A stretch of 37,895 nt of DNA from Acidobacteriota bacterium. Its GTDB lineage: Bacteria > Acidobacteriota > Terriglobia > Acidiferrales > UBA7541. The notes below the pieces were generated by a model, which was not told the DNA's origin, searched no databases, and worked only from the letters and a program-made list of their open reading frames with translations. Shown here one piece after another: positions 1 to 37,895 of this stretch. Made by a program: the position numbers and the translations under genes. The stretch covers positions 1 to 37,895 of the forward strand of contig QHYH01000134.1 in the NCBI GenBank assembly GCA_003223215.1, in the 5' to 3' direction. Within the stretch, counting starts at the first letter, position 1, and each line of letters begins with the position of its first letter.

Positions 1-1
1 C

Positions 2-1153
2 ACGGCTTCGATAACAATGGCGAACGCGCCGGGCGGGGGCCTGCGCTCCAACCCAGTTTACTTTCCGATTGCAATGCGCGAAGCGAACTTAGCGCTGGTG
101 CAGGCGGCCGGCTCGCCCTTCCCCTTGGGGGGCGTCCTCGGGGACATGGTCTCGGCGGACTTTAATGGTGACGGCATCCCCGACCTTGCTGTTGCCGGTG
201 CGTACGCCACCGCACCAGATATCAACATCCTTTTGGGCAAAGGGGACGGAACGTTCTCTACCGCAAACGGCTCCCCCATTCCCATGGTGGCCTCGCCGTT
301 TAGCGTGGGCGCGGGCGACTTCAACGGCGACGGAAAGATGGATCTGCTTACGACCAGCCAGTCCGCAAACTCAGCGGCGGTCTTCCTTGGCAACGGTGAC
401 GGCACGTTTACCCCTGCTGCGGGTAACCCGATCCCCGCGGGACAGAGCCCGAGCTACCTCGCGGTGGGAGACTTCAACGGCGATGGCAAGCTGGATGTAG
501 CAGTATCTAACCCTTACACCAACAGCCTCACTATCCTGCTGGGGAACGGCGATGGAACATTCACTCAGGCACCCAACCCACCCGCAGCGGCAACATATCC
601 AGCGACGGTCACCGTGGGAGACTTCAACGGCGACGGAAACCTAGATCTGGCGGTCACTGTTTCCCATCCCAGTGGAGTGGTCGTGCTGCTAGGCAATGGC
701 GACGGCACATTCACACCCGCGCAAAGCTCACCGATTCCTGTGGGTTTTTTTGCAACTGGCATTGTCGCGGCCGATTTCAACAACGACGGCAAGGCAGATT
801 TGGCTGTGAGCGATGGTATCGGAAACACCGTCAGCATCCTGCTCGGCAATGGAGATGGCACGTTCAAGGCCGCTTCAGGCTCGCCAGTCCCCGTGGGGCA
901 CGGACCCTTTACGGAGGTTCTGGGCGACTTCAACAGCGACGGCGAGCTTGATCTTGCCGTCGTGAACCTCAACGACAACACAGTAACTATCCTGTTCGGG
1001 AACGGAGATGGAACGTTCTCTGCAACAACATCCCCTGTAATCGTGAACCAGCCAGGTACGATGGTGACCGCAGATTTCAACGGCGACGGCCGGCTCGACT
1101 TCGCCATTGTCGACGGGTTTGACAATAAAGTCTACGTCGTCTTGCAGCAGTAA
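2..1153 (+). CDS. FG-GAP/VCBS repeat protein, 5' partial
   Basis: Seven consecutive repeats of about 45-55 residues are visible. Each has a calcium-loop core of the type DFNGDGxxDLAV followed 20-30 residues later by LLGNGDGTF. This is the FG-GAP/VCBS pattern that folds as blades of an integrin-alpha-like beta-propeller, and such proteins are normally secreted or surface-exposed in Acidobacteriota. The first ATG is at 17, but the frame is open back to the window edge, no signal peptide is present and no ribosome binding site precedes 17, so the true start probably lies outside. Blade five reads DFNNDG and blade six DFNSDG, mild variants that keep the Asp/Asn calcium ligands. The ligand or function cannot be told. 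The family call is secure. Confidence 0.9.
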   Translation, partial: TASITMANAPGGGLRSNPVYFPIAMREANLALVQAAGSPFPLGGVLGDMVSADFNGDGIPDLAVAGAYATAPDINILLGKGDGTFSTANGSPIPMVASPFSVGAGDFNGDGKMDLLTTSQSANSAAVFLGNGDGTFTPAAGNPIPAGQSPSYLAVGDFNGDGKLDVAVSNPYTNSLTILLGNGDGTFTQAPNPPAAATYPATVTVGDFNGDGNLDLAVTVSHPSGVVVLLGNGDGTFTPAQSSPIPVGFFATGIVAADFNNDGKADLAVSDGIGNTVSILLGNGDGTFKAASGSPVPVGHGPFTEVLGDFNSDGELDLAVVNLNDNTVTILFGNGDGTFSATTSPVIVNQPGTMVTADFNGDGRLDFAIVDGFDNKVYVVLQQ

Positions 1154-1193
1154 GATGGTGCATTCCCGACCATACGCGCAGACGCTCGCCGGG

Positions 1194-1232
1194 TGCCCAC
1201 CTTTTCGGGTTTGGTTTTTGAAAAGGTGGGCA
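1194..1232. repeat. Perfect 12-bp inverted repeat, REP-like or terminator hairpin
   Basis: Left arm TGCCCACCTTTT (1194-1205) and right arm AAAAGGTGGGCA (1221-1232) pair perfectly around a 15-nt loop. The element lies 40 nt after the stop of the FG-GAP gene. The bases after the right arm are only modestly T-rich (ATTTCTGTG), so it is not a textbook intrinsic terminator. Palindromes built on CCCACC...GGTGGG recur between genes in acidobacterial genomes (from memory), so a REP-like dispersed element is the alternative. Confidence 0.6.
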
Positions 1233-1474
1233 TTTCTGTGCCTGCGTCTTTTGTCCCTGAGTTTTGATCAGCCCCTCTATCCCGGAGCATCCAAACGACT
1301 TAATCCCCGATCCCAACATGGAACTCTTGACCCTCTTACAGCCATCCCTATCCCCTTTCCCATCAGTCACTTATTTGTTTATTCACTTAACAGTAATACA
1401 ATGCTATGATTTTGAATGGTTTTAATTTGCCGGAGACGAGGCGATCACGATTTGGGGAAGAACTCAACGTTGAG

Positions 1475-1633
1475 AAGATGAAGAAAGCAGTTTGGTTGAG
1501 GCCAGAGGCTGTTGCTCAGATTGAATTTCTAGAATGGACCGAGGGCGATAGGTTGCGACATTCGAAGTTTGTCGGCTTGCGCGAGGACAAGAATCCTCGA
1601 AGCGTGGTCAAGGAGGATGCTGGCGAAGGCTAA
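1475..1633 (+). pseudogene. C-terminal remnant of ATP-dependent DNA ligase (LigD-type)
   Basis: The short frame contains VWLRPEAVAQIEFLEWT followed by LRHSKFVGLREDKNPRSVV. This matches the end of the OB-fold domain of ATP-dependent DNA ligases of the LigD/LigC type, including the terminal LRHPxFxGLRxDKxP motif. Only about the last 50 residues survive. The nucleotidyltransferase domain with its KxDG lysine is absent, and the residues upstream (from ATG 1406) do not look like ligase. It is therefore a decayed or recombined scrap, not a working enzyme. It lies at the left side of an accessory island and may mark a junction. Confidence 0.7.
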
Positions 1634-1780
1634 TTGTCGGACATTACGCTGGGCGGTGAATACTGGATCGATGCCGCTTGCGTTTCCCAGAAACGAGTTT
1701 CGATCTCTGATCAAATCCCCCGGGGTTCGTACCGTCTTGTTACGTCAGAATATGTAAACACTGCAAGAACGAGCGTTATT

Positions 1781-1810
1781 TTGCGATACAGTCACTAATT
1801 CGAGTATACT
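1781..1810 (+). promoter_or_regulatory. Putative sigma70-type promoter of the patatin gene
   Basis: TTGCGA (1781-1786) and TATACT (1805-1810) are separated by 18 bp. The first plausible start codon of the patatin-like gene is at 1829, so transcription would begin roughly 10 nt before it. With no clear Shine-Dalgarno, translation may be from a very short leader. Prediction from sequence only. Confidence 0.45.
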
Positions 1811-1828
1811 GCGCGCCTGTCTTTGCAC

Positions 1829-3842
1829 ATGAGCACGAGCAGAAACACGCTGCCTAGTATGCAAGCGACGAATCCAAATGCGACTTCTAAGATCGGCCTA
1901 GCACTCTCGGGCGGCGGTTTTAGGGCGACCTTGTTTCATCTGGGTGTGGTAGCCGCGTTTCGACAACTTGGCCGGCTCAAAGAAGTCGGTGTAGTCTCCT
2001 GCGTGTCCGGTGGTAGCATCATCGGCGCACACCTCGTACTGAATTGGCACCGCTACATCAGTGTCGACGAAGCGATATTTGACCAGGCAGCGCGAGAACT
2101 CGTCGCAATTACTACTGCTGACGTTCGGGGCCAGATTATACGGAGATTGCCATTACCGCGGCACCGGCGATTTCAGCATTGTCTCGATCAGTTTCTCTAC
2201 TCGAACGCTCTGCTCACCGCTGTAGAGGGCGATGAAAAACCCATCCTTGTTCTAAATGTGACTGATCTCAAGCATGGCACTGCAGCGGCTTTCGTCGGCG
2301 GAGCCTTCCTACCTGATGTCAGAAAGCCCGAGCTGGACGACGGAACGTCCACAGCGATAGACTGTCGGCCCGTTTTCGCTCTCGAACGCTGTAGCGTGCT
2401 CAGCGGCATTTCCGGCATTGTTTCCAGAGCGGGCGCTGTCTGCGAAGGACTTCGCGCAGCCACGCAAGAAATGGGAAGCCGGAGCATCCCTCGCCGACGG
2501 GGGAGTCTACGACAATTTGGGAATCCAGTTTTTTTTGGGTTTAACAGGGAAGGTTCCTCCTCCAGCGTTCTACGTGTCCGATGCGGGGGCACCGTTCGAT
2601 TACGCAGCCGGTCTGAGCGGTAATGTCTTTAGCCGCGTCGCCCGTGTGACCGACGTGCAAATGGACCTTCTTCGGACGGCCTTCATTGAAGACGCAGCCG
2701 ATACATCGGTGCCGGTTCGACAAATATCGATTGCCGATGAACTGTTGAACCGTCAAGAATACAAGCGCGAGGATCTCTTAGACGGAATCCCTCCTCGCGA
2801 AATTGTCCGTCGGCTACAGCTTATCCGCACGGATTTGGACGAGTTCACTAAGTTGGAGATCGATCTTCTCATACGCCACGGTTACACTGTGGCGTACAAG
2901 GCGCTGACCGGCAGCCTTGCTCGCATACGAGACGTTAGATTCGTTTGGTCGGTAACTGAGCTTGGCCCGCCACTTAGTCCCGCGACAATTCAGGAACAAT
3001 CAACAGAACTAGAGAACTCCCAGAGACGGCGCTTGGGGCTGTTCAATCCGAAGGACCGAACCTTTCCCGTCCCATGGTTCCTAATTGCGTTCGTCCTTCT
3101 CTTTCTCTTTGCGACGCAGAAAGTACTGCGACCGTTCGTGTTCGAATCCATCCGCAGTCCCCGCGTCGATCAAGTACTTACCGGCCGACCGTACAGACTG
3201 ACGCGAGTAATGCGGTATGTTGTTCTGGAACCAGCCGCGGAAAGGGAAGGACATCAGGGTGTGCTCGCGACCAGTCGATTCTTTTATTGGACTAGGTTGA
3301 ACCAAAACATTACGCCGAAGGATTCCACGTTTACTGAGGTTCTTATTCCGACGTACGAGCGAAGTCCATCGGTCCACGGGTTGGGCGTCATAGGCGCAAA
3401 CGCGATTCGAGAGTCGGAAGGTACATTGCCTTTCGAGGACCGCCGGGAGCTTACGTTTCAGGGAGCGCGCGGAGACACGCTGTTGCTCGGAACAGGTGTT
3501 CAGTACGAATTCGATTGGCCGGGTCCGTTGCGAAACTTACAAAACATCGAATTCAGCAACGGCGAAGATTACTGGGCGTACGAGAACACATCCGACTACG
3601 TAGACCATCTCGTGATCGTAGTGGACTCTCGGTCAGACAAACTCCTAGTAACGCAGCCTTCCGATTGCGCCATTCTGTACCGCGCAAACCGGGCAATCGT
3701 GCGTTCCAAATGCAAAATAGGCGAAAACAATGGCTCGATGCGGCCAGGGTTATCGCTATACGGCGGTGCGCTAGTCGCAGAGTTCAATGACCTTAAGCCT
3801 GGCGACGAGGCCATCATCAAGTACAAACTCGCTTGGCACTAA
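1829..3842 (+). CDS. Patatin-like phospholipase with TM helix and C-terminal beta-rich domain, frameshifted
   Basis: The N-terminal part (frame of ATG 1829) carries the patatin oxyanion loop LSGGGFRA (residues 26-33) and the nucleophile elbow CVSGGS (Ser60). After about 180 residues the frame changes near 2370, at a TTTT run. The next frame resumes with SNAVACSAAFPALFP and the catalytic Asp motif ADGGVYDN, so the Ser-Asp dyad is complete only across the shift. A hydrophobic helix encoded at about 3074-3115 follows, then about 230 residues rich in predicted beta strands, with no family I recognise. Patatins hydrolyse acyl ester bonds of membrane lipids. Such a membrane-anchored layout suggests an effector or a secreted-side sensor, but this is inference. 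The downstream frame also has an internal ATG at 2418. Either one base is inserted (real or sequencing error) or the gene is dead. It is the first gene of the island. Confidence 0.8.
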
Positions 3843-3975
3843 ACGGGGTTCGCGGAGATCAGTGGTGATGAGTTACTGGTGAGCGTGGATGAGGACGTAT
3901 GAGTCACGATTGAATGGAGCTGCGACGTGCGCAACTTAATGCCTGAGGAAGCACTGCACGGCATTTACGCTCAGA

Positions 3976-4323
3976 ATGATGCTTCAAGAACTACGCTCCG
4001 GCCTACTCCGAAGAGTTGCCGGTGAAGCTGGTTTTGATTTGGGAATGATACCGGACGGCCTAACAGATGGTGGCATTCAACGAGCACCTATCTTGAGCGC
4101 TATAGATGGTCAGTGGAGCACTTTCGATGCTGCAAGAAAAGAACGCATGATTGGTTGGCTTGCAGAGGCCCTGTCGCGCCAACTGGGCAAAACCAATCCC
4201 CCGACTGACGGAGAAGTCGAAAGAGGAACTGCCATCATCAATGCCAGAATATTGAAGTACGGGTTCAAGTTCGAAAACGGTGGTTTTGTTCCCGTGAATG
4301 CGGTCGGTCAAATCCCTTCCTAA
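3976..4323 (+). CDS. Hypothetical protein, 115 aa
   Basis: The start could be either of two adjacent ATGs (3976 or 3979); no good Shine-Dalgarno precedes them. The protein has no signal peptide or membrane segment. It is mostly predicted helical, with a middle segment FDAARKERMIGWLAEALSRQL and a C-terminal tail ILKYGFKFENGGFVPVN. The tail resembles the short strand-turn ends of small N-terminal domains found in some phage-defence proteins, but the resemblance is too weak to name a family. It follows the patatin gene by 133 bp on the same strand and precedes the SGNH hydrolase by 209 bp, so co-transcription is possible. I do not recognise it. Confidence 0.5.
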   Translation: MMLQELRSGLLRRVAGEAGFDLGMIPDGLTDGGIQRAPILSAIDGQWSTFDAARKERMIGWLAEALSRQLGKTNPPTDGEVERGTAIINARILKYGFKFENGGFVPVNAVGQIPS

Positions 4324-4532
4324 ACGAGTCAATACCTAGCCGCCGAATTTGGTCGAGGTGCAGCCTTCTTAGTTCTGCTTGATGGGCTGAACCCCTGTTG
4401 TGAGATAGTTGGTCGTCTGTAAGGTCATTTCCCACAACCCCGTTTCCTGCCAACTTCCGGTTGGCCAACAATCCAACAAATATGCTTTATTCTCATAGCG
4501 GAATTCGTTAATCCACTCTATGTAGGAAACGC

Positions 4533-5315
4533 ATGATTAGCCCGGAAAAGCCCCCGGAGCCGATTGAACCGCCCCACGCCACGAGACAACAACCATCAAT
4601 CGTGGCATGTCTCGGTTCCAGTAGTACGGCAGGAAAAGGGCAAGCGTTCAACTGGATTATCGAACTGCAACGGAGACTCGGCGAAGGGCGCTTCGTATTT
4701 CGTAACTTCGGAGTGGGAGGCGATCTTGCGTATAATGCCCTCCAGCGCCTTACCGATGTAATAGCATCCTGCCCGAAAAAGATAGTGGTCTTCATCGGTG
4801 GAAATGATGTTCTGGCCTTGGTTTCTGCCAAGGCCAGAACTTTTTTTCGAATCTCTAAGCGGCTCCCGCGCGATCCATCACCCGAATGGTTCCGTGAAAA
4901 CCTTCAGACAATCGTACGGCGTGCGAAGGCTGAAACCTCACGCACCACGGGCCTCTGTTCGTTGCCTCCGATCGGAGAAGACCCAGCATCCACGAACCAC
5001 TTCCAGAGTGAACTCAACCGACGCATTGAAGAGTTCAGGGCCATCATCAGAGGAATTGTCCAAGAAGAGGGCACTGACTATATTCCCCTCCATGAGGCGA
5101 TGCTTGCGCAAATTATGAAATCATCGGGTCGCGCTTTCACGGAGTTTGCGTTTCTTCCGTTCTATCGTGATGCTTTTCGCACTCTGGTGTTGCGCAAGAG
5201 CCCTGACGAAGTCGCCCGGATCAATGGCTGGAGCTTTCACACGGACGGCGTCCACCTCAATAGCCGAAGTGGATTGATCGTTGCCGATCTTGTCCAAAAG
5301 TTCATCGAGAGATAA
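4533..5315 (+). CDS. SGNH/GDSL-family hydrolase
   Basis: A 260-aa protein with the four SGNH blocks: GSSST (residues 28-32; Ser30 is the expected nucleophile, with the usual GDS aspartate replaced by Ser29), the block II glycine in FGVGG, GGND (Asn91), and DGVHLN (Asp238 and His241). Family members are esterases or lipases acting on acyl or acetyl esters. No signal peptide is seen, so a cytoplasmic role is likely. The start ATG 4533 is preceded by AGGA at 4524-4527. A perfect terminator-like hairpin with a T7 tract lies inside the coding sequence just after the GGND codons. Together with the patatin gene it puts two lipid/ester hydrolases side by side in the island. The substrate is unknown. 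Confidence 0.85.
   Translation: MISPEKPPEPIEPPHATRQQPSIVACLGSSSTAGKGQAFNWIIELQRRLGEGRFVFRNFGVGGDLAYNALQRLTDVIASCPKKIVVFIGGNDVLALVSAKARTFFRISKRLPRDPSPEWFRENLQTIVRRAKAETSRTTGLCSLPPIGEDPASTNHFQSELNRRIEEFRAIIRGIVQEEGTDYIPLHEAMLAQIMKSSGRAFTEFAFLPFYRDAFRTLVLRKSPDEVARINGWSFHTDGVHLNSRSGLIVADLVQKFIER
4809..4847 (+). terminator. Intragenic intrinsic-terminator-like hairpin with T7 tract
   Basis: GTTCTGGCCTTGG (4809-4821) pairs perfectly with CCAAGGCCAGAAC (4828-4840) around a 6-nt loop, and seven T residues follow (4841-4847). By sequence this is a near-ideal Rho-independent terminator on the + strand. It lies inside the SGNH hydrolase open frame, within the codons for a plausible family-typical stretch after GGND. 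Whether it terminates transcription in a translated message is unknown; ribosomes following closely could suppress it. Confidence 0.6.
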
Positions 5316-5655
5316 GAGCGACCGCAGCCGAACCGACGGCGCAATCCTCATCTCGTAGCTCCCGTATCACGGGCAACCCTGAAGTTATGGCCAGGATGGA
5401 CTGGCGACTGCCGGCCACGCGGTCCGGAAGTCCCGTTCTATCTTTGCTGGATAGAACGACCCCTCCCAACGTCGTGAGATTTTGTGCTTGCCATACTACT
5501 ATATACATATTGTATGCTGAAAAAACCCTCTGAACCCTCTGACTGCTCCTTGCGAGTCTGTGGGCTCGCTGGTCATAAGTAAGGCGGTGCCGTGAGGCAG
5601 GGGACTTTTGCTACTCCGCGGCGGCAGACGACCGGGAATTTTGAGTTGGTGCCCA
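5316..5655. other. Intergenic region with an 8-bp inverted repeat
   Basis: No convincing gene is seen. GTTCTATC (5435-5442) pairs with GATAGAAC (5450-5457) around a 7-nt loop. No T-tract follows, so it is not a classical terminator. An AT-rich stretch with ATATACATATTGTATG (about 5501-5516) could hold a -10 element for the HTH gene downstream. Confidence 0.4.
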
Positions 5656-5901
5656 ATGCCAATCCAGAAGAGATTCAAGAAGCCTCCTGTAATTTCCACA
5701 TCTGCTTTGACTCCCATCGTAGGTCCTCGACTTTTAACACCTAAATCCGCCGCTGCATATCTCTCGATGTCTATCGACGTTGTCCGGGATATGATTCAGC
5801 ATCGCAGAATCCCCTACGTTCAGAATGGCAGGCGGTATTTGATCGACCGTCTAGACCTCGACCGCTACATTGAGAAGGCAAAAGTCGGGGATGCTGCGTG
5901 A
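5656..5901 (+). CDS. Excisionase-like helix-turn-helix DNA-binding protein
   Basis: An 81-aa protein from ATG 5656; an in-frame TTG at 5608 would add 16 unlikely residues. The core LLTPKSAAAYLSMSIDVVRD then IPYVQNGRRYLI and DLDRYIEK is the HTH_17/excisionase pattern: a MerR-like winged helix followed by a short strand and helix. Such proteins act as recombination directionality factors or transcription regulators of integrative elements. It lies convergent to the tRNA and tyrosine integrase that follow, which fits a role as Xis for that integrase. The family is fairly sure; the role is inferred from neighbours. Confidence 0.8.
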   Translation: MPIQKRFKKPPVISTSALTPIVGPRLLTPKSAAAYLSMSIDVVRDMIQHRRIPYVQNGRRYLIDRLDLDRYIEKAKVGDAA

Positions 5902-5911
5902 GGAAGAAGAT

Positions 5912-5988
5912 TGGTAGCCCGGACGGGAATCGAACCCGTAATCTTCACCTTGAAAGGGTGACGAGTTAACCAGTTACTCTACCGGGCC
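5912..5988 (-). tRNA. tRNA-Glu (anticodon UUC)
   Basis: The reverse strand folds as a complete cloverleaf. The acceptor strands GGCCCGG and CCGGGCU pair with a G1-U72 wobble. The D-stem is GAGT/ACTC. The anticodon stem TCACC/GGTGA encloses the loop CTTTCAA (anticodon TTC), and the T-stem ACGGG/CCCGT encloses TTCGATT. The discriminator A and CCA are encoded (5912-5914). Length is 74 nt plus CCA. Its 5' end is only 11 bp behind the stop codon of the tyrosine integrase on the same strand. Its promoter must therefore lie inside the integrase gene, or it is co-transcribed with it. Confidence 0.95.
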
Positions 5989-5999
5989 ACGCAAGCAGT

Positions 6000-7214
6000 T
6001 TATCGTGCGGCTGGCTTTTCAGCAATCGGTGTAACCGACGCCGGTTTGAACTGCCCGACTTTGATGAGGGCTGCTTTGACATCATCATTCACTTTGATGT
6101 TGTAGCGCTCGAAGATGTGTTCAGTTTTGTGGCCTGTGATTTTCATCGCAGTTCGCCGGTCAACCCCCGCGAGAGTCAGATTTCTCGCGCACGACCTACG
6201 AAAGTCGTGAGGTTTCAAACCTTCATAATGGCGCAGTTTCTTGTCAAATTTTCCCAGTCCCAATTTGTCACACACCTTATTCCAAGTAAACCTGAAATTG
6301 CGAAAGCAGAATACCTTGTCCGTGGGCTTCGGAAAGCCCTTTCGCAGCTTCTGTAATTCGTCTGCAACTGCGCTTAATGGACCGACCAACGGAACATTGT
6401 GAGGCGTCTTGTTTTTGATTACACGCCGAGGCATTTCAATCTCAGTGTTGTCGTTCGAAACCATGCTCCAAGTGATTTTTTGAGCAGCCCCAATGCGAAC
6501 GCCCGTGTAATACAGGAATGTTAGTGCCGGTCGCAAGTGCTCGGGGAAAGCATTTCGGAGGGTCTCGAAAGTGTCGGGCTCGATAAAACCTTCCCGTGGG
6601 TCTGAGTCCTTGGGAAGTTCAAAGGGCGGTACGTCGTTGCGGTTGATCTCCTCTTCCTTGAACGCACGGTTGAACGCCAAGCGCAGATGCCCGCGTTGAC
6701 GACGAATGGTCGCGTCAGCATCGCCTTCTTTGCGTCGCCACTGGATGTATGCCTTAATTTTTTGTACGCGAATTTCAGTGACCGGCAGACGTTTGAAGAA
6801 CGTGTCGAGCTTGTCCATGCCGAGGAAGCATTCTTCGATACCGCCGTTTTCGGTCTTCCGATGATAGAGGCTGGCTGGTCTATCTGTGCGGTAGTAATCC
6901 AGCAGGATACGCTTCAAGTCTTCGTAGCGAACCCGTCCGACCTCGGAGGGAAGAAGACGTTGGCCTTGCTCGACCAACCCCCGAGCTTCTAGTAGCTGCC
7001 GATACGCAGCCTCGGGATCATTCGTCTTTGTGTTGACGAACTTCTGTACCCCACCTTGGTAGAACGCGAAATACAGGAATTTGGAGGGTACTTTCTCCCC
7101 GGCGTCATTCTTTGAATACCGGTTCCCGATCCATCCCTCGCCCTTTTTGAGCCTCTCGTTGACAGCCGATATCTGAGTTGCATGCACGGATTCACTCACG
7201 GCGGTAAAGAACAA
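6000..7214 (-). CDS. Tyrosine recombinase / phage-type integrase
   Basis: A 404-aa protein with an N-terminal arm- and core-binding region and a C-terminal catalytic domain. The catalytic residues are visible: Arg in YYTGVRIGAAQ (about 240), Lys in KNKTPH, His336 and Arg339 in HDFRRS, His362 in ITGHKTEH, and the nucleophile Tyr371 in FERY. All are intact. The longest start is a TTG at 7214; GTG at 7199 is an alternative, and no clear Shine-Dalgarno decides. It would insert an element into a tRNA 3' end: a tRNA-Glu lies directly downstream and a tRNA-Glu 3' half lies about 330 bp upstream. The excisionase-like gene sits on the far side of the tRNA. Confidence 0.93.
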   Translation of the reverse strand: MFFTAVSESVHATQISAVNERLKKGEGWIGNRYSKNDAGEKVPSKFLYFAFYQGGVQKFVNTKTNDPEAAYRQLLEARGLVEQGQRLLPSEVGRVRYEDLKRILLDYYRTDRPASLYHRKTENGGIEECFLGMDKLDTFFKRLPVTEIRVQKIKAYIQWRRKEGDADATIRRQRGHLRLAFNRAFKEEEINRNDVPPFELPKDSDPREGFIEPDTFETLRNAFPEHLRPALTFLYYTGVRIGAAQKITWSMVSNDNTEIEMPRRVIKNKTPHNVPLVGPLSAVADELQKLRKGFPKPTDKVFCFRNFRFTWNKVCDKLGLGKFDKKLRHYEGLKPHDFRRSCARNLTLAGVDRRTAMKITGHKTEHIFERYNIKVNDDVKAALIKVGQFKPASVTPIAEKPAAR

Positions 7215-7424
7215 CTGGTCAGACAGGCGAGCGGATTGGACATAGTTTCGAGCTACACTGACGATGAAGTTTGTACCTTAGTGCGAGAGACGATGCTAAT
7301 CGCATTTCTCGCAGCCCTGCTCATTACTGAATTCTTGGGTTACGCCTCTGAGCATCAAAGCGCAATGGCAATGCTCAACGAGTACGGCAAACAAAGATTT
7401 GCTTTGGGGGCTATAGCTTGAGAA

Positions 7425-7446
7425 ATCTTGCACCAATCTTGCACCA
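7425..7446 (+). repeat. Tandem 11-bp direct repeat upstream of integrase
   Basis: ATCTTGCACCA occurs twice head-to-tail (7425-7435 and 7436-7446), followed by the related CGCACCA. Short repeated sites beside an integrase gene are commonly its arm-type binding sites. This role is inferred from position, not shown. Confidence 0.6.
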
Positions 7447-7465
7447 TTTGGGCACCGCACCAAAA

Positions 7466-7485
7466 TACAACAACTTACAACAACT
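7466..7485 (+). repeat. Tandem 10-bp direct repeat upstream of integrase
   Basis: TACAACAACT occurs twice head-to-tail (7466-7475 and 7476-7485), 20 bp beyond the 11-bp pair and about 60 bp before the tRNA remnant. It is a second candidate arm-type or Xis-binding site. Confidence 0.6.
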
Positions 7486-7541
7486 CGGGAAATCTGGAAT
7501 CGTCAAAACCCCAATAAATCCGCGGTTTTTGAGAATTATCT

Positions 7542-7590
7542 TGTCCCTTTCAAGGCCGAAATACGGGTTCGATTCCCGTTAGCGCTACCA
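7542..7590 (+). other. 3' half of a second tRNA-Glu (att-site remnant)
   Basis: From the 5' side this stretch reads: a damaged anticodon stem, the intact anticodon loop CTTTCAA, a shortened variable region, and T-stem/loop ACGGG-TTCGATT-CCCGT identical to the intact tRNA-Glu. An acceptor strand TAGCGCT and ACCA follow. There is no 5' half upstream, so it is not a gene. Its acceptor strand differs from that of the tRNA at 5912-5988, so it derives from another tRNA-Glu gene. It is oriented on the + strand, opposite to that tRNA. The simplest reading is the attR/attL end of an element integrated in a tRNA-Glu. Confidence 0.75.
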
Positions 7591-7719
7591 AAAAACCAAC
7601 AAAAGCGAGGGCAATTCCGCTCTTGTTGCCCGCACTGTTGCCCAACTCCAAAACTGGGGATGAGGCTCCGCCCGCCTCAGTATTAAGCAAACTGAAGGTT
7701 GACCAGTAGAAGAGGGGCT

Positions 7720-8372
7720 TCATGATGCTTCGCCAGCTGATACTCTCCTGAGTTCGGCGACCATCCGTTTGAGTTCTTCCACGATCCGCCAGTTCCGGCA
7801 CCGTTCTTCGTAAACCTTGATGAGCTCGTCGAAGTACCAAAGTTGCTGGTCGCGCCCTCTCTTGAACCGCTTCCAGATCTCCGCTCCGACCTCCCTGTAA
7901 TCCTCAAGGATTGCGCGGGCGTTGTACGGCTTGTCTGCTGCTGAGACGAGCAGCGTTCCTTCCGACTCGTCAGGTTCCTCGCGCAGCCGCTTAATGTACG
8001 CTTCCTTCCGCACTCCCCATTCCTGTTTCTTGTCGCTGTCAACTTCGGACCTATCGGTGCAGCGCCCTTCACAATTTTGGCTACATCTTTGCCAAACTTC
8101 GCTTCAATATCTTGCAGCCGGGGCAGGCCACCCTCGTCCTCCACGGCGTCATGCAGGAGCGCCGCGATTACCATGTCTTCCGTCACCGCAAAGGGAACGT
8201 GGCCGCTCTCTCCCATCACCAGCGAAGCAACTCCGAGCAGATGGGCCATATAGGGCACGTGCGTCCCTTTGCGCCAGCCAGTGTGTATCTGCCGTGCATA
8301 ATCCACGGCCTGAATGAAGCGGCGTGTAAGAACGAATGCTCTATGCTCTTCTTTGGTGCTCATGGACTTCAT
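7720..8372 (-). CDS. HD-domain (RelA/SpoT-like) phosphohydrolase, frameshifted
   Basis: The first frame has FVLTRRFIQAVDYARQIH, PYMAHLLGVASLV and IAALLHDAVEDEGG, the H...HD...D metal-binding pattern of small HD-domain proteins related to the (p)ppGpp hydrolase half of RelA/SpoT. It breaks after KIVKG. The next frame continues with CTDRSEV, DKKQEWGVRKEAYI and LLVSAADKPYNARAIL, as expected for the family. The disruption looks like two extra bases (GC) in GGGCGCTGC near 8055. Family members hydrolyse nucleotide phosphates; the exact substrate is unknown. It is one frame change from intact, so either a young pseudogene or a sequence error. Confidence 0.8.
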
Positions 8373-8398
8373 TCTCCAGAGCTACGGGAATCGCATGG

Positions 8399-8650
8399 TC
8401 AAGCGTGCATCACGGACCTGCCGCAACGCGAACAGATATTCGTCGCGGGAACCGCGTGCCCGTTCATGCAGCGCCGGACATTTGCGTTTGCCTTCGCTGC
8501 GGAGTAAAGAATCACGAGAGTGCCGGCGTAAAACGCCATCCAGTGGCCTGAGAATCCTCTGGGAGACGCTGGCGGATTTGCGCCCCCTCGAACCACGGCC
8601 AAGTGCTCAGGCCAGTCCAGCGGAATGGATTTCCTGAAATCATTCGTCAC
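8399..8650 (-). CDS. Small protein with C-terminal zinc ribbon
   Basis: An 83-aa frame with a GTG start at 8650 and no clear Shine-Dalgarno. A short hydrophobic stretch around YAGTLVILY is followed by CMNGHAVPATNICSRCG, a Cys/His plus CxxC pattern typical of short zinc ribbons. It is transcribed in the same direction as, and 26 bp upstream of, the HD-domain gene, and divergently from the HExxH gene. The zinc-ribbon motif argues that the frame is real, but the composition of the N-terminal half is not strongly protein-like. Confidence 0.45.
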   Translation of the reverse strand: MTNDFRKSIPLDWPEHLAVVRGGANPPASPRGFSGHWMAFYAGTLVILYSAAKANANVRRCMNGHAVPATNICSRCGRSVMHA

Positions 8651-8671
8651 ATCTTAAAGGAACCGATCAGC

Positions 8672-9258
8672 ATGAACGAAAAGGAATTGCGTATGATAGT
8701 CCAAAAAAAGATGCGGTTACCAACACTCAACACCCTCAAATTCAATGGATTGTTCAGCAAGTCCAGACGCACATCGGACAGCAGCGCCAGACCTACCGGC
8801 CCGGCGCAGCGCCTCTCGACTTGGGCCAGAAGGACGGCATGCGCTCCTTCTTTCCGGAGGCTGCTCTCGATCCGGCGCGGCTCGTTGTCCTCGCCGGGAA
8901 GTACGTGAACAATCCGCCGCTCTACAGCAAACTCATGAAGCTGGGTTTCGAAGCAGCCTCTTTGCCGGATTTCGCGCATATGGCCGCCATCACTTTCGCG
9001 GACACGGTGGTCTCCCACCAGCCATTCACCGACAGGCTCCTGTTCCACGAACTCGTCCACGTCGTCCAGTACCAGAAGCTCTGTTTGTCACAATTCTCCG
9101 CCCAGTACGTTAAAGGCTTCCTGAACGGCGGCAGCTATGAAGCCAGTCCGCTGGAAATGAATGCTTACGAACTGGAGGCCCGGTATGCCGCCGAGCCCGC
9201 GAAACTTTTTTCGGTTGCGGACCAGGTTCAGAGATGGATTGCCGAAAACAGGTTCTGA
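8672..9258 (+). CDS. Putative HExxH metalloprotease-like protein with a frame change
   Basis: ATG 8672 follows AAAGGA at 8657. The first 13 codons run in one frame to an A7 tract, then the main frame continues (QIQWIVQQVQTHIGQQRQTY onwards) to 9258. Without a shift the main frame has its first GTG/ATG-type start only at 8821. The body contains FHELVHVVQYQ, a gluzincin HExxH zinc site, and ELEARYAAEP, where Glu residues could be the third ligand. This resembles short DUF4157-like or basic-secretory-protein-like metallopeptidase domains. No signal peptide is visible. The frame change falls exactly at a canonical A_AAA_AAG heptamer. Function is not known. Confidence 0.6.
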
Positions 9259-9425
9259 AGGAAGGGCACTTGAGCTTCGAGTTAGGTAGACAATCCCGTC
9301 AGCGCTAGCAAGTTCTGACCGTTACCGTTACATCTCTTCACCGTCGGTAAGACGACGCGTCCGGTTATAATTTCACGGCAGCCCCGTGCGTCTGAGAACG
9401 GCGCCAGCCCTCTCAAGGAGTTTCT

Positions 9426-9938
9426 TTGAGCTACGTCGAACAGCACCTTATCCCGGGCGAGTCCATTCAGTACCAAACCAAGCTGCACTGGATTGTCATG
9501 GCAGGCCACACGGTCATCGCTATTCTGCTTGCGTTACTGGCCATCGCGATTCCAACTGTCTGGGCTTCCTTCGCGAGCAAAGTGAAAGGCCACTCCATTC
9601 CTGGAGCGGTTTATTTTGGTGCACTGGTGTGTGTTGTGGCCGCTGGCGCATTGTTTTTCATTGGCATTTTGAGGCGCAATGCCACGGAGATGGCCGTGAC
9701 CAGCAAGAGGGTGATCGTCAAAACGGGCATCGCCGAGCGCCGAACCGTGGAAATCCTTCTTTCACGGATTGAAAGCGTGGCCGTGGATGAGCCCGCCTTG
9801 GGGCGGTTGCTGGGCTACGGCACGGTGATCGTGCGTGGCACAGGAGGAACTCCCGAGACGTTCGAAAAGATTTATCACCCGCTGGAATTCCGGGAGCAGG
9901 TGCAGCGTCAGATTGCCGGATGGGCGAAGCCCGCTTGA
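9426..9938 (+). CDS. PH-domain (bPH2/YdbT-like) membrane protein
   Basis: A 170-aa protein with a TTG start at 9426, supported by AAGGAG at 9414-9419. Two hydrophobic segments (about residues 24-48 and 60-82) precede a bacterial PH-like domain. That domain has TEMAVTSKRVIVKTGIAERR, the hallmark strand pattern of the family, then LSRIESVAVDEPALGRLLGYG and an FREQVQRQI tail. Such proteins are inner-membrane proteins of uncertain role. It stands alone, transcribed rightward. Confidence 0.85.
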   Translation: MSYVEQHLIPGESIQYQTKLHWIVMAGHTVIAILLALLAIAIPTVWASFASKVKGHSIPGAVYFGALVCVVAAGALFFIGILRRNATEMAVTSKRVIVKTGIAERRTVEILLSRIESVAVDEPALGRLLGYGTVIVRGTGGTPETFEKIYHPLEFREQVQRQIAGWAKPA

Positions 9939-10169
9939 GAAATTCCATTTGTCCAGGTGGAAGCCACCGGTCCATCCTCCTAGTGTCGTGACCGTCCGCC
10001 CACCTCACCCGGTCCATGCGATGACTGCACGCCCGGCAAAGGTGTTAACGCGCGGTGATGCGTTTCGATAGGCCTTGGCAGCTCGCCCTACTTGGCTGTG
10101 TTCGGCCTCTAGGAGAAGATAGAAATCTTGCCCTCGGTGCGCTTTTACCGGGAGGTTGAGGAGCGCAAA

Positions 10170-11195
10170 ATGAAGGCCAAGACGGCTTCCGGTTGGGAAA
10201 CCGAATGGAAGAAGCGAGTGCCCGCCCTGGTCGTCTCTTCCGGGTTTCTCATCGGTTCACACACCGTACCGTCTGAGGAAGTGGACCGGACGTTTGCCAT
10301 GCCCATCGGCAAGCTTCGCAAGCGGGCGGGCATCGAAACGATCGCGTACGCCTCCGACGGCGAAAACGAATTGACGCTCGGCGCGAGCTCTCTCGAGGAT
10401 GCGCTGCGCTGCGCGTCGTGCGGTGCGCAGGAGCTAGACTGGATTATCGCCACCAGCGAAACGCATCACGATTATCCGGCACTTGCCGCGCAACTGCATT
10501 CTCGATTGGTGGCGCGAGAGAACTGTGGCGCGCTGGATGTTGGCGGAGCGTGCCTCGGGTTGCTCAATGCGCTTGCGGTCGCGCAATCCCTGATTGGCTC
10601 AGGTGCGGCGAAGACGGTTGCCGTGGTCACTGCCGACATGCATAGCCGCGTGCTTACTCCGGCCCGCGTCGTCGGAGAATTCGGCGGCCTCTTCGGCGAT
10701 GGCGCTAGCGCTTTCCTGCTGCGCCGCGAAGAAGATGTCCACGACTGCCCTGGTTACCGGCTCGGCGATTTTCTTTTCGGCTGCGCGGGACAATACGCTG
10801 CCGCGATCTGCGTTGCCCCCAAGCGGGACGGCGGTCTCGATGTGAAATTCGATGGCGAAGCCCTCTCTCGCGCAGCGATCACTCGCATGGAAAAAGTCAT
10901 TGCGGCAGTGGAGGCGCGCAGCGGCATTTCCCGCAGGTCGGTCGGAAGCTTTGCGACACACCAGCCGAATCCCCGGCTTCTGGCTCTTTTGGCAAAACAC
11001 TGCGGCGTCTCACCTGGCACATTTCCTCCCATTTGCCGCACCTCCGGCAATCTGGGCTCTTCCATGTGCGGCGCGGCGCTTCATGCGGCGCTACAAAACG
11101 CTGCAAACGAAGAATCCCGGCAACGCAAGCCGATTTTCCTGGTATCACTCGGACCTGGTTTGTTGTTTGGGGGAACGTGGCTTACACCAGGATAA
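10170..11195 (+). CDS. Beta-ketoacyl-ACP synthase III-like protein (thiolase fold)
   Basis: ATG 10170 is chosen because GAGGAG lies 6 nt upstream (10158-10163); an in-frame TTG at 10128 is a longer alternative. The 341-aa protein shows the KAS III triad: Cys128 in GGACLGLLNAL, His264 in FATHQPNP and Asn294 in TSGNLGSS, plus the C-terminal SLGPGLLFGG. KAS III enzymes condense an acyl-CoA with malonyl-ACP to start fatty-acid or polyketide chains, in the cytoplasm. No other fatty-acid synthesis genes are nearby, so a specialised acyl condensation rather than housekeeping FabH is possible. Confidence 0.85.
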   Translation: MKAKTASGWETEWKKRVPALVVSSGFLIGSHTVPSEEVDRTFAMPIGKLRKRAGIETIAYASDGENELTLGASSLEDALRCASCGAQELDWIIATSETHHDYPALAAQLHSRLVARENCGALDVGGACLGLLNALAVAQSLIGSGAAKTVAVVTADMHSRVLTPARVVGEFGGLFGDGASAFLLRREEDVHDCPGYRLGDFLFGCAGQYAAAICVAPKRDGGLDVKFDGEALSRAAITRMEKVIAAVEARSGISRRSVGSFATHQPNPRLLALLAKHCGVSPGTFPPICRTSGNLGSSMCGAALHAALQNAANEESRQRKPIFLVSLGPGLLFGGTWLTPG

Positions 11196-11285
11196 GCCAA
11201 AGGCGTCTCTTTCCTACGTTTCCGTCCACCTTGGCCCCGCCGTCTCGCGTTGACTTCCCTCGCTCTCCCGCGAATAATCCCTCTC

Positions 11286-11663
11286 ATGGCCCGCCCGGAT
11301 GCCGTCCGCCGCGTCAAAAGCTATTCCGCCGCTGACGGCTTCGTGTATCAGTATTACTTCTTTGAGGGCAATCGTGCCCAACGCGGCGGCACCCCCGGCG
11401 GCGAGTTCACCTACGCCGTTTCGGTGGACCGGCAAACTGCCTTTCTCTTCAAGATCTTCGTCCACCAATCGGCACTCGAGGGCTGGGCCGCAGAAAACGG
11501 TCGCCCGCTCTCGAGTTCTGAAGAATACGCGGTCGCCAAGATGCGTCTCTTCAAGGCCTTTGATGATGGCGTCGTCCAGTCCAGCCCCCACGGGCAGCCG
11601 CCCGGCGAAGTCGTCGTCAACGAGGCCAACCTCGAAGACCTGCTGGGCCAACTGGGGATTTAG
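11286..11663 (+). CDS. Conserved hypothetical protein, 125 aa
   Basis: Begins MARPDAVRRVKSYSAADGFV at ATG 11286; an in-frame TTG at 11250 is less likely. The protein has no signal peptide or membrane helix. It has a central alternation of aromatic strands (YQYYFFEG) and a C-terminal GEVVVNEANLEDLLGQLGI. The codon pattern and smooth composition suggest a real gene. No function is recognised. It is followed 120 bp later by the ECF sigma factor. Confidence 0.6.
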   Translation: MARPDAVRRVKSYSAADGFVYQYYFFEGNRAQRGGTPGGEFTYAVSVDRQTAFLFKIFVHQSALEGWAAENGRPLSSSEEYAVAKMRLFKAFDDGVVQSSPHGQPPGEVVVNEANLEDLLGQLGI

Positions 11664-11782
11664 CCTGGGCCCGCCGAGCGTTACCATCTCCGTGAACCAA
11701 ATTCCGTACCGCGGCGTCTGGTAGTTGTAAGGGGACGAAGCTCTTTGCTTTGTCCGGTGCTTGAACGTTTAGAAGGGATCCT

Positions 11783-12376
11783 ATGCAGGAGCTGGTTCTG
11801 AACCAACCAGTCAGCACGGCAAGGAGCGAGTTGGTGCGCGAGGCAGCTCAGGCGGATGCCCGGCGGGAGTTCGAGGAGCGCCTTGCCGAATGCGGCCAGC
11901 TGGCCTTTCGCGTCGCGCGCGCAGTCCTGCGCAACACAGCCGATGCCGAAGACGTAGCCCAGGAAGCCCTGCTCCGGGCTTACCAAAGCTTCGAACGTCT
12001 TCGCGACCGTAGCCGGTTTAACGGTTGGCTGGTGCGAATCTCGTTTCGACTTGCGCTCGACCGGCTGCGCTCGGCAAAGCGCCGCGACCGTCGCGAAGCG
12101 CTGTGGTCCCAACCGGCGCATCTTCCGCCGCCGGCCACCGTAGAGGATGTTGCGGCTTCTAAGCAGTTTCAAGGCCACCTGGAGCGCGCCTTGGAGGAAT
12201 TGCCGGAGAAATTACGTCTTGTGCTTTTGCTCTCGGCCATGGAGGGTCATACGATCGACGAAATTGCCTCCATGGTGGGTGTTCCCCTCGGTACGGTGAA
12301 GTCGCGGATTTTTATTGCGCGAAAGAAATTAGCGGAGAAGTTGCGATGCTATGCGAACACTATAAGGACGCGCTAA
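11783..12376 (+). CDS. ECF-type RNA polymerase sigma factor (sigma-70 family)
   Basis: A 197-aa protein with sigma region 2 (DAEDVAQEALLRAYQSFERL, then FNGWLVRISFRLALDRLRSA) and region 4 (LPEKLRLVLLLSAMEGHT, then GVPLGTVKSRIFIARKKL, the HTH contacting the -35 element). No region 3 is present, typical of ECF sigmas. AAGGGATC precedes ATG 11783. Its 3' end overlaps by 31 bp the anti-sigma gene, indicating translational coupling and a sigma/anti-sigma pair. Confidence 0.93.
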   Translation: MQELVLNQPVSTARSELVREAAQADARREFEERLAECGQLAFRVARAVLRNTADAEDVAQEALLRAYQSFERLRDRSRFNGWLVRISFRLALDRLRSAKRRDRREALWSQPAHLPPPATVEDVAASKQFQGHLERALEELPEKLRLVLLLSAMEGHTIDEIASMVGVPLGTVKSRIFIARKKLAEKLRCYANTIRTR

Positions 12377-13065
12377 TCGAGGCTGCCGCAAGCGGCGCGG
12401 CGCCGTCAGGAGAACTGCGCGAGCATCTCGCAGAATGCGCTTCCTGCCGCGCTGTATTCGGACAAGAGCAGTCTCTTTTTGCCGCGATCGACACCGGACT
12501 TCACGCCGCGGCCAACGCGAAGATTCCGCTATCTCTGCTTCCCCGTGTCCGTGCCCGGCTTGAGGAAGTCGCCACGCCCCGGCTCGGTTGGGTGCAGCAA
12601 CTCGTTTTCGCTTGTACTGGCGTGGTTCTTGCGTTGGTGATTTTTCTGATGGCGCGGCCTCATCGCGCCGCGCGAGAAGAGCTCGCCAAACAAGGCCCTG
12701 TCACTGTCCCGGCATCGATGCCGCCCGCAAAGAGTGTAAATCGTGAGGAGACTTCTTCGGAGGGCACTCAGATTGCCGCCATTCCCGTCAATCGTTCCCA
12801 CACATTGCGAGATTCAACCAGCAGCCCTTCCGCGGCGTCTAGCAATCCGGAAGTCCTCGTTCCACCGGACGAGCGCGAAGCCTTTGCACGATTAGTTGGC
12901 GTTCTCAATGAGCGAAGTGATCTTGGCGCGTCTCTGCTGGCTAAGGTGCCGGAAAAAGAGGATGGCTTGGCAGCTGTGGACCCCTTGCAGATTCCTGACA
13001 TCGAGATCAAACCGCTCGAGGGCACGGAAACGGAAACGTCGCATGGTGCGGGCGAGAAGCATTAG
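12346..13065 (+). CDS. Membrane-anchored anti-sigma factor with zinc-binding (ZAS) domain
   Basis: A 239-aa protein. His27-x3-Cys31-x2-Cys34 in EHLAECASC is the ZAS zinc-binding anti-sigma motif; His5 may be the remaining ligand. A transmembrane helix follows at about residues 82-103, then an acidic, Ser/Pro-rich periplasmic part with little predicted structure. The N-terminal domain should hold the sigma factor encoded just upstream; the outer part would receive the signal. ATG 12346 lies inside the sigma gene (31-bp overlap). The periplasmic part is not recognisable as a known sensor. Confidence 0.85.
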   Translation: MLCEHYKDALIEAAASGAAPSGELREHLAECASCRAVFGQEQSLFAAIDTGLHAAANAKIPLSLLPRVRARLEEVATPRLGWVQQLVFACTGVVLALVIFLMARPHRAAREELAKQGPVTVPASMPPAKSVNREETSSEGTQIAAIPVNRSHTLRDSTSSPSAASSNPEVLVPPDEREAFARLVGVLNERSDLGASLLAKVPEKEDGLAAVDPLQIPDIEIKPLEGTETETSHGAGEKH

Positions 13066-13105
13066 CGAATGGTTGAGCAAGAGATCGAATGAGTGTGGAG
13101 GAAAA

Positions 13106-13699
13106 ATGAAACTCAGTCCGATTCATGTTGCTTCACTTCTATTGCTCGGTATGCTTTCGCCGGTTTGCCGGCCGCAAGACAAACCCAAGCCTGAGGATAA
13201 ACCGAAAAGCGAGGTTTCGACCACGCCCGTGAAAGTCACGATCGTGTTTACCGAATACGACGGGGACAAGAAAACCAAAAGCCTTCCTTACACCCTATAC
13301 ATAAACGCCCCCGATGCTCCGGAGCCACCGAAATGGGCAAAGCTGCGTGTGGGGAATCGGGTGCCGGTCTACACGGGCGGGAGCACCGGAAACATGACGT
13401 ATTTGGATGTGGGCACGAACATTGATGCACGAGCAGGGCACACGCCCGAAGGCCATTTTCTCCTGTATCTAAACTTGGAGCGTTCGTGGCCTGAGGGCCA
13501 TACGCTCGTTCCCGTGCAAAGGCCGCCAGAGCAATCGGACCCAAATGCGGGATCCTTCCAGGAGCCAATCATCCGCAATTTCCGGTCAGAACTTGATCTC
13601 AAACTGCGCGAGGGCCAGACGCTCGAGACCGCGATGGCAACGGACCCCATCAGCGGCAAGGTGATGAAGGTGGAGGTCAGCCTGTCCGCCGTCAAATAG
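13106..13699 (+). CDS. Secreted acidobacterial protein of the sigma/anti-sigma cassette
   Basis: ATG 13106 is chosen for the GGAGG just upstream (13097-13101) and because it opens a signal peptide (MKLSPIHVASLLLLGMLSP, then a Cys-containing end). An in-frame ATG far upstream would overlap the anti-sigma gene. The mature part has a Lys/Pro-rich linker and a beta-rich domain with VGNRVPVYTG, TYLDVGTNIDAR and a C-terminal KVEVSLSA. The GxRVPV...DVGxNID pattern recalls the short secretin-like domain found in secreted acidobacterial proteins; this is a weak resemblance. It begins 40 bp after the anti-sigma stop and is probably in the same operon. Confidence 0.75.
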   Translation: MKLSPIHVASLLLLGMLSPVCRPQDKPKPEDKPKSEVSTTPVKVTIVFTEYDGDKKTKSLPYTLYINAPDAPEPPKWAKLRVGNRVPVYTGGSTGNMTYLDVGTNIDARAGHTPEGHFLLYLNLERSWPEGHTLVPVQRPPEQSDPNAGSFQEPIIRNFRSELDLKLREGQTLETAMATDPISGKVMKVEVSLSAVK

Positions 13700-13708
13700 G
13701 CTACTGGC

Positions 13709-14653
13709 TTACTTCACTTGCCGTTGCAGCACCGAGTTCAGTGCTGCTGATAATTCGGGATGCAGAAATCGATATCCGAGTTTTTCCAAGGCTTGGGGCT
13801 TGACGCGCTGACTAGACAACAGCAGCGCGTCGGCCATTTCTCCCAGTGCTAGCCGCAACGCGAACGTTGGAGCAGGGAAGAGCGCCGGCCGGTGTAGAGT
13901 TTTTGCTAGCACTTTCGTGAACTCAGTATTTTGCACGGCCTGCGGCGCAACCACATTCATAGCGCCACGTATGGCTCCATTTTCGATGGCCAAACGGATG
14001 ATCCCGACGACGTCCTCCAGCGTAATCCACGACATCCATTGCTGGCCCGAGCCCAGCTTGCCTCCCACACCCAGCTTGAAAGGAGGAAGCATCTTGGCCA
14101 GCGCGCCGCCGTGCTGTGCCAGAATAATTCCGAAGCGTGCCAGCACGACGCGAATCCCCAGCGCCTCGGCCTTGAGCGCTTCCGCTTCCCATTCTCGCGC
14201 CAGGCCGGTCAAAAAGTCCGTTCCCGGCTTGCTCTCTTCCGTCAACACTTCGTCCCCACGATCCCCGTAAATTCCGATCGCCGACGCTGACACCAAAACT
14301 CTTGGCCGCATGTTCATTTTCGCTAGCGCGCCCACCAGGGCTCGCGTTGTCTCAATCCGGCTTGTGCGCAACAGTTCTTTCCGCCCCTTCGTCCAGCGTC
14401 CCCCGGCAACGGATGCTCCGGCCAGATTCACAACCGCATCCGCACCAACGCCCGCTCCTCCTAATTCTTCCGTCGCAGGATTCCACGCCACATCGAATCC
14501 CTCCGCTTTACCGAGAATTTCCGCGAACGGCGCCTGGCCAGCCATTGCACTCTCCGCGCGGATCAATCGGCAGACCGTCTGTCCGTCGCCCGCCAGCGCG
14601 GTCACCAGCGCTGTTCCTATGAGCCCGGTCGAGCCTGTCATCAAGATTTTCAT
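13709..14653 (-). CDS. TIGR01777-family SDR protein (YfcH-like NAD-dependent epimerase)
   Basis: A 314-aa atypical short-chain dehydrogenase. The NAD(P)-binding loop GSTGLIG (residues 7-13) starts the Rossmann fold. VVNLAGASVAGGRW, VSASAIGIYGDRG and the C-terminal DUF1731-type tail (ALEKLGYRFLHPELSAALN) are diagnostic of TIGR01777. The reaction is not established for the family. It is convergent with the secreted-protein gene (9 bp between stops) and divergent from moaD. Confidence 0.9.
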   Translation of the reverse strand: MKILMTGSTGLIGTALVTALAGDGQTVCRLIRAESAMAGQAPFAEILGKAEGFDVAWNPATEELGGAGVGADAVVNLAGASVAGGRWTKGRKELLRTSRIETTRALVGALAKMNMRPRVLVSASAIGIYGDRGDEVLTEESKPGTDFLTGLAREWEAEALKAEALGIRVVLARFGIILAQHGGALAKMLPPFKLGVGGKLGSGQQWMSWITLEDVVGIIRLAIENGAIRGAMNVVAPQAVQNTEFTKVLAKTLHRPALFPAPTFALRLALGEMADALLLSSQRVKPQALEKLGYRFLHPELSAALNSVLQRQVK

Positions 14654-14901
14654 TCTGATCCTCCGCCGAAGTGCTTCAGGGAAAGGTGCTGGCAGTGTCT
14701 GACTCGACGCTACGCAACCTCGACGTTGCGGTCAAGCCATCGAATCTTTCAAAACATCCTATCGGGTGGAAAGCGCCAAACTCTGCATCCTCTGGCCGGG
14801 CGACAAAGGCCGCGGCGAGACGTTTTTCACGAGTCGCCAATCTCCAGTCATCGGCAACACTCCGACTGGCCGCTTTCGGCGGCTCGCGCTACAATTCCCT
14901 T

Positions 14902-15168
14902 ATGCCTTCCGTCTCGCAAACTGTTCGCGTCAAGGTCCTGTTCTTCGGCCGCCTGAAAGATGCGGTTGGCCAAGCCGAGGAATCTCTCGACATATCTGAC
15001 GCTTCGACCATTGAGCAGCTCTTTGCTTTGTATGTTCAACGCATTCCTGAGCTTGCCAAATACCGCTCTTCCCTAGTGGCCTCCCGCAACCAGGAATTTG
15101 CGGCTTGGGATTCGGCGCTCTACTCGGGCGACGAAGTCGCTTTCCTTCCACCCGTCAGTGGTGGCTGA
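14902..15168 (+). CDS. moaD: Molybdopterin synthase small subunit MoaD
   Basis: An 88-aa ubiquitin-like protein starting at ATG 14902 (VRVKVLFFGRLKDAVG) and ending in PPVSGG; the terminal Gly-Gly is the residue pair that becomes the thiocarboxylate sulfur carrier. It donates sulfur to precursor Z (cPMP) to form molybdopterin in the MoaD2-MoaE2 complex in the cytoplasm. moaE begins 9 bp downstream. Confidence 0.92.
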   Translation: MPSVSQTVRVKVLFFGRLKDAVGQAEESLDISDASTIEQLFALYVQRIPELAKYRSSLVASRNQEFAAWDSALYSGDEVAFLPPVSGG

Positions 15169-15177
15169 GGCAAAACC

Positions 15178-15654
15178 GTGACCGCGCCACTCGATGACGA
15201 CATCTTCCAGCTCGTTCGCGAGCCGATCGAGCCCGGCACGCTCGTCGGTCACGTTCGCGCTCCCGAGGACGGCGCCATCGTCACCTTCGACGGCTTCGTG
15301 CGCAATCAGTCCCACAATCGCCGCACGCTTTACCTCGACTATGAAGCCTACGAGCCCATGGCCCTTGCCAAGATGCGCGAAATCGCCGCCCAGCTTTACG
15401 AAAAGTACCGCATCCATCGTGTGGCCATCGTCCATCGCCTTGGCCGCCTCGAAATCGGGGAAACTAGCGTGTTCATCGCCGTCAGCGCCCCTCACCGGGC
15501 AGCCGCGTTTGACGCTTGCCGTTTTGCGATAGACACGCTCAAGCGGACCGTGCCTATTTGGAAGAAGGAGTACTTTGAGGATGGCGCGGTTTGGGCCGAC
15601 GGTGAACTTCCTCCTTCGCCCGTGGCGACACCAGGCGCGAAACCTGCATCTTAA
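15178..15654 (+). CDS. moaE: Molybdopterin synthase catalytic subunit MoaE
   Basis: A 158-aa protein from GTG 15178. Family segments include DGAIVTFDGFVRNQS, LDYEAYEPMALAKM, VHRLGRLEIGETSV and the active-site lysines in VPIWKKEYFEDG. With MoaD it inserts two sulfurs into cPMP to make molybdopterin. It follows moaD by 9 bp. No other moa genes are in the window. It is followed immediately by the VWFA gene, possibly in one transcript. Confidence 0.93.
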   Translation: MTAPLDDDIFQLVREPIEPGTLVGHVRAPEDGAIVTFDGFVRNQSHNRRTLYLDYEAYEPMALAKMREIAAQLYEKYRIHRVAIVHRLGRLEIGETSVFIAVSAPHRAAAFDACRFAIDTLKRTVPIWKKEYFEDGAVWADGELPPSPVATPGAKPAS

Positions 15655-15660
15655 TTCCCA

Positions 15661-16749
15661 ATGTTCACCCCATCGCTCCGCCCCGGCCGCGTGATTCTTT
15701 TGGCCCTCGCCCTTTCACTGCCAAGCGGAAACGCCTTCAGTCAGGAAAACCCCAATCGTCCGCCCTGGGCCCAAAAATCCAAGCCCAAAGCGAATTCCAC
15801 TTCTACCGCGAACTCCGGTGCGAACGCTCCTGAAGCCGCGCCTGTCGGCGAACCCGGCAAAATTGTACAGCCGACGCCGCCACCTCCGAAGGAAGACTCC
15901 CAGGATGCCGCGGCCCAGCGCGGTCGCATCCGCGTTAATGTCAATCTTGTCAGCGTGCTCGTCAGCGTTCTCGACGAACGCAATCGGCCGGCCCCGGATC
16001 TGCCTCGCGAAGCTTTCCAGCTCTTCGACGAAGGCAAGCAACAAGAAATCGCGATCTTCGAGCCGGAAACCTCTCTGCCACTTGACCTGGCATTGATGAT
16101 TGACGCGAGCCTCAGCGCGCACAAAGAAATCAGCTTTGAGCAAGAAGCGGCGGCCCATTTCATCCGCCAGGTCATCCGGCCCGGGGATCGCTTGGCTGTC
16201 TTTTCCTTCGATGAGGATGTTACGCAGCGCGCGGGTTTCTCCGACAATGTCGCAACCCTTCAGGACGCCGTCCGCAGGATTCCCAATGGCGCGGGCACTT
16301 CTATCTACGATGCGGTGCTTCTGGCCTCGCGCGCGCTCGCCCAGCGCGGAGATGACCGGCGCCGCGTGATCGTTCTCGTCACCGACGCTGGAGAAACTAC
16401 CAGCCATTACGACTTCGACGCCGCGCGCCGGGAGGCTGTCAGCGCCAGTGTGCTCCTTTACCCTATCGTTATTCGCCCGGTGAAAAACGAGAATGGACGC
16501 AACACCGCCGGCGAACATGCCCTCGAAACCATGACCGACACGACCGGTGGCGCTATGTTTTATCCGGATGCGCTGCAGGAACTCACCGCCATCTTCGATC
16601 GCATCGACCGGGAGCTCCGTACCCAGTATCGTCTTGCCTACTATCCCAATCCTCGCGGTCCCGCCAACACCTACCGCTCCATCGAAGTCAAAGTCACGAC
16701 CGGCAACTACCAGGTCCGCCACCGCAAGACCTATCTCACCGCTCCGTAA
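15661..16749 (+). CDS. Secreted VWFA-related acidobacterial-type protein
   Basis: A 362-aa protein: signal peptide with cleavage near NAFSQ, a Pro/Ala-rich linker, the strand VNVNLVSVLVSVLDERNR that opens the acidobacterial VWFA-related domain (TIGR03436 type), then a von Willebrand A domain. The MIDAS metal site DASLS is in LMIDASLSAH, with GAGTSIYDAVL and VLVTDAGETTS further on. Such proteins are exported and bind metal and partners; their role is unknown. It follows moaE by 6 bp. The family is strongly lineage-associated and supports the host assignment. Confidence 0.9.
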   Translation: MFTPSLRPGRVILLALALSLPSGNAFSQENPNRPPWAQKSKPKANSTSTANSGANAPEAAPVGEPGKIVQPTPPPPKEDSQDAAAQRGRIRVNVNLVSVLVSVLDERNRPAPDLPREAFQLFDEGKQQEIAIFEPETSLPLDLALMIDASLSAHKEISFEQEAAAHFIRQVIRPGDRLAVFSFDEDVTQRAGFSDNVATLQDAVRRIPNGAGTSIYDAVLLASRALAQRGDDRRRVIVLVTDAGETTSHYDFDAARREAVSASVLLYPIVIRPVKNENGRNTAGEHALETMTDTTGGAMFYPDALQELTAIFDRIDRELRTQYRLAYYPNPRGPANTYRSIEVKVTTGNYQVRHRKTYLTAP

Positions 16750-16902
16750 TGAGTTGCGGGGTATTGTGCAAGCCAATCTGTATGTGATGGCGGGCATCTC
16801 CGCCGGTGATCTGCGTCACTGTGGGACCCTTCAGCGTGCGCAAAGATGAGTAGCGGCAAACGCTATGGGCAAGCTGCTGAACTTTGCGCTCGGAAGGAAG
16901 AA

Positions 16903-17313
16903 ATGGAAATTACGGTGGAACACCTGGGGGCCGTTCAGTTTGAGATCAAGGCTCGTCAGCACGTTATCATAAGTGACCAGCCGGCCGAAAATGGCGGCTT
17001 TGATGAAGGTATGACCCCACCCGAGATGCTTCTCGCTTCTCTTGGTTCTTGTGCGGGGTTTTATGCCGCACAATACTTAAGAAATCACAAACTGGCCACC
17101 GAAGGCACAGTCGTTCGGGTCGCCGCCGATAAAGCCAAAGGACCCGCTCGTTTGGACAATTTTCGCATTGCCCTTGAGATCCCCCGTGATTTGAACCAGC
17201 AAGACCTCGATGGTGTTCACCGTGCTGTCCACGATTGCCTGATTCACAATACTTTGCTCAATCCTCCCAAAATCGCAATCTCGGTCCGGGCCACCCAAAT
17301 CATCGCCAAATAA
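16903..17313 (+). CDS. OsmC-family protein
   Basis: A 136-aa protein from ATG 16903, preceded by GGAAGGAAG; upstream in-frame starts add unlikely residues. The OsmC/Ohr fold is marked by GMTPPEMLLASLGSC (Cys50) and VHDCLIHNTLLNPP (Cys112), the redox cysteine pair that reduces organic hydroperoxides. It is likely a cytoplasmic peroxidase. Close sequences of the YhfA/OsmC-like group are an alternative, because the residues around the pair vary. Confidence 0.87.
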   Translation: MEITVEHLGAVQFEIKARQHVIISDQPAENGGFDEGMTPPEMLLASLGSCAGFYAAQYLRNHKLATEGTVVRVAADKAKGPARLDNFRIALEIPRDLNQQDLDGVHRAVHDCLIHNTLLNPPKIAISVRATQIIAK

Positions 17314-17827
17314 CGCCACGAGCTGCGATTCCTTGGGCAGGTAAAATCCTCTTCGCTCCGGTATTCAGAAGCTTGCCTCCGCTTCCGCCACGCGGTCATT
17401 CATGCCCGAAAGCCTCACAGGGCGAGCGGAAACTGGACCCGAACGATCCGCGTGCAGCAATGGAAAAGCAGAGTTGCAGAAATCATCCAGGACGCCTTCG
17501 CACCGAACAGGGCTATCGCGCCGTGGTGATGGAAGCGTGGGACCTGGCCAGACAGGCAAAGGATTAGCCTGAACAGGTCTCTGCCCGCGAGCTGCAACCG
17601 CAGGGCTATCTCTACAATTTTTCGTCGCAAAAGGATCACTTCCGCCTTTTTTTCGAGCACGACACCGTCCAGCGCGAAGGCACGGAAGTCCACCTGAAGG
17701 GTCCCAATGCGGTACAAACTGCAGAACGGCAATGCGGTACGAATCCCGACGGGCATCATTCAGGGTTTTACCTTAGAAAGGAATCGGGTAAACCCTTAGT
17801 TGTGATAGTCCTGGACCGTCTCTAGAC
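17314..17827 (+). pseudogene. Region without clear gene; possible decayed coding sequence
   Basis: One frame stays open from before 17314 to 17822 except for a single TAG at 17565-17567. Before it the frame reads GYRAVVMEAWDLARQ and after it QGYLYNFSSQKDHFRLFF, which look protein-like. No start with a Shine-Dalgarno is visible and the composition of the 5' part is poor. It could be a decayed gene or chance openness. No family is recognised. Confidence 0.3.
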
Positions 17828-17850
17828 TTGGGTTAGCTACGCTAGCCCAA
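17828..17850. repeat. 10-bp inverted repeat upstream of receiver-like gene
   Basis: TTGGGTTAGC (17828-17837) pairs with GCTAGCCCAA (17841-17850) around a 3-nt loop, with one G-U pair. No T-tract follows. It lies 63 nt before the start of the receiver/carboxypeptidase-regulatory gene and might be an operator or leader hairpin. Confidence 0.45.
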
Positions 17851-17912
17851 GGAACGACGAGCACAAACCCTTCCCGTGTCCCGTGTATAGCGGCAGGGGG
17901 TGCCATGTCCGT

Positions 17913-18773
17913 ATGCAGCCCAAGGTGCTGATCATTTGCGAGCGTGCGGCGGAACGCGACACGATTCGTGTCCTTGTGGGGACGATGGGGTGTCTGTGGG
18001 TGCTTGCTTCGGGGCTTGACGAAGGCTTAGCGCTAGCCGGCCGGGAGCGTACCTCTGCTGCATTACTCGAATTGCCCGGAACTGATGCGGACGCCGTCAG
18101 GGTCGAGCAAGGGGTCAGGGAGCTTCTAGTGCGCTTTCCCGGACGTGTCATTGCTCTGACAGGCGACTCGCCGCCTCCTATGATCAGTGAGCTGCTTTCC
18201 AGGTACTCCATTCCCTCCGTACCACGTGATCGCCTGGCGGCGGATCTCTGGCCCTGCTTGGAGTCCATGGTGTATCCCCACCTCGGAATTCGCCGGATCA
18301 CCAAGGTAGCTCGCCTCGTCTTGGACACGTCCCTGCAACCTCTGCCTGCCGGTATTCGATATTTGCAGCCCGATACTCGCCAACTTGTCTACGAGGCCCC
18401 GGCTCTGACTGCGAACATCGCGTTTGAACGATCCCCCGGTTCGACCCGTATTACGCTGACAGGACAGATCATGAGAGTGAATTTGCCGCAAATTCCGCTC
18501 AACGGCGTCCCGGTTGTCCTGAAAGGGCAGAAGGGCCCGATGGGCTTGATGATAACCAACGAAGCAGGCGAGTTCTGTTTTGAATTCCAAAACGAACGCA
18601 GCGTATCGCTCGAAATTGAAGTAAGCCCAAACGATTGGGTGCTGTTCCTGTCGCCTCCTCTTCTGGATTGGGTTGGAAGGGCTGGAGATCAGGCGGGGAC
18701 TCGGCCTGGCGCAACGGACATTTCAATCATGGATGAGGGCAAACCTCCGAGAAGAAGAGGAAGACTGGCATGA
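17913..18773 (+). CDS. Degenerate receiver domain fused to carboxypeptidase-regulatory-like domain
   Basis: ATG 17913 is preferred to an in-frame GTG at 17883. Residues 3-115 follow the response-regulator receiver pattern (PKVLIICERA, AALLELPG, RVIALTGD, PSVPRDRLAADLWPCLESM). The phospho-acceptor position holds Glu53 instead of Asp, and the conserved Lys is missing. Residues from about 165 (STRITLTGQIMRVNLPQI, then NGVPVVLKGQ and MITNEAGEFCFEF) form a carboxypeptidase-regulatory/CNA-B-like beta domain. No signal peptide or membrane helix is seen. The combination of a probably phosphorylation-independent receiver and a domain usually found outside the cell is odd. Its stop overlaps the next ATG (ATGA). 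Confidence 0.7.
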   Translation: MQPKVLIICERAAERDTIRVLVGTMGCLWVLASGLDEGLALAGRERTSAALLELPGTDADAVRVEQGVRELLVRFPGRVIALTGDSPPPMISELLSRYSIPSVPRDRLAADLWPCLESMVYPHLGIRRITKVARLVLDTSLQPLPAGIRYLQPDTRQLVYEAPALTANIAFERSPGSTRITLTGQIMRVNLPQIPLNGVPVVLKGQKGPMGLMITNEAGEFCFEFQNERSVSLEIEVSPNDWVLFLSPPLLDWVGRAGDQAGTRPGATDISIMDEGKPPRRRGRLA

Positions 18774-19047
18774 AAGTGCGCTGGCTGTGTTCCGTTGTTC
18801 CTTTGCGGCTTGTGCTCCACCGAGGCAAGGGGCGGATAAACGCGTCATCGTTCGAACCACTCTTAGGCTCCAGGGGCTCCAAGCGTTCTGTAACGGCCAT
18901 CCATTGCTGCAAAACTGCACCGTCCTCAACGGCCTTGATGGTTCACTCAACCAACTTTTCTTGGTCACTACCCCTGTTGACTTGACCACGGAAGCCGACC
19001 AGTTGCTGAGTCTCGTCGGAGGGCCTGAATCAAGTGGTGGTGTTTAG
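18770..19047 (+). pseudogene. Possible propeptide remnant of an S8-type secreted peptidase, frameshifted
   Basis: ATG 18770 overlaps the previous stop (ATGA) and opens a signal-like segment MKVRWLCSVVPLRLVL. A different frame then carries DKRVIVRTTLRLQGLQ, LLQNCTVLNGLDGSLNQLFLVT and AEADQLLSLV-like residues to 19047. The latter resembles the N-terminal propeptide of secreted acidobacterial S8 (subtilisin-like) peptidases, from memory. The two parts are joined only by a frame change near 18800-18825, and no Asp/His/Ser catalytic domain follows. It looks truncated and decayed. Confidence 0.4.
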
Positions 19048-19423
19048 TTGCTCAGGTTTGCCCGCAGGGCCTACCCGCACGGTAGCGCCGCCGTCGGTCA
19101 CCCTGGATGGAACAAAATGCTTCCAATGGCCAAGTTGTCGTGACCACCACCAGGGGTTCCGCTTTGTCTTCTCCTGTGGAGCAGCTTGATCGGCACGCGT
19201 CGCAATTGGCGCGTCAAGCGCCATTCCTGTTGCCGGCCGCCGCAATCCTCCTCGCTGTACTCTTTTCTTCTGTGGAGGAGCGAGTTCGCCGGTAGGACCC
19301 GGACCACCTCCGCCATCGTTGTCTCGGGAACCTCAGGGGACGCAGCTCACGGTGAACCAAGCCAAGTCCAAAGGCACCACTCCTCTCTCCCGGGAGAGGT
19401 GTCTTCCCGCGCAGAACAAGTCC
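19048..19423. other. Gene-free region with a short palindrome
   Basis: No frame here has protein-like composition; several short open frames on both strands overlap each other. A palindrome CTCTCCCGGGAGAG lies at about 19387-19400, just beyond the end of the leftward PEGA gene, and could act as its transcript end, although no T-tract accompanies it. Confidence 0.35.
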
Positions 19424-20041
19424 TTACCGGTTCTTAACTTCCGAGCTGGCCTGCTCGATGCTTCCCTTGAGCAGTTCGGTCTTCACTTCGGACTTCTGCC
19501 CGGCAAGAAGCCCCACTTCGGTTTCAAATGTCCGGTATCCTGGCAACGCGACCTTGATGCGGTGTTTTCCGGGACTCACCGATAGGGAATGCAGTGCGCC
19601 GCCAAACTCGCTGGCGTGGCCTATGTAGTTGTCGTCTAGAAAAACGGCGGCGCGCCCCGGTTCCACCGTCAGCTTTAATTCAGCGGTGATGGCCGGCGGG
19701 CGTGCTCCCGCCATCAACTGCATCGCCACGCGCACCGTGTGAACCTGTCCCGGTTCGACGACCACTTCGCGGCTGAAGTCTCCATACCCTGACTGGCGCA
19801 CGGTGACTTCATGCTTGCCTGGCAATAACAGCACCTTCTTGTCACCCTTGAGTTCCTTGACGTACCCCACGTATACGCCGTCGACCCAAACGCCTGCATC
19901 TTTTTCCACCCCGGAGGCGCCCTTAAACTTCAGTTCGCCCATCACTTTACTGTCCTGCGCGGCCGAACGTGGAGCCGCAAGCAAGATGGAAAATAGAGCG
20001 AGAAGAAGAGCCGCGGAAGGAAACCGCAAACCTCTATACAT
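19424..20041 (-). CDS. Secreted PEGA-domain protein
   Basis: A 205-aa protein with a signal peptide (LLLALFSILLAAPRSAAQD) followed by two PEGA-type beta domains. The first has VWVDGVYVGYVKEL then LLLPGKHEVTVRQSGY; the second has AAVFLDDNYIGHASEFG then VSPGKHRIKVALPGY. PEGA domains are surface or periplasmic beta modules. AGGGGG lies just before ATG 20041. The neighbour upstream on the same strand is the PCMT-like gene. Confidence 0.87.
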   Translation of the reverse strand: MYRGLRFPSAALLLALFSILLAAPRSAAQDSKVMGELKFKGASGVEKDAGVWVDGVYVGYVKELKGDKKVLLLPGKHEVTVRQSGYGDFSREVVVEPGQVHTVRVAMQLMAGARPPAITAELKLTVEPGRAAVFLDDNYIGHASEFGGALHSLSVSPGKHRIKVALPGYRTFETEVGLLAGQKSEVKTELLKGSIEQASSEVKNR

Positions 20042-20053
20042 GAAACCCCCTAT

Positions 20054-20083
20054 TTCTGGGCGGGTATATATAGTAACCCAGAA
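20054..20083 (-). promoter_or_regulatory. Hairpin in the leader of the PEGA gene
   Basis: TTCTGGG (20054-20060) and CCCAGAA (20077-20083) pair around a 16-nt loop containing TATATATA. The element lies 13-42 nt upstream of the PEGA start. The AT-rich loop could also be a -10 region. Confidence 0.35.
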
Positions 20084-20145
20084 GACGCTTTTATACCTTC
20101 GCTAAAACCCCAGCCATAGTTACTCTTTGCACGTTTCCTGCACGC

Positions 20146-21021
20146 TCAGCTCGCTTCCGCTAGACTCAAGCAGACTCCCCGCCCGTGTACCACGCACGTT
20201 TCTCCCGCATGATGCGCATCCAGCCTCACGGATTTCACCTTCAACAACCTTCCCGTCGTCAAACCCTTTAGCAGCTGCGGTTCCAGATCTGCGTCGCGCA
20301 GGCTCCCGCCGGAGTAAATTCCCACCGGCGAAACCAGTTCGGCCGCATACTTTCCGTTCGACCGAACAATCTTCATCATCACTCCCTGCCCGATCGTAGC
20401 ATTCACCGCCGTCGTAAACGGCACCAGCAGCCTCCCGCCCTCGCCTAAACGCTCCAGCCCTTTCGTCTGGGGATGCGTCACCCCGCAATTCACAAAGATC
20501 GCGTCACACTCGCCGGGATCAAATGCCGCGCCGTTGCCGGCCTCTATCGCCACATTTGCATAGCCCAGCAGGTTTTCCTTGGCCCACGCCGCCAGGTCTG
20601 GCTGTAGCTCCAGCCCCACCACGCTTCCCTGTGGCCCCACCACCTCCGCCATAATTGCCGTGTAATATCCGGCTCCGCATCCCAGGTGATAGGCGCGGGC
20701 TCCCGGCCTTAGCGCGAGCGCGTCAAGCCATCTCCCGAGCGAACCGGGTTGCCCGTTATTGATGTCTTTCGCGCGGTCGAGCGAAATTATGACGTTGTGA
20801 TACACATCCCGCGGATCTTCCACCGTGATGTATAACAATTGCCCCAAACCCGCCACGGACATGGCTCGCGGGTCGGCCGAACCGATCTGCCACGGCCCCG
20901 GTCCCAAGAATTTCTCTCTCGGAACCTTGGCGAAAGCCTCCACCAATCCCGGCGTCGACAGGCTCGCGGCAAACCTCACCTCTTGCGCATAAAATGCCCG
21001 GCATTCCTGAATCGTCATCAT
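20146..21021 (-). CDS. PCMT-like SAM-dependent methyltransferase
   Basis: A 291-aa protein with SAM motif I YHLGCGAGYYTAIMAEVVG, motif II-like GSVVGLELQPDLA and GNGAAFDPGECDAIFVNCGV. This is the protein-L-isoaspartate O-methyltransferase superfamily. The N-terminal region FAKVPREKFLGPGPW matches the PCMT start ('R..F.P') pattern. Classic PCMTs repair isoaspartyl residues in the cytoplasm, but this protein is about 70 residues longer than usual, so the substrate could differ. The start is ATG 21021; ATG 21018 directly after is an alternative. Confidence 0.82.
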   Translation of the reverse strand: MMTIQECRAFYAQEVRFAASLSTPGLVEAFAKVPREKFLGPGPWQIGSADPRAMSVAGLGQLLYITVEDPRDVYHNVIISLDRAKDINNGQPGSLGRWLDALALRPGARAYHLGCGAGYYTAIMAEVVGPQGSVVGLELQPDLAAWAKENLLGYANVAIEAGNGAAFDPGECDAIFVNCGVTHPQTKGLERLGEGGRLLVPFTTAVNATIGQGVMMKIVRSNGKYAAELVSPVGIYSGGSLRDADLEPQLLKGLTTGRLLKVKSVRLDAHHAGETCVVHGRGVCLSLAEAS

Positions 21022-21115
21022 GTCCGGTCCCCCTCACATCGCACTTGCTCCTACGTTACACCCACTCCCGGTATGTCATGCTGCGCTCGGCAAAGCTTCA
21101 TGGGATAACTGCCGC

Positions 21116-22043
21116 ATGAGAGCTGCCGTTCACTTGGCTTTCTCGACGCTGATCCTCTTGTCCGCCGCCGCTCTATTCGCGCAGGCTCCCCCTCAGCGCC
21201 AACAACCGCAATTCATCAAGCAGGGTCAGCAATTGATGCGGGAAGGAAACCTGGAAGGTGCTCTGGCGCTCTATCGGCAGACTCTCGAATCCTCGCCGGT
21301 TTCGGTGCCGGCCAACATCGCTGCCGGAGACGTGCTGGATTTGATGGGAAAAGGCCAAGACGCGCGCAAATACTTTCAAAAAGCCATCGACGTTGCCGAG
21401 AAGCCCGAGCAAAAATCCTCCGCCGAGCGGGCCATGGCCATGTCTTACGCTTTTGAAGGGAACTGCAAGAAAACCGTCGAATTCGAGCAGAAAGTCTTCG
21501 ATTTCTCCGTGCGGGATTTGTTCCAGCAAGGAGAAATTGCCGACGAAGCCGCTAGGGTTTGCATCGACTCCGGCGACTTGGATACGGCCCTCCATTGGTA
21601 CCAGGTTGGTCACGACACGGGACTGAAAGAACCCGACATCAAGCCGACTCGCGTCGATTTGTGGAACTTTCGCTGGGAGCACGCGCAAGCCCGCCTCGCG
21701 GCGCGCCGCGGAAACTTCTCCGAGGCGCAGGACCACGTCACTGCCGCCAAAGCCATCCTCGACAAAGGCGCCATTCCCGAGCAAGCGCAGTTTGTCCCGT
21801 ATCTCCGCGGCTACGTGGGGTTTTTACCGGCAAGACTACAAGACCGCGATGGAAGAATTGCTCACAGCGAATCAGAACGATCCCTTCATCCAGTGCCTGC
21901 TGGGCCAGACTTACGAGAAAGTCGGCGAGAAGGACAAGGCCATCGAGTCTTATCGCAAGGCGGCTGCGGCCATTGCCCACAATCCACCAGCCGCCTACGC
22001 CGTCCCTTTCGCGAAGAAACGTCTCGCTTCTTTAGCCGGATAG
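21116..22043 (+). CDS. Secreted TPR-repeat protein, frameshifted
   Basis: ATG 21116 opens a signal peptide (MRAAVHLAFSTLILLSAAAL, then FAQAPP). TPR-like helices follow: LMREGNLEGALALYRQTLES, NIAAGDVLDLMGKGQDARKY, SGDLDTALHWYQVG. The frame changes at 21821-21825 (T5 run). After the shift, YRQDYKTAMEELLTANQ and LLGQTYEKVGEKDKAIESYR continue the repeats to a stop at 22043. One extra T would explain it. Without correction the first frame runs into unrelated residues. TPR proteins scaffold protein complexes; the partner is unknown. Confidence 0.78.
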
Positions 22044-22120
22044 ACCTTTGGTTTGCAGAGCCATTGAATTTCGTTTCAGAAAGTTGGTCATTTTTTTGGT
22101 TAGCAAAGGTTTCTACTTGA

Positions 22121-22157
22121 GACTCCCCACGCCTTAAAGGCGGGGATTGTTTACTCT
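22121..22157. repeat. IS200/IS605-end-like hairpin
   Basis: CCCCACGCCTT and AAGGCGGGG flank a 2-nt AA/TA turn (one unpaired base on the left arm). Hairpins of this CCCC(A)CGCCTT..AAGGCG form resemble the subterminal structures of IS200/IS605 (TnpB-bearing) elements as I remember them. No transposase is nearby, so this would be a remnant. A terminator for the TPR gene is the alternative. Confidence 0.35.
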
Positions 22158-22164
22158 CCGTTGC

Positions 22165-22232
22165 GGATTCCGATGAAGGTGATCAGGATTCCGAACTGAT
22201 CGTGATCAGCGTTCCGGGGTTGATGTGATCAG
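22165..22232. repeat. Degenerate tandem repeats resembling IS21-family ends
   Basis: Three successive units of 21-23 bp share the pattern (A/G)TTCCG......GTGATCAG. They are ATTCCGATGAAGGTGATCAG, then a unit ending CGTGATCAG, then GTTCCGGGG ending TGTGATCAG. Multiple repeats of this kind mark the ends of IS21-family elements. No istA/istB genes are present, so it is interpreted as a leftover terminus. The family assignment is by memory. Confidence 0.4.
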
Positions 22233-22468
22233 TCCTCGGAGCGAAGCGACAGTGGTGGTATTGTTCCCTGAAATTCGTCGTCTGGCCAAACGATGGAGCC
22301 CACCGCCTGATTGACGCGTTTACCGGAAACGGACCCATTGCTCGCTTCGATTATCCGTTGAACTTTGTCATTTTCCTGATAAGCTCAAAAGAGATCGCGA
22401 ATCGCCCGTGCGAAAGTGCGGGCGTTTTTTTTTGTGCACGACAAAACCTTCCAAAAGGAGGCGCAAAG

Positions 22469-23224
22469 ATGACGCTTACACGTCCGCCCGGTCGCATCGA
22501 AACGCTGAACGGCCAGCAACTCTACTTCGAAGTCCATGGAACAGGACAGCCACTGCTGTTGCTGCATGGCTTTTCCGGTTCCAGCCAAGATTGGATTCCT
22601 TCCCTCGAGCAATGGGGAGCAAAATTTCAGTTGATCTTGCCCGACCTGCGTGGTCACGGCCACTCGGGCATTCTGTCGAAGCCCTTCCGCCACGAACAGG
22701 CCGCCCGAGACACGTTTGCTCTGCTCGATCACCTTGGAATCCGCGCCTGCAACGGCGTGGGCATCAGCGGTGGTGGCAATGTCCTGCTCCACATGGCCAC
22801 CAAGCAACCTGATCGCATTCAAGCCATGGTGCTGGTCAGCGCCACTCCTTACTTTCCTGCGCAAGCCCGTCACCTCATGAGCCAATACCCCGATACTCTC
22901 CCCGAACAGCAGTGGGAAATCCTGCGCCGTCGCCATCCCGGTGGCGATGAGCAGATCAAAGCCATCCTTGCCAGCACCAAGTCCTTTGCCACCAGCTATG
23001 ACGACTTAAACTTCACGCCTCCTCTTCTCTCCACCATTCAAGCGCGCACTTTCATCATCCAGGGCGACCGCGACCCTCTCTATCCCGTCGAACTCTCCGT
23101 CGAGATGGCCAAGTCCATTCCAAACTCCCGCCTCTGGATCATCTCCAACGCCGGCCACGGCCCGGTCCTCGGCGCCCGCTGGCCCGAATTCCTTCAAACC
23201 GCTTCCGCCTTCTTGCAGGAGTGA
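22469..23224 (+). CDS. Alpha/beta-fold hydrolase
   Basis: ATG 22469 follows AAAAGGAGG at the ideal distance. The 251-aa protein has the oxyanion loop LLLHGFSGSSQDW, the strand DLRGHGHS, the nucleophile elbow GISGG (Ser100), the acid Asp202 in GDRDPLYP and His230 in NAGHGP. The triad is complete. No signal peptide is present. The substrate cannot be told from the sequence; short-chain ester or haloalkane-like substrates are typical. Confidence 0.9.
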   Translation: MTLTRPPGRIETLNGQQLYFEVHGTGQPLLLLHGFSGSSQDWIPSLEQWGAKFQLILPDLRGHGHSGILSKPFRHEQAARDTFALLDHLGIRACNGVGISGGGNVLLHMATKQPDRIQAMVLVSATPYFPAQARHLMSQYPDTLPEQQWEILRRRHPGGDEQIKAILASTKSFATSYDDLNFTPPLLSTIQARTFIIQGDRDPLYPVELSVEMAKSIPNSRLWIISNAGHGPVLGARWPEFLQTASAFLQE

Positions 23225-23291
23225 GTTTCTCCCTGTAGCAGCGGTTTTACGCCTCTGCTTGTCGTCCTTTTTTTTCGCCGGCATCCGTGTG

Positions 23292-23297
23292 TATAAT
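23292..23297 (+). promoter_or_regulatory. Candidate -10 element of the GH31 gene
   Basis: TATAAT 57 bp before the proposed start of the glycosidase gene. No good -35 element is visible at normal spacing, so this is weak. Confidence 0.3.
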
Positions 23298-23353
23298 CTT
23301 CGTCCGTTTCCTTGGATGTGAGCCGCTGGTGTATTCAATCTGGGTGCCGCCAC

Positions 23354-25594
23354 ATGGCCAATCGTTGCGATCGCCGTGACATCCTGAAAGGTTTTGGTGC
23401 TCTTTGCGCTGCGCATTTCCTTGGGCCAAGCAAGAGCGAAGCCGCACCGCAAAGTCTTCAGATTGCCAGCCGCAATGTAGAAGTTCAGCTCGCCCCAGTA
23501 AGCGCGCACACTTTCCGGCTCAGCGTCCTCCCTCTCGAAGGCGCTCAACCGCAATCTGTCAAAGGCAACGGCTCGCTTGTCCAAGCTTCCTGGGGACCGC
23601 CACTCGCAAAATTCGTAGGAGGCCAACGCGAACACGTCGTCAAAGCCGGCCAACTCAACGTGAAGCTTTCTTTCAACCCACTCCAAGCTCTTGTCGAAAC
23701 CTCGAAAGGAGACGTCGCCCAGAAACTCATCATCGATTCCGAGACCGGCGCCGTCTCGTTCTCGATACGAGACTCCGCGCTGTTAGGTCTCGGCGAAGGC
23801 GGCCCGCAGTTCGACCGCCGCGGCTCTAAGGATGCGATGCGCAGCGGTCAGGGCGGCTACCAACTCGGCACACACGGCGGACGCGTGCCCGTCCCCTGGC
23901 TTATCGGCACTGCCGGATGGGCACTCTACTTCCATCAACCTTTCGGCACATTTGATTTCACCGGCGCCGACGGCAAGTTCCTTCCCAAGGATCCCTCGAG
24001 CGCTCTCCCCCTCGACATTTTCGTGGTGGTCTCGCAGGAGCCGCCCGTGCTCATGTCCGAGTACGCCAAACTCACCGGCCACCCGGAGTTGCCTCCGCTC
24101 TGGGCTTTTGGTTACCAGCAGTCTCACCGTACGCTCGCAACCCACGAAGAAGTTCTCAGCGAAGCGAAAACGTTTCGCGAAAAGAAACTTCCCTGCGACA
24201 CGCTCATCTATCTCGGCACCGGATTTTGCCCTTCGGGCTGGAACACGGAAAACGGTTCTTTCTCCTGGAACAGACGCGTCTTTCCCGACCCCAAGCAGGC
24301 CATCGAAGAACTCCATCGGGAACATTTCCACGTTGTCTTGCACTCCGTAATTCTCGAGAACGACTTGCGCGGCACGGTCCGCGATCCCTGCAACGTCGCC
24401 CGCTTCGATAAAGAGCAAGCGAGCTGCGCCTGGGACGCCCACCGCAAAACTTTCGCGCTTGGTGTGGATGGCTGGTGGCCCGACGAGGGCGATCCTCTGA
24501 ACAGCGAAGCGCGTCTCGCTCGCAACCGCATGTACTGGGAAGGGCCCCAGCTCGACCGCCCCGACGAACGTCCCTACGCGCTGCATCGCAACGGTTGTGC
24601 CGGAATGCAGCGTTACGCTTCCTTCCTCTGGTCCGGCGACGTCTACTCGACCTGGGAAACCCTGAAGACCCACGTTCCTATTGCTATCAACACCGGGCTC
24701 ACCGGAATTCCTTACTGGGGCACGGACATCGGCGGCTTCGTTCCCACGAAGGAATTCACCGCAGAGCTCTACTTGCGCTGGTTCCAATTCGGCGCTTTCT
24801 GCACCCTTTTCCGTTGTCACGGTCGTGCCTGGAAGCTCCGCCTGCCTTGGGGTTGGAACACCGGTGAAATCGGCCCCACCGAGATCAGCGGTTACAGCGG
24901 TTCGGCCCTCCCCGATCCCAGCGAATTACACAACGCGCAAGTCGAACCGATTTGCCGCAAATATTTGGAATTGCGCTATCGCCTCCTGCCATATTTGTAC
25001 AGCGCGGTGCGCGAGGGCACCCTCACCGGAATGCCCGTGATGCGCAGCCTATGGTTACACTACCAGGATGATCCAGAAGCCATCGGCCGCGGCAACGAGT
25101 ATCTCTGGGGCCGCGACATTCTCGTTGCACCGGTCGTCGAGAAAGACGCCACCTCGCGCCGCCTCTACCTCCCGCGCGGACGCTGGTTCGATTTTTGGAC
25201 CAGCGAGCGTTTCGAAGGTGGACGCGAAATGGAACGCACCGTGGACCTTGAGACGCTTCCGCTTTTCATCCGCGAGGGCGCGATTCTCCCTTTCGGTCCC
25301 GTCAAACAATATGTCGATGAAAAAGTCGCGAGCCCGCTCGCCATCGCCGTCTATCCCGGCGCAGACGGCAGGTTTCTTCTCTACGAAGATGATGGAATTT
25401 CTTTCCATTACCGCAAGGGCGACTGGATGGGACTCGAGCTCAAGTGGAACGAGACGCAACGCGCGCTCGCCATTCGCTTGGCCCCGGGCTCTCGCCTGCG
25501 CCCACCCCTGCGACGCAGCATGCAAGTCAAGGTTGGCGACTCATCGAAAACCGTCGAATTTGACGGCCGCCCCCTCGACGTACGATTCACCTAG
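23354..25594 (+). CDS. Tat-exported glycoside hydrolase family 31 (alpha-glucosidase/xylosidase type)
   Basis: A 746-aa protein from ATG 23354; an in-frame TTG/ATG at 23312 is possible but would bury the signal. The leader has the twin-arginine motif RRDILKG followed by a hydrophobic stretch, suggesting Tat export. The N-terminal beta-sandwich is followed by the GH31 barrel, with ALGVDGWWPDEGD (probable nucleophile Asp377) and YWGTDIGGF (acid/base Asp458). Substrate-site segments FRCHGRAW and WGRDILVAPV follow, and a C-terminal beta domain. GH31 enzymes release alpha-linked glucose or xylose from non-reducing ends. No polysaccharide locus is next to it, so the substrate is not indicated. Confidence 0.93.
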   Translation: MANRCDRRDILKGFGALCAAHFLGPSKSEAAPQSLQIASRNVEVQLAPVSAHTFRLSVLPLEGAQPQSVKGNGSLVQASWGPPLAKFVGGQREHVVKAGQLNVKLSFNPLQALVETSKGDVAQKLIIDSETGAVSFSIRDSALLGLGEGGPQFDRRGSKDAMRSGQGGYQLGTHGGRVPVPWLIGTAGWALYFHQPFGTFDFTGADGKFLPKDPSSALPLDIFVVVSQEPPVLMSEYAKLTGHPELPPLWAFGYQQSHRTLATHEEVLSEAKTFREKKLPCDTLIYLGTGFCPSGWNTENGSFSWNRRVFPDPKQAIEELHREHFHVVLHSVILENDLRGTVRDPCNVARFDKEQASCAWDAHRKTFALGVDGWWPDEGDPLNSEARLARNRMYWEGPQLDRPDERPYALHRNGCAGMQRYASFLWSGDVYSTWETLKTHVPIAINTGLTGIPYWGTDIGGFVPTKEFTAELYLRWFQFGAFCTLFRCHGRAWKLRLPWGWNTGEIGPTEISGYSGSALPDPSELHNAQVEPICRKYLELRYRLLPYLYSAVREGTLTGMPVMRSLWLHYQDDPEAIGRGNEYLWGRDILVAPVVEKDATSRRLYLPRGRWFDFWTSERFEGGREMERTVDLETLPLFIREGAILPFGPVKQYVDEKVASPLAIAVYPGADGRFLLYEDDGISFHYRKGDWMGLELKWNETQRALAIRLAPGSRLRPPLRRSMQVKVGDSSKTVEFDGRPLDVRFT

Positions 25595-25618
25595 GCCGAT
25601 TGCATTTGGAAAGATGTT

Positions 25619-26533
25619 TCACTCAATCGGCACGCCGGCCATGTTGCGGAACTTGCCGCCTCTCCTTTTCGGACCCAAATTATAGCTAATGCCCCAGGTC
25701 ACTCGCAGATCGTATTCGCCATGAACCTTGGCCGCGTTATTGAAGAAAGTCGTGTGCAGCGCGTCGACATCCACACGCAGCGCTATCGAGTCCGAGAAGA
25801 ACCATCTTTCGACGCCACCGCCTAGCGCCCACGCCTTGTCGTCGACCGTCCCTTTGAAATATTGGCCTGGAGTTGAAGAGAGGGAAATCGCGCCAGAGAC
25901 CCGGGCACCTCCGCCGAGCGCATGAAGGGAGGTCGCAAAACCATCTGCTTGGTACGGATAGAAAACTGGGCCGAGGAGATAGGTCAACACGGTGTTGGAC
26001 TGTCCGGTATGGAACACGTTTGCTGCTCGCAGGTAAGCCACTTCTACTGTCCCACCGAGGCGGTCGGTGTATTGCTTGGTCACACTGGTGTTCAGGCCCT
26101 GATACAAGACCCGGTTGTTCGGTGAAGGAACGCGGGAGAGAGTCGAAAATCCCACTCGGGCTTCCAGCGCCGGAATAATCGCAGCATGCAAGGGGCCTTG
26201 CCTGGAAATCAACGGCTCTGGCGCTGGGCTCGTTGCCGCAGGCAGGACGCTTGGCGGGGGATCTACAGGAGCAGGCGCTGCCGTCGCGGTCAGCGCGTTC
26301 TGTGTAAAAGTCGCGGGGGCCGTTGGTGTCGGCGCTTCCGGACTACTCCCGGTGGAGGTCCCCGGGGGATTTTGTGTTGGAGCCTGCGGAGGCGGAGTTG
26401 TCGGGGTGGTCGAGGCACTCTGACGAGAGACCTTTGATGGCACGGGAGCCTGCGAAGCACTTTGCGCGAGCGCCCCTCGAGTCAGCAACAACAGCAGGAA
26501 AACTGACAAGGGGCCCTTGACCGCAACTTTCAT
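25619..26533 (-). CDS. Outer-membrane beta-barrel protein
   Basis: ATG 26533 starts a signal peptide MKVAVKGPLSVFLLLLLTR; an in-frame upstream start at 26593 adds 20 residues. A Pro/Thr/Ala-rich linker (about 90 residues) precedes alternating hydrophobic strands typical of a small beta-barrel (LEARVGFSTLSRV, AYLRAANVF, ISYNLGPKR). This OmpA-like/outer-membrane beta-barrel layout is common; the linker may span the peptidoglycan. Convergent with GH31. The function is unknown. Confidence 0.78.
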   Translation of the reverse strand: MKVAVKGPLSVFLLLLLTRGALAQSASQAPVPSKVSRQSASTTPTTPPPQAPTQNPPGTSTGSSPEAPTPTAPATFTQNALTATAAPAPVDPPPSVLPAATSPAPEPLISRQGPLHAAIIPALEARVGFSTLSRVPSPNNRVLYQGLNTSVTKQYTDRLGGTVEVAYLRAANVFHTGQSNTVLTYLLGPVFYPYQADGFATSLHALGGGARVSGAISLSSTPGQYFKGTVDDKAWALGGGVERWFFSDSIALRVDVDALHTTFFNNAAKVHGEYDLRVTWGISYNLGPKRRGGKFRNMAGVPIE

Positions 26534-26791
26534 GGCCCATGGCCAAAACCGCATCACCTTGATGGGGGGTAGTGCGCCCGGAATTCTCCTCAAACCAACA
26601 CCTCCCTTAGGCCCCGGGGCACAAGGTCATCTTGGCTCGCGGATGGCGAAAAGCAATCAGGTCATATCTGGAATGGAATGAGCGGAAAAACCCTAATGGC
26701 CTTTTCTTATTGCTAAAATGCGTTCGCTGCTCTGGCTGTGGATTTGCGGATCACATCTGCGTTGTAGAATAACGTGACTGAGGTAGAGACC

Positions 26792-27640
26792 ATGCTCCTG
26801 TATACGCTCTCGCGGCAGAGTCGTTCAGGCAAGCTTCTAGGCTTTTCGCTTGCACTCCTTTTTTTCTTTGGTCTTTCCCAATGCGCCATATGGGCACAGC
26901 TTCCCGCACAGCAAAAGGCTGCAACACAGCAGGAGCCTGCAAAGGATACCGCCACTGCCGATCGGGGACGCAAGCTGTTCGAACAATCCTGTGGATTCTG
27001 CCATGGCCCCGATGCCACTGGAGCGCGCGGTACCGATCTTGTCCGCTCGCCGCTCGTCGCTCATGACGTCAACGGAAACCTCATCGGAGAAGTCATTCGT
27101 CACGGCCGCCCGGATAAGGGCATGCCGCCTATGGCCACAATGACGGATGAACAAGTTGCCGATATTGCCGCGTTTTTGCACGCGCGCGCTGTCGAAGCGA
27201 TCAAATCGTCCGGCGTTCCAAGGTCTTATCCAGTTGAGAAGTTGCTTACCGGCAATGCCGACGCGGGAAAGGCCTTTTTCAACGGCGCCGGCGGCTGCAA
27301 GAATTGTCATTCACCCACCGGCGATCTTGCCGCGATCGCTACCAAATACTCGCCTATCGAGCTCGAGGCCCACATGCTTTATCCCGGCAGCCGTGAGGCA
27401 ACGGCCCATGCCACGGCCGTGGTAACACTTCCTTCTGGCGAGCAAATCAAAGGTCCGCTCGTGCGTGCGGACGATTTCATGGTCAGCCTGCGCGACGTCT
27501 CCGGTTGGTATCGTTCCTTCTCGCGCGACCGCGTGAAAGTCGAAGTTCAGGACCCGCTCAGCGCCCATCGCGAGTTGCTCGGCAAACTCACGCAAGCGGA
27601 CGTTCACAATCTTTTTGCCTATCTGGAAACCCTGAAATAG
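26792..27640 (+). CDS. Secreted diheme cytochrome c
   Basis: ATG 26792 is preferred (GAGGTAGAG just upstream) over GTG 26774. A signal peptide is followed by two class I cytochrome c domains with heme motifs CGFCH (67-71) and CKNCH (169-173). The axial Met in the first domain is in GRPDKGMPPM. The C-terminal part, after about residue 200, is beta-rich (VVTLPSGEQIKGPLVRADDF) and lacks a further heme site. Its gene is followed by the quinoprotein gene after 32 bp, so it probably accepts electrons from that enzyme in the periplasm. Confidence 0.9.
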   Translation: MLLYTLSRQSRSGKLLGFSLALLFFFGLSQCAIWAQLPAQQKAATQQEPAKDTATADRGRKLFEQSCGFCHGPDATGARGTDLVRSPLVAHDVNGNLIGEVIRHGRPDKGMPPMATMTDEQVADIAAFLHARAVEAIKSSGVPRSYPVEKLLTGNADAGKAFFNGAGGCKNCHSPTGDLAAIATKYSPIELEAHMLYPGSREATAHATAVVTLPSGEQIKGPLVRADDFMVSLRDVSGWYRSFSRDRVKVEVQDPLSAHRELLGKLTQADVHNLFAYLETLK

Positions 27641-27672
27641 GTTCAGAGCAGTACGTCGGAAGAGGAGCCGTG

Positions 27673-29349
27673 ATGCTTTCTCAGTTTTGTCGAACGATCA
27701 AAGACGCCCGCGCTGGCACGAATCGTAGTCCCATTTACCTTGGTCTCGGCCGCTTTTCGAGCGGAGGCCGCGCGACGGTCCTAATGCTGTTTCTCGCTTT
27801 CCTGCTGCACGCGCCCTTCGTCGCCGCGCAGGGTCTCGACCCCGCGGCACTCCTCAAGCCGGCCACCGACACCTGGCCGACCTACAACGGAGATTATTCC
27901 GGCCGCCGCTTCAGCCCGCTCGACCAGATCAACGCGACAAACATCGATACGCTAACGCTCGCCTGGATATTCCCGGCACACGTGTCCGCCATCAAATCCA
28001 CTCCCCTCGAAGTCAACGGCGTTCTCTACTTCACCACGCCGGACAACGTTTGGGCCGTCGACGCTCGCTATGGCCGCCAGATCTGGCATTACCAGCGTGT
28101 TTCCGAAGGCGATCACATCGGCAATCGCGGCCTGGGCATGTATAAGAACTGGCTCTACTTCACCACTCCCGACGCGCACCTGGTTTGCCTCGATGCCAGG
28201 GACGGCACGGTTCGTTGGATCGTCGAACTCGCCGACGCCAAGCTCGGCTACTTCTCCACGATGGCTCCGTTGGTTGTCCGAGATCACATCATCGCCGGGG
28301 TCTCTGGCGATGTGACCGACGTTCGCGGTTTCCTCGAGTCTCTTGATCCCGAGACCGGCGCGCTGCAATGGCGGTGGTACACCGACCCGGATCCTGGTCA
28401 ACCGGGCTCAGAAACCTGGCCTAAAGACACCGACGCGATACTTCATGGCGGTGGCATGACTTGGATGACCGGAACCTACGACCCGGAGCTCAATCTTCTT
28501 TATTGGGGCACCGGCAATCCCAATCCCGTGCTCGCCGGCGCAGCGCGGCCCGGAGACAATCTTTATACCTGCTCCATCGTGGCTCTCAATCCCGACACCG
28601 GGAAGCTTGTTTGGTACTTTCAGCCTTCGCCGCACGACGTACACGACTGGGACGCCGTCGAGACGCCCGTACTGTTTGACGCGGAGTTTCAAGGCAAACC
28701 GCGCAAGCTGCTCGCTCAGGCCAGCCGCAATTCGTTTTTCTTCGTACTTGATCGCACGAATGGCCAGCACCTCGTCACCGCTCCGTTCATCGATCAGACC
28801 TGGGCTTCCGGCGTGGATTCGCGCGGCCGCCCCATCGCTAAGCCGGAAGCTACTCCAAGTCCGGACGGCGCGCTCGTGGAACCCACTTCGGACGGCGGCA
28901 GCAATTGGATGGCGCCGAGCTTCGATCCGCAAACCGATCTGTTTTATGTTAATGCCCGCCGGGGCTTCAGCGTTTATTACCTCACCACCACCGGGAAGCC
29001 CGAAGGCTGGGCGGGCCGCGACCGCATTTTGTGGGCGGATTCGACGGTGCGTGCCCTGGACTACCGCACCGGCAATGTCGTTTGGAACCATGAGATCGGC
29101 AACGGCGAAAGCATCGCAGGGATCCTGACCACCGCCGGGCACCTGCTTTTCACCGCGGACAATTCCGGCAATCTGCTTGCTCTCGATCCCGCCACGGGCA
29201 AGACGCTCTGGCACCTCAATGTGGGCGGTCACCTGGTCGCCTCCCCCATGACCTACCAGCTTGACGGCCGGCAATACCTCATCATCCCCGTGCAGGACAT
29301 TCTTTACGCGTTTGCCTTGCCAGAGCGCGTCAAGGCTCAAGGCCGCTAG
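27673..29349 (+). CDS. PQQ-dependent (quinoprotein) alcohol dehydrogenase-like protein
   Basis: ATG 27673 follows GAGGAG. A signal region (VLMLFLAFLLHAPFVAAQG) leads to an eight-bladed beta-propeller whose blades carry LDxxTGxxxW signatures (LDPETGALQW, LNPDTGKLVW, LDPATGKTLW). RPGDNLYT holds the catalytic-type Asp295, and HDVHDWDAVETPV is typical of the family. The vicinal disulfide pair of well-studied methanol dehydrogenases is not seen, so the substrate is open (alcohols or sugars). PQQ and Ca or lanthanide are expected cofactors. No PQQ biosynthesis gene is present. It is paired with the diheme cytochrome upstream. Confidence 0.9.
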   Translation: MLSQFCRTIKDARAGTNRSPIYLGLGRFSSGGRATVLMLFLAFLLHAPFVAAQGLDPAALLKPATDTWPTYNGDYSGRRFSPLDQINATNIDTLTLAWIFPAHVSAIKSTPLEVNGVLYFTTPDNVWAVDARYGRQIWHYQRVSEGDHIGNRGLGMYKNWLYFTTPDAHLVCLDARDGTVRWIVELADAKLGYFSTMAPLVVRDHIIAGVSGDVTDVRGFLESLDPETGALQWRWYTDPDPGQPGSETWPKDTDAILHGGGMTWMTGTYDPELNLLYWGTGNPNPVLAGAARPGDNLYTCSIVALNPDTGKLVWYFQPSPHDVHDWDAVETPVLFDAEFQGKPRKLLAQASRNSFFFVLDRTNGQHLVTAPFIDQTWASGVDSRGRPIAKPEATPSPDGALVEPTSDGGSNWMAPSFDPQTDLFYVNARRGFSVYYLTTTGKPEGWAGRDRILWADSTVRALDYRTGNVVWNHEIGNGESIAGILTTAGHLLFTADNSGNLLALDPATGKTLWHLNVGGHLVASPMTYQLDGRQYLIIPVQDILYAFALPERVKAQGR

Positions 29350-29395
29350 AAGAGCCAAGGGAGCGAGCAGAACCGACTCTGTCGAATCGCAAACA

Positions 29396-31832
29396 TCATT
29401 CGTAGCGCAAGGCTTCCATGGGATCAATCGAGGAAGCGCGCCGCGCAGGGACTAAAGCCGCGAAAGCGGCGGTCAAAATCAACAACACCGTGGCAGCTAT
29501 GAAAAGAATCGGGCTTTGCGAACTGCCCTCGGCCCACTGTGAGAGGAATTTGCTCAACACAAGACTGAGGGCCATACCTCCGGCAAGCCCGCCAATGACA
29601 CTCGTGGCCGTCGACCGAAAGACAAGCTTGAGGACTTCGAGGCCGTTCGCTCCTAGCGCCATGCGAATCCCAAATTCGTTGGTCCGCTGCGCCACGGTGT
29701 AGGAAACAACGCTGAAAAGCCCGGTGGCGGCCAGCGCGAGCGCCAGGAACGAAAAACCAGCGAACATTCCTGACACGAGCCTGGCATATGAGTATTCCGG
29801 CATGTGCTCGATCCACTGCTGGAGGTCGCGCGTGTGGCCAAAACACCTGTTGATCGGGATCAACGGCTTTGACCGCGGCGCGAACCCGGTTGAGAGCCGC
29901 CAGGGGCGCTCGATGGGTGCGCACAAGAATCTGCGTCCAAACGCGCACCACGAGAGAGAACGGCACATAAACCGCCGGCCTGACTGGCTTCCGCAGTCCA
30001 TCGTCCCGGGCATCGGCAACCACGCCGATGACCTGCATCCAGTTGTCGCTGTCCGGTACGGCTTGCAGGTATGGCGGTTCACCTTGCAAATCCGGGAAAC
30101 GCAGCTGCTTGCCAATAGGATTGCCTTGAGGCCAATATTGCCGCGCAAAAGCTTGGTTAACCACGCACAAGCGTGCCCCGCGCATTAGTTCAGGGCGGTC
30201 CCACAGCCGCCCGGCTAGCAGCGGAATATGCAAAACCGAAAAATACTCCGAGTTGACGTAGTTCAGACGCGCGCTCCGCTGTTGGTCGCTGGGCCGCCCC
30301 AAAATCTCGAAGCTCCTGTCGTTTTCGTTCCAGGGCGGCGTGGCGTTGGTCGAAATGCCCGCCGAAACCACTTCCGGCAAGGCCGCGATGTGCTCACGGA
30401 GCTGCTCGAAATAGTCAACACGATCCTCCCAACTGACGTGTGCGTTCTGGTGCACCGGAATGCCCACGGACATGACGTTCTGCGGATCGTAGCCGAGATT
30501 GGCGTGGACAATGCGCACAAAGCCGTTAATCGCTGCAGCCGCAGAGGTAAGCAAAAGCAGCGTGAGCGCAATCTGCCCCATGACCAGTATGCTGTGCGCC
30601 CGTTTTCCTTCGACGCCGCCTGTGGCGCGCCGCGATTGCATGAGTATAGAGAAAGGTTAGGTCGCGAGAACTGGAAGGCGGGCGAGATTCCCGCGAGCGC
30701 GCCGGTGACGATGGCGGCAGCTACGCTGAACGCCAGCACCGGCAGATTCATCCGGATGACCACTTCGTGCGGAAAGGAATATTCGGGCAGCCAGCTTACG
30801 AGCACGGAGAGCAAACGATAGGCCAGCACGATGCCGCCAAGGGCCCCCGCCAGAGAAAGCGCCAAGGCTTCCGTTAGGAGTTGCCGTTCGATTCTCCAGC
30901 GGCTGGCTCCGATCACGGATCGCACCGCCAGCTCTTGTTGCCGGGCCGTGCCGCGGGCGAGAAGCAAAATCGAGACGTTGGCGCAAGAGATCACCAGCAA
31001 CAAGCCCACGGCGCCAAACAATAGGAAGAGCGAATGCCCCAAATGAGAGACGTATTGCTCGTTGAGACCTTTGACATGCACACGAAACTTTTTGGGGAAA
31101 TGGCTGGGCGTTTCCTTGGCGAACTGTTCGAGCAGCGGTTGCAGTTCGGCGTTGGCCGCGGCGTGGGTCACTCCTGGCCTGAGCCGCATCGTTGGGTCAT
31201 AAAGGTCGTTGGCACCGCCCGGCAGCTTCAGGGGGAGATACACGTCTGCATCTTGCCAGGTAAATCGGGAAGGCATTCACGCCCACGATGGTGTAGGTCT
31301 TGTGAACCAACTGAATCGTGCGGCCCACCACAGCAGGATCCCCATTGAAATGGCGCTGCCAGAACGAATAACTGAGAACCGCGACCGGCTGGGGGTCCTG
31401 CCCTTCGGGCGCGTCGGAAGGAATCAGCGTGCGGCCCAACAACGCGGGGACGCCGAAATAACTTCCCGCGTTGCTGGTCATGTTTACCGAAGGCACATCT
31501 TCCGGTAGCTCCTCGTCGGTGGTCGTAAGATTCCAGGTTCCGAAGGTTGCGGCGGCGTTTTCGACGCATTGGGCCTGACTTAACAGTTTGAGCTGCGGAC
31601 CAGTGATTCCAGGCCACCAGTCCTCGCCGCGTTCGTTCAGAAGGACCAGATGCACCATGCGGTCGGCGGCGTGCTAAGGGAAGGGGTTCACTAACAAAGC
31701 GTAGATGACGCTGAACACTGCCGTCGTCGTCCCAATGCCGAGCGCCAAGGAAAGTACGGCCGTCAGCGCCAGCCCGGGCCGCTTACGCCACTCGCGATAG
31801 GAGAACCGCAGATCCTGGAGGAGAGTTCGCAT
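29396..31832 (-). pseudogene. ADOP-type ABC transporter permease (MacB/FtsX-like), degraded
   Basis: Read leftward from ATG 31832. MRTLLQDLRFSYREWRK and the helix LALTAVLSLALGIGTTTAV precede a TAG (31674-31676) where family members read NPFPYHAADRM, i.e. a nonsense codon replacing Tyr. Further frame changes occur near 31276 (one extra A), near 30645, and at 29840-29843 (one extra base in an A4 run). Conserved blocks persist across them: DPQPVAVLSYSFWQRHFNGD, FTWQDADVYLPLKL, ANVSILLLARGTARQQELAV, FGIRMALGANG, AALVPARRASSIDPMEALR. The intact parent would have about 810 residues and eight membrane helices. Such proteins are abundant in Acidobacteriota. The accumulated lesions make it non-functional. 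Confidence 0.88.
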
Positions 31833-32068
31833 GGCGCGCTCCGCAAATCAAAAACCCGAAACCAAGAACGTGAGCAGGGAATGGCCCAACGGGTCATTAG
31901 ACGAAGCAAGGTGGGTAGCGGTCAGGCGCCGGCGATAGACGAATCTAAGTGTTTTATTATCTTTCAGTTGCGCGAAGGGATGGGAATCCGTGTCGCGGTC
32001 GTCTTACTCTCTCCCGCGAATCCGCGTTCCCAGACCGAACCGCCGCGCGCGAGGGAGGCGATGCCGCC

Positions 32069-33292
32069 TCACGAAGCGACTCGCGCGGCGGATTTGACGT
32101 CGCGCCCGGGAACAACATCGATTTGCAGCACGGCATCGGCCGCTGGCACATAGGTAGTCACTAAGCCCAATTCGCGCCTCACGATGTTGCAGCCCTGGGC
32201 GATGGCGCTGGCTTTGTAGAAGGCGATTTCGCGGTTGCAGCCCTGCCGCCCGAAGCCGCAGTCGCTTGAGACCACCAGGCGCTCCGGCGGAATGAACTTC
32301 AGCGCTTTGCGAATCTCGGCGGCAACATCCTCCGGCCGGTCGGCCTGCAGGACGCGATGGCTGACCGCGCCAATAGCAATCTTCTTTTTGAGATCGTTTT
32401 TGAAAGGCGCAAACAGTTCAAGGTCTTTTTGGTTGCGATCCTTCATCTCGAGCGTCCACACGTCGCCGCGGCAGCGCTCCAAGTAAATCTCAATGGAGTC
32501 GGCGTAACTGGTATCCTCCATGACCCGTTGCATGTTGGGATTGCCCCAGCAGGTGTGGATCCACAGCTCGACGTCGTCCAGGCCCTGGACCTCGCGGTTG
32601 AAGGCGTCGATCATGAACTTTACCTGTTCGTGATCCTTGCCGTAAGTGTTGGCCATGAAGTGAAATGTGGGCTCCTCGATCTGAATGCAGCGGCAACCGG
32701 CGTCCCGCAGCGCTAGCAGCTCCTTGTTCATGGCCTCGGCCATATCCCAGATCACTTCGCGCTTGTCCTTGTATTTAGGCGTGTGGATATCGAGGAACAG
32801 CGCCATCACCTGCGAGCAGCACGTGCCGAACTTCACCGCCTTGCGCGTCTTCCCCTGCGCGATGCGCCACAGTTTTGCATAATCCAGAGGCCGGTGCGCG
32901 ACCTTGTCCACCACGTGCGGCCAGCGCCAGCCCGTGTAAATCTCGTTCAGCAGCGTCCCCGGCGGATAATGCAGCCACGGCGCGGTCGTTTCCTCCGGCT
33001 GCAGGTAATCACCGGCAAAGCCGGCCCAGCGTTGCAGCGGGTAATGGTGCCAGGCGCGCCCCGCCATATCCTCATCCACGTGCAAGTCGCCGTGCGTCAG
33101 GATGTCCAGCCCGGCGCGCTCCTGATCGCTGATTACCACGGCCATGGCATCCTGAAACTTCTCGCGAAAGCGCACGTCGAGCATGCAAGTGTCCAGCGGA
33201 CGACCCCACATACTTACGTCAAACCAGCGCGGCCGCGGAAATGACCCCGTGGTCGTGCTGGGCAGAATCAGGTTGGCCGTGGCAGTGAACAT
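32069..33292 (-). CDS. Cobalamin-independent methionine synthase II-like protein (MetE C-terminal type)
   Basis: A 407-aa protein corresponding to the C-terminal catalytic barrel of MetE only, as in stand-alone archaeal-type and soil-bacterial versions. Zinc ligands are visible as His246 and Cys248 in WIHTCWGN and Cys345 in SSDCGFGRQGC; a Glu (268 or 272 in SIEIYLE) would be the fourth. The N-terminal TTTGSFPRP matches the family start. Such proteins move methyl or alkyl groups to thiols. Without the N-terminal folate domain the methyl donor is uncertain, and homologues act on other thiol acceptors. Divergent from the pentapeptide gene. The start is ATG 33292. Confidence 0.87.
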   Translation of the reverse strand: MFTATANLILPSTTTGSFPRPRWFDVSMWGRPLDTCMLDVRFREKFQDAMAVVISDQERAGLDILTHGDLHVDEDMAGRAWHHYPLQRWAGFAGDYLQPEETTAPWLHYPPGTLLNEIYTGWRWPHVVDKVAHRPLDYAKLWRIAQGKTRKAVKFGTCCSQVMALFLDIHTPKYKDKREVIWDMAEAMNKELLALRDAGCRCIQIEEPTFHFMANTYGKDHEQVKFMIDAFNREVQGLDDVELWIHTCWGNPNMQRVMEDTSYADSIEIYLERCRGDVWTLEMKDRNQKDLELFAPFKNDLKKKIAIGAVSHRVLQADRPEDVAAEIRKALKFIPPERLVVSSDCGFGRQGCNREIAFYKASAIAQGCNIVRRELGLVTTYVPAADAVLQIDVVPGRDVKSAARVAS

Positions 33293-33312
33293 GGCGTCCT
33301 CCCAGGGTCCGC

Positions 33313-33318
33313 ATTATA
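33313..33318 (-). promoter_or_regulatory. Candidate -10 box for the MetE-like gene
   Basis: On the minus strand this reads TATAAT, 20 bp upstream of ATG 33292. No convincing -35 box lies at 17 bp. Divergent partner of the box at 33348. Confidence 0.35.
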
Positions 33319-33347
33319 CGTCCACTCGCGAACTCCCGCTTTTGGCA

Positions 33348-33353
33348 TATAAT
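33348..33353 (+). promoter_or_regulatory. Candidate -10 box for the pentapeptide-repeat gene
   Basis: TATAAT on the + strand, 53 bp before ATG 33407. Together with the minus-strand box at 33313-33318 it suggests divergent promoters within 40 bp. No strong -35 element is visible. Confidence 0.4.
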
Positions 33354-33406
33354 GCACACACTGACTCCCGCTCAGCCACCAATCCTCAATAACATTGGGG
33401 GATGCT

Positions 33407-34534
33407 ATGTCCGACCAGGCTCGCGTAGCTAACCGTCTCGAAATCGGTAACGGTGACAGCCTCAGTGCTCTCGAAGCTGCGGTACTCGACGAGGAAGTTA
33501 TAGCGGAGTCGACGCCCAATGAAAAAGCCAAGCTGGCGGAAACGCTCAAGAATGTAGCCGACGCAAGAAGCTCCAATGAGCTGGTGCGCATCAAGCGCTC
33601 GCAGCTCAGAACGACCGCCTTTGCCGCATGGATCGCAATTATCGGAGTCGTCGCACTGGCCTTTGTGAGCATTTCCGAACAGCGCAAGCAGTCGGAAAGG
33701 CTGGCGGTTTTGCAAAGGGAAGCGAACGAAGACGCGCAATGGCGAGAAGCTTTGAAATCGGTCTCTTTTCGGGATCCTGCGTCTTCGCAAATGGGCGTTC
33801 TCGCCATGCAGGAATTCTTTGGCTCGCCGCAGTACTCTTCCCAGGCGCGGTCAATTGCTGCCCTGTTGCTGCCTAACGTTTCAAACGTCTATGCTTTTGA
33901 TGAGGTGCTGTCAACGATGGGCCCGCCCCATACCGACCGCGGCAATTACCACCATCTGACTGGCATCGCTCAGATGTTGGGCTTTGATCAGCGCGCCAAA
34001 TTCCACATTAGCGGGGCGGCATCGAAAAAGAACACGCCGTTTCTGATGGAATCACTCGGTGCGATCAAAGCCAATCCGAAGGATCTCGATCGCGACAAGG
34101 AGCAGCAAACCAGGGTGGCCGCGTGGGAATTGGATACGGTGAGCCGCACCTTGAGAAGCGTTTGGACGGACAAAGACCCTCAAAAACGCCTTTCACCCAG
34201 TGGCTGGCAGCTTTCTGGAGCAGTACTCGAAAACGCGAGCTTTGATGGTTTGGACTTCACCGAGACCGATTTCAGTTTCGGCATTCTTTTCAACTCCAGC
34301 TTCAAGCGTACTCACTTTGACGGGGCCACCCTGAAGGATACTTACTTGCGCAAAGTTGCTTTGGATGACGCCGATTTCAGCGGCGTAAAGGTCTACAGCG
34401 GGAGCAAATGGGAGGACTCGAACTGGTGGGACGCGAAATGCATCCCTCAGCCGCTACTGGATTATTTGCTTGAGGCAGACTCACATCGGGTGACCGAGGA
34501 GACGAAGTCCAAGCTCGTAGCGACCTGCCACTAA
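33407..34534 (+). CDS. Membrane-anchored pentapeptide-repeat protein
   Basis: ATG 33407 is preceded by GGGGG; an in-frame TTG at 33395 adds four residues. The 375-aa protein has an N-terminal helical region, one transmembrane helix (FAAWIAIIGVVALAFVSI), a coiled region SEQRKQSERLAVLQREAN, and a middle part of unclear fold. A short C-terminal pentapeptide-repeat solenoid follows (LSGAVLENASFDGLDFTETD, then DADFSGVKV). Pentapeptide repeats mediate protein contacts. The function is unknown. Confidence 0.8.
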   Translation: MSDQARVANRLEIGNGDSLSALEAAVLDEEVIAESTPNEKAKLAETLKNVADARSSNELVRIKRSQLRTTAFAAWIAIIGVVALAFVSISEQRKQSERLAVLQREANEDAQWREALKSVSFRDPASSQMGVLAMQEFFGSPQYSSQARSIAALLLPNVSNVYAFDEVLSTMGPPHTDRGNYHHLTGIAQMLGFDQRAKFHISGAASKKNTPFLMESLGAIKANPKDLDRDKEQQTRVAAWELDTVSRTLRSVWTDKDPQKRLSPSGWQLSGAVLENASFDGLDFTETDFSFGILFNSSFKRTHFDGATLKDTYLRKVALDDADFSGVKVYSGSKWEDSNWWDAKCIPQPLLDYLLEADSHRVTEETKSKLVATCH

Positions 34535-34754
34535 TCATTCGAGCTCACCGAGCATGAGCCACAGCCGCATAGCCATCCCGCCCCAAGTCGGGACTGGCCA
34601 GTTCTTCCGTTTCGCTTCCCTCTAAACGCCAACATCGAACATTCCGGGCCGACGGGCCCTTGTGGCCTTCCGCCCCGGGCTTGCCGCAGCCGACAAGCTG
34701 CTGTACGCCACTCGTTGCTCGCCACCCACCACCGCTTCCTCTAAAATCTTTCCT

Positions 34755-35555
34755 ATGTCGAAAAACTATCTGCAGGCTGCCGTCGAGATTGCCCAACAAG
34801 CCGGAAAGATCCTCATCGAGGAATTCTCGCGGCCGCTGGATATTCGCTACAAAGGCGACGAAGTGGACCTGGTCACGCAGGCGGACAAGCGCTCGGAGCA
34901 ATTCATTGTTTCCCGCCTCAACGAATATTTTCCGGGGCACGCCATCACCGCCGAAGAGGGCACTGGCCAGGACACCGCTTCCGAATTTCGGTGGCACGTC
35001 GATCCGCTCGACGGCACCACGAATTTCGCCCATCACTATCCTTGTTTCTGCGTTTCCATCGCGCTGGCCGACCGCGACACGCTGCTTGCCGCTGCAATTT
35101 TCAATCCCTACTACAACGAGCTGTACACGGCAGCGCGAGGCGAAGGCGCCGCCTTCAACGGCAAGAAAATCGTCGTCTCCGAGGTCTCCACCCTCTCGAC
35201 AAGCCTGCTCTGCACCGGCTTTCCCGTGCGGAACCGCAGACTCAGCCCGAATCTTCAGTATTACGGCGAGTTCACTCAGCGAACCCACGGCGTGCGCCGC
35301 GACGGATCGGCGGCGCTCGATTTGGCCTGCGTGGCCTCCGGGCGCTTCGACGGCTTCTGGGAATTCGGCCTCAACAAGTGGGACGTCGCCGCGGGCGTTC
35401 TGCTCATTGAAGAAGCTGGCGGCAAGGTCAGCGACTTCGAAGGAACACCATACCAGCTGGGCGCGCCGGTCATTCTTGCAACGAACGGCCTCATTCACGA
35501 AGAAATGCGCCAAGTGGCATGGGAGATTTCCCGACGTGCCCCGGCGCCCCGTTAA
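34755..35555 (+). CDS. Inositol monophosphatase family protein (SuhB-like)
   Basis: A 266-aa protein from ATG 34755; the longer in-frame GTG/TTG starts run into low-quality residues. Metal-site residues Glu67 and Glu68 (AEEG), DPLDGTTNF (Asp83 and Asp86) and WDVAAGVLLIEEAGG (Asp210) are all present. The enzyme removes phosphate from myo-inositol monophosphate or related sugar phosphates, with Mg, in the cytoplasm. No inositol pathway gene is adjacent. Convergent with the KimA-like gene. Confidence 0.93.
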   Translation: MSKNYLQAAVEIAQQAGKILIEEFSRPLDIRYKGDEVDLVTQADKRSEQFIVSRLNEYFPGHAITAEEGTGQDTASEFRWHVDPLDGTTNFAHHYPCFCVSIALADRDTLLAAAIFNPYYNELYTAARGEGAAFNGKKIVVSEVSTLSTSLLCTGFPVRNRRLSPNLQYYGEFTQRTHGVRRDGSAALDLACVASGRFDGFWEFGLNKWDVAAGVLLIEEAGGKVSDFEGTPYQLGAPVILATNGLIHEEMRQVAWEISRRAPAPR

Positions 35556-35583
35556 CGTCGGATCTAAAAAACTCCCCCCCAAA

Positions 35584-35602
35584 GATCTGCAGGTCGCAGA
35601 TC
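35584..35602. terminator. Short hairpin between convergent genes
   Basis: GATCTGC (35584-35590) pairs with GCAGATC (35596-35602) around a 5-nt loop, 28 nt after the inositol monophosphatase stop and 21 nt before the stop of the leftward transporter. GTTT follows, a poor T-tract. It may serve both genes as a weak transcript end. Confidence 0.4.
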
Positions 35603-35622
35603 GTTTCCCGAAGTGTCAGGAA

Positions 35623-37491
35623 TCATGCGTCCAGGTACCACGGGACGTTGATGACGATGATGCGCTGGTTGCCGCGGAGCAAGAGAAGCGCCTTCAAGAC
35701 CGAGGCACGTTTGTTATGAAACAAATGGTGATACCAGTGGCGTTCCACCAGCTCCGGAACCAGAACGGCAATCTGCTGGCCTGGATTCGCGCGCTCGGCT
35801 TCAAGAACGTAATCCACAATCGGGGCAAGAACTAACCGGAAAGGTGACGGCAACACGACCAATTCCGGGGCCGCCAGCCCGGCCACCATGGCGGCCTGCT
35901 CGACGAAACGGCACCATTCGTCGCGAAAAATCTCCGAGCCCTGTCCGCAGTCGACGTGAATGGCACGGATGTTGGGAGAAATCTTGAAGGCAAAGCGCAG
36001 CGCCTTCTTGACGATGCGATTCCAGCCCTGCACGGGCAAAATGACCAGCGGCGGGGTCGTGTCGGTCAGCTCGAGCGGAGTCTTGCTGCGAACTTCCAGG
36101 AAAACGGCGTGATAGTGACGCCTCACCAGTCTCATGGCCAGCAGCAACCCTGGGATCAACAGCACGGTAATCCAGGCGCCTTCCACAAATTTCGCCACGA
36201 GAACGACGATTACGGTGATACCCGTAGCAAACGCACCCAAACCGTTGATCAACATGCTCCGCGTTGCGCCTTTGCCACCAACGCGGCGCCAGTGGCCAAC
36301 CATGCCGGCCTGGGAAAGAGTGAAGGCGAGAAACGCGCCCACGGCGTACAGAGGAATCAGCCGGTCGGTCACGCCGCCAAAGATGGCGAGTAGCACCCCG
36401 GCGAGAGCGGCGAGGACCAGGATGCCTTGCGTGTAGACCAGCCTGCGGCCACGCGTCGCAAAAGAATGCGGGAGATAGTTGTTTTGCGCAATGGCCCGGC
36501 AAAGACGGGGAAAGTCCGCGAAAGCGGTGTTGGCCGAGAGCGCCAGCACCAGAAGGATGGAAGCCATCGAAACGTAATAGAACACACCTCTGCCGGAGAC
36601 TGCAGCGAGCAAGAGAGAAAGGACGCTCTGATAGCCGGGCTGCCCGGGGTCGGTGGCTTGAATTCCATAGACGCGCACGAGATACGCGATTCCAGCGAGG
36701 AGAACCATCAGCAGGAGGATGATCACGGTGAGAGTGCGGCGGGCGGTTGAAACCACCGGTTCGCGGAACGCTTTTACGCCATTGCTTACGGCCTCGACAC
36801 CGGTCATGGCCGTGCAGCCGCTGGCGAATGCCTGCAGGATGAGCCAAGCGCCGGGCAGGGCGGTAGCCTGGGTGATTCGCGGAAGAGGCTCGACCGGCAC
36901 CGGATGCCCGCCGGAAACGAAGGTCTTGATCAAGCCGATGAGGATGGCAGCGAGCAAGGTCCCGACAAATAGATAGGTAGGTGCCATGAAGACCAAACCG
37001 GCGTCCCGCATGCCGCGGAGATTGATCAAGGTAATGAGGACCAGGATTCCCAGGCAGATGGTCAAAGTATGGGATTGCAAGCTGGGGATGGCTGAAACCA
37101 GTGCGCCCACGCCAGCGGAAATGCCCACGGCGACAGTCAGCACGTAATCAATCATTAGTGCGGCGGCGGCCAGGAGGCCGGCGGAAACGCCCAAGTTCTG
37201 GCGGGCCACAGTATACGAGCCGCCGCCGCCGGGATACGCCTGGATGGTCTGGCGATACGAAAAATAAACGATCGCAAGCAGGACGATGATGCTTGCGCTG
37301 ATGGGAATCATGTAGGCAATTCCCGCGGCGCCGAGTGGAATCAACAAGGTGAGAGCCGCCTCGGGGCCATAGGCCGCCGAGCTCAGGGCGTCCAAGCCGA
37401 AAATAGGGATCCCGGCGGCAACGCCGATGCACTCAGCGCGCGCCTGGTCCGAGGCGAGAGGTTTGCCCAGAAGCAAATCGAGCAGAGACAT
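35623..37491 (-). CDS. APC-superfamily transporter, KimA-like (putative K+ importer)
   Basis: A 622-aa protein. About 12 transmembrane helices cover residues 20-455. GIPIFGLDALSSAAYGPEA and YPGGGGSYTVAR are features of the APC family's KimA/YdaO branch; FASGCTAMTGVEAVSNGV is the unwound helix region. A cytoplasmic domain of about 160 residues follows (LVILPVQGWNRIVKKALRFA, then AIHVDCGQGSE and VLVPELVERHWYHHLF), as in KimA, where it mediates dimerisation and c-di-AMP control. KimA imports K+ with H+. Distant APC amino-acid permeases are the alternative. The start is ATG 37491 with AGGAG upstream. The Shine-Dalgarno sits in a hairpin (see the finding). Confidence 0.87.
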   Translation of the reverse strand: MSLLDLLLGKPLASDQARAECIGVAAGIPIFGLDALSSAAYGPEAALTLLIPLGAAGIAYMIPISASIIVLLAIVYFSYRQTIQAYPGGGGSYTVARQNLGVSAGLLAAAALMIDYVLTVAVGISAGVGALVSAIPSLQSHTLTICLGILVLITLINLRGMRDAGLVFMAPTYLFVGTLLAAILIGLIKTFVSGGHPVPVEPLPRITQATALPGAWLILQAFASGCTAMTGVEAVSNGVKAFREPVVSTARRTLTVIILLLMVLLAGIAYLVRVYGIQATDPGQPGYQSVLSLLLAAVSGRGVFYYVSMASILLVLALSANTAFADFPRLCRAIAQNNYLPHSFATRGRRLVYTQGILVLAALAGVLLAIFGGVTDRLIPLYAVGAFLAFTLSQAGMVGHWRRVGGKGATRSMLINGLGAFATGITVIVVLVAKFVEGAWITVLLIPGLLLAMRLVRRHYHAVFLEVRSKTPLELTDTTPPLVILPVQGWNRIVKKALRFAFKISPNIRAIHVDCGQGSEIFRDEWCRFVEQAAMVAGLAAPELVVLPSPFRLVLAPIVDYVLEAERANPGQQIAVLVPELVERHWYHHLFHNKRASVLKALLLLRGNQRIIVINVPWYLDA

Positions 37492-37500
37492 GTGGGCATT

Positions 37501-37516
37501 CTCCTATAACTAGGAG
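37501..37516 (-). promoter_or_regulatory. Hairpin sequestering the Shine-Dalgarno of the KimA-like gene
   Basis: On the transcript, CUCCUA and UAGGAG pair around a 4-nt loop GUUA. The right arm is the AGGAG Shine-Dalgarno, which lies about 9 nt from the AUG. The pairing would mask the ribosome site. Whether it is regulated is unknown. Confidence 0.55.
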
Positions 37517-37738
37517 GAATTAAAGAAAGCGAATTTCCATGCGTTGCGAAAAACAAATTTGCGTCGGGACATTGGGAAAGTGAGTTGCGTGTGGAAACCA
37601 ATTCCGCGGGCCAGGCAGATTCCGGAACACAGATTTTCTTGAGGATGTGTTCGATAGCAGGAAGGTGCCGGCAGTAAGAACGACGGCACCGGGGGATGGA
37701 TGGGGATGACTCTTTTACTCCTCCTATGAAAATACCGC

Positions 37739-37895
37739 TCAGGCGGTCTGAGCGAGTGGCTCTAGGGTCACTTTGTGGCCCAGGCGTTCCAGCCGCCTGA
37801 CCAAGGAGCGGCGGGTTCGATTCATGTCGATTCGGTCAAAGTGATCGGCACCAAGTTCCCGGTAGTCTTCCTTACGTTTCAACATGTGATAAGCA
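37739..37895 (-). CDS. IS110-family transposase, C-terminal end (partial at window edge)
   Basis: The leftward frame is open at the right edge and ends at TGA 37739-37741 after 51 visible residues. AYHMLKRKEDYRELGADHFD and RRSLVRRLERLGHKVTLEP match the conserved C-terminus of IS110/IS1111-type transposases (LGADxFDRR...RRLxxLGHxVTL). The catalytic DEDD and Ser domains lie outside. The element's left end should lie between this stop and the KimA-like gene. Confidence 0.75.
   Translation of the reverse strand, partial: AYHMLKRKEDYRELGADHFDRIDMNRTRRSLVRRLERLGHKVTLEPLAQTA

What the first reader, a model, noticed from the sequence alone, without database searches (positions are those of the whole stretch)
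5912..7590. tRNA-Glu(UUC) and a tRNA-Glu 3' half in inverted orientation flanking an integrase
The intact tRNA-Glu is on the minus strand at 5912-5988; the fragment with an identical T-arm and anticodon loop is on the plus strand at 7542-7590. Normal tRNA-integrated elements leave direct repeats. The fragment's acceptor strand (TAGCGCT) differs from the intact tRNA's (CCGGGCT), so the fragment came from another tRNA-Glu gene. Either the intact tRNA is cargo of the element, or an integrase-mediated inversion happened.
Basis: partly seen in the sequence, partly recalled or inferred. Interest (0 to 1): 0.6.

Follow-up and report, generated by a model that had tools for sequence, protein, structure and literature searches.

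The report
Mobile element swapping a bacterium's tRNA
A mobile DNA element has cut a soil bacterium's glutamate tRNA gene in two at the anticodon and carries a complete foreign glutamate tRNA beside its integrase, apparently to keep the cell alive: a trick known from some phages, here repeated across one genus.

Summary
An intact tRNA-Glu(UUC) (5912-5988, minus) and the 3' half of a different tRNA-Glu(UUC) (7545-7590, plus) flank a tyrosine integrase. The fragment is identical (46/46) to positions 30-75 of a native tRNA-Glu(UUC) of the genus. The missing 5' half lies on another contig of the same assembly (C98:84736-84775). The halves overlap only by CCCTTTCAAGG (the anticodon loop) and together match the native gene at 74 of 75 positions. 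No intact native copy was found in the genome. So an element split the host gene without rebuilding it and brought a complete replacement in an xis-tRNA-int cassette: the cargo reading, not inversion. The same genome shows a second such event, its tRNA-Glu(CUC) split and replaced. Relatives show the same architecture (G002, G009, G017, G022), decayed stages (G003, G011, G018) and a conventional restoring arrangement at the same site (G007). This is the published 'tRNA-dependent lysogeny' logic (Guerrero-Bustamante and Hatfull 2024), here in acidobacterial elements with no phage structural gene among those I scanned. Expression, charging and mobility are inferred, and the element's middle is unassembled.

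The parts
1..5544 (.). left part of the element as held on this contig (FG-GAP repeat protein, patatin-like gene, GDSL lipase); the contig starts inside the element
   Evidence: inferred: everything between the 5' half on C98 and the 3' half at 7545 is element; Pfam
5608..5901 (+). excisionase-like helix-turn-helix gene (HTH_17)
   Evidence: PF12728 E 1e-10; tblastn finds a 44% relative in the same place beside the cargo tRNA in G011, and one about 0.4 kb from it in G002; the excisionase role is inferred
5912..5988 (-). cargo tRNA-Glu(UUC), complete; the only intact tRNA-Glu(UUC) found in the genome
6000..7214 (-). tyrosine integrase, ends 11 nt before the cargo tRNA
   Evidence: PF00589; R240, H336, H362, Y371 invariant in the alignment of six; their catalytic role is recalled
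7428..7445 (+). two TTGCACC repeats, 11 nt start to start, candidate arm-type integrase sites
   Evidence: TTGCACC has 3 hits in the window with both strands searched; same pair near the other split tRNA of this genome (C40, L218:2616 and 2627)
7545..7555 (+). attachment core CCCTTTCAAGG (anticodon loop)
   Evidence: the only sequence shared by the two half-gene junctions
7545..7590 (+). 3' half of the host's native tRNA-Glu(UUC)
   Evidence: 46/46 identical to positions 30-75 of a native gene
7591..9938 (.). host flank: HD-domain gene 7683-8372 (-), PH-like membrane protein gene 9426-9938 (+)
   Evidence: relatives of the PH-like gene lie just downstream of the intact native tRNA in the genus

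Best explanation
A tyrosine-integrase element integrated into the anticodon loop of the host's only tRNA-Glu(UUC) gene using an 11-bp core. This is too short to rebuild the tRNA, so the host gene is left in two halves (5' half on contig C98, 3' half at window 7545-7590). The element carries a complete, differently sequenced tRNA-Glu(UUC) between its integrase and its excisionase-like gene, which takes over the reading of GAA (and GAG) codons. Shown: split gene, shared core, flanks, no other intact copy found, complete cargo tRNA, recurrence. Inferred: that the cargo is transcribed, charged and needed for survival, and that the element can still excise.
For: Fragment = native tRNA positions 30-75, 46/46. 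The 5' half was found once in the genome at up to 3 mismatches, followed by unrelated DNA. The joined halves match the native gene at 74/75 and are called tRNA-Glu(ttc) by ARAGORN. The 5' half follows hscA-fdx-iscX on C98 and the PH-like gene lies beyond the 3' half; in relatives the intact gene sits between iscX and the PH-like gene. The whole-genome tRNA search gave no other Glu(UUC) among its 50 matches; the DNA search gave only cargo and fragment. Second event in the same genome: native tRNA-Glu(CUC) split into C98:14523-14561 and C40:2726-2773, joined 73/75, native neighbours on the two contigs, with a broken integrase and a different complete tRNA-Glu(CUC) beside the 5' half. G017 holds both CUC halves and the cassette in one contig, about 9.3 kb apart (joined 71/75). 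Same architecture in G002, G009, G022. In the seven cassettes with a leftover host half (window, G022, G000-CUC, G002, G009, G017, G018-CUC) the cargo is the isoacceptor of the gene whose half is left (two of the seven with a reservation, see against).
Against: The assembly is fragmented (279 contigs): C98 and C271 are not joined and the element's middle is missing. In the window the PH-like gene is 1.8 kb from the fragment with an HD gene between, not about 0.1 kb as in relatives; at the CUC site the native neighbours stand about 4 and 2.4 kb from the halves, farther than in G014. The tRNA covariance search scored 150 of 328 candidates. The consensus scan found no promoter for the cargo tRNA. 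The G009 leftover half carries a changed anticodon loop (CCCTATCAAGG), so its identity rests on 98% similarity. The G018-CUC remnant is 22 exact nt ending inside the anticodon (34 nt at 85%), and its flanks gave no match to the native CUC site. In G022 no 5' half was found. No expression data.
Confidence: 0.88

Rival explanations
1. A conventional tRNA-restoring element was followed by an integrase-mediated inversion between the two anticodon-loop cores, turning the tRNA round.
For: Cargo tRNA and fragment share the core CCCTTTCAAGG in opposite orientation, so such an inversion is possible in principle. G007 has a restoring arrangement at this site.
Against: Undoing such an inversion would join the cargo's 5' half (GGCCCGG) to the host's 3' half (TAGCGCT), which do not pair. 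The cargo halves match each other and the whole tRNA is 77/77 identical in G003 and G018. Both host halves are accounted for without it.
Confidence: 0.04
2. The fragment is an old relic or an assembly artefact, and the real native tRNA-Glu(UUC) lies in an unassembled gap.
For: Draft assembly, 97.65% complete, 279 contigs; tRNA fragments are common in this genus.
Against: Each half was found once, keeps native neighbours and the two share only the core. The 3' half has no decay. The CUC gene of this genome, and of G017, is split in the same way.
Confidence: 0.05
3. The tRNA next to the integrase is just the host tRNA at the end of an ordinary island whose attachment site rebuilds the 5' half; integrase next to tRNA means nothing special.
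For: Likely for other members of this integrase family: tRNA-Lys(UUU) beside an integrase in this genome is the native gene (100% over its whole length in 21 of 36 genus genomes); G059 tRNA-Val(CAC) has a 41-nt identical 5'-half direct repeat.
Against: Not for tRNA-Glu here: the tRNA is inverted relative to the host gene, has a different sequence, and both host halves are left over.
Confidence: 0.03

Closest known systems
tRNA-dependent lysogeny of actinobacteriophages (Fionnbharth, Gaia and others; PMC10865867: abstract, passages and section 10 read)
   Same: Tyrosine integrase, attB in a tRNA gene, 8-17 bp common core, no tRNA rebuilt, same-isotype tRNA carried by the element; Gaia has its tRNA downstream of int and an inverted attP.
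   Different: Here tRNA-Glu (UUC and CUC) in acidobacterial chromosomes; the tRNA lies between an excisionase-like gene and int; phage nature not shown; decayed elements remain with the foreign tRNA as the only copy found.
tRNA substitution by phage-related sequences in Sinorhizobium meliloti (PMC11476347, passages read)
   Same: A tRNA gene inactivated by integration is replaced by an isoacceptor gene carried by the element, similar to genes of unrelated bacteria.
   Different: Other phylum; the passages I read do not describe the split halves or repeated displacement across a genus. A later paper, PMC12429752 (passages), did not find it in phiLM21-like prophages.
Conventional tRNA-targeted genomic islands (Islander, PMC4383910: only the start of its abstract in listings)
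   Same: Tyrosine integrase, tRNA target, displaced fragment marks the end.
   Different: They regenerate the target from island sequence; here the core is 11 bp and nothing is regenerated. G007 looks like a conventional case at the same site.

Membership tests
tRNA-dependent lysogeny | tyrosine-family integrase next to the attachment site | tested here: met
   PF00589, open frame of 404 aa, about 330 nt from the core
tRNA-dependent lysogeny | attB within a host tRNA gene, common core only about 10 bp, tRNA not rebuilt at either end | tested here: met
   11-bp core; each junction holds only half a tRNA
[quoted passage not shown]
   cargo UUC, host UUC; CUC with CUC in the second event
tRNA-dependent lysogeny | broken host tRNA is the only copy | tested here: met
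   within the limits of a 97.65% complete draft
tRNA-dependent lysogeny | element is a temperate phage | tested here: inconclusive
   no phage structural family at E 0.001 among the longer ORFs scanned with Pfam from C98, the window's left part and the G017 element, but shorter ORFs were not scanned and the middle of the element is unassembled; no exact match of a 27-nt piece of the cargo in viral contigs
tRNA-dependent lysogeny | cargo tRNA is required for survival after integration | not testable with these tools
   needs a cultured host and a deletion
conventional tRNA-restoring island | target tRNA regenerated from island sequence, direct repeat with the fragment | tested here: not met
   intact tRNA is inverted and of different sequence

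The most novel reading that the evidence does not exclude
In this acidobacterial genus the essential tRNA-Glu genes are repeatedly displaced by element-borne, phage-like tRNA-Glu genes: elements split the native gene, substitute their own, then decay, leaving the host permanently dependent on a foreign tRNA that can itself become the next target. The cargo may be kept in inverted orientation because a direct one with the same core could be deleted by the element's own integrase.
Probability: 0.45. Interest if true: 0.62.

Novelty: new member of a known kind. Interest (0 to 1): 0.47.

Why it matters
It extends a trick published for actinobacterial phages to another phylum, in elements not shown to be phages. 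It shows the process in stages: fresh insertion (window), decayed element with the foreign tRNA as the only copy found (G018, and the incomplete G003), and both glutamate tRNAs replaced in one genome. If general, supposedly conserved tRNA genes can be swapped by mobile DNA, which matters for tRNA-based phylogeny, for finding island ends (search for split tRNAs, not only direct repeats), and for how elements make themselves indispensable.

Tried and rejected
Integrase next to a complete tRNA as sufficient proof of cargo: rejected. Of the 30 integrase loci L126-L155, 22 have a complete tRNA on the same strand within 75 nt downstream and 8 do not, but the tRNA-Lys(UUU) case is native and the Val(CAC) case in G059 looks like a 5'-half-restoring element. 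Only cases with leftover host halves of a different tRNA sequence were counted.

Phage origin by similarity: the integrase as a single query had no confirmed relative in viral contigs. As an alignment it gave 156 relatives, best 80 kept, all distant: 21 of 80 had a detectable tRNA 3' half near int (as a conventional attP would), 3 of 80 a complete tRNA downstream on the same strand, and 13 of 80 a complete tRNA near int on the other strand, which I did not follow up. Phage records: 11 with distant integrases. The one scan of the genome-contig collection gave 13 loci, of which three are genomes already seen.

Promoter for the cargo tRNA: I first thought of TTGCTG-17-TAAACT at the end of int (note); the scan did not support it and I do not claim it.

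Trans-joining of the two half tRNAs into a working tRNA: considered; the only datum is that the 3' half region does not fold better than shuffles (z 0.23).

Rows left out of the count of seven cassettes: G082 (cargo-type tRNA at the native site of another genus, no halves found); G014 (3' half of a cargo-type tRNA plus a decayed tRNA); G011 (native site, xis and int remnants, no host half); G003 and G018 at UUC (decayed host 3' half, no int); G007 C248 (3' half and int at a contig end, gene intact on C336); G013 C750 (3' half and int, no tRNA in the stretch read); G035 (cargo-type CUC tRNA, no half or int in 19 kb).

Literature; listings were cut (15 of 18, 15 of 46, 10 of 51 papers shown). 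The one paper on Acidobacteriota viruses listed (PMC11924767, passages) speaks of tRNA genes and integrases but, in the passages seen, not of this.

Full report
What is there. The window is the whole contig C271 of an 8.8-Mb draft genome (279 contigs, 97.65% complete). Three contigs of its genus have the same lengths as records titled Acidobacteria, two of them isolates labelled gp2 (the identification is inferred). From left to right: an excisionase-like gene (5608-5901, plus; HTH_17), a complete tRNA-Glu(UUC) (5912-5988, minus), a tyrosine integrase (6000-7214, minus), two TTGCACC repeats (7428, 7439), and a tRNA 3' half (7545-7590, plus).

The fragment. Most native tRNA-Glu(UUC) genes of the genus that I read end in TAGCGCTACCA like the fragment. 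One native form, identical in nine genomes (G004, G006, G007, G008, G014, G024, G025, G032, G034), matches the fragment exactly over positions 30-75. A search for the native 5' part with up to 3 mismatches found one place in this genome, C98:84736. There the tRNA runs to CCCTTTCAAGG and then changes to unrelated DNA. Joined at this core, the halves differ from that native gene at 1 of 75 positions and ARAGORN calls tRNA-Glu(ttc). The anticodon stem halves CGGCC (C98) and GGCCG (window) pair. The two junctions share only 11 bp.

The site. In relatives the gene stands between hscA-fdx-iscX and a PH-like gene, commonly followed by BI-1 and HD genes. In this genome the 5' half follows hscA-fdx-iscX on C98 and the PH-like gene is beyond the 3' half in the window, 1.8 kb away with an HD gene between. 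If C98 and C271 are the two ends of one insertion, element DNA includes at least 6.1 kb on C98 and 7.5 kb on C271; the middle is not assembled.

The replacement. The window's intact tRNA differs from the native one in acceptor stem and D arm and has a 5-nt variable loop. It is 77/77 identical to tRNAs of G003 and G018, one base (the first of the anticodon) from a tRNA-Glu(CUC) in G035, and 94% like one in G082. In a sample of 399 genomes of the class, 10 had a match at E 1e-15, this genome included; nine are of the same genus and one of these, G014, has only a half and a decayed copy. By blastn at E 1e-5 it resembles DNA of 65 phage records, none covering 80% of it, whereas the native tRNA resembles one. 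Of the ten phage rows shown, eight carry a tRNA-Glu annotation and two none. So the cargo looks phage-like, though its source is unknown. No other Glu(UUC) was found in this genome.

Recurrence. The native tRNA-Glu(CUC) of this genome is also split: 5' half at C98:14523-14561, 3' half at C40:2726-2773, joined 73/75, with genes that flank the native CUC gene in G014 on the two contigs, though farther off (about 4 and 2.4 kb). A broken integrase and a different complete tRNA-Glu(CUC) stand beside the 5' half. In G017 both CUC halves lie in one contig about 9.3 kb apart, with integrase and cargo tRNA-Glu(CUC) at one end. G002 and G009 have the 3' half, integrase and cargo, next to the native downstream gene. 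G022 has, at the UUC site, a native-looking tRNA in inverted orientation, a decayed integrase and a 3' half; no 5' half was found. G018 has a complete tRNA-Glu(CUC) of another type, integrase remnants and a remnant of the native CUC 5' half; its flanks did not match the native CUC site. G011 has at the UUC site the excisionase-like gene, cargo tRNA and a decayed integrase but no host half. G003 and G018 have beside the UUC-site genes the cargo tRNA, no integrase hit and a decayed host 3' half (85% and 89%).

Counts. Of the 36 genus genomes searched, I read the Glu(UUC) gene in 29: 5 replaced (G000, G003, G011, G018, G022), 1 with a damaged 5' part (G012), 23 native-type and apparently intact. 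The other seven (G005, G021, G027-G031) were not read. In the seven cassettes with a leftover host half and an integrase or its remnant, cargo and host isoacceptor agree (7 of 7). In G009 the half's anticodon is mutated and in G018 the remnant ends inside it, so those two rest on similarity.

Controls. G007 carries at the same site what looks like a conventional restoring arrangement, on two contigs: intact native tRNA next to iscX, and a 3' half before the PH-like gene. tRNA-Lys(UUU) beside an integrase in this genome is the native gene, found at 100% over its full length in 21 of 36 genomes. Of 30 integrase loci, 22 have a tRNA close downstream. So tRNA next to integrase alone proves nothing.

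Mechanism. Shown by sequence: split gene, core, flanks, cargo, recurrence. Inferred: integrase crossover in the anticodon loop, expression and charging of the cargo, dependence of the cell on it, excision restoring the native gene. Two elements of this genome share paired TTGCACC repeats 11 nt apart, 117 and 112 nt before the core, plausible arm sites; G009 has a similar inverted pair, and the same search found none in the stretches of G002, G017, G022 and G007. In the inverted cassettes (window, G002, G009, G011, G017, G022, G018-CUC) the cargo keeps the core motif; in the direct one with an integrase remnant (G000-CUC) it does not; in G018-UUC the cargo is direct and keeps the core but no integrase is left. 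This fits the idea that inverted orientation protects against self-deletion, on few cases.

Known or new. The features of tRNA-dependent lysogeny (PMC10865867) that can be tested by sequence are met, except that phage nature is undecided. PMC11476347 (passages) reports substitution of a tRNA by an element-borne isoacceptor in S. meliloti. My searches showed no title reporting it in Acidobacteriota, in a library that lacks most subscription journals and with some listings cut. I rate it a new member of a known kind, with an instructive evolutionary series.

Noticed in passing
G012 (L235:1985-2062): The tRNA-Glu(UUC) gene at the native site has a normal 3' part but an aberrant 5' end, with about 0.6 kb between iscX and the tRNA: perhaps another insertion, crossing in the D arm.
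   Followed up: no
G014 (L100:2037-2088 and 2825-2898): A 3' half identical to the cargo-type tRNA (47 nt) and a decayed cargo-like tRNA on one small contig, while the native gene is intact elsewhere: a cargo-type tRNA seems to have been a target itself.
   Followed up: partly
G000:C47 (L112:2330-2404 and 4806-4831): tRNA-Lys(UUU) has an integrase directly upstream and a 26-nt direct repeat of its 3' end 2.4 kb downstream; in the genus this gene has many 5' and 3' fragments, a hot spot for islands.
   Followed up: partly
G059 (L142:284-359 and 2452-2492): tRNA-Val(CAC) with a 41-nt identical 5'-half direct repeat around an integrase: probably an element that restores the 5' half, the mirror of the usual arrangement.
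   Followed up: partly
genus-wide tRNA-Glu(CUC), loci L187-L230: tRNA-Glu(CUC) exists in several distinct sequence types within one genus, as if displaced repeatedly; G035's copy is the cargo type with no element found nearby.
   Followed up: partly
L237-L316 (viral contigs): 13 of 80 viral integrase loci have a complete tRNA near int on the opposite strand; whether these are proviral ends or carried tRNAs was not resolved.
   Followed up: no
G054 (L138:2657-2755): A tRNA-SeC(UCA) call directly downstream of an integrase of this family.
   Followed up: no
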